NCBI RefSeq assembly: GCF_900110555.1
Contig: NZ_FOEE01000003.1
Span: forward strand, 186,001-250,000
Reading direction: 5' to 3'
From: Trujillonella endophytica
GTDB lineage: Bacteria; Actinomycetota; Actinomycetes; Mycobacteriales; Geodermatophilaceae
DNA length: 64,000 nucleotides
In this document: piece after piece, positions 1 through 64,000 of the stretch
How the letters are laid out: each line of letters begins with the position of its first letter
Position numbering within the stretch: the stretch's first letter is position 1
Position numbers and translations under genes: made by a program
The notes under the pieces: generated by a model
The model's input: only the letters and a program-made list of their open reading frames with translations
Told to the model about the DNA's origin: nothing
The model's database searches: none

Positions 1-317
1 TCGTCGGGTACGCCGGGCTGATCGCCTACGACGACGAGGCGCACGTCGCCACGATCGGGGTGACCGGGAGCCGGCAGGGCGAGGGCCTGGGCGCGCTGCT
101 GCTCGACACCCTGCTCGCCGAGGCCGACCGGCGCAGCCCCGCCGTCCTGCTGGAGGTGCGGGCGGACAACGAGGTCGCGCAGGGCCTGTACCGCCGTCGC
201 GGGTTCGCCGAGATCGGCCGGCGTCCGCGCTACTACCAGCCGAGCAACACCGACGCCGTGGTGATGAGACGGGAGCGCCCTGCGGGAGCGCCCCACGACA
301 GGGAGCGCACGCCGTGA
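1..317 (+). CDS. rimI: Ribosomal protein alanine N-acetyltransferase RimI (3' part)
   Basis: GNAT-fold acetyltransferase that N-terminally acetylates ribosomal protein S18. The start lies left of the window; reading frame 3 is open from the edge and gives about 104 residues. Visible are the acetyl-CoA loop [11 protein letters not shown] and the typical C-terminal half [20 protein letters not shown] ending in a YY-containing strand. The stop overlaps the tsaD start by 4 bases (GTGA), so the two are translationally coupled. The rimI-tsaD pairing is the usual actinobacterial arrangement and supports RimI over a generic GNAT protein. Confidence 0.88.
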
Positions 318-1348
318 CAGAGCCACTGGTCCTGGGCTTCGAGACCTCGTGCGACGAGACCGGCGTCGGGCTGGTCCGCGGCCACACCCTGCTGTCGGAC
401 GCCCTGGCCACCTCCATGGCCGAGCACGAGCGCTTCGGCGGCGTCGTCCCGGAGATCGCCTCCCGGGCGCACCTGGAGGCGATGGTGCCGACCGTGCACC
501 GGGCGCTGGCCGAGGCCGGGGTGCAGGCCTCCGACGTCGACGCCGTCGCCGTCACCGCCGGGCCGGGGCTGACCGGCGCCCTGCTGGTCGGCCTGGCCGC
601 CGCCAAGGCCTACGCGCTGGCCCTGGACGTGCCGCTGTACGGGGTCAACCACCTGGCCGCGCACGTCGCCGTCGACGAGCTCCAGCACGGGCCCCTGGCC
701 GAGCCTTCGATCGCCATGCTGGTCTCGGGCGGGCACAGCTCGCTGCTGCTCGTGCCCGACCTCGCCCGCGAGGTCGTCCCGCTCGGGCGCACGATCGACG
801 ACGCGGCGGGGGAGGCGTTCGACAAGGTGGCCCGGGTGCTGGGCATGCCGTTCCCCGGCGGCCCGCCGATCGACCGGGCGGCCCGCGAGGGGGACGGCGC
901 GGCGATCGCCTTTCCGCGCGGCCTGACCGGCCCCCGGGACGCGCCCTACGACTTCTCGTTCTCCGGGCTGAAGACCGCCGTCGCCCGGTGGGTGGAGGCG
1001 CGGTCGCGGGCCGGCGAGCCGGTGCCGGTCGCCGACGTCGCCGCATCCTTCCAGGAGGCCGTCGCCGACGTGCTCACCGCGAAGGCGGTGCGGGCCTGCC
1101 GCGACCACGGCGTGGACCACCTCGTCCTCGGCGGGGGCGTGGCGGCCAACTCGCGGCTCCGGGCCCTGGCCGAGGAGCGGTGCGCCGCTGCGGGCATCGT
1201 GCTGCGGGTGCCCAGCCCGCGGCTGTGCACCGACAACGGCGCGATGGTCGCCGCGCTGGGGTCCCGGCTGGTCGCGGCAGGTGTCGCCCCCTCGGCGCCG
1301 GAGCTGGGCGCGGACAGCTCCCTGCCGATCGACGTCGTCGGAGTGTGA
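314..1348 (+). CDS. tsaD: tRNA N6-adenosine threonylcarbamoyltransferase TsaD
   Basis: Catalytic subunit that transfers the threonylcarbamoyl group to A37 of ANN-decoding tRNAs, normally with TsaB and TsaE. The 344-residue length is standard. The ASKHA-fold motifs are present: the metal-binding histidines in VNHLAAHVA (His113 and His117), SGGHS at 138-142, [29 protein letters not shown] and CTDNGAMVA. Translation starts at a GTG overlapping the rimI stop. The last codons and stop lie inside a long hairpin shared with the convergent methyltransferase gene. Confidence 0.97.
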
Positions 1349-1378
1349 GAGCGCAGGTTTCCTGCGGTCTCACACTCC
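1340..1378. terminator. Bidirectional hairpin terminator holding both stop codons
   Basis: An 18-bp stem (1340-1357 with 1361-1378, one mismatch) closes on a 3-base TTT loop. It contains the stop of tsaD (1346-1348) and the stop of the opposing methyltransferase (1370-1372). Because the arms are complementary, both proteins end in Gly-Val. Confidence 0.85.
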
Positions 1379-2629
1379 GCAGACGAGGGCGGTGGGCTTG
1401 CCGGCCACCCGGGTGACGACGACGACCGCCGACCCCTCGCCCGGGCCGCGCAGCTGTCGCGCCAGCTCCTCCGGTTCGATCGCCGAGCCCCGCTTCTTCA
1501 CGGTCACCCGGCCCACCCCGCGGGCGCGCAGCAGCGCCTTCAGCCTCTTCAGGTTGAACGGCAGCACCTCCTCGACGCGGTAGGAGCTCACCCAGGGGGA
1601 GTCGGCCCGCGCGTCGGAGGTCAGGTAGGCGATCGTCGGGTCGACCAGGGTCGCGCCGAGCTCGGCGGCCGCCAGCGACACCAGCCCCGAGCGGATCACG
1701 GCCGGGTCCGGCTCGTGCAGCCAGCCGCGCACCGGGGCGGTCGGCGCGGGCCCGGGATCGGCGTCGGCGGTCAGCTCGGCGACGACGCCGCCGCGGACGA
1801 CGGTCGCCCGCCGCCACACCGTCGACACCTCGCGGCCCCACAGCAGCGCCTCGACGATCGACCCCTTCACCGACACCCACTCGGCCTCGATCCCGGCGGG
1901 GACGCGGTCGTGGTCCAGCCCCGGCGCCACCTTGACGACGGTCACCGGCACCCGGTCCAGCAGGTCGACGACCGTCGTCCAGGGCGGTGACCAGCGGTCG
2001 GGGTCCAGCAGGCGGCGTCCCCCGGCGCGGCGGGCGGGGTCCAGGACGGCGGCCGCGCACCCGGCCACCTCGCCCCCGCGCGCGGCTGCCACGAGCTCGA
2101 CGGCGTCACCGGCGACCACCCAGACCCGGTCGGCCAGACCGAGCGCCTCGACGTTGGCCGCGGTGAGCGCGCGGGCGAGCGGATCGACGTCGACCGCGAG
2201 CACGCTGACGCCGGCCCGCGCGAGGGCGATCGTGTCGGTGCCGGCCGCGCAGCCGAGGTCGGCGACGGAGTCGACCCCCTCGTCGCCGGCGGTCAGCAGC
2301 CGGGCGGCCCGGCGGGCGGCCAGCTCGGGGCGGCCGGCCTGCTCGAGGGTGTCGTCGGTGAGGAACAGCCGGTCGGCGTCGGCCCCGAAGACCGGCCGGG
2401 CCCGGGCGCGCAGCCGGGCGAAGCCCCAGGCCGGTCCGGCCAGCTCGGCGCCGACGGCGGCGCGCAGCCGGTCCAGCCCGGCCAGGACGTCGACGCCGGC
2501 GGCGTGCAGCGAGGCAGCCAGCTCGAGGGCCGCGGTGCCCTCGGCGGTGCGGAGCAGGGTGAGCTGCTCGAGCATCCCCTCCGGGTGGGTTCCGGACGCG
2601 TCGGCGGGCACGGCGTCAGCGTGACGCAC
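1370..2629 (-). CDS. Class I SAM-dependent methyltransferase with THUMP-like C-terminus
   Basis: Probable RNA or protein methyltransferase of the actinobacterial THUMP-like family; substrate unknown. An N-terminal helical part (to about residue 85) precedes a Rossmann methyltransferase core. The core has the SAM-binding [14 protein letters not shown] loop, an acidic AVDVDPLA strand end and the family signature [13 protein letters not shown]. The C-terminal third carries a THUMP-like region ending [16 protein letters not shown] at 2629 is used here; an in-frame ATG at 2575 (MLEQLTLLR) is a plausible alternative since many relatives begin near there. It is convergent with tsaD and divergent from groES. 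Confidence 0.85.
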
Positions 2630-2665
2630 CGGCCGGAGACACCGACGGGGGACCCGGTTGAGCGG

Positions 2666-2692
2666 CTGGCACTCTCATGGGTAGAGTGCCAA
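2666..2692 (+). promoter_or_regulatory. CIRCE operator (HrcA-type heat-shock control)
   Basis: CTGGCACTC, 9-base spacer, GAGTGCCAA: an inverted repeat with 8 of 9 paired positions. It closely matches the CIRCE consensus TTAGCACTC-N9-GAGTGCTAA, 113 bases before the groES start. CIRCE is bound by the repressor HrcA, so groES-groEL1 is predicted to be HrcA-repressed and heat-induced. Confidence 0.93.
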
Positions 2693-2805
2693 TCGACACG
2701 GCAGCCACCTGACCCCCGCGACGGCAGGTGTGCAGGTCCGTGCCACAGCATCAGCACCACCCAGTCATAGCCAGCCCGTCCGATCCCGAAGGGGGCGTCA
2801 CCGAC

Positions 2806-3114
2806 GTGACGACCGCTACCAAGGTCAGCATCAAGCCGCTGGAGGACCGTGTCGTGGTCCAGGCCAACGAGGCCGAGACCACCACCGCCTCCGGTCTGGT
2901 CATCCCGGACACCGCCAAGGAGAAGCCGCAGGAGGGCACGGTCATCTCCGTGGGCCCCGGTCGTGTCGACGACAACGGCAACCGCGTCCCGCTCGACGTC
3001 AACGTGGGCGACGTGGTCATCTACTCGAAGTACGGCGGCACCGAGGTCCGGTACGGCGGCGAGGACTTCCTCGTCCTGTCCGCGCGCGACCTGCTCGCCG
3101 TCGTGGAGAAGTGA
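2806..3114 (+). CDS. groES: Co-chaperonin GroES
   Basis: Ten-kDa co-chaperonin that caps the GroEL ring. 102 residues from GTG 2806, with a GAAGGGGG ribosome site about 10 bases upstream. The open frame extends to 2728, but that extension is unlike GroES. The hallmarks are complete: [11 protein letters not shown] near the N-terminus, the mobile loop [20 protein letters not shown] and the C-terminal DLLAVVEK. It follows a CIRCE operator and precedes groEL1, with an intercistronic hairpin between them. Confidence 0.97.
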
Positions 3115-3160
3115 CCTCTCCTCTCCACTCCGGGCGTCCCTGACGCCCGTCGCACGAACC

Positions 3161-3202
3161 GACCGCCCCGGGCGACCCGTTCCACCGGGTCCCGGGGCGG
3201 TC
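3161..3202 (+). terminator. Intercistronic hairpin between groES and groEL1
   Basis: Outer 12-bp stem (3161-3172 with 3191-3202), a 2-base bulge, then a 5-bp inner stem around a TTCCAC loop. It lies within the 127-base gap. It may act as a partial terminator or processing site that sets the groES:groEL1 ratio; there is no clear T tract. Confidence 0.5.
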
Positions 3203-3226
3203 GTCGTCTCACCCCTGAAGCACTGA

Positions 3227-4882
<1,656 letters not shown>

Positions 4883-4897
4883 GGTAGCCCACCTCCC

Positions 4898-4960
4898 GTC
4901 GATCATCGGCGGGTGGTGCCCCCGACCAGCGTGTCGGACAGCCACCCGCCGATGATCGAC
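4898..4960. terminator. 19-bp perfect inverted repeat downstream of groEL1
   Basis: Arms 4898-4916 and 4942-4960 are exactly complementary (GTCGATCATCGGCGGGTGG) around a 25-base loop. It is the first of two hairpins in the groEL1/whiB3 convergent gap. The long loop is unusual for a simple terminator, so it could also be a binding or processing site. Confidence 0.7.
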
Positions 4961-4970
4961 CGGGTTCCTC

Positions 4971-5031
4971 GCACGAACGCCGAGAGGGCGGGTCCGGACG
5001 ACGTCCGGACCCGCCCTCTCGGCGTTCGTGC
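4971..5031. terminator. 29-bp perfect inverted repeat, bidirectional terminator
   Basis: Arms 4971-4999 and 5003-5031 pair without mismatch over a 3-base loop, ending 3 bases from the whiB stop. It is exceptionally long and placed exactly between convergent groEL1 and whiB, so it should stop transcription from both sides. Confidence 0.88.
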
Positions 5032-5034
5032 GTG

Positions 5035-5334
5035 CTAGACCCCTGCGGCGACCGCGGCGGGCTCCGCGGCGATGAGCCGGGCCCGCTCCTCCTCGCTCAT
5101 GCCGCCCCAGACCCCGTAGGGCTCGCGGACGGCGAGCGCGTGCTTGAGGCAGGCCTCGATCACCGGGCACTTGGCGCAGACGGCCTTCGCGGCGTTCTGC
5201 CGACGGGCGCGGGCGGGGCCGCGCTCACCGTCGGGGTGGAAGAACAGGGCCGTGCTCTCCCCACGGCAGGAGCCGTGCAGCTGCCAGTCCCAGACCTCGG
5301 CGACGGGGGTGGGGAGACGGCGGATGTCAGCCAT
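5035..5334 (-). CDS. whiB3: WhiB-family Fe-S regulator, WhiB3/WhiD type
   Basis: Small iron-sulfur transcription factor of 99 residues that senses redox/NO and works with the primary sigma factor. Four cluster cysteines are present (Cys23, Cys53, Cys56, Cys62), with the CxxC in AKCPVIEAC and the turn GVWGG at 74-78. FFHPDGERG and the N-terminal WDWQLHGSCRG are characteristic of M. tuberculosis WhiB3 and Streptomyces WhiD. Position beside groEL1 matches both genomes. The ATG at 5334 has an AGGAGG site; longer in-frame starts upstream lack support. It probably controls redox or developmental genes. Confidence 0.93.
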   Translation of the reverse strand: MADIRRLPTPVAEVWDWQLHGSCRGESTALFFHPDGERGPARARRQNAAKAVCAKCPVIEACLKHALAVREPYGVWGGMSEEERARLIAAEPAAVAAGV

Positions 5335-5497
5335 GGTGGGTCCTCCTCGGCTCGATGCGAGCCGGAGGGGGCGGTCCGGCTGCATGGGGCCGGTGCCCGA
5401 GCCCCGCACGGGTCAAACACCGCGAGCCGCGGCATTTTGCCGCCTGCCGCCTCACCCCGCTGAGTGAGGGCATCTGTCGCCCCACGCTGGACTCGAT

Positions 5498-5524
5498 CAA
5501 GGTAGGACCCGGACGTGCCGAATC
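5498..5524 (+). promoter_or_regulatory. Possible WhiG/FliA-class promoter for the BldM-like gene
   Basis: CAAG, 15 bases, GCCGAATC. This resembles the WhiG/FliA consensus TAAA-N15-GCCGATAA with exact spacing and GCCGA intact. It would start transcription about 65 bases before the gene. Only a sequence resemblance. Confidence 0.35.
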
Positions 5525-5596
5525 CGACGGGGAGATCCCCGTCCGAGGTCGGCGGGGGAGTCGCCCGGACAGGCGCCGGGAGCGAGGAGCACAGGC

Positions 5597-6346
5597 GTGA
5601 TCGACGACAGGATGCGCGGTCCCGGCAGCGGGACGACGACGGTGTGGGTCTACGACGAGCGGCGACGGGTCCGTGAGGACATCGCCTCCCGGCTCGTGGC
5701 CCTGCCCTTCGTCGGCCGTGTGGAGGCCGTCGGCGACGCCGCCGTCCTCATGTCCCGGCTGGCCACCCGCCACCCCGACGTCCTGCTGATCGGCACGCAG
5801 CGGGCGATGGACTCCGGTCTCACCGTCGCCACGCAGGCGCTGCGGGCCTTCCCGCGGCTGCCCGTGCTGGTGCTCGGCGCCCCGGACGACGCCGAGACCG
5901 TCCGCGCGGCCGTCGCCGTCGGCGCCCGCGGCTACCTCCGCTGGGACGCCACCGCCCTGGAGATGGGCCTGGGCCTGTCCCGGGTCGGCCTCCGGGTCGA
6001 CGGGCGCACCCCGCAGCCCGCCAGCGTCCACCCGGTGCCGCTGGCCAGCGTCGGCGCGCACGTCGCTGCGCCCGCCTGGAACGGCGCCACCCCGCTCGCC
6101 GGCAGCTCGCCGACCGTCGTCCGCGCCGCCGTCACCCGCGAGGCCGCCCCGGTGAGCCTGTCCATGCGCGAGATGCAGGTGCTGACCGGCATGAGCCAGG
6201 GCAAGAGCAACGCCCAGATCGGCCGGGAGCTCTACCTGTCCGAGGACACCATCAAGACCCACGCCCGCCGGCTGTTCCGCAAGCTCGGCGCCAAGGACCG
6301 CGCCGAGGCCGTCGCGACGGGCTTCCGCCGCGGCATGATGACGTGA
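5597..6346 (+). CDS. bldM: BldM-like orphan regulator with degenerate receiver domain
   Basis: 249-residue NarL/FixJ-type DNA-binding protein. The C-terminal LuxR helix-turn-helix (about 187-245: GMSQGKSNAQIGREL, then EDTIKTHARRLFRKLGAKDRAEAV without a break) is very close to what I recall of Streptomyces BldM, the developmental regulator encoded beside whiD. The N-terminal receiver has lost its phosphorylation site. Gly66 stands where Asp is expected (DVLLIGTQ), Gly94 replaces Thr/Ser, and the conserved Lys is replaced at RGYLRWD. A long Pro/Ala linker (136-180) joins the domains. It is therefore predicted to work without phosphorylation, perhaps with a WhiI-like partner. GTG start with a GAGGAG site; a hairpin follows. 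Confidence 0.88.
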   Translation: MIDDRMRGPGSGTTTVWVYDERRRVREDIASRLVALPFVGRVEAVGDAAVLMSRLATRHPDVLLIGTQRAMDSGLTVATQALRAFPRLPVLVLGAPDDAETVRAAVAVGARGYLRWDATALEMGLGLSRVGLRVDGRTPQPASVHPVPLASVGAHVAAPAWNGATPLAGSSPTVVRAAVTREAAPVSLSMREMQVLTGMSQGKSNAQIGRELYLSEDTIKTHARRLFRKLGAKDRAEAVATGFRRGMMT

Positions 6347-6378
6347 CGGCCGCAGCGGCGTAGCCGCCTCGACGTGCC

Positions 6379-6413
6379 GGATGGCGGCCGTCCCTCCGGG
6401 GCGGCCGCCATCC
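6379..6413 (+). terminator. Terminator after the BldM-like gene
   Basis: 12-bp perfect stem 6379-6390/6402-6413 (GGATGGCGGCCG arm) with an 11-base loop, followed by GTCGTCT. It lies 32 bases after the stop codon. Confidence 0.75.
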
Positions 6414-6498
6414 GTCGTCTCCGGCCCCGGACGTTGCGCCGGGCCCCCTCCGGGCCCGCTCGGACCCTGCCGGGCCCCACGATGCCGGGGGCTTTCGG

Positions 6499-6528
6499 AC
6501 GTTGCCGGCGAGATCCCGCCGGCAACGT
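6499..6528. terminator. 12-bp inverted repeat between convergent genes
   Basis: ACGTTGCCGGCG, AGATCC loop, exact complement. A second small hairpin (6607-6623, 7 bp) sits nearer the DUF5319 stop. Together they probably end minus-strand transcripts of the DUF5319 gene. Confidence 0.55.
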
Positions 6529-6636
6529 CGGGAGACGGCCAGCAGAGTGGCCGGTACGCCGGGACGGCGGGGCTCCGCGCAGCAGGGGACGGCACGAGGC
6601 CGCGGTGTCGTCCGGAGGACGACGAGGTGCCGGACC

Positions 6637-8672
<2,036 letters not shown>

Positions 8673-8676
8673 GCTG

Positions 8677-9824
8677 ATGCCCGCACGTGACACCGTCGAG
8701 ATCGGTCTCAACCGCTTCGCCCGCCGGGGATACGACCTCGACGAGGTCTCGATCGTCCCCTCCCGGCGCACCCGCGACACCGACGACGTCTCCACCGCCT
8801 GGCAGATCGACGCCTTCCGGTTCGACATCCCGCTGGTCACCAGCGCCTCGGACGCCGTCGTCAGCCCGGCGACCGCGATCGCGGTCGGTCAGGCCGGCGG
8901 GCTGGGCGTGCTCAACGCCGAGGGCCTGTGGACCCGGTACGACGACCCCGCACCGGCCTACGCCCGCATCCGCGAGGCGGCCGCCGGCGGCGCCCCGCCG
9001 GTCTCGGTGCTGCAGGAGGTCTACGCCGAGCCGGTGAAGCCGGACCTGATCACCGCCCGGGTCAAGGAGATCCGCGACTCCGGGGTCACCACCGCGGTGC
9101 GGATCTCGCCGCAGCACACCGTGCAGCTGGCCCCCGCGGTCCTGGCCGCCGGCGTGGACCTGCTGGTCATCCAGGGCACGATCGTGTCGGCCGAGCACGT
9201 CACGTCGACCGGGACGGCGCTGAACCTCAAGGAGTTCATCGCCGACCTCGACGTCCCGGTGATCGTCGGGGGCGCCGCGAACTACCAGACGGCGCTGCAC
9301 CTGATGCGCACCGGCGCGGCCGGCGTGATCGTCGGCGTGGGCGCCGACAGCTACTCCACCGCCGACGCCGTCCTCGGCATCCGCGTGCCCCTGGCCAGCG
9401 CGATCGTCGACGCGGCCGCCGCCCGCCGCGACTACCTCGACGAGACCGGCGGCCGGTACGTGCACGTCATCGCCAACGGCACGATCGAGAACAGCGGCGC
9501 CATCGCCCGCGCGCTCGCCTGCGGGGCCGACGCCGTCCAGCTCGGCGAGCCGCTGCGGTCCGCTGCGGAGGCGCCCGGCGGTGGCATCTGGTGGGACTCG
9601 GTCGCGGCGCACCCGCGGCTGCCCCGCGGCGGGGCCTCGGCGCCGATCGAGCCGGCCGGCTCGCTGGCCGACGTCCTGAACGGCGAGGCGCGCACGGCCG
9701 ACGGCCGCACCAACCTCTTCGGCGCGCTCCGCCGGACGATGGCCAAGACCGGCTACCGGGACCTCAAGGAGTTCCAGCGGGTGGACCTGGTGATCGGCGG
9801 GGCCAGCGGGGACGAGCTCCGTTG

Positions 9825-9825
<1 letters not shown>
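8677..9825 (+). CDS. guaB3: GuaB3, IMP dehydrogenase-related protein
   Basis: 382-residue IMPDH/GMP reductase superfamily barrel without CBS domains, encoded 4 bases after guaB. It starts with the family's VEIGL...[16 protein letters not shown] segment and ends [21 protein letters not shown]. The loop that should carry the catalytic cysteine reads [15 protein letters not shown]; the only cysteine (ALACGADAV) is elsewhere. The M. tuberculosis GuaB3 I recall also lacks it. Activity is therefore uncertain; a regulatory or partner role in GMP synthesis is possible. The stop overlaps the guaA ATG (TGATG). Confidence 0.92.
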
Positions 9826-11387
<1,562 letters not shown>

Positions 11388-11442
11388 GGACCCTCCTGCC
11401 CCGCACCGCTCGCACGCTCGCGGCGGGCCCGTGCAGGAGGGC
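11388..11442. repeat. GC-rich palindromic intergenic repeat, copy 1
   Basis: Arms CCCTCCTGC (11391-11399) and GCAGGAGGG (11433-11441) flank a core containing CGCTCGCACGCTCGCGGCGG. The core recurs exactly after purH, and related sequences follow sucD and the CorC gene. Here it lies between convergent guaA and the META lipoprotein gene. Confidence 0.7.
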
Positions 11443-11454
11443 CGCTCCCGCACC

Positions 11455-12213
11455 TCACGCTGCGCGGTAGCCCAGGCCGCGGCCGTCGGGGGCGGTGAGG
11501 GTGAGCCGGTCGCCGTCGATCGCCACGGTGGCGCCGGCGGTGAGGACGGCGGACACCTGCTCGACCTGCGCCTCCAGGGGCGGGTCGCAGCCGGTGAGGG
11601 TGGACGCGCCGGGCTCGACGGTCAGCACGTCGCCGTCCCGGCGCCAGGAGCCGGTCGTCGAGTGGCAGCCGGTGCCGAACACCGCCGTCCCGTCGGCGGC
11701 CAGTTGCAGCAGCGGCTCGCCCTGGACCGAGGACGCCGTCTCGCGGTCGACGAGGGTGTCGAGCACCCAGCGGGTGCCGACGAGCTCGCGGTCGGGCTCG
11801 GGGACGTGCCGGGTGAACCGCAGCACGACGTCAGGCCCGCCGAGCACGAGGTCGTCGCCGTCCCGAGCGACGCGGTCGACGACGGAGAGGGCGGCCAGGA
11901 ACCGGGCCTCGGCCGCCATGATCGGCTCCGCGCAGGCCATCTGGGTCGCGCCGATCGGCTCGAGCGTCAGGACCTCGCCGTCGAGCCGGTAGCCGGCGAA
12001 CCAGGAGTTGCAGAACGCGGTGCCGCTCAGGCGCTCGTCCTCGGCGACCAGGGTGGCCGCCGCGCCGGGCGGCAGGGGGAGCGGAACGCCGTCGACGTCG
12101 CCGGAGACGAGGTCCCAGGCGCCGTGGACGTCGGGGCCCCCGGCGGCATCGGTCGGATCGGCGCAGCCGGCCGCGAGCGCGAGCAGCACGGCGAGCGCCA
12201 GCAACCGGGTCAC
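11455..12213 (-). CDS. META-domain lipoprotein
   Basis: Probable secreted lipoprotein of 252 residues. The signal peptide VTRLLALAVLLALAAGC ends in a lipobox with Cys17. It then has two META/HslJ-like repeats: one with WDLVSGDVDGVPL and FCNSWFAGYRLDGEVL, one with TRWVLDTLVD and FGTGCHSTTGSWRRDGDVL. META domains occur in envelope-stress proteins such as HslJ; the precise role is unknown. GTG 12213 is chosen because it gives a compact signal peptide and is preceded by CAGGCT seven bases upstream (possible leaderless promoter). A TTG at 12249 would add a cysteine-containing extension. Confidence 0.8.
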   Translation of the reverse strand: MTRLLALAVLLALAAGCADPTDAAGGPDVHGAWDLVSGDVDGVPLPLPPGAAATLVAEDERLSGTAFCNSWFAGYRLDGEVLTLEPIGATQMACAEPIMAAEARFLAALSVVDRVARDGDDLVLGGPDVVLRFTRHVPEPDRELVGTRWVLDTLVDRETASSVQGEPLLQLAADGTAVFGTGCHSTTGSWRRDGDVLTVEPGASTLTGCDPPLEAQVEQVSAVLTAGATVAIDGDRLTLTAPDGRGLGYRAA

Positions 12214-12254
12214 GGCACCGAGCCTGGTCCCTGCGCACCGCCGGGGCAACGACC

Positions 12255-12289
12255 GAGGGCCCGGGGAGCGGATCGCTCCCCGGGCCCTC
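12255..12289 (-). terminator. 16-bp perfect hairpin terminator
   Basis: Arms 12255-12270 and 12274-12289 with a GAT loop, just beyond the stop of the small membrane protein gene on the minus strand. Confidence 0.8.
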
Positions 12290-12301
12290 CCGCCGTCCTC
12301 C

Positions 12302-12610
12302 TCAGCGGCGGCGTCGCGCCCGGCGGACCTCGCTGACCAGCAGCGCGATGCCGGCGCCGATGAGCACGACCCAGAGAACGCCGCCGTCCTCGAAGATCCC
12401 CAGCGGCAGGTCCGCGCCGGTCAGCCCGAGCAGGGCGATCAGCACGAAGACCAGGCCCGGGACGAGCGCCGTCAGGTCGGGCCGGCGGCGGAGCGGCGCT
12501 GGGCCCGCCGCGGGGATCGCGACCGCGGGCGGGTCCGTCGCGGTCAGGTCGCGCAGCGCCTGCTCCTGCCAGGCGGTCGGCGTCGTCGGGAACTCGCTGT
12601 AGTCAGCCAC
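12302..12610 (-). CDS. Small two-helix membrane protein of the PspC gene group
   Basis: 102 residues with GTG start overlapping the end of the PspC-domain gene (8 bases, GTGGCTGA), so it is coupled to it; GGAGGTG upstream is a good ribosome site. A soluble, Pro/Ala-rich N-terminus (1-48) is followed by two hydrophobic segments (about 50-67 and 76-92) and a basic tail VRRARRRR. I do not recognise a named family. Context suggests an accessory of the PspC envelope-stress group. Confidence 0.7.
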   Translation of the reverse strand: MADYSEFPTTPTAWQEQALRDLTATDPPAVAIPAAGPAPLRRRPDLTALVPGLVFVLIALLGLTGADLPLGIFEDGGVLWVVLIGAGIALLVSEVRRARRRR

Positions 12611-13535
12611 GGGACACCTCCGTGTCGCCCACGCCGTGATCGATGGTCAGGACGAACTCGGGCCGGTCGTCGTCCACGCCGGGGCCCGATCCGCTGCCGG
12701 GGTAGTACCCGCCGTCGGAGGACCCGCGGTCGAAGACCTGCACGTCCCCGACCCCGGTGTCCAGCTCCAGCTCGACGTCGGCCCCGCGGGGCACGACGAC
12801 GTCGAGATCGCCGACGCCGTGGTCGATCTCGATGCGCAGCGGCGCGTCGATGTCGGCGACGTCGATCCGGCTGAGGTCGACGGTCATGTCACCGGCGTTC
12901 AGCGCGTACCGGTCCCGCACCTCCGCGACGCTCCCCGGCCGGTAGTCGCGGTCGCCGACCCCACCGCCGTCGGCCCAGGGCACGGACGAGGCCACCGCCA
13001 GGGCCAGCGAGAGGACGACGCCCAGCGCTACGAGCCCGCCGCGGGCGGTGCGCCCGGGGACGAAGGCCGCCGCGACGAGACCGAGCCCGACGACGAGCAG
13101 CGCCACGCCGAGGAAGGGCCGCGGACCGGGCTCCCAGTCGGTCAGCCGGGCCACCAGGACGAGCAGGCCCGCCGCGATGAGGATCCCGGCCAGCGTGAGC
13201 CGGCCGACGGGGGAGCGCGGCAGCGCGGGTGCCGCGGGGGCGCGCTCGGCAGGGGCGTCGCCGGACCGGCGGGGCCCGGCCGGCATCACGACCCACAGCA
13301 GCAGGTAGACGAGGATGCCGGTGCCGCCGGCGAGGGTGAGGGCGACGAAGCCGACCCGCCACAGCAGCGGGTCGATGCCGCTGTAGTCGGCCAGGCCGCC
13401 GGCGACGCCGCCGGCCATCTTGTCGGAGCGGCTGCGGCGCAGCGCCGGACGGGCCGGCGGGCCGGGGGGCGGGGGCGGCCACGCGGCGTCGGGCGGGTCC
13501 ACCGAGGGCGGCGCGGGGGGTGGTGGTGCGGTCAT
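12603..13535 (-). CDS. PspC-domain membrane protein
   Basis: 310 residues. After a Pro-rich N-terminus (1-30) comes a PspC domain (about 35-80: KMAGGVAGGLADYSGIDPLL, then a transmembrane helix). Three further hydrophobic segments follow, then an extracytoplasmic beta-rich region with repeated HGVGDLDV, TGVGDVQV and HGVGDTEV strands, similar to the toastrack/LiaF-like domains that accompany PspC. This is typical of actinobacterial membrane-stress modules. It is divergent from the PspC-containing sensor kinase, suggesting joint control. ATG 13535 lacks a strong ribosome site but has CACGCT six bases upstream. Confidence 0.82.
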   Translation of the reverse strand: MTAPPPPAPPSVDPPDAAWPPPPPGPPARPALRRSRSDKMAGGVAGGLADYSGIDPLLWRVGFVALTLAGGTGILVYLLLWVVMPAGPRRSGDAPAERAPAAPALPRSPVGRLTLAGILIAAGLLVLVARLTDWEPGPRPFLGVALLVVGLGLVAAAFVPGRTARGGLVALGVVLSLALAVASSVPWADGGGVGDRDYRPGSVAEVRDRYALNAGDMTVDLSRIDVADIDAPLRIEIDHGVGDLDVVVPRGADVELELDTGVGDVQVFDRGSSDGGYYPGSGSGPGVDDDRPEFVLTIDHGVGDTEVSRG

Positions 13536-13658
13536 GCCGGAAGCGTGCGCGACGGAGGTCACCCGGGACATCAGGGAAGGCACCCATCCGACCCTGGTCC
13601 CGCCCGCGGGGGTGATCACCGGTGCCCCCCGCGCGCTGCCGGTGCGACGATCGACGGC

Positions 13659-14873
13659 ATGACGGTGGCGGGCACGACGACCGAGGGGGGAGCGGTGCAG
13701 CCGGCGCCGGGCGCGTCCGCGGCCGCCCGGCCGCCGCTCGTGCGCCCGCGCTCGGGCCGGATGCTCGCCGGGGTCGCCGCCGGCACCGCCGCCCACCTGC
13801 GCGCCGATCCGCTGGTGGTCCGGGTCGCGCTGGTCGCGCTCGCGGTGACCGGCATCGGCGTCGTCGTCTACGGCCTGCTCTGGCTCTTCATGCCCATCTC
13901 CGACGCCGAGGCGCCGGCCGCCCCGGTGGTGGGCCAGCCCAGCCGGCGGCAGACGATCGGCCTGGTCCTGCTGGGCATCGGCGCGCTCGCGCTGGTGACC
14001 AACCTGGCGAGCTGGGGCAGCGGGGACGTCACCGTGCCGCTCCTGCTGGTCGGCATCGGGCTGGCGACGATCTGGCGGCAGCTGGACACCGACCGCACGC
14101 TCGCCCGGCCCGGCGTCCCCTGGGTGCTCGCCGGCGGCGTCGCCCTCGGCGTGGTGGGCGTGGTCCTGCTGCTGGCCACGACCGGGCAGCTGGCGAACGC
14201 GCGCAACGGCTTCGCCGCGACCCTGGTCATCCTCGTGGGCATCGTGCTGGCGACCCTTCCGCTCTGGCGGCGGCTGCTGGCCTCGCGGCAGGCCGAGCGC
14301 ACCGCCCGCATCCGCTCCGAGGAGCGCGCCGCGGTGGCCGCGCACCTGCACGACTCCGTGCTGCAGACGCTCGCGCTCATCCAGCGCCACGCCGCCGACC
14401 AGCAGGCGGTGGCGCGGCTGGCCCGCAGCCAGGAGCGGGAGCTGCGCACCTGGCTGTACGAGCCGGAGAAGGCCTCGGAGGGCACGTGGGCAGGGGTGGT
14501 CTCGGCGATGGTCGCCGAGGTGGAGGCCGACCACGCGCTGACGATCGACCCCGTGGTCGTGGGGGACGCGCCGGTGGACGAGGGGCTGACCGCACTCGGT
14601 TCCGCTACCCGGGAGGCCCTGGTCAACGCCGCCAAGCACTCCGGCGCGGCGTCGGCCGACCTCTACACCGAGGTGACGCCGCACGGGGTGTCGGTGTTCG
14701 TGCGCGACCGCGGTCGGGGGTTCGACCCCGCCGCCGTCCCGGCCGACCGCCGCGGGCTGCGGGACTCCGTCGCCGGGCGGCTCGCCCGGGCCGGCGGGAC
14801 GGCGACCGTGCGCTCGGCGCCGGGAGAGGGGACCGAGGTGGAGCTGTTGCTGCCCAGGGAGGAGAACGCGTGA
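13659..14873 (+). CDS. PspC-domain two-component sensor histidine kinase
   Basis: 404-residue membrane kinase. An N-terminal PspC domain (about 25-85: GRMLAGVAAGTAAHLRADPL, then a helix) is followed by two or three hydrophobic pairs to about residue 205. The HisKA_3 dimerisation helix has phospho-acceptor His in AAHLHDSVLQTLALIQRHA, and the HATPase has N-box REALVNAAKHSG and G-boxes DRGRGFDP and GRLARAGG. NarL-type kinase partnered with the next gene by a GTGA overlap. Likely senses membrane or cell-wall stress through the PspC module. GACGAT seven bases before ATG suggests a leaderless start. Confidence 0.88.
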   Translation: MTVAGTTTEGGAVQPAPGASAAARPPLVRPRSGRMLAGVAAGTAAHLRADPLVVRVALVALAVTGIGVVVYGLLWLFMPISDAEAPAAPVVGQPSRRQTIGLVLLGIGALALVTNLASWGSGDVTVPLLLVGIGLATIWRQLDTDRTLARPGVPWVLAGGVALGVVGVVLLLATTGQLANARNGFAATLVILVGIVLATLPLWRRLLASRQAERTARIRSEERAAVAAHLHDSVLQTLALIQRHAADQQAVARLARSQERELRTWLYEPEKASEGTWAGVVSAMVAEVEADHALTIDPVVVGDAPVDEGLTALGSATREALVNAAKHSGAASADLYTEVTPHGVSVFVRDRGRGFDPAAVPADRRGLRDSVAGRLARAGGTATVRSAPGEGTEVELLLPREENA

Positions 14874-15538
14874 GCGAGCCGGCGGTGCCGCGGGTCTTCC
14901 TCGTGGACGACCACGCCATGGTGCGGACGGGGGTGCGCGCGGAGCTCGCGGACTCGGTGACGATCGTCGGGGAGGCGGCCGACGCCGACGCGGCCGTCGC
15001 CGGGATCCGCGCCACGGTGCCCGACGTCGTCCTGCTCGACGTCCACCTGCCCGGCGGCGGCGGCCGGGCCGTGCTGGAGACGCTGCGCGCGGAGCTGCCG
15101 GGGGTGCGGTACCTGGCCCTGTCGGTGTCCGACGCCGCCGAGGACGTCATCGCCGTCATCCGGGCCGGCGCCCGGGGCTACGTCACCAAGACGATCTCCG
15201 GGCCCGACCTGCGGGCGGCGGTGCAGCGGGTCGCCGACGGCGACGTCGTCTTCAGCCCCCGGCTGGCCGGGTTCGTGCTGGACGCGTTCGCCGCGACCAC
15301 GGCCGGCCCGGCGCCGGCCGAGGACCCGGCCACCGACCCGGGGCTGGACCTGCTGTCGGCCCGCGAGCGCGAGGTCATGCAGCTGCTGGCCCGGGGCTAC
15401 ACCTACCGCGAGATCGGCTCCCGGCTGTTCATCTCGGTCAAGACCGTGGAGTCCCACGCCTCGAACGTGCTGCGCAAGCTGCAGCTGTCCAACCGCAACG
15501 AGCTCACCCGCTGGGCGGCGACCAACCGCCTTCTGTGA
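14870..15538 (+). CDS. NarL/LuxR-family response regulator
   Basis: 222 residues. The receiver is intact: the acidic pair VDDH near residue 14, phospho-acceptor Asp in PDVVLLDVHLP, Ser in LALSVSD and Lys in GYVTKTI. The C-terminal LuxR helix-turn-helix reads LSAREREVMQLLARGYTYREI then SVKTVESHASNVLRKL. GTG start overlaps the kinase stop (GTGA), so this is the cognate regulator. The expected target is the divergent PspC-domain gene cluster or its own operon; no operator was identified by eye. Confidence 0.93.
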   Translation: MSEPAVPRVFLVDDHAMVRTGVRAELADSVTIVGEAADADAAVAGIRATVPDVVLLDVHLPGGGGRAVLETLRAELPGVRYLALSVSDAAEDVIAVIRAGARGYVTKTISGPDLRAAVQRVADGDVVFSPRLAGFVLDAFAATTAGPAPAEDPATDPGLDLLSAREREVMQLLARGYTYREIGSRLFISVKTVESHASNVLRKLQLSNRNELTRWAATNRLL

Positions 15539-15588
15539 CCGTGCACTTTCGCGCTTCTGCACCGGGCAGGAGCGCGGGATTGCACGGT
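15538..15588. terminator. Two-tier hairpin between response regulator and PIG-L gene
   Basis: Outer 8-bp stem ACCGTGCA/TGCACGGT and inner 11-bp stem (15550-15560 with 15566-15576, one G-T pair). It lies exactly between the two convergent stop codons. Confidence 0.8.
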
Positions 15589-16322
15589 CAGTCCGTGTAG
15601 ACGACGTGGAAGGCCTCGGCGAGGCGCCCCTCGGGGAGGCCGGCCGTGCGTGCCGTCCGCGTCATCCACGCGGTCACGAAGTCCTCGAGGTCGTCGCGGT
15701 GGCCGACCTGGCTGACGTGCGCCTTCAGCGCGGCGAACTTGAGCTCGGCGACGTCGGTGACGTCGACGGCGTGGTCGGTCCGCGGGCTGGCGCCCAGCCA
15801 CACCTCCGGGACCGTCCAGGCGTCCAGGCCCTCGTCGGCGAGCAGCTCGGGGAAGGCGAACGGGTTCCGGGCGTCGGGGTAGACCGCCCGCAGCGTGGAC
15901 TCGCCGACGACCATGTGGTCGGGGTGGCTGGCGCCGATCCGCTCGTAGAACCGCTCCGGCGAGCTCGTGAGCACCCGCTGCGGGCGGACCTGCCGGATGA
16001 CCCGGGAGATGTCCCGGCGCAGGTCGAGGGTCAGCTCCAGCCGGCCGTCGGGATGGCCGAGGAAGCGGACGTCGGTCACGCCCACGGCGGCGGCCGCGGC
16101 GCGCTGCTCCTCCTGCCGCAGCGGGCCCATCCGCTCGCGGGGGGTGTCGTCGAACCCGCCGGCGTCGCCGTCGGTGACGATGCAGTAGGTGACCTCGGTG
16201 CCGGCCGCCGTCCAGGTGGCGACGGTCCCGGCGCTGCCGAAGTCGACGTCGTCGGGGTGGGCGAGCACGCACAGGGCGCGCTCGACGTGCTCGGCGGGAC
16301 GGCGGGGCAGGGGAGGGGTCAC
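15588..16322 (-). CDS. PIG-L family deacetylase
   Basis: Zinc-dependent N-acetylglucosaminyl deacetylase family protein (relatives: MshB, Mca), 244 residues. The metal and catalytic motif AHPDDVDFGSAG is at about 21-32 and the later HPDHMVVGE supplies the third ligand. Length and the DTPRERMGPLRQEEQRAAAAAVGV segment fit the soluble LmbE-like branch. Substrate is not determinable; mycothiol or sugar-amide deacetylation are options. The GTG start overlaps the stop of the diguanylate cyclase gene, so they are cotranscribed. Confidence 0.9.
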   Translation of the reverse strand: MTPPLPRRPAEHVERALCVLAHPDDVDFGSAGTVATWTAAGTEVTYCIVTDGDAGGFDDTPRERMGPLRQEEQRAAAAAVGVTDVRFLGHPDGRLELTLDLRRDISRVIRQVRPQRVLTSSPERFYERIGASHPDHMVVGESTLRAVYPDARNPFAFPELLADEGLDAWTVPEVWLGASPRTDHAVDVTDVAELKFAALKAHVSQVGHRDDLEDFVTAWMTRTARTAGLPEGRLAEAFHVVYTD

Positions 16323-17491
16323 CCGGCCGACTCTAGGAGGCGGCCCGGACCGTCGGCCGGTGCCCGGACGACGCCGGCCTCGGCCCGGGCCTCGGCCGCG
16401 CGGGCCGCGGTCACGGCGACCACGACGTCGGCGGGCGTGAGGACCCGGTTCCGCCCGGCGGCCTTCGCGGCGTACAGGGCCCGGTCGGCCTCGCGGAGCA
16501 CCTCGGCGAGCGTGCAGGTGTCGCCCCGCACGCTCGCCACGCCGGCGGAGACGGTGATCGGCAGCCCGGCGACGGGGCTGGCCGCGACGGCCTGGCGGAC
16601 GCGCTCGGCGACCCGCACGGCGTCGTCGACGTCCCGGCCCGGCAGCAGGAGCACGAACTCCTCGCCGCCCACCCGGTAGGCCACGTCGGTGGCCCGCAGG
16701 CTCGTCCGGAGCCGGCGGGCCAGCTCGACGAGCACCTGGTCGCCGCGGTCGTGGCCGTGGGTGTCGTTGACCCGCTTGAAGTGGTCGACGTCGCACATGA
16801 CGACGCCGATGGCCTCGCCGGTCGCCGCCGCGTCGCGCTGCGCGTCGGTGAAGCGGGTGGAGAGCGTCAGCCGGTTGAACAGGCCGGTCATCGGGTCGGC
16901 CACGGCGTCGTCGCGACTGGCCAGGTCGGCGGTCGCGAGGGTGGCGGCGACGAGGGCCACGGAGAGGAGCAGCGCGGCGAACACCACCAGGTGCAGCACC
17001 GGGGGCGCCTCGGGGACGGCGGGCAGCGCGGGCGCGAGCAGCACGGCGGGCGTCAGCAGACCGGCGATCGTGGCGACGGCGGCGACGAGCACCCGCGGCC
17101 GGAAGCAGACGGCCTGCGCGAGGACGGGGACGGCCACCAGCGGCAGCAGCGGGCTGCTCGCCCCGCCGGTGACCAGCACGCACACCACGAGGTTCAGTTC
17201 GATCGCGCCGAACGTCAGGGCGGTGACGTGCTCGGGCTGCCGGCTGTGCCGGTGCGCGACCATGCCGAGGGCCATCGTGGCGGCGGCGATCGCGAGCAGG
17301 ACGAGCACGATCGGCCCGTACCAGAAGGCGGCGATCAGCATGGCGGCGCCGACGGCCCCGCCCAGGCGCTGGGGGCGCAGGAACGTGCGCTGCATGTCCG
17401 TGTAGCGCGCACGGTCGACGGCGCTCCCGCGCAGCCAGCGCACGGTGCGCGACTCCGGTGCCGGCGCGGCCGGCGAGTGAGGCGATGCCAC
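16319..17491 (-). CDS. Membrane diguanylate cyclase (GGDEF domain)
   Basis: 390 residues: six or so hydrophobic segments between about 45 and 185, then a GGDEF domain (190-350) with active-site GGEEF at 275-279, the DVDHFKRVND segment and the product-inhibition site RATD at 266-269, five residues before GGEEF as required. Predicted to make c-di-GMP, with feedback inhibition. GTG start at 17491; an internal Met at residue 33 is possible. Divergent from a GGDEF-EAL gene 109 bases away and cotranscribed with the PIG-L gene. Confidence 0.9.
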   Translation of the reverse strand: MASPHSPAAPAPESRTVRWLRGSAVDRARYTDMQRTFLRPQRLGGAVGAAMLIAAFWYGPIVLVLLAIAAATMALGMVAHRHSRQPEHVTALTFGAIELNLVVCVLVTGGASSPLLPLVAVPVLAQAVCFRPRVLVAAVATIAGLLTPAVLLAPALPAVPEAPPVLHLVVFAALLLSVALVAATLATADLASRDDAVADPMTGLFNRLTLSTRFTDAQRDAAATGEAIGVVMCDVDHFKRVNDTHGHDRGDQVLVELARRLRTSLRATDVAYRVGGEEFVLLLPGRDVDDAVRVAERVRQAVAASPVAGLPITVSAGVASVRGDTCTLAEVLREADRALYAAKAAGRNRVLTPADVVVAVTAARAAEARAEAGVVRAPADGPGRLLESAG

Positions 17492-17600
17492 GGCCGGTGT
17501 ATCGACTCCAAGGAGTCCGAGCTTGAGGGGTCGAACCCCTTCTCTTCACTCCAAGCGGGGGCCATGCTGTCCCACCGTGCTTCCGCAGCCACGGCGTGTG

Positions 17601-19940
17601 ATGACGTCGTCCTCCCCGGACCCTGCCGCGGGGGCGCGCGGGGCCGACCCGCTGCCGCTCCTGCCGACCGCGGCGGTCGCGTCCGCGGGCGCGCTGCTCG
17701 TGGTCGCCGTCGGGCTGGCGTTCGTGATGCCCCCGGACGTGCACGACCGCGTCGTGTCGAACCTCGCGCAGCTCGTGGCGCCGGCCGCGGCCGCGGGGAC
17801 GCTGCTGCGCCGCGCGCGGCGTTCCCGGGGCCGGCTGCGCGCGACGTGGGCCGCCCTCGGCGGCGCCTGCGCCTGCTGGGCGGCGGGGCAGGCGTGGTGG
17901 GCGGCGCAGGAGATGACCGGGGCGGGCATCCCCTTCCCGTCCGTCGCGGACGTGGGCTTCGTGGCCTTCGCGGTGCTGGCCGCCGTGGGGCTACTCCTGC
18001 ACCCGGCCGGGGGTGGCGGCCGCGGCCGCTGGCGGCGGACGTCGGACGCGGTGATGTGCACCGGGGCCGTGGGCCTGGTCAGCTGGCAGTTCGTGCTGGG
18101 GCCGGTCGTGGCCCGGGAGACCGGGACCCCATACCTCGAGTGGCTGCTGTTCCTGACCTACCCGGCGCTGGACGTGGCGCTGATCGTCCTCTGCCTGCTC
18201 ACCGCGGCCCGGGCCCGGCGGCAGCGACCGGACCTGCTGCTGGTCTGCGCGGGACTGCTGGCGCTCAGCATCTCCGACGGCACCTTCGCCTACCTGCAGG
18301 CCACGATGATGTACGCCGGATTCTCGGCCGACCTCGGCTGGGTGGTCGGTTTCCTCCTCCTGGCGCTGGCCGGCGCGGCCCGCGAGCCCGCCGCCCGCGA
18401 GCCGGAGGAGGGGCAGCCCGAGCGGGACGGCGGGTCCCTCGTCGCTCACCTGCTGCCCTACGCCCCCGTGGCGGTCGGGCTCGTGACGACGGTGGTGCAC
18501 GTCGCCCTCGGCTGGGAGCTGGGCATCGTCGAGGTCGGGCTGTCCACCGTGGTGATCGCGCTGCTGCTGTCCCGCCAGTACCTGGCCCTGCGGGAGAACC
18601 TCCGGCTGTCGGCCGAGCTGGCCGGCCGCGAGGCGCTGCTGCGGCACCAGGCCTTCCACGACGTGCTGACCGGCCTGGCCAACCGGGCACTGTTCCTCGA
18701 CCGGCTCGAGCACGCGCTGGCCCTGCACCGGCGCGACCTGCGCCCCGTCGCCGTCGTGTTCCTCGATCTCGACGACTTCAAGGTCGTGAACGACACCCTG
18801 GGGCACGCGGCCGGGGACGAGCTGATCGTCCGGGTGGCCGAGCGGCTGCGCGGGGCGATGCGGGACGGCGACACGGTCGCCCGGCTGGGTGGGGACGAGT
18901 TCGCGGTCCTGCTCGAGGACGGCGGGGACGCCGAGGAGGCGACCGCGCGGGCCCTGGAGGCGCTGCGGACCCCATGCCTCGTCGGCGGCCGCCCCGTGGC
19001 GGTCCGGGCCAGCGTGGGCATCTGCGGGCTCGGCCCGGACGACCCGCCGGTGCGGCCCGACACCCTGCTCGCCCGGTCCGACACCGCGATGTACGCGGCC
19101 AAGCGCTCCGGCAAGGACAAGGCCGTCGTCTACCGGCCGGGCCTCAGCCTGGAGGAGGTCGAGCTGGAGGGGCTGGCCGAGCGGCTGCGCCGGGCGCTGG
19201 CCGCGCGGGAGGTGACGCTCGCCTACCAGCCGATCGTGGACCTGGTCACCGGCCGGGTCGTGGCGCTGGAGGCGCTCGCCCGCTGGACGACGGAGGGTCG
19301 CGCGGTCGGTCCGGAGGTGTTCGTGCCGGCCGCGGAGCGGGCCGGGCTGCTCGACGAGCTGACCGGCCAGCTGCTGGCCCAGGCCTGCGAGCGCGCCGCC
19401 GGCTGGGCGGTCGACCGCGACGACGTCCTGTCGGTGCACGTCAACGTCGCGCCCGCGACGCTCGCGTGGCCGGAGCTCGTGCCCCGGGTGCGGGACCTCG
19501 TCGACTGGCACGAGCTCGTGCCCGGCCAGTTGGTGCTCGAGCTGACCGAGTCCGGCCTGCTCGCCCACGAGGAGGCGGCCGAGCGGGTGATCCGCGAGCT
19601 CGCCGACCTCGGGGTGGGCGTCTCGCTGGACGACTTCGGCGTCGGCCAGTCCTCGCTCGCGCGCCTGGGGGCGCTCTCCCTGGAGTCGGTCAAGATCGAC
19701 CGGTCGTTCCTGGCGCGGATCGACACCGACGAGCGCGAGGCCACGCTGCTGGGCGCGGTCTTCCGGCTCGCTCGCGACCTCGCCCTGCCGGTGATCGCCG
19801 AGGGGGTCGAGCGGCCCGGGCAGCTCGCGGCCCTGCGGCGGATGGGCTGCCCGCAGGCGCAGGGGTTCCTGCTGTCCCGCCCCGTGCCGGCCGCGGCGGT
19901 GCCCGACCTGCTGGGCAGCCGCGGCGTCCTCACCGGCTGA
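17601..19940 (+). CDS. Membrane GGDEF-EAL dual c-di-GMP enzyme
   Basis: 779 residues from ATG 17601 (GTG 17598 adjacent). Around ten hydrophobic segments occupy the first 330 residues. The GGDEF domain has LGGDEF and an RDGD I-site; the EAL domain has EALARW, ELTESG, DDFGVG, KIDRSF, AEGVE and QGFLLSRP. All catalytic residues of both domains that I can recognise are present, so it may synthesise and degrade c-di-GMP. Its neighbour across a short divergent promoter region is a second cyclase. In streptomycetes c-di-GMP controls BldD; whether that applies here is unknown. Confidence 0.92.
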   Translation: MTSSSPDPAAGARGADPLPLLPTAAVASAGALLVVAVGLAFVMPPDVHDRVVSNLAQLVAPAAAAGTLLRRARRSRGRLRATWAALGGACACWAAGQAWWAAQEMTGAGIPFPSVADVGFVAFAVLAAVGLLLHPAGGGGRGRWRRTSDAVMCTGAVGLVSWQFVLGPVVARETGTPYLEWLLFLTYPALDVALIVLCLLTAARARRQRPDLLLVCAGLLALSISDGTFAYLQATMMYAGFSADLGWVVGFLLLALAGAAREPAAREPEEGQPERDGGSLVAHLLPYAPVAVGLVTTVVHVALGWELGIVEVGLSTVVIALLLSRQYLALRENLRLSAELAGREALLRHQAFHDVLTGLANRALFLDRLEHALALHRRDLRPVAVVFLDLDDFKVVNDTLGHAAGDELIVRVAERLRGAMRDGDTVARLGGDEFAVLLEDGGDAEEATARALEALRTPCLVGGRPVAVRASVGICGLGPDDPPVRPDTLLARSDTAMYAAKRSGKDKAVVYRPGLSLEEVELEGLAERLRRALAAREVTLAYQPIVDLVTGRVVALEALARWTTEGRAVGPEVFVPAAERAGLLDELTGQLLAQACERAAGWAVDRDDVLSVHVNVAPATLAWPELVPRVRDLVDWHELVPGQLVLELTESGLLAHEEAAERVIRELADLGVGVSLDDFGVGQSSLARLGALSLESVKIDRSFLARIDTDEREATLLGAVFRLARDLALPVIAEGVERPGQLAALRRMGCPQAQGFLLSRPVPAAAVPDLLGSRGVLTG

Positions 19941-19946
19941 GCGCCC

Positions 19947-20228
19947 TCAGAGCCGGCCGCGGCCCTGCCGCAGCAGCATGAGCGCGAGGGCGGCGCCGTC
20001 CTCCCCGAGAGCCGACCGGAAGCGGGCCAGGACCTGCGACTCGCGCGAGAGGGAGAGCCGGGTGCCGCCCGAGGCGGCGCGCAGGGCGCCGATCTCGCGC
20101 GAGACGGCGAGGCGGCGCTGGACGAGCTCGATGATCCCGGCGTCGCAGGCGTCGATCTGCTCGCGCAGCGCGCCGATGCGGTCGGCGGGGTCGGTGGTGG
20201 GAGCGGGGCTCGGGGCGGGCGTGCTCAT
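19947..20228 (-). CDS. Chorismate mutase (AroQ class)
   Basis: 93-residue all-helical enzyme converting chorismate to prephenate, the branch to Phe and Tyr. Key features: IGALREQIDACDAGIIELVQ, the basic pair in QRRLAVSREIG, SGGTRLSLSRE and the C-terminal LALMLLRQGRGRL. The last is the same tail as M. tuberculosis Rv0948c, a mutase that is activated by DAHP synthase. ATG 20228 has an AGGAGA site. It is preceded by a putative leader peptide and terminator (20281-20406). Convergent with the GGDEF-EAL gene, divergent from uvrD as in mycobacteria. Confidence 0.93.
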   Translation of the reverse strand: MSTPAPSPAPTTDPADRIGALREQIDACDAGIIELVQRRLAVSREIGALRAASGGTRLSLSRESQVLARFRSALGEDGAALALMLLRQGRGRL

Positions 20229-20280
20229 CGGGGTTCTCCTGCGGGTCGGGCCGCCGGCCGTCGGACCCCGGGAACGAGAA

Positions 20281-20309
20281 ACGCCCCGGGCTCCTCGGGC
20301 CCGGGGCGT
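20281..20309 (-). terminator. Attenuator terminator ahead of chorismate mutase
   Basis: Perfect 11-bp stem (20281-20291 with 20299-20309) with a 7-base loop. Read on the minus strand it is followed by TTTCTCGTT, a U-rich tract; the plus strand has none, so it is directional towards chorismate mutase. It lies 17 bases downstream of the leader ORF stop and 52 bases before the mutase start. Confidence 0.8.
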
Positions 20310-20325
20310 CTGGTGCGGCGTGTGC

Positions 20326-20406
20326 TCAGCCTGCGGTGACGGACACCGGATCCCGGTGGCCGTAGTAAAAGCTGATCGCGGCGAGCACGGGGCGATCCTG
20401 CCACAT
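20326..20406 (-). CDS. Putative aromatic leader peptide (attenuator)
   Basis: 26-codon ORF on the minus strand: Met-Trp-Gln start, core AAISFYYGHRDPV, then TGA. A Trp and a Phe-Tyr-Tyr run in so short an ORF ahead of a chorismate mutase gene and an intrinsic terminator is the classic layout of ribosome-mediated attenuation. An alternative GTG start at 20388 has AGGAT at good spacing and keeps Phe-Tyr-Tyr. A small hairpin (CACCGG-GAT-CCGGTG) follows the Tyr codons inside the ORF. Function is inferred, not demonstrated. Confidence 0.7.
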   Translation of the reverse strand: MWQDRPVLAAISFYYGHRDPVSVTAG

Positions 20407-20474
20407 CGCGGGCGGGGATCCCCGGCGGTACCCGGGGCGGGTCCGCGGGGGGCGGATCCGTCACCCGTCCGAAC

Positions 20475-20480
20475 TACAGT
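20475..20480 (+). promoter_or_regulatory. -10 element upstream of uvrD
   Basis: TACAGT, nine bases before the ATG of a short upstream ORF (20490); transcription would begin at or within two bases of that ATG. Confidence 0.5.
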
Positions 20481-20489
20481 GGTGTCGCT

Positions 20490-20552
20490 ATGAACCCACC
20501 CCACGCAGACGCTCCGCCGGCGCTCCACGTCTCCGCGGGGACCCCGGCATGA
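20490..20552 (+). CDS. Short upstream ORF coupled to uvrD
   Basis: ATG 20490 opens 20 codons (MNPPHADAPP start, ending SAGTPA) and stops at TGA 20550-20552, overlapping the uvrD start as ATGA. With a -10 element nine bases before its ATG it could be translated from a leaderless mRNA and feed ribosomes into uvrD, which has no clear ribosome site of its own. No homology recognised. Confidence 0.4.
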   Translation: MNPPHADAPPALHVSAGTPA

Positions 20553-22867
20553 GCGTCCAGCAGGCCCTCCCCGGTACCGCCACGCTCCAGCGGCAGGCAC
20601 GCGGCTCGGTGGGCCGGGAGCTCGACCGCATGCTCGCCGGCCTCAACGGCCCGCAGCGCGACGCCGTCGTCCACGAGGGCGGCCCGCTGCTCATCGTGGC
20701 CGGCGCAGGCTCGGGCAAGACCCGCGTGCTCACCCACCGCGTCGCCTACCTGCTGGGCGCGCGTGACGTGCAGCCGGGCGAGGTCCTGGCGATCACGTTC
20801 ACCAACAAGGCCGCCGGGGAGATGAAGGAGCGCGTGGCCGCCCTCGTCGGGCCGCGCGCGCGGGCGATGTGGGTGTCGACCTTCCACTCGATGTGCGTGC
20901 GGATCCTGCGCGCCGAGGCGGGCAAGCTCGGCATGAAGTCGTCGTTCACGATCTACGACCAGGGCGACTCGGTGCGGCTCATGTCGATGGTCGCCCGCGA
21001 CCTGGACCTCGACGCCAAGCGCTTCCCCGGCCGCAGCCTCGCCGCGCAGGTGTCGAACCTGAAGAACGAACTGGTCGACGAGGAGTCCTTCGCGCCGGTC
21101 ACCGCCCCGGAGAAGGTGCTGGCCGAGGCGTACAAGCTCTACCAGCAGCGGCTGCGCCAGGCGCACGCCATGGACTTCGACGACCTGATCATGACCACCG
21201 TGCACCTGCTGCAGGCGTTCCCCGACGTCGCGGAGCACTACCGCCGGCGCTTCCGGCACGTGCTGGTCGACGAGTACCAGGACACCAACCACGCCCAGTA
21301 CGTGCTGGTCCGCGAGCTGGTGGGTGGGCTGGGCGACGACGCTGCCGGGCCGGTTCCGCCGGCCGAGCTCTGCGTCGTGGGCGACGCCGACCAGTCGATC
21401 TACGCCTTCCGCGGCGCCACCATCCGCAACATCGACGAGTTCGAGCGCGACTACCCGCAGGCCACCACCATCCTGCTGGAGCAGAACTACCGCTCGACCC
21501 AGCGGATCCTGCGCGCGGCCAACACGGTGATCGCCAAGAACACCTCGCGGCGGCCGAAGAACCTGTGGACCGACGCGGGTGACGGCGAGCTGATCGAGGG
21601 TTACGTCGCGGAGAACGAGCACGACGAGGCCGCCTGGGTGGCGGAGCAGATCGACGCCCTGGTCGACGAGGGCGCCGCGCGGCCCGCGGAGATCGCGATC
21701 TTCTACCGGACCAACAACGCCTCCCGGGTGTTCGAGGAGGTGTTCATCCGCGTCGGCATGCCGTACAAGGTCGTCGGCGGGGTGCGCTTCTACGAGCGCA
21801 AGGAGGTCCGGGACGCGCTGGCCTACCTGAAGGTGGTCGCGAACCCGGCGGACGTGGTGAGCCTGCGCCGGGTGATCAACACGCCCAAGCGCGGCATCGG
21901 CGAGCGGGCCGAGGCCTGCGTGGAGCAGTACGCGGACCGGGAGCGGATCCCCTTCGCCTCGGCCCTGCGGCTGTGCTCGGAGGTGCCCGGCCTGGCGACG
22001 CGGTCGCTCAAGGCGATCCAGGAGTTCGTGGCGCTGCTGGAGGAGTTCGAGCAGCTGGTGGAGACCGGCTCCGGCCCGGCCGCCCTGCTGGAGAGCATCC
22101 TCGACCGCACCGGCTACCTGACCGAGCTCTCGGCGAGCACCGACCCGCAGGACGAGGGGCGCGTCGACAACCTCAACGAGCTCATCTCGGTGGCCGCGGA
22201 GTTCGAGGCGGCGCACCCCGAGGGCACGGTCACCGACTTCCTCGAGCAGGTCTCCCTGGTGGCCGACGCCGACCAGATCCCGGTGGCCGGCGACGAGGCC
22301 GGCGTCGTCACGCTGATGACGCTGCACACCGCCAAGGGCCTGGAGTTCCCGGTCGTCTTCCTGACCGGCCTGGAGGACGGCGTCTTCCCCCACCTCCGGG
22401 CGCTGGGCGATCCGCGCGAGCTGGAGGAGGAGCGGCGGCTGGCCTACGTCGGCATCACCCGCGCCCGGCAGCGTCTGTTCCTGTCCCGTGCGACCGTGCG
22501 CACCAGCTGGGGGCAGCCGGCGTACAACCCGCCGTCGCGGTTCCTCGACGAGCTGCCGGCGGACACGGTGCACTGGGCGAACCTGACGCCCACCCCGGCG
22601 CCGAGCACCGGCTACAGCCGGGGCTATTCGTCGGCGCAGTCCCGGGTCGCGGCCACCGGCCTGTCGACCGGTGGGCTGCGCGGCGGGGCGGGCAACCGGG
22701 CGGTCATCTCCGTCGAGGTGGGCGACCGCGTCAGCCACGACGCGTTCGGGATGGGCACGGTGGTCGAGGTCAACGGCGCGGGCGACAAGGCCCAGGCGAC
22801 CGTCGACTTCGGCAGCGGCGGCACCAAGCGCCTGGTGCTCCGCTACGCCCCGCTCGTGAAGCTGTAG
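20549..22867 (+). CDS. pcrA: ATP-dependent DNA helicase UvrD1/PcrA
   Basis: Superfamily 1A 3'-5' helicase for nucleotide excision repair and removal of proteins from DNA. 772 residues. Motifs in order: Q-motif LNGPQRDAV, Walker A GAGSGKT (52-58), AITFTNKAAGEM, DEYQDTN (about 240), GDADQSIYAFRGA, QNYRSTQRIL, HTAKGLEF, YVGITRARQRL. The C-terminal tail ends in the Tudor-like segment GDRVSHDAFGMGTVVEV that binds RNA polymerase in PcrA. Placement between chorismate mutase and an M23 peptidase equals M. tuberculosis uvrD1. ATG overlaps a short upstream ORF. Confidence 0.96.
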   Translation: MSVQQALPGTATLQRQARGSVGRELDRMLAGLNGPQRDAVVHEGGPLLIVAGAGSGKTRVLTHRVAYLLGARDVQPGEVLAITFTNKAAGEMKERVAALVGPRARAMWVSTFHSMCVRILRAEAGKLGMKSSFTIYDQGDSVRLMSMVARDLDLDAKRFPGRSLAAQVSNLKNELVDEESFAPVTAPEKVLAEAYKLYQQRLRQAHAMDFDDLIMTTVHLLQAFPDVAEHYRRRFRHVLVDEYQDTNHAQYVLVRELVGGLGDDAAGPVPPAELCVVGDADQSIYAFRGATIRNIDEFERDYPQATTILLEQNYRSTQRILRAANTVIAKNTSRRPKNLWTDAGDGELIEGYVAENEHDEAAWVAEQIDALVDEGAARPAEIAIFYRTNNASRVFEEVFIRVGMPYKVVGGVRFYERKEVRDALAYLKVVANPADVVSLRRVINTPKRGIGERAEACVEQYADRERIPFASALRLCSEVPGLATRSLKAIQEFVALLEEFEQLVETGSGPAALLESILDRTGYLTELSASTDPQDEGRVDNLNELISVAAEFEAAHPEGTVTDFLEQVSLVADADQIPVAGDEAGVVTLMTLHTAKGLEFPVVFLTGLEDGVFPHLRALGDPRELEEERRLAYVGITRARQRLFLSRATVRTSWGQPAYNPPSRFLDELPADTVHWANLTPTPAPSTGYSRGYSSAQSRVAATGLSTGGLRGGAGNRAVISVEVGDRVSHDAFGMGTVVEVNGAGDKAQATVDFGSGGTKRLVLRYAPLVKL

Positions 22868-22877
22868 CGAGCGGGGG

Positions 22878-23783
22878 TCAGACCTCGACGCCGCGCTCGG
22901 CGAGGTAGTCCTCAGGGTCGATCCGCCGGCCGTTCTCGCCGCCCCGGTGGATTTCGTAGTGCAGGTGCGGGCCGGTGGACTGGCCCTCGCTGCCGACCCG
23001 GGCGATCTCGTCGCCGGCGTGCACGATCTGCCCGGCCTCGACGTCGTAGTAGCGCATGTGGCCGTAGATGTGCACGTCGCCGTCGGCGTCCTGGATGTAG
23101 ACGGCGTTGCCGTACCCGGACGCGCGCCCGGCACGGAGGACGACGCCATCGGTGGTCGCGTAGATCGGCGTCCCCAGCGGCGCGGCGAGATCGAGGCCCC
23201 AGTGCATGGTGCCCCAGCGCATGCAGAAGCAGGTGGTCATGCGGGCACCGGGCACGGGATCGGCCGTCGTGGGCGTCCGGGCGGCGCGGGAGGCCGCGAG
23301 CTCACCCAGGCGGGCCTGGGCCTCCGCCTCGCTCAGCCCTTGGCGCACCCCGGCGTCCTCCATGTCGCCGGTGGTGTTCATGTCGGCGCCGATGCCGTAG
23401 TCGGCCGCGCTGACGCTCACCGGCGCGGCCGGCTCGTCGCCGAGCAGCCCGGGGGTGGCGGCGCAGAGGGCGCCCGCGATGAGGGCGGCGAGCCACAGGG
23501 GCCCGCGGCGGCCCGGCGGCCGGGGGAGCCGGCGGGTGCCGGTGGCGGGCGCGTCATCGGTGGCCGCGGTCGTGGTGGCGGTCGTGGGCGCGTCGGCGGG
23601 GGAGGGAGCGGCGGTGGCCGGCTCGACCTCGAGGGCCTCGGCGGCGTCGGCGGTGGTGGGCGTGGCGGTGTCCTTCGCGCGGCGGTTCCCGCGGGAGAAG
23701 CGACCGGGGACCCGGGGCGGCTCGGGAGTCTCGCGAGAGGCCTCCGACCGCTCCAGGAGCGTGGGACCAGTCGAGCGAGACAC
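22878..23783 (-). CDS. M23 (LytM) peptidoglycan endopeptidase, membrane anchored
   Basis: 301 residues, convergent with uvrD1. Cytoplasmic Thr/Ala-rich N-terminus, one transmembrane helix (about 95-112), then an extracytoplasmic LytM domain with the zinc motif HWGLDLAAP (HxxxD) and the catalytic HLHYEIHRGG. Both metal sites look intact, so it should cleave peptide cross-links in the cell wall. Corresponds by position to M. tuberculosis Rv0950c. GTG 23783 has an excellent GGGAGGG site six bases upstream. Confidence 0.9.
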   Translation of the reverse strand: MSRSTGPTLLERSEASRETPEPPRVPGRFSRGNRRAKDTATPTTADAAEALEVEPATAAPSPADAPTTATTTAATDDAPATGTRRLPRPPGRRGPLWLAALIAGALCAATPGLLGDEPAAPVSVSAADYGIGADMNTTGDMEDAGVRQGLSEAEAQARLGELAASRAARTPTTADPVPGARMTTCFCMRWGTMHWGLDLAAPLGTPIYATTDGVVLRAGRASGYGNAVYIQDADGDVHIYGHMRYYDVEAGQIVHAGDEIARVGSEGQSTGPHLHYEIHRGGENGRRIDPEDYLAERGVEV

Positions 23784-24127
23784 GTTGCACCCTCCCGTGA
23801 TGCTCCCCGCCCGCGGTGCCCGGAGGCACCCGTCGGGGGAGCGACGGCGGCGGAGGCGCCCGGTCCGGCGACGCCCGCCGGGGAGCTCCCGGCGCCGTGA
23901 TCGGACCGTAACCCTCAGTCAGCCCCGTGCCGTGCAACCGGCAACGCGTGTCGCCGTGTCGACCCGCGTCGTGCTCCGACTGGGGGCCCACCGCGCGGCG
24001 GCGGCGGGCGGTCAGGCGGCGGTGACCGGTCGATCGGGCGACGTAGGCAGCCCGGTCGGGCGGCGGCAATCCCAGTTGGGCGGCGGCAATCCCGGTCGGG
24101 CGGAGGCAACCCGGGCCGGCAGCCCGG
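23784..24127. other. 344-base gene-free region upstream of the M23 gene
   Basis: Holds the promoter and leader of the M23 gene (minus strand) and, near the lipase end, three 20-base tandem units. A GC-rich imperfect dyad around 23806-23845 may fold in the M23 leader. I see no gene, and none of the conserved landmarks I know for c-di-AMP riboswitches. Confidence 0.6.
24051..24110. repeat. Three 20-bp tandem repeats
   Basis: Units of CCCGGTCGGGCGGCGGCAAT at 24051, 24071 and 24091 (2-3 substitutions between units), with a degenerate fourth running into the end of the lipase gene. Confidence 0.8.
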
Positions 24128-25021
24128 TCAGGCGACGGCGGCGGTGGGGTCGGCGGCGGCCGGGGCGCGCAGCCCCGCCAGCGTGGCGGCGACCTCGTCG
24201 ACGACCGAACGCGAGAAGGGCAGGGACATGTGCCCCACCCCGCGGACCAGGACGTTGCGGGCCGCGAGGTCGGGGTGCTCGCAGCGGGCGGCGCTGGTCG
24301 GCAGCACGAGCTGGTCGAGGTCGCTGTAGATGGCTGTGAGCGGGGTGGACCACTGCGGGGCCGGCTCGGCCAGCTCGCGCAGCAGTGGCGAGCCCGGCCG
24401 CAGCTGCCGGACCAGCGGGGTGGGGAGCAGGTGGGCCAGGACCGACCCCTGGTGCGGGGTGCCGAGCGTGATCAGGCTCTGGACCCGCCGCGCGCCGTCC
24501 TGGCGCTGCAGGTGGTAGCGGGCGATCAGGCCGCCGAGGCTGTGGCCCACGACGTGGATCCGCTCGTGGCCGGTCTGTGCGCAGATCCGCTCGATCTCGC
24601 GACCGAGGTCGGCGGCGCCGCGGGCTGCGTCGCCGAGCATCGGGCTGTAGTTCCAGGTGCACACCGAGGCGAACCCGCGCCGGCGCAGCCCCCGGCGCAT
24701 GGCGGTGAAGATCGACCGGTTGTCCACGAGGCCGTGCACGAGCAGGACCGGTACGCGCGCCGCCAGCGGGTCGGCGGCGAACAGTGCCCGGACGGACGGG
24801 GGCGCGGCGGCCGGCCGGCGGCTCGGATCGGGTCGCAGTACCTCCGTGCGGGCGCCGAGCGGGTACATCAGCACGTGCGCGCCGACGAGCGCGAGCTCGG
24901 TGATCCCGCCGGTCAGCGTGGCGGGTCGCGCGAGCGCGCGGAGGACCCCTCGTGGCGCGCCCTGGGGAGGGGGCTGCATGTGCGACGCTGGATCCGACAC
25001 CGGGTCGGTGGACGGGCGCAT
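24128..25021 (-). CDS. Alpha/beta-hydrolase, putative lipase/esterase
   Basis: 297 residues from ATG 25021, which has GGGAGGGAG upstream. N-terminal hydrophobic stretch (about 38-55) may be a membrane anchor. Lipase fold: oxyanion strand VPVLLVHGLVDNRS, nucleophile elbow GHSLGG with Ser161, LITLGTPHQGS typical of LipA/triacylglycerol lipases, Asp in YSDLDQLVLP and catalytic His in GVGHMSLPFS. Likely acts on esters or lipids at the envelope; substrate unknown. Its neighbours give no pathway clue. Confidence 0.85.
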   Translation of the reverse strand: MRPSTDPVSDPASHMQPPPQGAPRGVLRALARPATLTGGITELALVGAHVLMYPLGARTEVLRPDPSRRPAAAPPSVRALFAADPLAARVPVLLVHGLVDNRSIFTAMRRGLRRRGFASVCTWNYSPMLGDAARGAADLGREIERICAQTGHERIHVVGHSLGGLIARYHLQRQDGARRVQSLITLGTPHQGSVLAHLLPTPLVRQLRPGSPLLRELAEPAPQWSTPLTAIYSDLDQLVLPTSAARCEHPDLAARNVLVRGVGHMSLPFSRSVVDEVAATLAGLRAPAAADPTAAVA

Positions 25022-25201
25022 GGGCACTCCCTCCCCGATCGGTCCCCGGTGTCGGGGTCGGGTACCGGCCCCCCGGTGGGCTGAGAACGGTTGTGCTCCG
25101 TTCACGTGTCCGTCATACCCCCGTGTGTTGCATGTCACACGGTGTCACACCACGGTCGACCGGATCGAGTCCAGTTCGTGACTTCCGACGAGAGGGGCCC
25201 C

Positions 25202-26293
25202 GTGTCCGCCCGCGAACGTCCCGGCCGCGACCACCCGGCCCGCGAGCCCCGGGGCGCCCGGCCGGCGTCCGGGAACCGGCCGACCCCGCGGCGGTCGGGC
25301 ACCGGGGGTGCGCAGGGTCGCCGGTCCGGCGCTGCGGCCCCGCGCCCGCAGACCCGGAAGAGCCGGAGCGTCGCGCCGGCGGGCCCCTCGCTGGTCGTCG
25401 GGACCACCCCCGCGCTCGCCCGCGCGACCGGTGGGCTGCTGGTGCTCGCCGGCCTGCTCGGGGTGGCGTCGCTGTTCCCGACCTACCTGGTGGTCGACGG
25501 GCAGGAGACGCAGCTGGCCGCGGGGCTCGCCGGTGTGCTCTCGGCGCTCGTCGTCCCGCTGACCTCGATCGCCGTCGGAACGCTGCTCGCGGCCGGCCGG
25601 CTGCCGAAGTTCGGGCTCGCCCACGCCGGCGTCGCCGGCGCGCTGGCACTCGGCGGCCTGTTCATCGAGCTCTACAACGGCAGCGAGTCGACCGATCGGG
25701 CCGGGCGCGAGGTGGTGGCGGGCGAGTGGCTGGTGACCAGCACGGTGGACCGGGGGGCCGGCTGGTGGCTCGGCGTCCTCGGGCTGGCCTGCCTCGTGCT
25801 GGCCGGGGGGTGCGCCCTCGCGGCCTGGGGGCGCACGGTCATGGACGACGACGGCGCGCTGGACCCCTTCCGTCCGGGGCTGGCCGGGCTGGCCGCCGCG
25901 CTGGGCGTGGGCACCGTGCTGTGCCTGGCCGTGCCGTCGGTCGGCCTGCCCGAGCTGCTGGAGACCGACCCGCGCACGCTGGAGCAGAGCGTCATCGAGC
26001 AGCAGGGGCCCGAGGCGCTGTACGGACGGCCGGGCTGGGCGCTGCTCGGAGGGCTGCTGCTGGCCGGCGCGATCCTGCTGTGCTCGGTGCTGGCGCCCTC
26101 CCTCCGTCCCCGGCTGGCGGCGGTGGGCGCGCTGCTGGCGATCACGGCCACGGTCCTCGCGGCCGGGCTGGCCGGGATCCGCGACGCCGGTGCCGCCGAG
26201 CTGGAGTGGACGCTGCCGGGCGTCGGCCTGCTGCTGCTGGGGTTCGCCTACGCCGGTGCCACGGTGCTCACCTGGCGGCTGCGGCGCCGCTAG
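25202..26293 (+). CDS. Multi-helix membrane protein, unknown function
   Basis: 363 residues from GTG 25202 (GAGAGGGG site five bases upstream); an in-frame GTG at 25178 is an alternative. A basic, disordered N-terminus of about 70 residues is followed by seven or eight hydrophobic segments, with an extracytoplasmic loop ([17 protein letters not shown]) and a short C-terminal RLRRR tail. No family recognised. It lies between the lipase and a B12-domain protein, an insertion compared with the uvrD1-M23-sucCD order of mycobacteria. Confidence 0.75.
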
Positions 26294-26312
26294 CCCGGCC
26301 GGGGCCGCCTCC

Positions 26313-26318
26313 TACGCT
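26313..26318 (+). promoter_or_regulatory. -10 element, leaderless B12-domain gene
   Basis: TACGCT, seven bases before GTG 26326. Confidence 0.5.
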
Positions 26319-26325
26319 GCCCGCC

Positions 26326-26721
26326 GTGGACGCGGAACGGCTGCGGGTGGTGGTCGCCGAGCCCGCCGCCGGGAGCCCGGCGGGGGAGGCGCTGGCGGCG
26401 ATCGCGCTCGCCCGTGTGCTCCGCGACGCCGGGGCGGAGGTGGTGCACACCGGCGGTGGCGGCTCGCCCGCCCAGCTCGCCGCCACGCTGGTGCAGGAGG
26501 ACGCCGATGCCCTCGGCCTCGCCGGCGGCTCCGCCCGGCTCCTCGGCGAGGTGCTCGCCCGTGCCGCCGAGCAGGGGGCCGACGACGTCGCGGGCTTCCT
26601 GCTCGGCGGCGCGGACGGCGGCACCGGCGGGGGCCTGCCCGACGGTGCCCGGGTGTTCCCGGCCGGCACGCCACCGGACGACGTGGTCGCCTGGCTGCGC
26701 GCCGTCGGCGGTGGCCGCTGA
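26326..26721 (+). CDS. Stand-alone cobalamin-binding-like domain lacking the His ligand
   Basis: 131 residues resembling the C-terminal B12 domain of methylmalonyl-CoA mutase. The order of elements fits: RVVVAEP strand, helix [36 protein letters not shown], and [21 protein letters not shown] matching the mutase end. The cobalamin loop DxHxxG is absent; the corresponding segment reads AAGSPAGE, so no lower-ligand histidine exists. It may be a regulatory relic, a partner protein, or bind another nucleotide. GTG start with a close -10 element. Confidence 0.65.
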
Positions 26722-26877
26722 GGGCCTCCTGCGACCCGCACCTCCGCCGTGAGCAGGGCGGTTGGGCGGCGGAGCGCCCGCGGCCCCGCGCCGGCGGGCC
26801 GCCCCGAACGGGTGGGCCGGGCTGTGATGCCGCCCACCACCCTGAACGCCGGGGAGACGACGGGGTTACGGGGGAGC

Positions 26878-26883
26878 TACGGT
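26878..26883 (+). promoter_or_regulatory. -10 element, leaderless sucC
   Basis: TACGGT, eight bases before the sucC GTG. Confidence 0.5.
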
Positions 26884-26891
26884 GCCTGCTC

Positions 26892-28052
26892 GTGGATCTC
26901 TTCGAGTACCAGGCCCGTGATCTGTTGGCCTCGCACGGCGTTCCCGTGCTCCCCGGTGGTGTGGCGGAGACGCCGGAGCAGGCGGAGGCGATCGCCCGCG
27001 AGATCGGGAGCCAGGTCGTCGTCAAGGCGCAGGTGAAGGTCGGCGGCCGCGGCAAGGCCGGCGGCGTGAAGCTCGCCGACAACGCCGAGGACGCCAAGGC
27101 GCGCGCCCAGGACATCCTCGGCCTGGACATCAAGGGCCACATCACCCACAAGGTGATGGTCGCCCAGGCGTCCGACATCGCCGAGGAGTACTACTTCTCC
27201 TACCTGCTCGACCGGTCGAACCGGACCTTCCTGGCCATGGCCTCGAAGGAGGGCGGCATGGAGATCGAGCAGCTCGCCGTCGAGCGCCCCGAGGCGCTGG
27301 CGCGCATCCCCGTCGACGCCTCCATCGGTGTCGACGCGCAGAAGGCGGCCGAGATCGTCGACGCCGCGAACTTCCCCGCCGAGGTGCGGGACCAGGTCAT
27401 CGCCATCGCCGTCCAGCTGTGGGAGGTCTTCACCCAGGAGGACGCCACCCTGGTCGAGATCAACCCGCTGGCGAAGGCGCCCGACGGCACCGTGCTCGCG
27501 CTGGACGCCAAGGTCACCCTCGACGAGAACGCGGAGTTCCGGCAGTCCGGGCACGCCGCGCTCGAGGACGCCGCCGCCGCCGACCCGCTCGAGGCGCGCG
27601 CCAAGGAGAAGAACCTCAACTACGTCAAGCTCGAGGGCGAGGTCGGGATCATCGGCAACGGTGCCGGCCTGGTCATGAGCACCCTGGACGTCGTCGCCTA
27701 CGCCGGTGAGGAGTTCGGCGGCGTCAAGCCGGCCAACTTCCTCGACATCGGTGGCGGCGCCTCGGCCGAGGTCATGGCCAACGGCCTGGAGATCATCCTC
27801 TCCGACCCGGCAGTGAAGAGCGTCTTCGTCAACGTCTTCGGCGGGATCACCTCCTGCGACGCCGTCGCCAACGGGATCGTGAGCGCGCTGGGCATCCTGG
27901 GCGACGAGGCGACCAAGCCGCTGGTCGTCCGCCTGGACGGCAACAACGTGGAGGAGGGCCGGCGCATCCTCGCCGAGGCCAACCACCCCCTGGTGACCGT
28001 GGTCGACACGATGGACGGCGCCGCGCGCCGGGCCGCCGAACTCGCCGCCTGA
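26892..28052 (+). CDS. sucC: Succinyl-CoA synthetase beta subunit
   Basis: ADP/GDP-forming TCA-cycle enzyme. 386 residues from GTG 26892: N-terminal [22 protein letters not shown]-grasp segment [30 protein letters not shown] metal site, and C-terminal [14 protein letters not shown] and [16 protein letters not shown] of the CoA-ligase-like domain. Length equals mycobacterial SucC. The start codon lies eight bases from TACGGT, suggesting leaderless transcription. Cotranscribed with sucD 33 bases on. Confidence 0.97.
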
Positions 28053-28085
28053 TCGCCCCGACTCCGGACTAGGACACATAAACAG

Positions 28086-28964
<879 letters not shown>

Positions 28965-28965
28965 G

Positions 28966-29000
28966 CAGGGACCCTTCGCCCCCACCGCCCGCGGCGGGAC
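28966..29000. repeat. GC-rich intergenic repeat, shortened copy
   Basis: GCAGGGACCCTTCGCCCCC then ACCGC-CCGCGGCGGGACC: the same plan as the copies after guaA and purH but without about nine core bases. Confidence 0.5.
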
Positions 29001-29016
29001 CACGCGAGGGGGTGGT

Positions 29017-29052
29017 ACTGCCCCGGCCCCTCCTCGGAGGGGCCGGGGCAGT
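29017..29052 (+). terminator. Terminator of sucCD
   Basis: 16-17 bp stem ACTGCCCCGGCCCCTC with its complement, 4-base loop CTCG, followed by GTCGTTCC. The remaining bases to 29266 hold no gene I can support; they should contain the promoter of the next gene. Confidence 0.85.
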
Positions 29053-29266
29053 GTCGTTCCCGGGCACGCCGCCACCCGCCGGCCGGGCTCCGAGCGGGCG
29101 GGCGGGGGCTCCACCTGGGGCGGGAATCGCACCGATCCGGTGTGTTGCGGCCCGGTCACGAAACCCACCCCGAGGTGGGAGCACTAGGCGCAGCCTGCTT
29201 GCGTAGGTCAACATCGACCGACGAGTATCGCGCCGTCCTGGTGCCATCACGGAGAAGAGTCGATCG

Positions 29267-29995
29267 ATGACGAGCAGTCAGCCGCCCCAGCAGCCGGGTT
29301 ACGGCCAGCAGCCGCCGGCCGGGCAGCCCTACGGGCAGCCACAGCCCCAGCCGGGCTACGGCCAGAACCCGTACGGGCAGCCGGTGGGCAACGGTGGCCA
29401 GGTCGGCTTCGACGCCAAGCGGCTGAAGCTCGCCGACTTCGTCGTCGCCGGCGCCGCGCTCGTGTGGCTCGTGCTCTCGTTCTTCCCCTGGATCGACGTC
29501 GACGCCGAGGAGGTCTTCGGCCCGGGCTACTCGGAGTTCGCCGGCGACTACTCGGAGAACTTCAGCGCCTGGAACATCGGCGGGGCGCTGTCCACCCTCG
29601 CCGCGCTCTGCCTGGTCGCCGCCGCCGTCTGGGCGCTGCTGCCGGCGGTCACCCAGGTCGCGGTGCCGTTCCCCCGCGCCTACGTCACGGTGGCGCTCAC
29701 CGCCCTGGCCACCATCTTCACCCTGATCCTGTGGATCGACGCCCAGGACTGGGAGTTCAGCTTCATCGGGCTGATCGCGCTGCTCGTCGCCCTCGCAGCG
29801 ACCGCCTTCGCCGTCCTCCGGCTGCTGCCCGAGCTCAAGAACCGTCCCGGCCTCCCCGGTGGCCTGGCGAACGCCACCCAGTGGGCCAACCAGCAGGCGC
29901 CGGCCTTCGGCCCCGGGCAGGCTCCGGGTCAGCAGTACGGTCAGCAGCCGCCTCCGCCGCCGGCCCAGCCGGGGCACCCGACGGGCGGTTTCTGA
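29267..29995 (+). CDS. Four-helix membrane protein with Pro/Gln/Gly/Tyr-rich tails (paralogue 1)
   Basis: 242 residues. N-terminal low-complexity tail (about 1-45) of PYGQ-type repeats, four transmembrane helices (about 58-75, 100-122, 133-152, 160-180), and a second Gln/Pro tail ending QPGHPTGGF. An extracytoplasmic acidic loop (DVDAEEVFGPGYSEFAGDYSEN) follows helix 1. It resembles the following gene in layout and sequence. By position it matches M. tuberculosis Rv0954, a Pro/Gln-rich membrane antigen; whether it belongs to that family (DUF5336) needs a search. GGAGAAG ribosome site. Confidence 0.78.
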   Translation: MTSSQPPQQPGYGQQPPAGQPYGQPQPQPGYGQNPYGQPVGNGGQVGFDAKRLKLADFVVAGAALVWLVLSFFPWIDVDAEEVFGPGYSEFAGDYSENFSAWNIGGALSTLAALCLVAAAVWALLPAVTQVAVPFPRAYVTVALTALATIFTLILWIDAQDWEFSFIGLIALLVALAATAFAVLRLLPELKNRPGLPGGLANATQWANQQAPAFGPGQAPGQQYGQQPPPPPAQPGHPTGGF

Positions 29996-30067
29996 CCGCC
30001 CCGCCCTCGGGCACCTCACCCGGCGAGCACCTCTCGCCGGATCGCAACAACGAAGGAGAGTCGACCC

Positions 30068-30940
30068 ATGACCAGCAGTCAGCCGCCCCAGCAGCCCGGA
30101 GGGTTCGGGCAACCGTCCCCGGGCCAGCAGCCGGGATACGGCCAGCAGCCGGCCGGCTCCCCGTCCTACGGGCAGCCGCAGCCGCCGGCCTACGGCCAGC
30201 AGCCCCCGGCCGCCCAGCCGTACGGCCAGCCGCAGCCCCCGCAGCAGTACGGGCAGCCGCAGCCCACGTTCGGCGGGCAGCGCGGCTCGTCCCCGGTCGA
30301 CCTCTCGAAGGTCGGGATCCTCGACTGGCTGCTCGCGGCCGGCTGGGTCCTGTTCACCCTCTTCATGATCCTGCCGTGGTTCGGGTTCAGCGAGGACGAG
30401 GACGGGATCGACGCGTCGGTCAACGGCTTCAGCGACGAGCTGGACTTCTTCGGGCAGGGCATCGAGGTCGGCTACTCGAACTTCATGCCGATCCTGGCGT
30501 GGCTGCTGTTCCTGGCCGCCGCGGTCTGGGCGATCGTCTCGGCCTCCGGGAAGATCCGGCTGCCGTTCCCGCGGCACTTCGTCACGGCCGGCCTGGCCGG
30601 CCTGGGCCTGCTGTTCATGTTCATCACCTGGATCCAGGTGCTGACGATCGACGGTGACGACGTGCCGTTCAGCTTCGTCGCGTTCCTCGCCCTCCTCACC
30701 GCGGTCGCCATCACCGCGGTCGCCGTCCTGCTGCTGCTCCCGGAGCTGAAGGCCCGCAAGGCCGCCGGCCACGGCGGGCAGCACCTCGGTGGCGGCCAGC
30801 AGTACGGGCAGCCGCAGCAGTACGGCCAGCCGCAGCCGCCCCAGCAGTACGGGCAGCCGCAGCAGTACGGCCAGCAGCCGCCCCCGCCGCCGGCGCAGCC
30901 CGGCCAGGGGCCCAACCCGGGGCAGCCCGGCGGGTTCTGA
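30068..30940 (+). CDS. Four-helix membrane protein with Pro/Gln/Gly/Tyr-rich tails (paralogue 2)
   Basis: 290 residues, a tandem paralogue of the preceding gene starting with the same [11 protein letters not shown]. Longer PYGQPQPP repeats at both ends flank four helices; shared elements include [13 protein letters not shown] versus [22 protein letters not shown] versus PFPRAYVTVAL, and LLPELK at the end of helix 4. Loop 1 is acidic ([19 protein letters not shown]). Ribosome site GGAGAG. The intrinsically disordered cytoplasmic tails suggest scaffolding or condensate-like behaviour, which is speculation. A strong terminator follows. Confidence 0.78.
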
Positions 30941-30977
30941 TCCACCGCGTCCCCTCGGGGACGCACAGCACCGATCC

Positions 30978-31017
30978 CCACGAGGGCCGGCGACCGACGT
31001 GTCGCCGGCCCTCGTGG
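30978..31017 (+). terminator. 17-bp perfect hairpin terminator
   Basis: Arms 30978-30994 and 31001-31017 around CGACGT, then CGTTCCC. Ends the paralogue pair. Confidence 0.88.
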
Positions 31018-31072
31018 CGTTCCCCGGCGCGTGCGCACGCCTCCCGGGCGCCGCACTTGGGACAGTGGGGGA

Positions 31073-32239
31073 GTGGTCCCGCTGCTGTCCCGACTGACGT
31101 CCCCCGGACGCCGGGCACCGGGGCCCCCCGTCTGGCTCGCCGCGGCCGCCACCGCCCTCTTCACCGTGCTGGGACTGCTCGGGCTGGCGCTGGCCCTCGT
31201 CGTGGTGCAGACCCTCGACCCGACCGGCGGGCTGCCGGTCGGCGGCTCCGCCACGCTCGCCGGCCAGATGTGGCTCCTGGCCCACGGCGGCCGCCTCCAG
31301 CTCGAGTCCGGCCCGCTGGCCGTCGCCCCGCTGCTTTTGACGGCGGCGATCGTGTGGGCGCTCGGCCGGATCGGCCGCGGTGTGGTCGCCGCGCGGGACG
31401 TCACCGGTGCCCGCGCCGGTGCCGAGGTCCTCGCCGTCGTCGTGGCGGTGCACGCCCTGCTGACGCTGTTCGTGGCGGTCGCCGTCGGAGCGCCCGGGCG
31501 CGGCCTGCTGCAGGCGGTCGCCGGAGCGGTCGCGCTCGCCCTGCTGGCGGCCGGCTGGGGCGTGGCGCGGGAGAGCGGCGTCCTCGACGACGTCCTGGCC
31601 CGCCTGCCCGCCCCGGTGCGGCCGGTGCTGCGCGCGGCGGCCGCCGGCCTGCTCGCCGCGGTGGCGATGTGCACCGCGGTCGTGGCGATCGCTGTGGCCG
31701 GCGACGCCTCGGGCTACGCGCGGATCACCGACGGGCTGGGTGGCGCGGGGGCGGGCGCGGTCGGCACGCTCGGGCTGGCGCTGCTCCTGCTGCCCAACGC
31801 CGCGGCCGCCGTCCTCGGGATGGCGGCGGGCCCCGGCTTCTACGTCGGCGAGGCCACCTACGTCTCCTACGACGGCGTCTCGGTCGGCCCGCTGCCGGCC
31901 CTGCCGCTGCTGGCCGCCCTCCCCGACACGAACGCCGTCCCGCTCGTCGCCCTGCTGTCCCTCGCGATCCCCGCGCTGGCCGGGCTCGTCGCCGGGATCG
32001 TCGTCGGCCGCCGCCTCCCCGACGACCAGGGCTCCGTGGCCGCGGGCCTGTGGGCCGTTCCGGCGGGGGTGCTCATGGGCGTCGGCGCGGCCGCGCTCGC
32101 CTGGGCCGGCGGTGGCGCGCTCGGCGACGGCGGCCTCGCGCGGATCGGGGCCCCGGCGCTGGTCACCGGCGTCTCGATGGCGGCCCAGGCGGGCATCGCC
32201 GCCGCGGTGGCGGCCGCCGTCACCCGCTGGCGCGCCTGA
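31073..32239 (+). CDS. perM: PerM-like integral membrane protein (DUF6350)
   Basis: 388 residues, eight to ten hydrophobic helices with a conserved-looking [22 protein letters not shown]-like loop near residue 260. In mycobacteria the gene between the Rv0954-like gene and purN is perM (Rv0955), a membrane protein required for division under stress; family and position match here. GTG 31073 was chosen because GACAGT lies six bases upstream and the protein then begins just before helix 1; the frame is open further upstream. Confidence 0.82.
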
Positions 32240-32320
32240 GCGCACGGTCGTCCCGCGGCCCCGTCCAGCGGCTCGCTCCGAGCGTGCGAGGGGGGAGGAG
32301 GCCGGGGTCCCTCTCCCTTA

Positions 32321-32326
32321 TAGGGT
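32321..32326 (+). promoter_or_regulatory. -10 element, leaderless purN
   Basis: TAGGGT (within TATAGGGT), six bases before GTG 32333. Confidence 0.5.
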
Positions 32327-32332
32327 CGCGGA

Positions 32333-32956
32333 GTGCCGCCCGCCGAACCGACCCGGCGCACCCGGGTCGTCGTCCTGGTCTCCGGCACCGGTTCGCTGTG
32401 CGCCGCCCTGCTCGACGCCGCCGACGACCCCGCCTATCCGGCCGACGTCGTCGCGGTCGGCGCCGACCGCGAGGCACCCGGCCTGGAGCATGCGCGCCGC
32501 CGGGACCTCCCCACGTTCGTCTGCCGGCTCGGCGACCACCCGGACCGGGTCGCCTGGGACCGGGCGCTGGCCGGCGCCATCGCGGCGCACCGGCCCGACC
32601 TCGTCGTCTCGGCCGGCTTCATGAAGCTGGTGGGCCCCGCCGTCCTCGACGCGTTCGGCGGCCGGCTGCTCAACACCCACCCCGCGCTGCTCCCGGCCTT
32701 CCCGGGGGCGCACGCGGTCCGCGACGCGCTCGCCGCCGGCGCCGCGGTCACCGGCAGCACGGTGCACTGGGTCGACGCCGGGATGGACACCGGCCCGGTG
32801 ATCGCCCAGCGCGAGGTGCCGGTCCTCCCCGGCGACGACGAGGGCCGCCTGCACGAACGGATCAAGGCCGTGGAGCGGACGCTCCTGGTGGACACGGTGG
32901 CGCGCCTCGCCGCCGATCCGCCGTCCACACGCACCCCCAGGGAGACCCCCCGATGA
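32333..32956 (+). CDS. purN: Phosphoribosylglycinamide formyltransferase
   Basis: Third step of purine synthesis, transferring formyl from 10-formyl-THF to GAR. 207 residues: [18 protein letters not shown] phosphate loop, [13 protein letters not shown], the [20 protein letters not shown] active-site segment with His, and [20 protein letters not shown] with the catalytic Asp. GTG start. Overlaps purH by 4 bases (ATGA), so coupled. Confidence 0.95.
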
Positions 32957-34503
32957 GCGACCGCACCCCCATCCGCCGCGCGCTCCTGGGCGTGTACGAC
33001 AAGAGCGGCATCGAGGAGCTGGCCCGCGGGCTGGTCGAGGCGGGGGTCGAGCTCGTCAGCACCGGCGCCACCGCCCGCCGGATCGCCGAGGCCGGCGTGC
33101 CGGTCACCCCCGTCGAGGAGGTCACCGGCTTCCCCGAGTGCCTCGACGGCCGGGTGAAGACCCTGCACCCGGCGGTGCACGCCGGGATCCTCGCCGACCG
33201 GCGCAAGCCCGAGCACGTGAGCCAGCTCGAGGAGCTGGGCATCCGCGCCTTCGACCTGGTGGTGGTCAACCTCTACCCGTTCACCGAGACCGTCGCCTCG
33301 GGCGCCGCCCCGGACGAGTGCGTCGAGCAGATCGACATCGGCGGGCCGGCGATGGTCCGGGCGGCGGCGAAGAACCACCCGTCGGTGGCGGTCGTCGTCG
33401 ACCCGGCGCGGTACGACGACGTGCTCGCCGCCGTCCGCGCGGGGGGCTTCGCCCTCGCCGAGCGGCAGCGGCTGGCCGCCGCGGCCTTCCGGCACACCGC
33501 GAGCTACGACATCGCCGTCGCCTCGTGGATGGGCAGCGTGCTGGCGCCCGAGGAGGAGTCGCCGTTCCCCGCCTGGGCGGGGGCGAGCTGGGAGCGCGCC
33601 GACGTGCTGCGCTACGGCGAGAATCCGCACCAGCAGGCCGCCCTCTACCGCGGGGTGCAGCCCGGGCTGGCCCACGCCGAGCAGCTGCACGGCAAGCAGA
33701 TGTCCTACAACAACTACGTCGACACCGACGCCGCCTGGCGGGCCGCGCACGACCACACGGACCCGTGCGTGGCGATCATCAAGCACGCCAACCCCTGCGG
33801 CATCGCCGTCGGCGCCGACATCTCCGCCGCGCACCGCAAGGCGCACGCGTGCGACCCCGTCTCCGCCTTCGGCGGCGTGATCGCCGCCAACCGCGAGGTC
33901 GACCTCGCGATGGCCGAGCAGGTCGCCGACGTCTTCACCGAGGTCGTCGTGGCCCCTTCGTTCACCGAGGACGCCGTGCAGGTCCTGACGGCGAAGAAGA
34001 ACATCCGCCTGCTGCGGCTGCCGACCGACGCCCGCAGCGGCGTGGAGTTCCGGCCGATCGGCGGCGGGGTGCTCCTGCAGTCGGTGGACCGCATCGACGC
34101 GGCCGGGGACGACCCCACCAGCTGGACGCTCGCGACCGGCGAGCCCCTGGACGCCGCCGAGCTGGACAACCTCGTGTTCGCCTGGCGCAGCGTGCGCGCC
34201 GTGCGCAGCAACGCGATCCTGCTCGCGCACGACAAGGCGACCGTCGGCGTCGGCATGGGGCAGGTCAACCGGGTGGACGCCGCCCGCCTCGCCGTCGCGC
34301 GGGCGGGGGAGCGGGCCGCCGGCTCCGTCGCCGCCTCGGACGCGTTCTTCCCCTTCGCCGACGGCCTCCAGGTGCTGGTCGACGCCGGCGTGCGCGCCGT
34401 CGTGCAGCCGGGTGGGTCCGTCCGCGACGAGGAGGTCGTCGCGGCCGCGGCCGCGGCCGGGGTGGCGATGTACCTCACCGGCACGCGCCACTTCGCGCAC
34501 TGA
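32953..34503 (+). CDS. purH: Bifunctional AICAR transformylase / IMP cyclohydrolase
   Basis: Last two steps to IMP. 516 residues. The MGS-like cyclohydrolase domain (about 1-200) has [34 protein letters not shown] and VNLYPF. The transformylase domain has [33 protein letters not shown] and the [19 protein letters not shown] end. ATG overlaps the purN stop. A GC-rich repeat follows. Confidence 0.97.
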
Positions 34504-34516
34504 GGAAGGACCCATG

Positions 34517-34576
34517 AAGGACCCCCTGCCCCCCACCGCTCGCACGCTCGCGGCGGGTCCCTGCGGGGGGCCCGCG
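34517..34576. repeat. GC-rich palindromic intergenic repeat, copy 2
   Basis: Core CGCTCGCACGCTCGCGGCGG, identical to the copy after guaA, between arms CCCCCTGC (34522-34529) and GCGGGGGG (34563-34570). It sits immediately after purH and ahead of the pentapeptide-repeat gene. Confidence 0.7.
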
Positions 34577-34602
34577 GGGGTGGCGTGAGGGGGAGACCGC
34601 AC

Positions 34603-35214
34603 GTGCAGCCGCCGGAGGCGGGAGAGGTGCTGGAGGACGTCGACCTCGCCCGCGTGGACTGGTGGGGCGCGGAGCTGACCGAGGTGACCTTCACGCGCTG
34701 CCGGTTCGACGACGCCGACCTCACCGAGGTGGTCACGCGGCGCTGCGTGTTCACCGAGTGCGTGCTCACCGGCGCCCGCATGGCCGGGACCCGGCACACC
34801 GGGACGGCGTTCCTCTCCTGCCGGTTCGACCGCGCCCGGCTGTTCGACGCCGCGTGGGAGGGGTGCAAGCTCACCGGCTCCCACTTCCTCGGGGCGACCC
34901 TGCGGCCGCTGAGCACCACCGACTCGGACTGGAGCTGGACGTCGCTGCGCGGGGTCGACCTCTCCGGCTCCGACCTGTCGGGCCAGCGCTTCGCCGAGGC
35001 CGACCTGACCGACGCGGACCTGCGCGAGTGCGACCTGACCGGGGCGGATCTGACGCGGGCGAACCTGCAGGGCGCCAAGCTGCGCGGCACCGACCTGCGC
35101 GGCGCCGTCACCGACGGGGTGAACTGGCGCGGGTTCGCCCTCGCCGGGGTGCGCCTGGACCTCGCCCAGTCCGTCCAGGTGGCCCGGGCACACGGTGCTC
35201 TGGTGACCGACTGA
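34603..35214 (+). CDS. Pentapeptide-repeat protein
   Basis: 203 residues from GTG 34603, with AGGGGGAG seven bases upstream (an in-frame GTG at 34585 is less well placed). Repeats of the A(D/N)LXX type run from about 20 to 190, clearest in the second half: DLSGSDLSGQRF, ADLTDADLRECDLTGADLTR and ANLQGAKLRGTDLRGA. A right-handed quadrilateral beta-helix is expected. Some such proteins mimic DNA and protect gyrase, but nothing here identifies a target. The stop overlaps the ribosome site of the next small gene. Confidence 0.85.
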   Translation: MQPPEAGEVLEDVDLARVDWWGAELTEVTFTRCRFDDADLTEVVTRRCVFTECVLTGARMAGTRHTGTAFLSCRFDRARLFDAAWEGCKLTGSHFLGATLRPLSTTDSDWSWTSLRGVDLSGSDLSGQRFAEADLTDADLRECDLTGADLTRANLQGAKLRGTDLRGAVTDGVNWRGFALAGVRLDLAQSVQVARAHGALVTD

Positions 35215-35221
35215 GGTCACA

Positions 35222-35581
35222 GTGACCGGTGTGATCCGGACCCTTCCGTCACGGGTTTGGAATCCGCATAGTGTGGGAATGCTCGCGGCTCTCTTCCTGG
35301 TCCTGTTGATCGGCTGCACCGTCGCCGTCTGGAAGGACCTCGTCCATCAGGGCAGCGATGTCCCCGTCAGCCGGCGGGAGCACGCACGCGAGGCCACGGC
35401 CCGCACCCGGCGCACGCTGCGGTCCTACCTGCCGCGCTCGCGCAAGCCGCACCTGCCGCGCGAGGACCGCGCACCGCTGCCGGGCCGCATCACCTGCAGC
35501 GACGTCTCCGACTACGTGACGGCCGGCTACGAGGGGATCGTCATCCACCTCATGCAGGCCGACCGCCGCCGCCGGGCGTAG
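35222..35581 (+). CDS. Small single-helix membrane protein
   Basis: 119 residues, GTG 35222 with a TGAGGTCACA site overlapping the previous stop codon. One transmembrane helix (about 20-38, MLAALFLVLLIGCTVAVW), then a basic Arg-rich segment and a short folded-looking end (CSDVSDYVTAGYEGIVIHLM). A TAGTGT hexamer lies just before an internal ATG at 35279, so a shorter form starting there is possible. No family recognised. Confidence 0.65.
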   Translation: MTGVIRTLPSRVWNPHSVGMLAALFLVLLIGCTVAVWKDLVHQGSDVPVSRREHAREATARTRRTLRSYLPRSRKPHLPREDRAPLPGRITCSDVSDYVTAGYEGIVIHLMQADRRRRA

Positions 35582-35596
35582 TCAACGCACCCGTCG

Positions 35597-36313
35597 TCAC
35601 CGCACCTTGGGGCCGGTCAGCATCGCCTTGAGGGCGCCGAGCAGGCCGAGCGCGGGAACGGCGACGGCGACCCAGTAGCCGATCTCGAAGAAGTCCCACG
35701 TGAACTCGACGAAGTTGGCGAGCACCACGACGCCGACCAGCGCCGGCAGCGTCACCAGCAGGGCCAGGACGCCCAGGGACCGGTGACCGCGGCCGGGCAC
35801 GAGGACGAGCAGGCCCAGCACCAGCAGCGCGCCGCCGGCGAGCACGATGACCGGCGGTGGCCAGGAGTTGGCGTCGAAGTCCTCGAAGCCGTCGGTCAGC
35901 AGGTCCCAGCCGTTCGCGCCGCGCACCCAGTCCAGGAGCAGGCTGACCCCGGCCGCGATGCCGGCGAGGACCAGCAGCAGGCCGGCCAGCACGTCCGGCC
36001 GGCGGACCGTGACCGGCGTGGTCGAGTACTGGGGGGTCGTGTAGTACTGCTCGCCCTCGTCGGCGTACCCGTGGGCGCCGCTGCCGGACCGCAGGTCCGT
36101 GCCCGCTGCCGAGCCGGCCCCGCCCGCGCTCCCGCCCCCGCCCGCGCTCCCGCCCCCGCCCGCGCTCCCGCCGACCGCGCTGGCCCCGGCGCCCGAGTAG
36201 GGGGCGCCGCCGGCCGGCTGCCCGCCCGGCGTGCCGCTCTCCTGCCAGCCGAGCGACGGCTGCGCCGCCACCTCGTGCCGCGGGCCTGCGGAGGACTGGT
36301 CGCGCTCGCTCAT
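35597..36313 (-). CDS. Membrane protein with Gly-Ser repeat N-terminus
   Basis: 238 residues, ATG 36313 with GAGGAG upstream. The soluble N-terminus contains three copies of GGGGSA-type repeats (encoded by an 18-bp tandem repeat) and a [11 protein letters not shown] segment; four hydrophobic helices follow (about 107-127, 150-170, 178-200, 212-232). No known family identified. It shares the plan of a disordered tail plus four helices with the pair at 29.3-30.9 kb, but without clear sequence similarity. Divergent from folD. Confidence 0.72.
36121..36174. repeat. 18-bp tandem repeat inside a coding region
   Basis: CGCCCGCGCTCCCGCCCC repeated at 36121, 36139 and 36157 (last copy changed in its final two bases). 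It encodes Gly-Gly-Gly-Gly-Ser-Ala on the minus strand, so copy-number change would keep frame. Confidence 0.85.
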
Positions 36314-36436
36314 GGGCTCTCCTCGCTGGGTCGCGCGGGCGCGGGGAGGACGCCCACTGCGGCGCCAGCCTAGGGCCGGGGCGTCGCCGCCGGGGTCCTC
36401 GCGGGTACGCGGTCGCTGGCCCGGAGCGCTCTCGGG

Positions 36437-36442
36437 CAGACT
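36437..36442 (+). promoter_or_regulatory. Possible -10 element of folD
   Basis: CAGACT seven bases before GTG 36450; the identical hexamer and spacing precede yihY. Confidence 0.35.
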
Positions 36443-36449
36443 GTCGCCC

Positions 36450-37319
36450 GTGCCCGCCACGACCCTCGACGGCAAGGCCACCGCCGCCGCGATCCGTACC
36501 GAACTGACCGACCGCGTGGCCGCGCTGACCGCCGCGGGCCACCGCCCCGGGCTCGGCACCCTCCTGGTCGGCGACGACCCGGGCAGCCGCTGGTACGTCA
36601 ACGCCAAGCACTCCGACTGCGCGCAGGTCGGCATCGCGAGCATCCAGCGCGAGCTGCCTGCCACCGCCGGCCTGGCCGACGTGCTGGCCGTCGTGGAGGA
36701 GCTCAACGCCGACCCGGCGTGCACCGGCTACATCGTCCAGCTGCCGCTGCCGCGCCAGGTCGACGAGTACGCCGTCCTCGAGGCGATGGACCCGGGGAAG
36801 GACGCCGACGGGCTGCACCCCACCAACCTGGGCCGGCTGGTGCTCGGCGTCGAGGGTCCGCTGCCGTGCACGCCGGTGGGCATCGTCGAGCTGCTGCGCC
36901 GCCACGACGTGCCGATCGCCGGCGCCGAGGTCGTGGTCGTCGGCCGCGGCATCACCGTCGGCCGCCCGCTGGGCCTGCTGCTGACCCGGCGCTCGGAGAA
37001 CGCGACCGTGACCCTGTGCCACACCGGCACCCGCGACCTGGCCTCGCACCTGCGTGCCGCCGACATCGTCGTCGCCGCGGCCGGGGTCCCCGGCCTGGTC
37101 ACCAGGGACCTGGTGAAGCCGGGCGCGGCGGTCCTCGACGTGGGGGTCAGCCGGGTCGACGGCAAGATCGCCGGCGACGTGGCCAAGGACGTGGTCGAGG
37201 TGGCCGGCCACGTGGCGCCCAACCCCGGCGGGGTCGGGCCGATGACGCGGGCCATGCTCCTGCAGAACGTCGTGCTGGCCGCCGAGCGCGACGCCGCCCG
37301 GTCGGTGCCCTCGGCGTGA
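36450..37319 (+). CDS. folD: Methylenetetrahydrofolate dehydrogenase/cyclohydrolase
   Basis: Interconverts 5,10-methylene- and 10-formyl-THF, feeding purN and purH. 289 residues: substrate site [14 protein letters not shown] with the catalytic Lys, [28 protein letters not shown]-type segment, and NADP domain [19 protein letters not shown]-terminus [16 protein letters not shown] is diagnostic. GTG start, probably leaderless. Overlaps the DUF3017 gene by GTGA. Confidence 0.96.
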
Positions 37320-37660
37320 CGGCCGTGACCCGCCCGCCGCTCTACCGCCGCCGGCCGTTCCTGGCCGGGCTGCTGCGCCAGCTGCCGCTGCTGGCCGTCC
37401 TGCTCGCGGTGGGCGTGGGGCTGGCCATGGTGGCGTTCGAGCACTGGCGCCGCGGCCTGGTCGTCATGGGCGTCGCGCTGATGGCCGCGGCGCTCCTGCG
37501 GCTGCTCCTGCCGGTGCGCCGGGTCGGCTTCCTCGCCGTCCGCAGCCGGCCGGTGGACGTCGTCCTGCTGGCCGGCGTCGGGGCGGCCGTCGTCGCGGCC
37601 GCCCTGGCCATCCCGGCGGACGCCGCCGGTGTCTCCGGGATCCCGCCGGTGACCCGCTGA
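37316..37660 (+). CDS. DUF3017 family small membrane protein
   Basis: 114 residues, GTG start overlapping folD. Three hydrophobic helices (about 20-42, 46-64, 80-100) with the conserved-looking [19 protein letters not shown] and [22 protein letters not shown]3017 proteins regularly follow folD in actinobacteria, including M. tuberculosis. Function unknown. Confidence 0.8.
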
Positions 37661-37683
37661 GGCGCGCGAGTGCGTTCTGACGC

Positions 37684-37689
37684 TAGGTT
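37684..37689 (+). promoter_or_regulatory. -10 element, leaderless mdh
   Basis: TAGGTT seven bases before ATG 37697. Confidence 0.5.
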
Positions 37690-37696
37690 GGCCGCC

Positions 37697-38680
37697 ATGG
37701 CAGAGCAGCCTCGGAACGGCGGGTCCTCCCAGAGCAGGGCCCTGAACGGCAAGGTCACCGTCGTCGGCGCCGGGTTCTACGGCTCGACCACCGCTCTCCG
37801 TCTGGCGGAGTACGACGTCTTCGAGACCGTCGTCCTCACCGACATCGTCGAGGGCAAGCCCGAGGGCCTGGCCCTCGACATCAACCAGTCCCGTCCGATC
37901 GAGGGCTTCGAGACGAAGGTCGTCGGCGTCGGGGGTGGCTCCTACGAGGGCACCGAGGGGTCCGACGTCGTCGTCGTGACCGCCGGGGTGCCACGCAAGC
38001 CGGGCATGAGCCGGATGGACCTCATCGAGACCAACGCCGGCATCGTCCGCCAGGTCGCCGAGAACGTCGCGCGCACCTCACCCGACGCGGTGGTCATCGT
38101 GGTGTCCAACCCCCTGGACGAGATGACGGCGCTCGCCCAGCTCGCCACCGGGTTCCCCAAGCAGCGGGTGATGGGCCAGGCCGGGATGCTCGACACCGCC
38201 CGGTTCAGCCACTTCGTCGCCGAGGAGCTCGGCGTGCCCGTCGCGTCGGTGCGCACCCTCACGCTGGGGTCGCACGGCGACACGATGGTCCCGGTGCCCT
38301 CCCGCTGCACCGTCGACAGCAAGCCGCTGGCCGACGTGCTGGCGGCCGACCGCATCGAGGATCTCGTCACCCGGACCCGCAACGGCGGGGCCGAGGTCGT
38401 CGCGCTGCTGAAGACCGGGTCGGCCTACTACGCGCCGTCGGCGGCCGCGGCCCGGATGGCCAAGGCCGTCATCGAGGACTCCGGCGCCGTGATGCCGGTG
38501 TGCACCTGGGTCGACGGCGAGTACGACATCTCCGGCGTCTACCTCGGCGTGGAGGCCGAGATCGGACGCGAGGGAGTGCGGCGGGTCGTGCAGGGCGACC
38601 TGACCGAGAGCGAGCTGGCCGGATTGCGCGAGGCGGCGGAGGCCGTGCGCGCGAAACAGGCCGACGTCGCCGATCTGTGA
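37697..38680 (+). CDS. mdh: Malate dehydrogenase (LDH-like type)
   Basis: 327 residues. NAD-binding [15 protein letters not shown], acidic TDIVEG at strand 2, substrate-loop [10 protein letters not shown] with the Arg pair that favours malate/oxaloacetate over lactate, VSNPLDEMT, and the catalytic GSHGDTMVP histidine. The stretch [21 protein letters not shown] fits the tetrameric, LDH-like MDH group. ATG 37697 follows TAGGTT by seven bases; the longer frame to 37670 is rejected. Next to icd, so two TCA enzymes are adjacent. Confidence 0.93.
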
Positions 38681-38723
38681 CCGAACTCCGACCGCGAACG
38701 GTCGGAGCTGTAGAGAGGGAAAC

Positions 38724-39938
38724 ATGAGCAAGATCAAGGTCGAGGGCACGGTCGTCGAACTCGACGGCGACGAGATGACGCGGATCATCTGGCAGTTCAT
38801 CAAGGACCAGTTGATCCTCCCGTACCTCGACGTGAACCTCGAGTACTACGACCTCGGCATCGAGCACCGCGACGCCACCGACGACCAGGTGACGATCGAC
38901 TCGGCCAACGCCATCAAGAAGCACGGTGTCGGCGTCAAGTGCGCCACCATCACCCCGGACGAGGCGCGGGTCGAGGAGTTCGGCCTCAAGAAGATGTGGC
39001 GGTCGCCGAACGGCACCATCCGCAACATCCTCGGCGGCGTCATCTTCCGCGAGCCGATCATCATGCAGAACGTGCCGCGCCTGGTGCCCGGCTGGACCAA
39101 GCCGATCATCGTCGGCCGTCACGCCTTCGGTGACCAGTACCGCGCCACCGACTTCACGTTCCCCTCCGCGGGCACGCTCACCGTGACCTTCACCCCGTCC
39201 GACGGCTCCGCGCCGATCGAGCACGAGGTCTTCCAGGCTCCCGGCGCCGGCGTCTCGCTGTCGATGTACAACCTCGACGCCTCGATCCAGGACTTCGCCC
39301 GGGCGTCGCTGAACTACGGCCTCGACCGCGGCTACCCGGTCTACCTCTCCACGAAGAACACGATCCTCAAGGCCTACGACGGCCGGTTCAAGGACATCTT
39401 CGAGGAGGTCTTCCAGGCGGAGTTCAAGGAGAAGTTCGACGCCGCCGGGATCACCTACGAGCACCGGCTGATCGACGACATGGTCGCCGCGTCCCTCAAG
39501 TGGGAGGGCGGCTACGTCTGGGCCTGCAAGAACTACGACGGCGACGTCCAGTCCGACACCGTGGCGCAGGGCTTCGGCTCGCTGGGCCTGATGACGTCGG
39601 TGCTGGCCACCCCGGACGGCCGCACCGTGGAGGCCGAGGCCGCGCACGGCACGGTCACCCGGCACTACCGGCAGCACCAGCAGGGCAAGGAGACGTCGAC
39701 CAACCCGATCGCGTCGATCTTCGCCTGGACGCGGGGCCTGGCCCACCGCGGCAAGCTGGACGGCACCCCCGAGGTGACGCGCTTCGCCGAGACGCTGGAG
39801 AAGGTCTGCATCGACACCGTGGAGAGCGGCCAGATGACCAAGGACCTGGCGCTGCTGATCTCCAAGGACAGCCCGTGGCTGACCACCCAGGACTTCCTGG
39901 CGGCCATCGACGACAACCTGAAGAAGGCCATGGCCTGA
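38724..39938 (+). CDS. icd: NADP-dependent isocitrate dehydrogenase
   Basis: 404 residues of the eukaryote-like homodimeric type, as in M. tuberculosis Icd1. Motifs: [23 protein letters not shown]-type [14 protein letters not shown], the metal-binding [16 protein letters not shown], and [23 protein letters not shown] for NADP. Ribosome site GAGAGGG; 43 bases after mdh, so possibly cotranscribed. A strong terminator follows. Confidence 0.96.
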
Positions 39939-39974
39939 GAGGCCTCGTCCTCCTCGCGGCGAGCCCGCACCGCA

Positions 39975-40014
39975 CGTCGGCCCCCTCACCCCGCCGCGGG
40001 TGAGGGGGCCGACG
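39975..40014 (+). terminator. 17-bp perfect hairpin terminator of icd
   Basis: Arms 39975-39991 and 39998-40014 (CGTCGGCCCCCTCACCC) around CGCCGC. No gene is evident between here and 40181, which should hold the next promoter. Confidence 0.85.
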
Positions 40015-40181
40015 CGCGCTCGGGGGGCCCGCCGTTCGCGTGGTCGGAGAAGCCCCCGGTCCCGCACGTCGGCGCTGCGCGGGTGTGATCCGTTCGAGGG
40101 GGCGCCCGGTGGGCAGCGCGTGTGCGGACCGGCAGCATGGGCGCGGTCCGCAGCACCCGAACCGACAGGAGCGCGCCGCCG

Positions 40182-41510
40182 GTGAGCGACGTCTGGCTCG
40201 ACATCGTCATGGTCGTCGTCTTCGTCCTGATCGGCGGCGCCTTCTCGGGGGCGGAGATCGCGCTGGTCTCCCTGCGCGAGTCGCAGGTGCGGGCGATGGC
40301 CGAGAACGGGGGACGGCGCGGTCGTGCGGTCTCCCGGCTGCTCGGCGACCCCAACCGCTTCCTCGCCGCCGTCCAGGTCGGCGTCACCCTCGCCGGCTTC
40401 TTCTCCGCGGCCTTCGGCGCCAGCACGCTGTCCGAGCCCCTTGCGGACGTGTTCCGGGACCGGGGGACGTCCGAGGGCCTCGCGGGCACCCTGGCCCTGG
40501 TCCTGGTCACCCTCGCGATCAGCTACCTGTCGCTGGTGGTGGGGGAGCTGACCCCCAAGCGGCTGGCCCTACAGCGGGCCGAGGGGTTCTCCCTGCTGGT
40601 CGCCTCCCCGCTGGACGGCATCGCGAAGGCGGCCCGACCGGTCATCTGGCTGCTGTCCCGGTCGACCAACGTCCTCGTCCGGCTGCTCGGCGGGGACCCC
40701 CGGGTGGCCGGCGAGCAGATCAGCCAGGAGGAGCTGCGGGACCTGGTGGCCGCCCACGAGTCGCTGAGCAGCGACGAGCGCCGGCTCATCAACGAGGTGT
40801 TCCGGGCCGGCGACCGGGAGGTCCGCGAGGTGATGACGCCGCGGACGGAGGTCGACTTCCTCGACGCCGCGCTCACCGCGAGCCGGGCCGCCCGCCAGAT
40901 CACCGACAGCAGCCACTCGCGCTATCCGGTCGCCGGCCGCGACCAGGACGACGTCGTCGGCTTCGTGCACATCCGCGACCTGCTGATGCCCCACCACCCC
41001 GCCGGGCGTGCGGCGACCGTCGGAGACCTGGCCCGCGAGGTCAAGCGGCTGCCCGGCACCGCCGGCGTGCTCACCGCGCTGTCGGAGATGCGCCGGGAGA
41101 GCCAGCACCTGGCGATCGTCGTCGACGAGTACGGCGGCACCGACGGCATCGTCACCCTCGAGGACCTCATCGAGGAGGTCATCGGCGAGATCTACGACGA
41201 GTACGACGAGGACGTCGCACCGGAGCCGGCCCAGGTGCCCGGGGGTCCGCAGGAGGTCGACGGCCTGCTCAACCTTGACGACTTCGCCGAGCACACCGAC
41301 CTGCACCTGCCCGAGGGGCCCTACGAGACCGTGGCCGGGTACGTGCTCTCCGAGCTCGGCCGGCTGCCCGAGGTCGGCGACGCCGTGGAGGTCGAGGGGC
41401 GCCGGCTCCTCGTCCTCGAGCTGGACGGGCGGCGGATCGCCCGGCTGTCGGTGACCCGCCCGGCACCGACCGCGCCCCCGACCTCGGCCGCCGACGACGA
41501 CCGGGCTTAG
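40182..41510 (+). CDS. CorC/HlyC-family transporter (CNNM, CBS domains)
   Basis: 442 residues from GTG 40182 (CAGGAG about 11 bases upstream). N-terminal CNNM/DUF21 domain with three to four helices (GGAFSGAEIALVSLRES, VTLAGFFSAAFGAS), a CBS pair (about 215-345: VREVMTPRTEVDFLD, HLAIVVDEYGGTDGIVTLED), the acidic EEVIGEIYDEYDED linker and a C-terminal CorC_HlyC domain. Relatives include magnesium exporters such as MpfA. Likely membrane magnesium/cobalt transport; hemolysin activity is a historical label only. Confidence 0.88.
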   Translation: MSDVWLDIVMVVVFVLIGGAFSGAEIALVSLRESQVRAMAENGGRRGRAVSRLLGDPNRFLAAVQVGVTLAGFFSAAFGASTLSEPLADVFRDRGTSEGLAGTLALVLVTLAISYLSLVVGELTPKRLALQRAEGFSLLVASPLDGIAKAARPVIWLLSRSTNVLVRLLGGDPRVAGEQISQEELRDLVAAHESLSSDERRLINEVFRAGDREVREVMTPRTEVDFLDAALTASRAARQITDSSHSRYPVAGRDQDDVVGFVHIRDLLMPHHPAGRAATVGDLAREVKRLPGTAGVLTALSEMRRESQHLAIVVDEYGGTDGIVTLEDLIEEVIGEIYDEYDEDVAPEPAQVPGGPQEVDGLLNLDDFAEHTDLHLPEGPYETVAGYVLSELGRLPEVGDAVEVEGRRLLVLELDGRRIARLSVTRPAPTAPPTSAADDDRA

Positions 41511-41566
41511 ACGAAGGCCCCCGCCGCAGGGGCCCACCACTAGCGAGCTCGCGGCGGGGCCGACGT
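41511..41566. repeat. GC-rich palindromic intergenic repeat, diverged copy
   Basis: CCCACCACTAGCGAGCTCGC then GGCGGGG aligns without gaps to the copy after purH over the core (41536-41558). Located between convergent CorC-family gene and galE, so it probably ends both. Confidence 0.6.
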
Positions 41567-42522
41567 CAGGCGCGCTGCTGCGCGACGTCCCATGCGTCGC
41601 GCACGATGCCGGCCAGGTCCGTGTGCCGCGGGGCCCAGCCGAGGTCGGCGCGGATGCGGTCGCTGGCGGCCACCAGTTGCGCCGGGTCCCCGGCCCGCCG
41701 CTGACCGACCTCCACCGGCACCGGGTGTCCGGTGACCTCGCGGACGGCGTCGACGACCTGCTGCACCGAGAAGCCCGTGCCGTTGCCCAGGTTGTAGATG
41801 CGGTGCTCACCCGGCTGCGGGGCGGTCAGCGCCAGCAGGTGGGCGTCGGAGAGGTCCTGCACGTGGATGTAGTCCCGGATGCAGGTGCCGTCGGGCGTCG
41901 GGTAGTCCTCGCCGTAGACGGTGATCGCCGCGCGCTGCCCCGCCGCCACCTGCAGGGCGATCGGGATGAGGTGCGTCTCGGTGGTGTGCCGCTCGCCGAG
42001 GCCGTACGCCGCGCCCGCGACGTTGAAGTAGCGCAGGCTGACCGCTGCGACGTCGTGGGCGGCGGCGTAGGAGGTGAGCATCGCGTCGACGGCGAGCTTC
42101 GTGGCGCCGTAGGTGTTCGTCGGCCGGGTCGGCGCGTCCTCGCGGATCGGCACCTGCTCGGGCTCGCCGTAGGTCGCCGCGGTGGAGGAGAAGACGATCC
42201 GGCGGCAGTCGACCGCACGCATCGCCTCCAGCAGCGCGAGCGAGCCGCCGACGTTGGTCTCCCAGTAGACCTCCGGCTTCACCTGCGACTCGCCGACGAG
42301 GCTCTTGGCGGCGAAGTGCAGCACCGCCTCGGGGCGGACCTCGGCGAGCACGGGAGCCGACTCCTGCAGCGAGGCCCGCACGAGGCGCGCGCCCTCGACG
42401 ACGGCGTCGGCGTGGCCGGTGGACAGGTCGTCGAGCACGGTCACCTCGTGCCCGGCCTCCACCAGCGCGGCCGTGACTACGCTGCCGATGTAGCCGGCGC
42501 CGCCGGCGACCAGAACGCGCAT
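41566..42522 (-). CDS. galE: UDP-glucose 4-epimerase
   Basis: 318-residue short-chain dehydrogenase-fold sugar epimerase. GGAGYIG NAD loop (7-13), catalytic FSSTAATYG with YGATK (Tyr138, Lys142), and [37 protein letters not shown] typical of GalE. Provides UDP-galactose for cell-wall or exopolysaccharide sugars. ATG 42522 follows TAGGGT by six bases (leaderless). Divergent from the aminotransferase gene. Confidence 0.94.
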
Positions 42523-42528
42523 GGGCCC

Positions 42529-42534
42529 ACCCTA
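42529..42534 (-). promoter_or_regulatory. -10 element, leaderless galE
   Basis: TAGGGT on the minus strand, six bases (GGGCCC) before ATG. Confidence 0.5.
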
Positions 42535-42538
42535 GGGA

Positions 42539-42583
42539 GGGCGGACCGGAACCACCCGCTCGGGAGCCGTCCGCCCGTTCCGG
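42539..42583 (+). promoter_or_regulatory. Interleaved inverted repeats in the galE/aminotransferase gap
   Basis: GGGCGGAC (42539-42546) pairs with GTCCGCCC (42569-42576), while CCGGAAC (42546-42552) pairs with GTTCCGG (42577-42583). The two stems cross, so they are either alternatives or a pseudoknot in the aminotransferase leader, or two overlapping operators. Confidence 0.4.
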
Positions 42584-42612
42584 GAGCGGTGGCGCAGAGG
42601 AGGACGGACGAC

Positions 42613-45441
<2,829 letters not shown>

Positions 45442-45452
45442 CGGGCCGGCCC

Positions 45453-45458
45453 CAGACT
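45453..45458 (+). promoter_or_regulatory. Possible -10 element of yihY
   Basis: CAGACT seven bases before GTG 45466, as for folD. Confidence 0.35.
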
Positions 45459-45465
45459 GGGGCCG

Positions 45466-46467
45466 GTGAGCGCGACCCGTACCCACCCCGAGGCAGGCGC
45501 CCCGCCGGCCGCGCCGGAGCGGCCCGGGTGGGGCGATCGGACGTGGCAGCGGGGTGAGCGCGCCGTCGGGGCGCTGCGCGCCCGCTGGCGCTGGTTCGAC
45601 CATCTGGCCCGCGCCGGGGGGCGGTACCAGCGCCACCAGGGCGACCTGCTGGCCGCGGGCGTCACCTACTTCACGTTCCTCGGGCTCTTCCCGGTGCTCC
45701 TCCTGGCCGCCTCGGTCATCGGGCTGGTGCTCGCCGGCGACGCCCTCCTGCAGCGCGAGCTCTACGACGCGATCGGCGAGGCCTTCCCCGGGGCGACCGG
45801 CGAGGGCATCGTCGACGAGCTGCGGGGCGCCGTCGGTGTGGCCGGCGTCGTCGGCGTCATCGGCCTGGTCGGGTTCGTCTACGCGGGGCTGCGCGCCATG
45901 GACAAGCTGCGGATCGGCATGGAGCAGATCTGGAAGGGCCGCGTCGACGAGCCGGAGTTCTGGCGGGACAACCTGCAGGACCTGCTGGCGCTCGTCCTGC
46001 TCGGCGCGGTCGCCCTGCTCAGCCTCGCCCTGACCGGCGTCGCGACGCTGGCCTCCACCTGGACGCTGGACCTCCTCGGCCTCGGGGACGTCGGCGGGCT
46101 GGCGCTGCTGACCACCGTCGTCGGCCTGCTGCTGGCCTTCCTCACCGACGTGGTCGTCTTCCTGTGGCTGCTGAAGGTCGTCCCGAGGACGACGCACCGG
46201 CTCCCGGCGCTGCTGCCCGGAGCGCTGTTCGGCGCCGCCGGCTTCGAGGTCATGAAGCTGCTGGGCAGCTTCTACCTCTCGCTGATCGACGAGAGCGTGA
46301 CGGCGTCCGCGCTGGGGGGTGCCGTCGGCATCCTGGTCTGGATCAACATCGTGTTCCGCTTCGCCTTCTTCACGGCCGCGTGGACGGCGACGCTCCCTCC
46401 GGCGGCCCCGGCTCGGGAGGACCGCCCGGCGGAGCCGCTGCTGGAGGAGGACCCGCCGTCCGGATGA
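45466..46467 (+). CDS. YihY/BrkB-family integral membrane protein
   Basis: 333 residues with six helices in the YihY/UPF0761 pattern: LLAAGVTYFTFLGLFPVLLLAAS, GVVGVIGLVGFVYAGLRAMDKLRIGMEQIW, TDVVVFLWLLKVVPRTTHRLPALLPGALFGAAGFEVMK and an end WINIVFRFAFFTAAW. Once called ribonuclease BN in error; function uncertain. In M. tuberculosis a YihY protein also lies after trpS. Its last 98 bases overlap the antisense 3' end of dacB. Confidence 0.88.
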   Translation: MSATRTHPEAGAPPAAPERPGWGDRTWQRGERAVGALRARWRWFDHLARAGGRYQRHQGDLLAAGVTYFTFLGLFPVLLLAASVIGLVLAGDALLQRELYDAIGEAFPGATGEGIVDELRGAVGVAGVVGVIGLVGFVYAGLRAMDKLRIGMEQIWKGRVDEPEFWRDNLQDLLALVLLGAVALLSLALTGVATLASTWTLDLLGLGDVGGLALLTTVVGLLLAFLTDVVVFLWLLKVVPRTTHRLPALLPGALFGAAGFEVMKLLGSFYLSLIDESVTASALGGAVGILVWINIVFRFAFFTAAWTATLPPAAPAREDRPAEPLLEEDPPSG

Positions 46468-47668
46468 CCGCGCGCCGCCGGCCGACGACCGTCGCGACGA
46501 CGACGCCCGCGGCGGCCACCGCCAGCGCGACCCCCACGGCGAGGGTGGTGGAGCCCGGGCCGTCGTCGCCGTCGTCCGTCCGGGCGGGGCGGGCGTCCGC
46601 CGGGGGCGGGGGCGCGGCGGACGTCGGATCGGGCGCGGCCGGCTCCTCGGCGCCGGAGTCCACGAGCCGGCCCACCCCGCCGGTGGCCGGGTCGGTGGCG
46701 AAGCCCCAGTCGAGCAGCAGGCCGGCCTGGTCGGCCGCGCGCAGCGGCACGTTCTCCGTGTCCATGACGCTGACCACCAGGCGGCGGCCGCCCCGCTCCG
46801 CGGCGGTGACGAACGTGTGCCGCGCGGCGTCGGTGAAACCCGTCTTGCCTCCCAGGGTGCCGAGGTAGCCGGCGAGGGGGTTCTGGTTCTGGATCTGGTA
46901 GCCGGGGGACCGGCCCTCCACCGGCGGCATCTGCGCGGTCGGCGTGGCGAGGACGGCGGCCGTGCCCGGATCGGCGACCAGACGGCGGAACACCAGGGCC
47001 AGGTCGTAGGGGGACGACGACTGGCCGGCGACGTCCAGCCCCGACGGCGTCCCCGCGACCGTGTCGAACGCGCCGATCTCCTCGGCCGTGGCGTTCATCG
47101 CGGCCAGCGTGGCGTCGATCCCGCCGGCCGCCCGGGCGAGGGCGTTGGCCGCGTCGTTGCCCGACTGCAGGACCAGGGCGAGGAACAGCAGCGACACGGG
47201 GTACCGGCCGCCGGCGACCAGCCCGACCCGGCTGCCCTCGACCTGCTCGTCCTCGACGGTCCCCTCGACCACCTGCGCCGGGTCCAGCCGCGGGGCGAGC
47301 GTGAGCAGCGTCAGCGTCTTCAGCGTGCTCGCGGGGTAGTAGCGGCCGTGCGGGTCCCGGGCGGCGAGCACCTCGCCGGAGAGCGCGTCGGCGACGAGCC
47401 AGCCGCGGGCCGCGATGCCCTCGGGCAGCGGCGGGGTGCCGTCGGCGACCACGAGCCCGCGGGTGTCCAGGCCCTCCCCGCCGACCGTGCCGCCGTTCGG
47501 CGCGCTGCCCTGCGGCGGCCGCCCGGGGTAGGGGGCCGTCGGGGTGGGCGCGCCGCGGTCGACCGTCGGCCGCGCCGGCTCGGCCAGCCCGGGCCCGGCG
47601 CCGCCGATCAGCACCACCGCCAGGGCGAGCACCGCCCCGGCCAGCCGCCGTCCCGCGCCCGTCCGCAC
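46370..47668 (-). CDS. dacB: D-alanyl-D-alanine carboxypeptidase (S11, DacB-like)
   Basis: 432 residues. Signal peptide (about 1-29), then a penicillin-binding domain with SxxK (Ser114 and Lys117, PASTLKTLT), SGN (LQSGNDAANAL) and KTG (LGGKTGFT); near the C-terminus a Pro-rich linker, one transmembrane helix and a basic tail anchor it. Trims pentapeptides of peptidoglycan. GTG 47668 lies eight bases after TAGCGT (leaderless) and starts at a clean signal peptide; the frame continues upstream without support. The 3' end runs 98 bases into yihY. Confidence 0.92.
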   Translation of the reverse strand: MRTGAGRRLAGAVLALAVVLIGGAGPGLAEPARPTVDRGAPTPTAPYPGRPPQGSAPNGGTVGGEGLDTRGLVVADGTPPLPEGIAARGWLVADALSGEVLAARDPHGRYYPASTLKTLTLLTLAPRLDPAQVVEGTVEDEQVEGSRVGLVAGGRYPVSLLFLALVLQSGNDAANALARAAGGIDATLAAMNATAEEIGAFDTVAGTPSGLDVAGQSSSPYDLALVFRRLVADPGTAAVLATPTAQMPPVEGRSPGYQIQNQNPLAGYLGTLGGKTGFTDAARHTFVTAAERGGRRLVVSVMDTENVPLRAADQAGLLLDWGFATDPATGGVGRLVDSGAEEPAAPDPTSAAPPPPADARPARTDDGDDGPGSTTLAVGVALAVAAAGVVVATVVGRRRAVIRTAGPPPAAAPPGGPPEPGPPEGASPSTRP

Positions 47669-47676
47669 GAGTTCCG

Positions 47677-47682
47677 ACGCTA
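47677..47682 (-). promoter_or_regulatory. -10 element, leaderless dacB
   Basis: TAGCGT on the minus strand, eight bases before GTG. Confidence 0.5.
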
Positions 47683-47794
47683 GTGCCCCGCCCGTCCGGG
47701 GAGCGCGGGTGACCTGGCCCACGACCGGGTGGGCCGTAGGCAACGATCGCGTCTCTATCCGCCGCCGGGCCGCGGGAGGGGGTGTACCCGCGAG

Positions 47795-47800
47795 TAGCTT
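47795..47800 (+). promoter_or_regulatory. -10 element of the nucleoside transporter operon
   Basis: TAGCTT; transcription would start near 47807 and give a leader of about 110 bases. Confidence 0.45.
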
Positions 47801-47809
47801 CTCCCGCAT

Positions 47810-47882
47810 TGCCGCCAGCGGCCGACCCGGGACACCACCGGGCGGGGCCGGTGGCGGCAGGCGAGCCCATCGGGCCGGCTCG
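47810..47882 (+). ncRNA. Structured 5' leader upstream of the nucleoside-binding protein gene
   Basis: Stem TGCCGCCA (47810-47817)/TGGCGGCA (47852-47859) encloses a CCCGG/CCGGG hairpin (47826-47842). A second domain CGAGCC/GGCTCG (47862-47867 with 47877-47882) follows before the ribosome site. Nested helices in a defined leader of a purine/nucleoside transporter suggest a cis-regulatory RNA; I match it to no known class. Confidence 0.4.
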
Positions 47883-47919
47883 GCGACACCGGGCCGCCCT
47901 CGAGCAGAGGAGACACGTC

Positions 47920-48996
47920 GTGCGCGGAGCGCGGATGGGGAAGACAGGCCTCCGGGCCACGGCGCTGCTGCTGGCCGGCAGCCTGGCGCTGGTCGGTTGT
48001 GCCAGTGACGACGACGGCGGGGACGACGGCGGCAACGGCGGCGGCGACGGCGAGCTCAGGATCGGCCTCGCCTACGACGCCGTCGGGCGCGGTGACCGGT
48101 CGTTCAACGACTCGGCCTATGCCGGCGCCCAGGCCGCCGTCGACCAGCTCGGCGGTGAGGTCCAGGAGTTCACCCCGAACGAGGACGGCTCCGACCGTGC
48201 CGAGGGTCTGGCCAACCTGGCCGAGCAGGGCTACAACCCGGTGATCGCCGTGGGCTTCGCCTACGACGAGACCATCGCCGAGGTGGCCGCGGACTTCCCG
48301 GACACCACCTTCGCGCAGGTCGACGGCGCCAACGAGCTCCCCGACGGGACCAGCAAGGGCGACAACGTCACCGGCCTCCTCTTCGCCGAGGAGGAGGGGT
48401 CCTTCCTCGCCGGCGTCGCGGCTGCGCTGAAGTCGCCGACCGGGCACATCGGCTTCATCGGTGGCGTCGAGAGCCCGCTGATCCAGAAGTTCGAGGCCGG
48501 CTACGTCGCCGGGGCGACCGCGGTCAACCCAGCCATCCGGATCGACGTGCAGTACATCAGCCCCGCCGGTGACTTCTCCGGGTTCAACGCCCCGGACCGC
48601 GCCGAGGACCTGGCCGACGTCATGTACGGCGACGGCGCGGAGGTCGTCTTCCACGCGGCCGGCGGGTCGGGCACCGGCGTCTTCGCGGCGGCGGTCACGG
48701 CCGGGAAGCTCGCCATCGGCGTGGACTCCGACCAGTACAACACCGTCGACGACGAGGCCCAGAAGGCCGTGATCATGACGTCGATGCTCAAGCGCGTGGA
48801 CAACGCGGTGGAGGCGTTCATCACCGAGTTCGAGGCCGGTGACGTCCAGGGCGGGACCGACGTCCTCAACGACCTGTCGACGGAGGGCATCGCCCTGTCC
48901 ACCACCGGTGGGCAGATCGACGACATCCAGACCCAGATCGCGGACTACACCCAGCAGATCGTCGACGGCGAGATCGAGATCCCGACGACGCCCTGA
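47920..48996 (+). CDS. BMP-family nucleoside-binding lipoprotein
   Basis: Extracytoplasmic binding protein of a nucleoside ABC importer, 358 residues. Signal ALLLAGSLALVGC with lipid-attachment Cys27, an acidic Gly-rich linker, then the BMP/PnrA fold: LRIGLAYDAVGRGDRSFNDSAYAG-like start, NVTGLLFAEEEGSFLAGVAAAL, HIGFIGGVESPLIQKFEAGYVAG, FHAAGGSGTGVF and AIGVDSDQ. GTG 47920 has GAGGAG at seven bases; ATG 47935 would still leave a full signal. A hairpin separates it from the ATPase gene. Confidence 0.93.
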   Translation: MRGARMGKTGLRATALLLAGSLALVGCASDDDGGDDGGNGGGDGELRIGLAYDAVGRGDRSFNDSAYAGAQAAVDQLGGEVQEFTPNEDGSDRAEGLANLAEQGYNPVIAVGFAYDETIAEVAADFPDTTFAQVDGANELPDGTSKGDNVTGLLFAEEEGSFLAGVAAALKSPTGHIGFIGGVESPLIQKFEAGYVAGATAVNPAIRIDVQYISPAGDFSGFNAPDRAEDLADVMYGDGAEVVFHAAGGSGTGVFAAAVTAGKLAIGVDSDQYNTVDDEAQKAVIMTSMLKRVDNAVEAFITEFEAGDVQGGTDVLNDLSTEGIALSTTGGQIDDIQTQIADYTQQIVDGEIEIPTTP

Positions 48997-49030
48997 TCCA
49001 GGGGCGCCGAGGCACGGCACCAGCACGGAC

Positions 49031-49065
49031 GGCGGGCCCGGGGGAGCACATGCCCCGGGCCCGCC
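49031..49065 (+). terminator. Hairpin between binding-protein and ATPase genes
   Basis: 13-bp perfect stem 49031-49043/49053-49065 with a 9-base loop. Probably a partial terminator allowing more binding protein than membrane components. No gene seen between 49066 and 49237. Confidence 0.7.
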
Positions 49066-49237
49066 GGCCTGTCCGGATCCGGCGCCTCCAGGCTGCATCG
49101 GCCGGACGGTGCGCCATCATGCGGCGGTGCCGGCCCCGACCGGCGTCACCGCTCTCGGGTGCCGTGGTGATCCCGCGGCTCCGGGACCACAATCGACCGG
49201 CCCGCACACCCGCGGGCCGCACTGAGGGAGAGAGCCC

Positions 49238-50812
49238 ATGGCCGCACCGGGTGGACCGCCGGCGCACGAGGGCGAGGGCGAGCGCAGTGCCGCCCCGGCC
49301 GTCGAGCTGCGGGGCATCACCAAGCGGTTCCCGGGTGTCGTCGCCAATCGCGACATCGAACTCCGGGTGCGCCGGGGCGAGGTGCACGCCATCGTGGGGG
49401 AGAACGGCGCCGGCAAGTCGACCCTGATGAAGACCCTCTACGGCGAGCACCGGCCGGACGAGGGACAGATCCTCGTCGACGGGCGCGAGGTCTCCTTCCG
49501 CAGCCCGTCGGACGCGATCGCCGCCGGCATCGGCATGGTCCACCAGCACTTCATGCTGGCCGACTACTTCACCGTGCTGGAGAACGTCGTCCTCGGCAGC
49601 GAGCCGACGCGCGGCGGACGGCTCGACCGCGCCGCGGCGCGGCGCCGGATCACGGAGATCTCCGAGCGCTACAACCTCGGCCTCGACCCCGACGCCCTCG
49701 TCGAGGACCTCGGGGTGGGCGACCGGCAGCGGGTCGAGATCGCCAAGGTGCTCTACCGCAACGCCCGGATCCTGATCCTGGACGAGCCGACGGCCGTCCT
49801 GGTGCCGCAGGAGGTCGACGAGCTGTTCGGCAACCTCGCCGAGCTCAAGCGCGAGGGGCTCACGGTCATCTTCATCAGCCACAAGCTCGACGAGGTCCGC
49901 CGCGTCGCCGACTCGATCACCGTCATCCGCCGGGGGACCACGGTCGGCTCGGCCGACCCGCGGACGACCAGCACCAGGCAGCTCGCCGAGATGATGGTCG
50001 GCAGCGAGCTGCCGACGCCGGAGACGCGGACCTCGACGGTCCGGGAGACCCCCGTGCTGACCCTCTCCTCGGTGACGGTGGCCGGTATCGGTGGGCGGGC
50101 CCCGGTGGAGGACGTGTCCCTCACCGTCCGCGAGGGCGAGGTCGTGGGCATCGCCGGGGTCGAGGGAAACGGCCAGGCCGAGCTCGTCGACGCGATCATG
50201 GGGCTGCGCCCGCTCTCCGGCGGAACCGTCTCGTTCCTGGGCGACGACATCACCACGTGGTCCACCCGGGCCCGGCGCGAGGCCGGCATCGGGTTCATCC
50301 CCGAGGACCGGCACCGCCAGGGCATGCTCCTCGAGGCCCCGCTGTGGGAGAACCGGGTCCTCGGTCACCAGACCCGTCCGCCGGCCGCGAAGGGCTGGTT
50401 CATCGACCGGCGGTCGGCGCGGGCGGACACCGAGCGGATCATGCAGCAGTACGACGTGCGCGCCCCCGGCCCGGACACCCTGGCCGTGGCCCTGTCCGGC
50501 GGCAACCAGCAGAAGTTGATCGTCGGCCGGGAGATGAGCGCCGGGCCCCGGCTGCTCGTCGCCGCCCACCCCACGCGCGGCGTCGACGTCGGCGCGCAGG
50601 CCGTGATCTGGGGCCTGCTGAAGGCGGCCCGCCGCGAGGGCCTGGGCATCGTGCTCATCTCGGCCGACCTGGACGAGCTGATCGGGCTGTCGGACTCCCT
50701 GCACGTCATGCTGCGCGGGCGGCTGGTGGCCAGGCTCGACCCGGACGGGGTGACGCCCGAGGACCTCGGGGGGTACATGACCGGGGCGCGCACCGCGGAG
50801 GACGCGGCGTGA
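49238..50812 (+). CDS. Nucleoside ABC transporter ATPase (two nucleotide-binding domains)
   Basis: 524 residues, RbsA/NupO-like fused ATPase. Domain 1 (about 20-245): Walker A GENGAGKST, Q-loop VHQHFMLADYFTVLENVVLG, signature VGDRQRVEIAKVLY, Walker B ILILDEPTA. Domain 2 (about 270-510): the degenerate P-loop GVEGNGQAELVDAI usual for this family, signature LSGGNQQKLIVGREM and Walker B LLVAAHPTRGVD. ATG 49238 has GAGGGAGAG upstream. Overlaps the first permease (GTGA). Confidence 0.94.
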   Translation: MAAPGGPPAHEGEGERSAAPAVELRGITKRFPGVVANRDIELRVRRGEVHAIVGENGAGKSTLMKTLYGEHRPDEGQILVDGREVSFRSPSDAIAAGIGMVHQHFMLADYFTVLENVVLGSEPTRGGRLDRAAARRRITEISERYNLGLDPDALVEDLGVGDRQRVEIAKVLYRNARILILDEPTAVLVPQEVDELFGNLAELKREGLTVIFISHKLDEVRRVADSITVIRRGTTVGSADPRTTSTRQLAEMMVGSELPTPETRTSTVRETPVLTLSSVTVAGIGGRAPVEDVSLTVREGEVVGIAGVEGNGQAELVDAIMGLRPLSGGTVSFLGDDITTWSTRARREAGIGFIPEDRHRQGMLLEAPLWENRVLGHQTRPPAAKGWFIDRRSARADTERIMQQYDVRAPGPDTLAVALSGGNQQKLIVGREMSAGPRLLVAAHPTRGVDVGAQAVIWGLLKAARREGLGIVLISADLDELIGLSDSLHVMLRGRLVARLDPDGVTPEDLGGYMTGARTAEDAA

Positions 50813-52026
50813 GCGGCCGGGTGGTCGCGACGCTGCGGCGGGTCGGCCTGTCCCTGCTCGGGCCCGCCATCGCGGTGGCCGTGGCGATGGCGATCTCGGC
50901 GGTCGTGATCGCGCTGATCGGGGAGGACCCGCTCGAGGCGCTGGAGGTCATGGTCGACCTGGGGGAGACGCCCAGGGCTGAGGTGCAGTCGATCGTCGTC
51001 ATCTTCAACCGGGCGATCCCGCTGTTCCTGTCCGGCCTCGCCGTGTCGATCGCCTTCCGGATGGGGCTGTTCAACATCGGCGTCGAGGGCCAGTACCGCC
51101 TCGCTACCCTGGTGGCCGCCGCGGCGGGCGCGGCCGTCGTCCTGCCGGCGCCGCTGCACGTGCTGTTCGTGATCGTCGTCGCGATGGCCGTCGGCGCCGG
51201 GTGGGCCGGGATCGCCGCCGTCCTCAAGGTCACCCGGGGCGTGAGCGAGGTGATCAGCTCGATCATGCTCAACGCGATCGCGCTGGGGCTGGCCGCGTAC
51301 CTGGTCGTCGGGCCCTTCCGCGGCAGCGCGGAGACGGCGTCGATCGTCTCGACGACGCCGCTGCCGGAGTCGGCGCACGTCCCGCCGCTGACGGGTCTGC
51401 TCACCGGGCTGGGACTGGCCGAGCCGCGGTCGGAACTCTTCGGGTTCCTGGTCATCGCCCTCGTGGTCGGGGTCCTCGTCGCCGTGCTGCTCGCGCGGAC
51501 GCGGTTCGGCTTCGACCTGCGGGCCACCGGCCTCTCCCCGTCGGCCGCGAGCGCGAGCGGGGTCAACGCCCGGACGATGACCGTCAAGGCGATGCTGCTG
51601 TCGGGCGCCGTCGCGGGCCTGGTCGGCCTCCCGCAGCTGCTCGGGTCGACGTACGTCTACAGCACCGAGTTCACGGCCGGGCTGGGCTTCACGGGGATCG
51701 CCGTCGCCCTGCTGGGGCGCAACAACCCGCTCGGCATCGCCGTCGCCGCGCTGCTGTTCGCGTTCCTCGACCGGGCGGCCCTGCCGCTGCAGTCCATCGA
51801 CATCCCGTCGTCGGTCGTCACGATCATCCAGGGCACGATCGTGCTCAGCGTCGTGATCGCCAACGAGGTCGCCCGCCGGCTGGCGCGCCGCTCGGCCGAG
51901 CGGGAGGCCGCGGCGGTCACGGGCGCACCCCCAGACCCCGGAAGCGGCAGTGCCCCGGGGAACGGACCGGACGGAACGCAGCGCGTCGGCGCGACGCTGC
52001 CGGAGACCACGGAGCCGCGGGCATGA
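50809..52026 (+). CDS. Nucleoside ABC transporter permease 1
   Basis: 405 residues, eight to ten helices of the BPD_transp_2 family: NRAIPLFLSGLAVSIAFRMGLFNIGVEGQ and LKVTRGVSEVISSIMLNAIAL are the conserved cores. Pairs with the next permease. A hydrophilic Pro/Gly tail (about 365-405) is cytoplasmic. GTG overlaps the ATPase stop; the stop overlaps the next ATG. Confidence 0.93.
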   Translation: MSGRVVATLRRVGLSLLGPAIAVAVAMAISAVVIALIGEDPLEALEVMVDLGETPRAEVQSIVVIFNRAIPLFLSGLAVSIAFRMGLFNIGVEGQYRLATLVAAAAGAAVVLPAPLHVLFVIVVAMAVGAGWAGIAAVLKVTRGVSEVISSIMLNAIALGLAAYLVVGPFRGSAETASIVSTTPLPESAHVPPLTGLLTGLGLAEPRSELFGFLVIALVVGVLVAVLLARTRFGFDLRATGLSPSAASASGVNARTMTVKAMLLSGAVAGLVGLPQLLGSTYVYSTEFTAGLGFTGIAVALLGRNNPLGIAVAALLFAFLDRAALPLQSIDIPSSVVTIIQGTIVLSVVIANEVARRLARRSAEREAAAVTGAPPDPGSGSAPGNGPDGTQRVGATLPETTEPRA

Positions 52027-53297
52027 CCGCCGTCCAGCTGACCAAGGGAGCGGGCACGCCGCCTCCCCGCTCCGCGATGGCGGAGCTGTTCCTCGGCGGC
52101 GGGCCGGCCCGCCGGGCCGCGTGGATGGCGCTGGGCCTGATGCTGCTCTTCAGCCTGGCCCGGGTCATCTCGGGTGAGGAGCGGCTGACCGCGGCGCCGA
52201 CGATCTCCCTCGCCCTGGGCCTTGCGGTGCCCATCGGGCTGGCGGCCCTCGGGGGGCTCTTCTCCGAGCGCGCGGGCGTGGTCAACATCGGGCTCGAGGG
52301 GATGATGATCCTCGGCACGTGGGGCGCCGGCTGGGCCGGCTACCAGTGGGGCTGGCAGGGCGCACTGGTGGGCGGGCTGGTCCTGGGCGCGGTCGGGGGG
52401 CTGCTGCACGCCGTCACGACGGTCACGTTCGGGGTCGACCACGTCGTCTCCGGCGTCGCGATCAACATCCTCGCCGCGGGCGTCGTCCGGTTCCTCTCGG
52501 AGCTGCTCTACGACGAGGACACCGGCGGCGGACCAGCACAGTCCCCGCCGATGAAGGGGGACGCGCCGGAGTTCACGGTCCCCCTGCTCTCCGAGGGGCT
52601 GCGGCACGTGGAGGAGCGCCACTGGTTCCTCGTCAGCGATGCCGCCGGCGTGCTGGGCGGCCTGGTGACCGACATCAGCTGGTTCACCGTCGGCGTCGTG
52701 CTCCTGATCCCGCTGTCGTTCTTCCTGCTGTGGCGGACCTCGTTCGGGCTGCGCCTGCGTTCGTGCGGCGAGAACCCCACCGCGGCCGACTCCCTCGGGG
52801 TGCCGGTCTACCGGTTCAAGTACATCGCGGTGGTGATCTCCGGTGCCCTGGCCGGGCTCGGCGGCGTGGCGCTGGTCTACTACGCCGACATCTACCGGGA
52901 GGGGCAGACCGACGGTCGCGGGTTCATCGGCCTCGCCGCGCTGATCTTCGGCAACTGGCGGCCGGGCGGCCTGGCGGCCGGCGCGGGCCTGTTCGGCTAC
53001 TCCGACGCCCTCTCGGTGCGCAGCGAGACCGCGGTGGTCGCGCTGCTGCTGGTGCTGGCGTTCCTCCTTCTGGGCGTCGCCGTCTACCAGGCGATCAGGC
53101 GGCAGCTGGTCCGGGCCGGGGTGGCGCTGGTCTTCGCCGCGATCGCGGTGACCGGCTACCTGACCATCGAGGAGCCCGACGGCAGCCTGCTGTCCTTCAC
53201 CCCGCACCTCATCACGCTGCTGGTGCTCTCGCTGGCCAGCCAGCGGTTGCAGATGCCCAAGGCCGACGGTCTGGTCTGGCGACGAGGGGAGAACTAG
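52023..53297 (+). CDS. Nucleoside ABC transporter permease 2
   Basis: 424 residues. Conserved core LAVPIGLAALGGLFSERAGVVNIGLEGMM and TVTFGVDHVVSGVAINILAAG, then RLRSCGENPTAADSLGVPVYRFKYIAVVISGALAGLGG. A long extracytoplasmic insert (about 160-205) and two extra C-terminal helices are visible. ATG overlaps permease 1. Its stop shares one base with the cdd start (TAGTG). Confidence 0.93.
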   Translation: MTAVQLTKGAGTPPPRSAMAELFLGGGPARRAAWMALGLMLLFSLARVISGEERLTAAPTISLALGLAVPIGLAALGGLFSERAGVVNIGLEGMMILGTWGAGWAGYQWGWQGALVGGLVLGAVGGLLHAVTTVTFGVDHVVSGVAINILAAGVVRFLSELLYDEDTGGGPAQSPPMKGDAPEFTVPLLSEGLRHVEERHWFLVSDAAGVLGGLVTDISWFTVGVVLLIPLSFFLLWRTSFGLRLRSCGENPTAADSLGVPVYRFKYIAVVISGALAGLGGVALVYYADIYREGQTDGRGFIGLAALIFGNWRPGGLAAGAGLFGYSDALSVRSETAVVALLLVLAFLLLGVAVYQAIRRQLVRAGVALVFAAIAVTGYLTIEEPDGSLLSFTPHLITLLVLSLASQRLQMPKADGLVWRRGEN

Positions 53298-53737
53298 TGA
53301 GCGGACAGGCGCGCGAGCGAACCGTGGGCGCAGTGCAGGTCGACTGGGACGGGCTGCGCGCCGCGGCGCGGGAGGCCATGACCCACGCGTACGCGCCGTA
53401 CTCGCGCTTCCCCGTCGGGGTGGCCGGGCTGGTGGACGACGGGCGCGTGGTGACCGGCTGCAACGTGGAGAACGCCTCCTACGGCCTGGCCCTGTGCGCC
53501 GAGTGCGGGATGGTCAGCGACCTGGCCCGCACCGGGGGTGGCCGGCTGGTCGCCGTCGCGTGCGTCGGCGGGGACGGGCAGCCGCTGATGCCCTGCGGGC
53601 GCTGCCGCCAGCTGCTGTGGGAGCACGGCGGCGCCGACATGCTCATCGAGACCGTCTCCCTGGGGATCGTGCCGATGCGCGAGGTGCTGCCGGACGCGTT
53701 CGGTCCCGAGGACCTGGTGAAGGCGGCCGAGCGGTGA
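53297..53737 (+). CDS. cdd: Cytidine deaminase
   Basis: Deaminates cytidine and deoxycytidine to uridines. 146 residues: AYAPYSRFPVG, NVENASYG, zinc and catalytic site CAE at 67-69 and PCGRC at 99-103 (Cys67, Cys100, Cys103 ligands; Glu69 proton shuttle). Three-cysteine, tetrameric type. GTG directly joined to the permease stop and itself overlapping deoA by GTGA, so import and catabolism share one transcript. Confidence 0.95.
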   Translation: MSGQARERTVGAVQVDWDGLRAAAREAMTHAYAPYSRFPVGVAGLVDDGRVVTGCNVENASYGLALCAECGMVSDLARTGGGRLVAVACVGGDGQPLMPCGRCRQLLWEHGGADMLIETVSLGIVPMREVLPDAFGPEDLVKAAER

Positions 53738-55014
53738 GCGCCTTCGATGCCATCGACGTCCTGCGGGCGAAGCGGGACGGCGCCGAGCTCACCGGCGATC
53801 AGATCCGCTGGGTGATCGGCGCCTACACGGCCGGGCAGGTGCCCGACGAGCAGATGAGCGCGCTGCTCATGGCGGTGTTCTTCCGCGGCATGTCACCGGC
53901 CGAGCTCGCCGCCTGGACGCAGGCGATGATCGACTCCGGCGAGCGCAAGGACCTCTCCTCGCTGGGCCGGCCGACCGCCGACAAGCACTCGACGGGCGGC
54001 GTCGGCGACAAGATCACGTTGCCGCTGGCTCCGCTCGTCGCCGCCTGCGGGGTGGCCGTCCCGCAGCTGTCCGGCCGCGGGCTCGGGCACACCGGCGGCA
54101 CGCTGGACAAGCTCGAGGCCATCCCCGGCTGGCGGGCCGACGTGCGCGAGGACGCCTACCTGCGCCAGCTGCGGGAGGTGGGCGCCGTCATCTGCGCCGC
54201 GGGCGAGGACCTGGCCCCGGCGGACAAGAAGCTGTACGCGCTGCGCGACGTCACCGGCACCGTGGAGTCGATCCCGCTGATCGCCAGCTCGATCATGAGC
54301 AAGAAGATCGCCGAGGGCGCCGACGCGCTCGTGCTGGACGTGAAGACCGGCTCCGGGGCGTTCATGAAGGACCCGGAGTCCTCCCGCGAGCTGGCGCGGA
54401 CGATGGTGGGGCTGGGCGAGGCGGCCGGGGTGCGCACCGTCGCGCTGGTGACCGCGATGGACCGCCCGCTCGGCCGGGCCGCGGGCAACGCCGTGGAGGT
54501 CGCCGAGTCGGTGGAGGTGCTCGCCGGGGGCGGGCCGGCCGACGTCGTCGAGCTCACCCTGGCGCTGGCCCGGGAGATGCTGGCCGGCGCCGGCCGGGAC
54601 GACGTCGACCCCGCCGACGTGCTGGCGAGCGGCCGCGCCATGGACGTGTGGCGGTCGATGATCGCCGCGCAGGGCGGGGATCCCGACGCGCCCCTGCCCC
54701 GGCCGGCCGAGCGGCACGTGGTGACCGCGCCGGCCACCGGCACCCTGACCCGGCTGGACGCCTACGCGCTCGGCGTCGCCGCCTGGCGGCTGGGCGCCGG
54801 CCGGGCCCGCAAGGAGGACCCGGTGTCGGCCGCCGCCGGCGTGACCTGGACGGCGGCGGTGGGGGAGACGGTGACCGCCGGCCAGCCGCTGCTGGAGCTG
54901 CACACCGACGACGCCGCCCGGATCCCGCGGGCCCTGGAGGCGCTGGAGGGCGCCGTCGGCGTCGACACCGACGACCGCCCGCTGCCGCTGGTTCTCGACC
55001 GCATCACCGCCTGA
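53734..55014 (+). CDS. deoA: Thymidine/pyrimidine-nucleoside phosphorylase
   Basis: Phosphorolyses thymidine and (deoxy)uridine to base and (deoxy)ribose-1-phosphate. 426 residues: KHSTGGVGDKITLPLAP, the family signature SGRGLGHTGGTLDKLEAIPG, SSIMSKKIAEGADALVLDVKTGSGAFM, and the C-terminal PYNP domain ending in VDTDDRPLPLVLDRI. GTG overlaps cdd. Last gene of the contiguous nucleoside operon; about 150 gene-free bases follow. Confidence 0.96.
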   Translation: MSAFDAIDVLRAKRDGAELTGDQIRWVIGAYTAGQVPDEQMSALLMAVFFRGMSPAELAAWTQAMIDSGERKDLSSLGRPTADKHSTGGVGDKITLPLAPLVAACGVAVPQLSGRGLGHTGGTLDKLEAIPGWRADVREDAYLRQLREVGAVICAAGEDLAPADKKLYALRDVTGTVESIPLIASSIMSKKIAEGADALVLDVKTGSGAFMKDPESSRELARTMVGLGEAAGVRTVALVTAMDRPLGRAAGNAVEVAESVEVLAGGGPADVVELTLALAREMLAGAGRDDVDPADVLASGRAMDVWRSMIAAQGGDPDAPLPRPAERHVVTAPATGTLTRLDAYALGVAAWRLGAGRARKEDPVSAAAGVTWTAAVGETVTAGQPLLELHTDDAARIPRALEALEGAVGVDTDDRPLPLVLDRITA

Positions 55015-55153
55015 CGCTCGACGGGAGCCGCCCTGCGAGTGGCCGTGCCCGAGTGGGGCATGGAGGGCTCCGCGAAGGGTGCGGCGGGGGGCTCCACGCA
55101 CGCCGGGACGGCAGCCGGCCGCGGTGCGACGCGGAGCGTCGCGATGGGTAGAG

Positions 55154-55159
55154 GACACT
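55154..55159 (+). promoter_or_regulatory. Possible -10 element of the ABC-2 exporter genes
   Basis: GACACT eight bases before GTG 55168; indicates that this pair may start its own transcript within the nucleoside gene cluster. Confidence 0.35.
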
Positions 55160-55167
55160 GGGCTCTC

Positions 55168-56073
55168 GTGAGCAGTCCGACCGAGGTCCCGGCGGCCAGC
55201 GCAGCGCCGCGTCCCGACTCCCCGGTGGACCCCGACGCCGCGATCTCCGTGCGGAGGCTGGTCCGCCACTACGGCGCCTTTCCCGCGGTCGACGGGCTGG
55301 ACCTGGACATCGCCCGCGGCGAGATCTTCGCGCTGCTCGGCCCCAACGGCGCCGGCAAGACGACGACGGTGGAGATCTGCGAGGGCTTCCGCAAGCGGGA
55401 CAGCGGCGACGTCCGGGTGCTGGGCGAGGACCCGGCGACCGCCGGGCGGCACTGGAAGGCGCAGCTGGGCATCGTGCTGCAGTCCGGCGCCGGTGACAGC
55501 CAGCTGACCTGCCGGGAGCTGCTGCGCGCGCAGGCCTCCTACTACCCCGACCCGCGTGATCCCGACGAGGTGCTCGAGCTGGTCGGGCTGACCGAGAAGG
55601 CCGGCGTCCGCGGCCGGGCGCTGTCGGGCGGGCAGCGCCGCCGGCTGGACGTCGCCCTGGGCATCGTCGGGCGGCCGACGCTGCTGTTCCTGGACGAGCC
55701 GACGACCGGCTTCGACCCCGAGGCCCGGCGCCAGTTCTGGTCGCTGATCCGCTCGCTGCGCGATCTCGGGACGACGATGCTGCTGACCACTCACTACCTG
55801 GACGAGGCCGAGGCGCTGGCCGACCGGGTCGGGGTCATCGCCCGCGGCCGGCTGGTCGAGGTCGCCGTCCCGTCGGCGCTGGGCGGGCGGGGGAGCGCCC
55901 CCGCCGTCGTCAGCTGGACCGAGTGCGGCGCCCGCCGCACCGAGGCCACGCAGACGCCCACGGCGCTGGTGAGCGAGCTCGCCGGCCGCTTCGGTGGCGA
56001 GGTCCCGGACCTCGCGGTCGCCCGGCCCACGCTCGAGGACGTCTACCTGCGGATGATCGGAGACCCGGCGTGA
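55168..56073 (+). CDS. ABC exporter ATP-binding protein (DrrA/CcmA type)
   Basis: 301 residues. Walker A GPNGAGKTTT, Q-loop VLQSGAGDSQLTCRELL, signature LSGGQRRRLDVALGI, Walker B TLLFLDEPTTGFDPEARR, H-loop TTHYLDEAEALADR, and a C-terminal extension. ATPase of a two-gene ABC-2 exporter with the next gene; substrate unknown (drug or lipid export are typical). GTG 55168 leaves a short Pro/Ala-rich leader; the upstream in-frame extension looks non-coding. It interrupts the order deoA-add. Confidence 0.9.
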   Translation: MSSPTEVPAASAAPRPDSPVDPDAAISVRRLVRHYGAFPAVDGLDLDIARGEIFALLGPNGAGKTTTVEICEGFRKRDSGDVRVLGEDPATAGRHWKAQLGIVLQSGAGDSQLTCRELLRAQASYYPDPRDPDEVLELVGLTEKAGVRGRALSGGQRRRLDVALGIVGRPTLLFLDEPTTGFDPEARRQFWSLIRSLRDLGTTMLLTTHYLDEAEALADRVGVIARGRLVEVAVPSALGGRGSAPAVVSWTECGARRTEATQTPTALVSELAGRFGGEVPDLAVARPTLEDVYLRMIGDPA

Positions 56074-56885
56074 CCGCGACCTCGGAGCGGACCCTGCCCT
56101 CGGTGGTGGGCGTCTGCCGCACCCGCGCGGGGGTGGAGCTCAAGGAGTTCTTCCGCCAGCGGGAGTCGGTCGTCTTCACGCTGATGTTCCCGGTGATCCT
56201 GCTGCTGATCTTCGGGGCGGTGCTCGACTACGACCTGGGCGGCGGCGTCTCGTTCACGCAGTACTTCATGGCCGGCGTCATCGCCGCGGGCATCCTCGGC
56301 GCGAGCCTGCAGAACATGGCCATCGGCATCGCCACCGAGCGCTCCGACGGAACGCTCAAGGGCCTGTCCGGCACGCCCATGCCCAAGAGCGCCTTCTTCG
56401 TCGGCAAGGTCGTGCAGGTCCTCGTCGTCACGGTGGCGATCGTGGTGATCCTGCTGGCGATCGGCGTGCTGTTCTACGACGTCGACCTGCCCTCGGGCAC
56501 GGACTGGCTGACCTTCGTCTGGGTGGCCGCACTCGGATCGGCGGCCTGCACGCTGCTGGGCATCGCCATCTCCAGCCTGGCCCGCAACGGCCGGTCGGCC
56601 TCGGCCACCGTCACCCCCGTCGCGCTCGTCCTGCAGTTCATCTCCGGGGTCTTCTTCCTCTTCAGCGCGGTGCCCGGCTGGCTGCAGACGGTCGCCGCGC
56701 TGTTCCCGCTGAAGTGGATGGCCCAGGGGCTGCGCTCGGTGTTCCTGCCCGACGCGCTCGCCGCGGAGGAGCCCGCGGGCAGCTGGGAGCTCGGCCGGGT
56801 CGCGCTGGTCCTGGGCCTCTGGTGCGTCGTCGGGCTGCTGCTGTGCGTGCGCACCTTCCGCTGGCAGGACCGGGGGGACGGCTGA
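56070..56885 (+). CDS. ABC-2 type permease
   Basis: 271 residues with six helices of the ABC-2 family: EFFRQRESVVFTLMFPVILLLIFG near the start, QYFMAGVIAAGILGASLQNMA, GTLKGLSGTPMPKSAFFVGK coupling segment and FISGVFFLFSAVPGWLQ near the end. GTG overlaps the ATPase stop; its stop overlaps the add ATG (TGATG), so add is translated from the same message. Confidence 0.9.
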   Translation: MTATSERTLPSVVGVCRTRAGVELKEFFRQRESVVFTLMFPVILLLIFGAVLDYDLGGGVSFTQYFMAGVIAAGILGASLQNMAIGIATERSDGTLKGLSGTPMPKSAFFVGKVVQVLVVTVAIVVILLAIGVLFYDVDLPSGTDWLTFVWVAALGSAACTLLGIAISSLARNGRSASATVTPVALVLQFISGVFFLFSAVPGWLQTVAALFPLKWMAQGLRSVFLPDALAAEEPAGSWELGRVALVLGLWCVVGLLLCVRTFRWQDRGDG

Positions 56886-57958
56886 TGGCCGTCCCGACGG
56901 CCGAGGCGCTCCGCCGTGCCCCGAAGGTGCTGCTGCACGACCACCTCGACGGCGGCCTGCGGCCGCAGACGGTGCTCGAGCTCGCCGACCAGGCGGGCTA
57001 CCGCGACCTGCCCGCCGGCGACGCCGCCGCGCTGGGCACCTGGTTCCGCCAGGCGGCGGACTCGGGGTCGCTCCTGCTCTACCTGGAGACGTTCGCGCAC
57101 ACCGTCGGGGTCATGCAGCGGCCCGAGGCGGTGCGCCGGGTGGCCCGCGAGTGCGCCCTGGACCTCGCCGCCGACGGCGTCGTGTGCGCCGAGGTCCGGA
57201 TGGCGCCGGAGCTGCTCACCGCCGGTGGCACGCCGATCGAGGAGGCCGTCGAGGCGATCCTCGACGGCTTCGCCGCCGGCAGCACCGAGGCGGCCGAGGC
57301 GGGGACGCCGATCCGGGTCGGGGCGCTGCTGTGCGCGATGCGCCAGGCCGACCGCTGGGAGGAGGTGGCCGGGCTGGTGGTCCGCTACCGCGACGCCGGG
57401 GTGGTGGGCTTCGACCTCGCCGGCCCGGAGGTCGGCTTCCCGCCCGACCGGCATCCCGAGGCCATCGCCCTGCTCGACCGGGCCGGCGCGCACCGCACGA
57501 TCCACGCGGGCGAGGCCGCCGGGGTGGACAGCATCCGCGCCGCCCTGGACGGCGCCCGCGCCGAGCGGCTCGGCCACGGGGTGCGGATCGCCGACGAGGT
57601 CGCCGCCGACGGCACCCTCGGCCCGGTGGCGCGGCGGGTCCGCGAGGCGCAGGTGCCGCTGGAGGTCGCGCCGTCGTCCAACGTGCAGACCGGCGCCTAC
57701 CCCTCCCTGGCCGGGCACCCCGTGGACCGGCTGCACCGGGCCGGGTTCGCCGTCACCGTCAACACCGACAACCGGCTGATGAGCGGGGTGAGCGCCACCA
57801 GCGAGCTCGCCGCGGTCGCGGCGACGTTCGGCTGGGGGTGGGACGACGTCGCGCGGGTGACCGAGCGGGCGCTCGCCGCCGCGTTCCTCGACGACACCGA
57901 CCGCGCCCGGCTGCTGGCCGACGTCGTCCGGCCCTGGTACGCGGATCCGCCCACCTGA
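56885..57958 (+). CDS. add: Adenosine deaminase
   Basis: Converts (deoxy)adenosine to (deoxy)inosine. 357 residues of the amidohydrolase fold: zinc ligands LLHDHLDGG (His18, His20), HAGEAAG, ERLGHGVRI and VNTDNRLMSGV with the catalytic Asp. Substitution of the usual LHVHLDG by LHDHLDGG is common in actinobacterial Add proteins. Coupled to the ABC-2 permease by a TGATG overlap. Confidence 0.94.
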   Translation: MAVPTAEALRRAPKVLLHDHLDGGLRPQTVLELADQAGYRDLPAGDAAALGTWFRQAADSGSLLLYLETFAHTVGVMQRPEAVRRVARECALDLAADGVVCAEVRMAPELLTAGGTPIEEAVEAILDGFAAGSTEAAEAGTPIRVGALLCAMRQADRWEEVAGLVVRYRDAGVVGFDLAGPEVGFPPDRHPEAIALLDRAGAHRTIHAGEAAGVDSIRAALDGARAERLGHGVRIADEVAADGTLGPVARRVREAQVPLEVAPSSNVQTGAYPSLAGHPVDRLHRAGFAVTVNTDNRLMSGVSATSELAAVAATFGWGWDDVARVTERALAAAFLDDTDRARLLADVVRPWYADPPT

Positions 57959-58048
57959 CCGGCGAGGTGACCACGGCCACCCCGGCCGGGGGAACAGGAC
58001 GCGTCCCCCGCTGTTAACCTGGGTGTACCGGCATTCGTCGGTCATCCT

Positions 58049-58067
58049 CCCGGACGGTCCGTCCGGG
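58049..58067 (+). other. Hairpin in the 5' region of the DEAD-box gene
   Basis: CCCGGAC-GGTCC-GTCCGGG, 7-bp stem. It lies in a roughly 230-base gap after add that also has GTTAACCT at about 58013-58020, a possible -10 region. If so, the helicase mRNA has a leader of about 170 bases. Confidence 0.4.
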
Positions 58068-58188
58068 CATGAGCGCATCCGTGCAGATCCGGTCGTCCCC
58101 GAGACGCGAGCGATCGCCAGTGAGGACGCCGGTCCCGGTGTCCGCGCAATCACCACGGGACGCGCCCGAGCTGTATCGGAGTCCCCGC

Positions 58189-59730
58189 TTGTCCTCGTTC
58201 GACACTGTCGACGTCCAGAACACCCCTGAGTTCACCGCTCCGGAGACCGCCCTCGAGACGCCCGCCGTCCCCGAGGTCACCGCTGCTCCCGAGCCGACCG
58301 GCCCGTCCTTCGCCCAGCTGGGCCTGCCCCAGCAGCTGGTGAGCGCCCTGGCGCGCAAGGGCATCAGCCACCCGTTCGCGATCCAGACCGTCGCCCTGCC
58401 CGACGCCCTCGCCGGGCGCGACGTGCTCGGCAAGGCCGCCACCGGCTCCGGCAAGACGCTGGCCTTCGGCCTGCCGCTGCTGGCCCGCCTCGGCGCGGAG
58501 GCCGCCTCCGGCCGTCGCGACCCGCGTGGCCTGATCCTGGTGCCCACGCGCGAGCTGGCCCAGCAGGTGCACGACGCGCTGGCCCCGCTCGGCCAGTCCA
58601 TCGGCGTCCAGCTGGCCGCCGTCTACGGCGGCGCCTCGATGTACCGGCAGATCCAGCAGATGCGCCGCGGCGTCGACGTCGTCATCGCGACGCCGGGCCG
58701 CCTGCAGGACCTCATCGAGCAGCGCGAGGTCACCCTCGCCGAGGTCTCCCTCTCGATCGTCGACGAGGCGGACTTCATGTCCGACCTCGGCTTCCTGCCG
58801 GTCGTCAAGGAGCTGCTCGACCAGACCCGCCCCGACGCCCAGCGGATGCTGTTCTCGGCGACGCTGGACGGCGAGGTCGACTCGCTGATCCGCCGCTACC
58901 TCAAGGACCCGGCCCGGCACGAGGTGAAGCGGGAGGGTGACGAGGCCCCGCCGGCCGAGCACCTGGCCTACAGCCTCGCCTTCCGCGACAAGGTCCCGGT
59001 CACCCAGGAGCTCGCCGCCCGGCCGGGCCGGACGATCGTGTTCGTCCGCACCCAGCTCGGCGCCGACCGGCTGGCGGAGAACCTGCAGGCCGTCGGCATC
59101 AAGGCCGAGGCCATCCACGGTGGCCTGCCGCAGTCGGCCCGCCGCCGCGCGCTGGAGGCGTTCACCGACGCCCGCAGCCCGGTGCTCGTCGCCACCGACG
59201 TCGCCGCCCGCGGCATCCACGTCGACGACGTCTCGCTGGTCATCCACTACGACCCGCCGGCCGACCACAAGACCTACCTGCACCGCTCGGGCCGTACCGC
59301 CCGCGCCGGTGCCGGCGGTGTGGTCGTCTCGCTCCTGCTGCCCGACCAGGTCGGTCAGTCGAAGCGTCGCTTCCGCTCGGCCAAGGTCGACCCGGTCGTG
59401 AGCCGGGTCCGCCCGGGCGACGCCCCGATCGCCGACCTGGTCGCCACGGGCGTCCACGTGGAGCCCGTGGAGCGTCCGGTGCGCGAGTCGCGCCGGCCCT
59501 CCGGTGGCCCCGGTGGCCGTCGTCCGCGCCGCGACGGCGAGCGTCCCCGCCGTGACGGTGACCGCCCGCGCCGTCCCTTCGGGGAGCGGTCCTCCGGTGA
59601 GCGCCCCGCCGGTGAGCGCCCGTACCGTGAGCGCCCCGCCGGTGAGCGCCCGTCCGGTGACCGCCCGTTCAGCGGCGAGCGTCGCTCGAGCTCCTACCGC
59701 GGCCAGGGCCGCCCCCGCGTCGCGGAGTAA
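58189..59730 (+). CDS. DEAD-box RNA helicase
   Basis: 513 residues from TTG 58189, which has GGAG seven bases upstream; an ATG at 58069 would add an Arg/Pro-rich stretch that looks untranslated. Helicase core: Q-motif GISHPFAIQT, AATGSGKT, PTRELAQQ, TPGRLQDL, DEAD in VDEADFMSD, SAT, ARGIHVDD and HRSGRTARAG. The C-terminal tail (about 415-513) is Arg/Gly-rich with repeated GERPAGERP units, an RNA-binding disordered region. Likely in ribosome assembly, RNA decay or cold adaptation (RhlE/CsdA group). Confidence 0.9.
   Translation: MSSFDTVDVQNTPEFTAPETALETPAVPEVTAAPEPTGPSFAQLGLPQQLVSALARKGISHPFAIQTVALPDALAGRDVLGKAATGSGKTLAFGLPLLARLGAEAASGRRDPRGLILVPTRELAQQVHDALAPLGQSIGVQLAAVYGGASMYRQIQQMRRGVDVVIATPGRLQDLIEQREVTLAEVSLSIVDEADFMSDLGFLPVVKELLDQTRPDAQRMLFSATLDGEVDSLIRRYLKDPARHEVKREGDEAPPAEHLAYSLAFRDKVPVTQELAARPGRTIVFVRTQLGADRLAENLQAVGIKAEAIHGGLPQSARRRALEAFTDARSPVLVATDVAARGIHVDDVSLVIHYDPPADHKTYLHRSGRTARAGAGGVVVSLLLPDQVGQSKRRFRSAKVDPVVSRVRPGDAPIADLVATGVHVEPVERPVRESRRPSGGPGGRRPRRDGERPRRDGDRPRRPFGERSSGERPAGERPYRERPAGERPSGDRPFSGERRSSSYRGQGRPRVAE
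59596..59670. repeat. Short tandem repeats in the helicase tail
   Basis: Imperfect 15-base units around GGTGAGCGCCCCGCC encoding GERPA/GERPY/GERPS; in frame, so unit number can vary without frameshift. Confidence 0.7.
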
Positions 59731-59741
59731 GCAGGCACCAG

Positions 59742-59780
59742 CGAACGGCCGGTCCCGGGTTTCCCGGGGCCGGCCGTTCG
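59742..59780 (+). terminator. Terminator of the DEAD-box gene
   Basis: 11-bp outer stem CGAACGGCCGG/CCGGCCGTTCG, one T-G pair, 6-bp inner stem CCCGGG around TTT. Confidence 0.88.
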
Positions 59781-59810
59781 GCATTCCGCGGCTCGTGCGG
59801 CCCGCAGTGC

Positions 59811-59865
59811 GGGTGCTCCTCGCGCCCTGCCGGTCCTGCAGGACCCGCACCGCGCGAGGAACACC
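59811..59865 (-). terminator. Hairpin downstream of the acidic protein gene
   Basis: TCCTCGCG (59817-59824) pairs with CGCGAGGA (59853-59860) and encloses the 14-base palindrome GGTCCTGCAGGACC. Minus-strand terminator 23 bases past the stop. Confidence 0.6.
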
Positions 59866-59887
59866 GCCAACGCCCGGCGGTCGCGAC

Positions 59888-61411
59888 TCAGTCGCGGAAG
59901 ACCAGGGCCCCGCCGACCTCGCGGACGACCTCGTCCCAGTCGGCCCGCAGCGCGGCGGCATCCTCGGCGCGCAGCGTCGCGGTGGGCTCCCGGTCGGCGC
60001 GGGCCAGCGCCCGGGCCAGGGGCGCCGGGGGGGTGAGGAGCTCGTCGACCCGGCCCAGGCCGGCGTACTCGGCGACGTCCCGCACTCCCTCCACGGGCTG
60101 GAGCAGCGCCTCGTGTGCCACCAGGCCGGCCGCGCCGTCGGCCACCTCGCCGAGGACCTCTGCCAGCGCGGCCAGGTCGTAGCGGTCCTGCTCGGCGGGC
60201 AGCGGGGGCGTGTCGGTGGCGACGACTTCCGGCCAGGAGGCGATGCCGGTGAGGTCGTGCTCCTCGTCGCCGGCGCAGAACCGGGCCAGCTCGGCGGGCG
60301 TGGCGAAGAGGAACACCTCGCCGTCGCGGCCGAGGAACCGGGCCTCGTCCTCGACGTAGCAGCGCAGGGTCAGCCCGGCGCCCTCGGGGACGACCAGCTC
60401 CACCGGCAGGATCCCCACGCCCTCCCAGAACCTCGCAGCGGCGGCCACCGCCGCGGGCGGCGCGGAGATGCGGCTCGCGCTGATGGTGCTCGTGCCCGGC
60501 GTGGGCAGGGCGGACGCGGCGGTCGCGGCGGTCGCGGCGGTCGCGGTGGTCGCGGCGGTTGCGGTGGTCGCCCCCGAGGCCGCGGGTGCCGCGGGGGTGT
60601 CGCCGTCCGGCTCCTCGTCGTCCAGGTCGTCCGCGTCGTCGTCGGCCTCGTCGTCGACCGACTCGGCGGCCGACGGGTAGTCCTCGAGCTTCGCGGTGCC
60701 CGCACCGGTCCAGTCCAGGTGGGCGGAGAGCTCCTCGACGACGTCCTCCCACAGTTCGTCGAGCGCCGAGCCCATGCCGACCCAGGCGTCCTCCCCGGCG
60801 CGGCCGGCGAACGCGTCGACGCCCAGTCCCAGCGAGCCGATCTCGGGGCGGGCGACGAGCTCGGCGAGCGCGGCGAACTCCCCGCCGTGCCAGGTCCGGG
60901 CCGTGTCGGGGTCCCGGTCGACGTCGACCTCCGGGTCGAAGTCCGGGTCGTCGTCGGTGGGGGAGTCGCCCTCGAACTCCTCGGGGTCCTGGTCCTCGTC
61001 GTCGCCGGCGTCCAGGCACTCGGCCAGCCGGCTGACGATGTCGATCGTCGCGGCGAGCTCCTCGACGGCCCAGCGGTCGGGGTTCTCGGCGGCGATGTCG
61101 TAGACGCCGTCCAGGTCGTAGCGGTGGTCGTCGTCCGGGGTCAGGTCCGCGGCGCCCAGCCCGGCGACGACCGGCCACACCGGATGGTCGGCCAGGTCGT
61201 GGTCGGTGGCCGTGCGGCAGAACGCGGCGAGGGCGGCCGGTGTCGGGAACAGGTGCACCCGGGCCGCGCTCCCGGCGTCCGGGTCGTCCTCGGTCGTGCC
61301 GAGGAACGCCTGCCACTCCTCACCGTCCTCCTCCCACGGCGGCGCCCAGAGGGTGTAACCGGTGCGGTCGTCGAGGGTGAGTGCGATGGGCACGATGCTT
61401 GGCCTGGCCAC
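59888..61411 (-). CDS. Acidic protein with duplicated module, unknown function
   Basis: 507 residues, GTG 61411 with an AGGATGGG site. An N-terminal module (about 1-115) and a C-terminal module (about 325-430) share the pattern of an aromatic strand, then FPTPAALAAFC...DHDL...HPVWPVV in one and FATPAELARFC...EHDL...ASWPEVV in the other, so the protein arose by internal duplication. Between them lie a long Asp/Glu-rich stretch and an Ala/Thr spacer from a 9-bp tandem repeat. Similar proteins are sometimes labelled primosomal, without evidence I can see. Confidence 0.75.
   Translation of the reverse strand: MARPSIVPIALTLDDRTGYTLWAPPWEEDGEEWQAFLGTTEDDPDAGSAARVHLFPTPAALAAFCRTATDHDLADHPVWPVVAGLGAADLTPDDDHRYDLDGVYDIAAENPDRWAVEELAATIDIVSRLAECLDAGDDEDQDPEEFEGDSPTDDDPDFDPEVDVDRDPDTARTWHGGEFAALAELVARPEIGSLGLGVDAFAGRAGEDAWVGMGSALDELWEDVVEELSAHLDWTGAGTAKLEDYPSAAESVDDEADDDADDLDDEEPDGDTPAAPAASGATTATAATTATAATAATAASALPTPGTSTISASRISAPPAAVAAAARFWEGVGILPVELVVPEGAGLTLRCYVEDEARFLGRDGEVFLFATPAELARFCAGDEEHDLTGIASWPEVVATDTPPLPAEQDRYDLAALAEVLGEVADGAAGLVAHEALLQPVEGVRDVAEYAGLGRVDELLTPPAPLARALARADREPTATLRAEDAAALRADWDEVVREVGGALVFRD
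60514..60570. repeat. 9-bp tandem repeat inside the acidic protein gene
   Basis: About six units of GCGGTCGCG with small changes, encoding the Ala-Thr-Ala spacer on the minus strand. Confidence 0.75.
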
Positions 61412-61469
61412 GGGCCCATCCTGCCCCGTGCGGCCGGGAGCCCGCCCCGGGGATGCCGAACTCGTGCGG

Positions 61470-61517
61470 GGAGGTCCCGCTGCAGGGGCCCGCCGCGAGC
61501 CTCCGGCGGGGCCGACC
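61470..61517. repeat. Possible degenerate GC-rich intergenic repeat
   Basis: Contains GCCCGCCGCGAGC and CGGCGGGGCCG, shared (in opposite orientation) with the copies after guaA and the CorC gene. Lies between the start of the acidic protein gene and the end of the short dehydrogenase gene. Confidence 0.35.
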
Positions 61518-61519
61518 GA

Positions 61520-62395
61520 TCAGAAACCCTTCGGGTGCCACACTGTTTTGGTCTCCAGGAACGTCCGCATCCGGGTCAGGCCGGGGTCGGCCGTCCAGTC
61601 GGGTTCCCCGCCGGCCGGCGGCCGCAGCACGCGCTTGATGCTGCCGGCGGCCTCCCGCTCGAACTCCATGGCCCGCTCGGGCGGGGCGCCGGTGAGGTCG
61701 ATGGCGTCGACGTCGTCGTGCTCGGCCAGCCAGGGGCCCAGCTCGGCGGCGTCGCCGGTGAGCAGGTTGACGACCCCGCCGGGCACGTCGCTGGTGGCGA
61801 GCACCTCGCCGAGGGTCACCGCGGGCAGCGGCCGCTCGTGCGAGGTGACGACGACGGCGGTGTTGCCGCTCGCCACCACCGGTGCCAGCACGCTGACCAG
61901 CCCGAGCAGCGACGACCGCTGCGGGGCGAGGACCGCCACCACCCCGGTCGGCTCCGGCAGCGAGAAGTCGAAGTACGGGCCGGCGACCGGGTTGGCACTC
62001 CCGAGGACGGCGGCCAGCTTGTCGGTCCACCCGGCGTACCAGACCCAGCGGTCGATGGCGGCGTCGACGGCGGCGCGGGCCCGCCCGGTGGAGAGACCCT
62101 CCCCGGCGGCGACCTCCTCGCAGAACTGCGCGTGCCGCCCCTCCATGACCTCCGCGACCCGGTACAGCACCTGGCCACGGTTGTAGGCCGTGGCGGCCGA
62201 CCACTTCCCGAACGCCGCACGAGCGGCCACGACGGCGTCCCGCGCGTCCTTGCGGGAGGCCCGGGCGGCGTTGGCCAGGAAGGCGCCCCTGGCGTCGGTC
62301 ACCTCGTAGGTGCGCCCGGACTCCGACCGGGGGAACGCCCCGCCCAGGTACAGCTTGTAGGTCTTGCGGACCGTGAGCCGCTCATTGCTGATCAC
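61520..62395 (-). CDS. Truncated aldehyde dehydrogenase-family protein (NAD-domain half)
   Basis: 291 residues, GTG 62395. Aligns with the first 60% of aldehyde dehydrogenases: KTYKLYLGGAFPRSESGRTYEV, DARDAVVAARAAFGKWSAATAYNRGQVLYRVAEV, PTGVVAVLAP, SGNTAVVV and VPGGVVNLLTG. It ends with RTFLETKTVWHP and lacks the catalytic Cys, the catalytic Glu motif and the C-terminal domain. I recall similar short proteins beside a full-length dehydrogenase in Streptomyces, so this is a conserved form rather than a fresh break. Probably a non-catalytic partner of the adjacent enzyme. Confidence 0.82.
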   Translation of the reverse strand: MISNERLTVRKTYKLYLGGAFPRSESGRTYEVTDARGAFLANAARASRKDARDAVVAARAAFGKWSAATAYNRGQVLYRVAEVMEGRHAQFCEEVAAGEGLSTGRARAAVDAAIDRWVWYAGWTDKLAAVLGSANPVAGPYFDFSLPEPTGVVAVLAPQRSSLLGLVSVLAPVVASGNTAVVVTSHERPLPAVTLGEVLATSDVPGGVVNLLTGDAAELGPWLAEHDDVDAIDLTGAPPERAMEFEREAAGSIKRVLRPPAGGEPDWTADPGLTRMRTFLETKTVWHPKGF

Positions 62396-62468
62396 TGGTC
62401 CTCGCTCCGTTCCGTGGGTCGCTTCCGCGCCCGCTCCGCTCCTCGCTCGCCGGCGCTCGCTGCGATGC
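62396..62468. other. 73-base low-complexity spacer between the two dehydrogenase genes
   Basis: Read on the minus strand it is a run of GCGAGC/GGAGCGG-type words. It carries the ribosome site of the short gene and no obvious terminator, so the two are probably cotranscribed. Confidence 0.5.
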
Positions 62469-63914
62469 TCACTCGCTGTCCGCTCCCATCAGGTACGCCG
62501 CCAGCCCGTGCCGGCCGCCCTCGCGGCCGTACCCGGACTGCTTGTAGCCGCCGAACGGCGAGGTCGGGTCGAACTGGTTGAAGGTGTTGGCCCACACCAC
62601 GCCGGCGCGCAGCCGGTCGGCGATCGCGAGGATCCGCGAGCCCTTCTCCGACCAGATGCCGGCCGACAGCCCGTAGGTGGTGTTGTTCGCCTTGGCGACG
62701 GCCTCGTCGGGAGTGCGGAAGGTGAGCACCGACAGCACCGGGCCGAACACCTCGTCGCGGGCGATGCGGTGGGCCGGGGAGACGTCGGTGAACACCGTCG
62801 GCGGGAACCAGAACCCCCGGTCGGGCAGCTCGCACGCCGGCTGCCAGCGGGTGGCTCCCTCGGCCTCGCCGACGTCGGAGAGCTCCCGGATCCGGGCCAG
62901 CTGCTCGGCGGAGTTGATCGCCCCGATGTCGGTGTTCTTGTCCAGCGGGTCGCCCACGCGCAGGGTGCCGATCCGGCGCTGCAGCGCGGCGATGACCTCG
63001 TCGTGCACGTTCTCCTGCACGAGCAGCCGGGAGCCCGCGCAGCACACGTGGCCCTGGTTGAAGAAGATCCCCTGCACGATGCCCTCGACCGCCTGGTCGA
63101 TCGGGGCGTCGTCGAACACGATGTTCGCCGCCTTGCCGCCGAGCTCCAGGGTCAGCTTCTTGCGGGTGCCGGCGACCGCGCGGGCGATCGATCGGCCCAC
63201 CTCGGTGGAGCCGGTGAACGCGACCTTGTCGACGTCGGCGTGCTCGACCACCGCCCGCCCGGTCTCGCCGGCGCCCGTGACGATGTTCACCACCCCCGGC
63301 GGCAGGTCGGCCTGCCGGCAGACCTCGGCGAACAGCAGCGCCGTCAGCGGGGTGGTCTCGGCCGGCTTGAGGACGACGGTGTTGCCCGTGGCCAGCGCGG
63401 GGGCGATCTTCCACGCCAGCATGAGCAGCGGGAAGTTCCACGGGATGACCTGGCCGGCCACGCCCAGCGGCCGCGGGTCGGGCCCGAGGCCCGCGTGGGC
63501 CAGCTTGTCGGCCCAGCCCGCGTGGTAGAAGAAGTGCGCCGCGGCCAGCGGGACGTCGACGTCGCGGGACTCGCGGATCGGCTTGCCGTTGTCCAGCGAC
63601 TCGAGGACGGCGAACTCCCGCGCCCGCTCCTGCAGCAGCCGGGCGATGCGGAACAGGTACTTGCCGCGGTCGGCCGGGCGCATCGGGCCCCACACGCGGG
63701 TGAACGCGCGGCGGGCGGCCTTCACCGCGCGGTCGACGTCGGCCTCGGTGCCGACCGCGACCTCGCTGAGGACCTCCTCGGTCGCCGGGTTGACCGTCTT
63801 CATCGGCTCGCCGGAGCCGTCGACGAACTCGCCGTCGACGAACAGCCCGTAGGAGGGCGCGATGTCGACGATCGAGCGGGACTCGGGGGCGGGGGCGTAC
63901 TCGAAGACGGCCAT
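62469..63914 (-). CDS. Aldehyde dehydrogenase, full length
   Basis: 481 residues. GQVIPWNFPLLMLAWKIAPALATGNTVVLKPAE, FTGSTEVGRSI, the catalytic Glu in LTLELGGKAANIVF, nucleophile Cys in QGHVCCAGSRL, and DEVFGPVLSVLTF near the end: all ALDH landmarks are intact. ATG overlaps the deoC stop (TGATG), so it most likely oxidises acetaldehyde released by DeoC to acetate. The short dehydrogenase-like protein follows downstream. Confidence 0.93.
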   Translation of the reverse strand: MAVFEYAPAPESRSIVDIAPSYGLFVDGEFVDGSGEPMKTVNPATEEVLSEVAVGTEADVDRAVKAARRAFTRVWGPMRPADRGKYLFRIARLLQERAREFAVLESLDNGKPIRESRDVDVPLAAAHFFYHAGWADKLAHAGLGPDPRPLGVAGQVIPWNFPLLMLAWKIAPALATGNTVVLKPAETTPLTALLFAEVCRQADLPPGVVNIVTGAGETGRAVVEHADVDKVAFTGSTEVGRSIARAVAGTRKKLTLELGGKAANIVFDDAPIDQAVEGIVQGIFFNQGHVCCAGSRLLVQENVHDEVIAALQRRIGTLRVGDPLDKNTDIGAINSAEQLARIRELSDVGEAEGATRWQPACELPDRGFWFPPTVFTDVSPAHRIARDEVFGPVLSVLTFRTPDEAVAKANNTTYGLSAGIWSEKGSRILAIADRLRAGVVWANTFNQFDPTSPFGGYKQSGYGREGGRHGLAAYLMGADSE

Positions 63915-64000
63915 CAGTCGACGCTCACGTGATCGGGGCCGGAGTAGTGGCCGGTGCGGAGCTTCTGCCGCTGCAGGAGCAGGTCGTTGAGCAGGCTGGA
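63914..64000 (-). CDS. deoC: Deoxyribose-phosphate aldolase (C-terminal end only)
   Basis: Only the last 28 codons are in the window: SSLLNDLLLQRQKLRTGHYS followed by GPDHVSVD and stop. This matches the C-terminus I recall for actinobacterial DeoC, which precedes two aldehyde dehydrogenase genes in other actinobacteria. The stop overlaps the dehydrogenase ATG. DeoC would split deoxyribose-5-phosphate into acetaldehyde and glyceraldehyde-3-phosphate. Confidence 0.82.
   Translation of the reverse strand, partial: SSLLNDLLLQRQKLRTGHYSGPDHVSVD

Follow-up and report, generated by a model that had tools for sequence, protein, structure and literature searches.

A probable attenuator with Phe and Tyr codons ahead of the small chorismate mutase gene of Trujillonella endophytica, and related leaders in Actinomycetes

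Is the small AroQ-type chorismate mutase (CM) gene of Trujillonella endophytica controlled through the amino acids to which its product leads? Prephenate, the product of CM, leads to Phe and Tyr, and CM serves these two amino acids only. An earlier note on this DNA had proposed that a short minus-strand ORF with aromatic codons, followed by a hairpin, forms an attenuator of the gene. The window analysed here is the whole stretch of 64,000 nt (assembly GCF_900110555.1, contig NZ_FOEE01000003.1, positions 186,001–250,000), and all coordinates are relative to it. We consider it highly probable that the element ahead of the CM gene (Table 1) is a ribosome-mediated transcription attenuator that reads the charging of Phe- and Tyr-tRNA.

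The CM protein scores 102.9 bits against NF005894 (cut-off 73) and 73.6 bits against TIGR01808 (cut-off 52.15); by NCBIfam identity and pathway knowledge, the gene behind the leader is one for the amino acids that the leader codons would sense. Along the minus strand the order is TGTGGCAGGAT-CGCCCC-GTGCTCGCCGCGATCAGC-TTT-TAC-TAC-GGCCACCGGGATCCGGTGTCCGTC...TGA, 16 nt, an 11-bp inverted repeat, a short U-rich tail and the CM ATG at 20228, which lies 52 nt from the end of the terminator stem. The upstream, divergent gene encodes a PcrA-type helicase. On its side (20475–20552, plus strand) a 20-codon ORF starting at ATG 20490 lies behind a TACAGT −10-like element, and its TGA overlaps the pcrA ATG at 20549; in two sister genomes (L003, L005) the TACAGT element runs straight into the pcrA start, so the window seems to have an insertion of ~59 nt before pcrA. 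A gene for a GGDEF-EAL-type protein (17523–19940, plus strand) is convergent with the CM gene; 6 nt separate their stop codons.

Table 1. Features of the CM locus (window coordinates)
Feature	Position	Strand	Basis or remark
Extended −10 element TGTGGCAGGAT	20395..20405	−	Sequence and family comparison
Leader ORF GTG...TGA, VLAAISFYYGHRDPVSVTAG, 20 codons	20326..20388	−	Leader with F.YG in 108/108 family genomes
Sensor codons TTT TAC TAC (Phe-Tyr-Tyr)	20362..20370	−	Residues 1 and 3 invariant in family
Pause/competitor hairpin (arm 1 20363–20353, arm 2 20349–20339)	20339..20363	−	10/11 pairs
Antiterminator 5′ strand (CCGGTGTCCGTC)	20338..20349	−	Predicted fold with arm 1 masked; inferred
Antiterminator 3′ strand (GACGCCCCGG), also terminator 5′ arm	20301..20310	−	Predicted fold; inferred
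Intrinsic terminator hairpin ACGCCCCGGGC / GCCCGGGGCGT	20281..20309	−	11 nt, 100% complementary; −27.2 kcal/mol
Short U-rich tail after terminator stem	20273..20281	−	5 T in 10 nt after CCGGGG
AGGAG, Shine-Dalgarno-like, of CM gene	20236..20240	−	By inspection
CM gene, small AroQ type, 93 aa, putative regulated gene	19947..20228	−	NCBIfam profile scores

The ORF described in the earlier note (20406–20326, with TTT-TAC-TAC at 20370–20362) is present as stated, and comparison with relatives moves its start. CM is present in 109 of 112 genomes of the window's family, of which one (G019) was dropped at a contig edge, leaving 108 with usable upstream DNA. Throughout this set the shared start codon is GTG (20388 in the window). 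Both the ATG at 20406, which had been taken as the leader start, and the Trp codon that had been placed near it lie within the conserved extended −10 element, outside the leader, and were rejected as parts of it. In most relatives the element reads TGTGGCA[G/C]ACT, and its hexamer is CAGACT in 64, CACACT in 37 and another sequence in 7 of the 108 genomes. From the end of the −10 to the GTG the spacing is 7 nt in 81/108 and 6 nt in 27/108, the window having 6 nt. Such a spacing implies that transcription starts at about GTG 20388 and that the 20-codon ORF is probably leaderless; conservation of the frame, together with the fixed distance from −10 to GTG, suggests that it is translated. A sigma-70 consensus scan returned no site.

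A GTG-start leader with F-x-Y-G, placed 6–7 nt after the −10 and before CM, is found in all 108 family genomes. The invariant Phe is encoded by TTT in 103 and by TTC in 5 of them, and the invariant Tyr by TAC in 105 and TAT in 3, while the codon between the two may be Tyr, Ser, Phe, Ala, Pro or Leu. Codons in most positions before the pair vary as well. The earlier note had named loss of the aromatic codons in relatives with conserved flanking DNA as one outcome that would refute its reading; the comparison did not refute it, since F-x-Y-G is kept in 108/108.

Outside the family the element was followed from two directions. A covariance model of it (E ≤ 0.01) matched at least 138 of 394 class genomes, and 68 of the matches outside the family were opened (28, and 40 more), of which 29 lie before CM, 25 before type I DAHP synthase and 14 before neither, one of the latter (L198) at E = 1.4e-5; in L196 and L198 an ORF passes a loose form of the search rule and has no aromatic cluster. 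Gene-first, with the leader disregarded, 29 strong CM loci were taken from 118 class genomes, the window's own included, with second copies in two genomes (G211, G222) and weak matches left out; one locus (L165, 97 nt upstream) was dropped. In 26 of the remaining 28 loci (25/27 without the window's own) a short leader with clustered Phe and Tyr codons precedes CM, as it does in 108/108 within the family; 23 were found by the strict rule and three (L163, L166, L167) by a relaxed rule only. In L149 and L151, from one genus (g14) of the same order, the −10 and a leaderless short ORF are kept with no Phe/Tyr cluster and no evident terminator, an apparent loss of control.

The rule used in these searches asks for a −10-like hexamer, 6–7 nt, an ATG or GTG and an ORF of 14–36 codons with an aromatic cluster. 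Over both strands of the window it fires once, at 20388. In the other loci of at least 1.4 kb (921 kb in all, a total that counts both strands and any overlap between loci) there are 26 further matches off the leader list, every one of which is built like these leaders.

A mycobacterial-type set comprises the best 80 of 315 CM loci, mostly from Mycobacterium and relatives, with some MAGs that are otherwise labelled. A leader is found by rule in 67 of these best 80 (for example VLSPQRRFFYGYRSAVPVGI). The 13 misses, partly read by eye, divide into seven leaders with the first Tyr replaced, three truncated leaders and three loci without a leader. In the seven (L268, L296, L299, L302, L304, L316, L321) the Phe TTT stays where the first Tyr codon is replaced, and another Tyr codon remains inside the hairpin. 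In three of the 13 (L276, L303, L312) the attenuator is gone and the CM gene itself apparently begins a few nt downstream of the conserved −10; these are possible natural constitutive variants.

Leaders of the same layout stand before type I DAHP synthase, the enzyme of the first step towards Phe, Tyr and Trp alike. By rule they are found in 22 of 23 cases among the model matches. A gene-first survey gave a DAHP synthase match in 53 of 118 genomes, of which 52 were examined (G114 was left out), and a leader in 24 of these 52 loci; for L224 and L235 a proper upstream region was lacking, and an F-A-Y ORF in L221 (family f11) and a loose ORF in L250 were left uncounted. Otherwise, no DAHP synthase leader was found by rule in families f11, f13, f22 and f29 in this survey. 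What sets these leaders apart is Trp, which occurs in 37 of 41 DAHP synthase leaders (one leader per genome, one of the 41 read by eye; for example MQRNFWRFYGYRPDTPVACRALR) and in 21 of the 24 from the gene-first survey alone, as against 0/108 CM leaders within the family and 5 of 47 outside it (again one per genome). The 41 lean to one family because many came from model matches, and in one of the 37, from genome G204, the Trp falls outside the aromatic cluster. Sister leaders before DAHP synthase come from several actinobacterial families (L129, L131, L175–L189, L191, L193, L195, L203, L204, L206, L207, L209, part of L210–L240, L245 and L247).

The choice of Phe codon is also unusual. In the family leaders 106 of all 136 Phe codons are TTT, as against 2 of 310 in ORFs of the window, this background being the 32 long high-GC3 ORFs of the window alone; given its rarity there, TTT in the leader looks selected. 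It is less dominant outside the family, where it makes up 33 of the 60 Phe codons of 32 CM leaders and 19 of the 35 of 21 DAHP synthase leaders (a hand list), and it stands at the first Phe of the mycobacterial-type cluster in 64 of 67 leaders. We lean, with modest conviction, towards a system of leaderless attenuators for aromatic amino acids that spans the class Actinomycetes: the codons would follow the branch (Phe and Tyr at CM; Phe, Tyr and Trp at DAHP synthase), the rare conserved UUU may act as a stall amplifier, and the enzyme placed under attenuation would depend on the DAHP synthase of the genome.

The RNA structures behind the sensor codons are conserved as well. The CACCGG-GAT-CCGGTG hairpin that the earlier note had pointed out as a pause stem is present at 20357–20343, and is part of a longer stem than was then stated, with 11-nt arms of which 10/11 are paired (ACGGCCACCGG/CCGGTGTCCGT; local fold −11.0 kcal/mol). 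Its arm 1 begins within the last Tyr codon, which places the hairpin at or just after the sensor codons. For the family alignment 45 non-redundant members were picked and 44 used, L010 being left out for a disturbed terminator. Ten or eleven of the 11 pairs of the leader hairpin form in 43 of these 44 sequences, with the mismatch mostly at one of two neighbouring positions. With the hairpin in its short form and the terminator taken together, 97.1% of alignment cells are paired, as against a mean of 95.1% in shuffled and at most 52.1% in slid controls, and four pairs show double changes where shuffles give 1.5; two of the pairs with double changes are in the terminator. Both the proposed pause stem and the terminator are thus conserved with compensatory changes. 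A 36-nt segment that begins at the last sensor codon folds on average better than shuffles: its mean z is −1.46 in the 108 family leaders (47 below −1.5), −1.32 in 32 CM leaders outside the family (16 below −1.5) and −2.20 in 21 DAHP synthase leaders (18 below −1.5). A long-range stem between the leader 5′ end and the stop region, which appears in many folds, was rejected: in the family 73.2% of its cells are paired and its covariation equals that of shuffles.

The perfect 11-bp hairpin 52 bases before CM is borne out as an exact repeat (20309–20299 / 20291–20281). The gap between ORF and hairpin is indeed short, at 16 nt from the TGA and not the 17 given before, and the U-rich tail exists in a modest form (CGTTTCTCGT). 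The stem, its energy and its double changes point to an intrinsic terminator between leader and gene, with a short U-tract. Its pattern is matched in 107 of 108 family genomes, the exception (L053) having a disturbed terminator, and 85 of the 107 carry a tail with at least 5 T in 10 nt. A strict terminator scan gave no site.

The alternative pairing that the earlier note had suggested, of CCGG and CGTC words with the terminator 5′ arm, is seen in predicted folds. When the front edge of the ribosome is set 13 nt downstream of the first base of the last sensor codon, the predicted stalled-state fold of the window pairs CCGG..CGTC with GACG..CCGG once arm 1 is covered, and the terminator 5′ arm is 77% occupied compared with 23% when the whole leader is free. 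In 12 family members the mean arm pairing is 0.74 stalled versus 0.36 free. The switch is weak in CM leaders from outside the family (0.66 versus 0.56, n = 32) and absent in DAHP synthase leaders (0.59 versus 0.61, n = 21), with some terminators misplaced by the finder. Energetically the antiterminator of the family does not surpass shuffled sequences (mean z −0.18, n = 12; window +0.13), and its pairs are either invariant or broken, with no covariation; outside the family it beats shuffles on average (z −1.21 at CM, −1.56 at DAHP synthase). When cognate and swapped antiterminator duplexes were compared, for which 134 of 161 elements passed the filters of this arm-swap co-evolution test, the cognate one was better in 13 of 22 lineages, which is not significant (p = 0.105).

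In the attenuator proposed here, RNA polymerase would start at or beside GTG 20388 and a ribosome would load directly at the 5′ end, the RNA being leaderless. With Phe- and Tyr-tRNA charged, the ribosome would reach the TGA, where it would cover the antiterminator strand or let the leader hairpin re-form, and the 11-bp terminator would halt transcription ~50 nt before the CM gene. Under a shortage of Phe or Tyr it would stall on TTT-TAC-TAC, so that the ribosome would wait there and keep arm 1 of the hairpin open; the freed arm 2 (CCGG..CGTC) could then pair with the terminator 5′ arm (GACG..CCGG), and transcription would enter CM. With the start moved to GTG, ribosome-mediated attenuation sensing Phe and Tyr, the central proposal of the earlier note, is supported by the conservation of the leader, the paired hairpins and the link to the gene.

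Three rival explanations were considered. The leader could be translated without sensing anything, feeding ribosomes to CM or limiting its expression, with the hairpin as a fixed partial terminator. The modest U-tract would suit this, as would an antiterminator no better than shuffles in the family and a fold switch that is weak or absent outside it; what it leaves unexplained is the conservation of the Phe and Tyr codons, the rare TTT and the Trp codons at DAHP synthase. That leader codons follow the branch position is predicted by the sensing of tRNA charging, but by neither a fixed terminator nor a protein operator, and we regard a non-sensing leader as improbable. An operator or riboswitch, in which a DNA palindrome or RNA structure is bound by a protein or ligand and the ORF is fortuitous, appears to us the most remote of the explanations. 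CACCGGGATCCGGTG is a good palindrome and the RNA is conserved; however, the palindrome differs in sequence among lineages while codon content and layout stay. A search with Rfam 15 cis-regulatory families, T-box included, gave nothing at gathering score in seven related loci, and nothing convincing at the window locus, where the only two matches were both below gathering and unrelated.

Family conservation does extend beyond the aromatic codons into GHRxPVSV, which would fit a nascent peptide (FxYGHRxPVSV) that responds to a metabolite, rather than to tRNA charging, by halting the ribosome from within the exit tunnel. However, the hairpin is itself encoded by the stretch past the aromatic codons, and at the usual position of its mismatch the wobble base of the Gly codon varies, being C, T, G or A. 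The peptide that follows is unrelated elsewhere (FTYGNRPTGCHGRAA, FFYGYRSAVPVV, FYGDRARSPLHR), and in folds a hairpin still comes after the aromatic codons. Arrest by the peptide is therefore, in our judgement, quite unlikely, and we retain attenuation through tRNA charging as the preferred reading.

If so, the committed enzyme of Phe and Tyr synthesis is a likely target of attenuation in the window's family, in mycobacteria and probably in Streptomyces, to which family f21 probably corresponds. The natural variants provide built-in controls, some with the first Tyr replaced and Phe kept and others with the attenuator missing and CM right after the −10, and the contrast between CM and DAHP synthase leaders, together with the conserved rare UUU, yields testable predictions on how leaders are tuned. 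Seliverstov et al. (2005), who likewise compared genomes for attenuators before amino-acid genes, found in Actinobacteria no conserved RNA structures before phenylalanine and tyrosine operons, as far as the accessible part of that survey goes (PMC1262725); RNA control of Phe/Tyr genes in Actinobacteria, as proposed here, would fill this gap. Such control is not known to have been described for this small AroQ CM in actinobacteria, and none at a stand-alone CM appears in the literature searched, which was accessible in part and lies mostly outside subscription journals; the accessible portions of the main text of three mycobacterial papers (PMC13236596, PMC4633059, PMC9094748) mention neither chorismate nor Rv0948c. 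As far as searched, there are no reports of CM as the target, of this breadth, of a conserved rare Phe codon or of the contrast between Phe/Tyr and Phe/Tyr/Trp leaders.

The elements of the proposed mechanism nevertheless have relatives. Polycysteine leaders in mycobacteria, a finding ascribed to Canestrari in 2020, are reportedly leaderless attenuators. In Streptomyces lividans eight leaders are described (two Leu, two Trp and one each for Ala, Ile, Met and Thr), none of them, in the part of the report available, for Phe/Tyr or CM (PMC8079986). Like the leader studied here, trpL, ilvL and leuL of that species are, in the same part, leaderless short ORFs that contain codons for the amino acid being made, some of them with a terminator behind, but they concern other amino acids.

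In Escherichia coli, translation of pheL starts behind a Shine-Dalgarno sequence, the leader contains many Phe codons, and the gene that follows encodes a bifunctional P-protein. The pheL-pheA system of Escherichia coli, in which a Phe-codon leader attenuates chorismate mutase-prephenate dehydratase according to the accessible text of a later paper (PMC11802643), shares with the present locus a leader with Phe codons, attenuation and a chorismate mutase activity downstream. Unlike it, the leader here probably begins at a leaderless GTG, contains one or two Phe codons plus Tyr codons and precedes a stand-alone small AroQ enzyme.

The aroR leader of Corynebacterium glutamicum, which is leaderless, is the closest precedent. 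It carries Phe-Tyr-Phe, precedes aroF, a DAHP synthase gene (Neshat et al., 2014; PMC11802643, PMC4046766), and, by the sections of these reports that could be consulted, responds to Phe limitation, not to Tyr (PMC11802643). Both are actinobacterial aromatic leader peptides before a gene of the aromatic pathway. The two differ in leader sequence and in target: the gene downstream of the window leader is CM, not DAHP synthase, and genome G000 gave no match to the type I DAHP synthase query. The DAHP synthase leaders collected here in turn differ from aroR in that they mostly (37/41) carry Trp too. The best explanation of the locus is that a known kind of mechanism has been applied to a new target.
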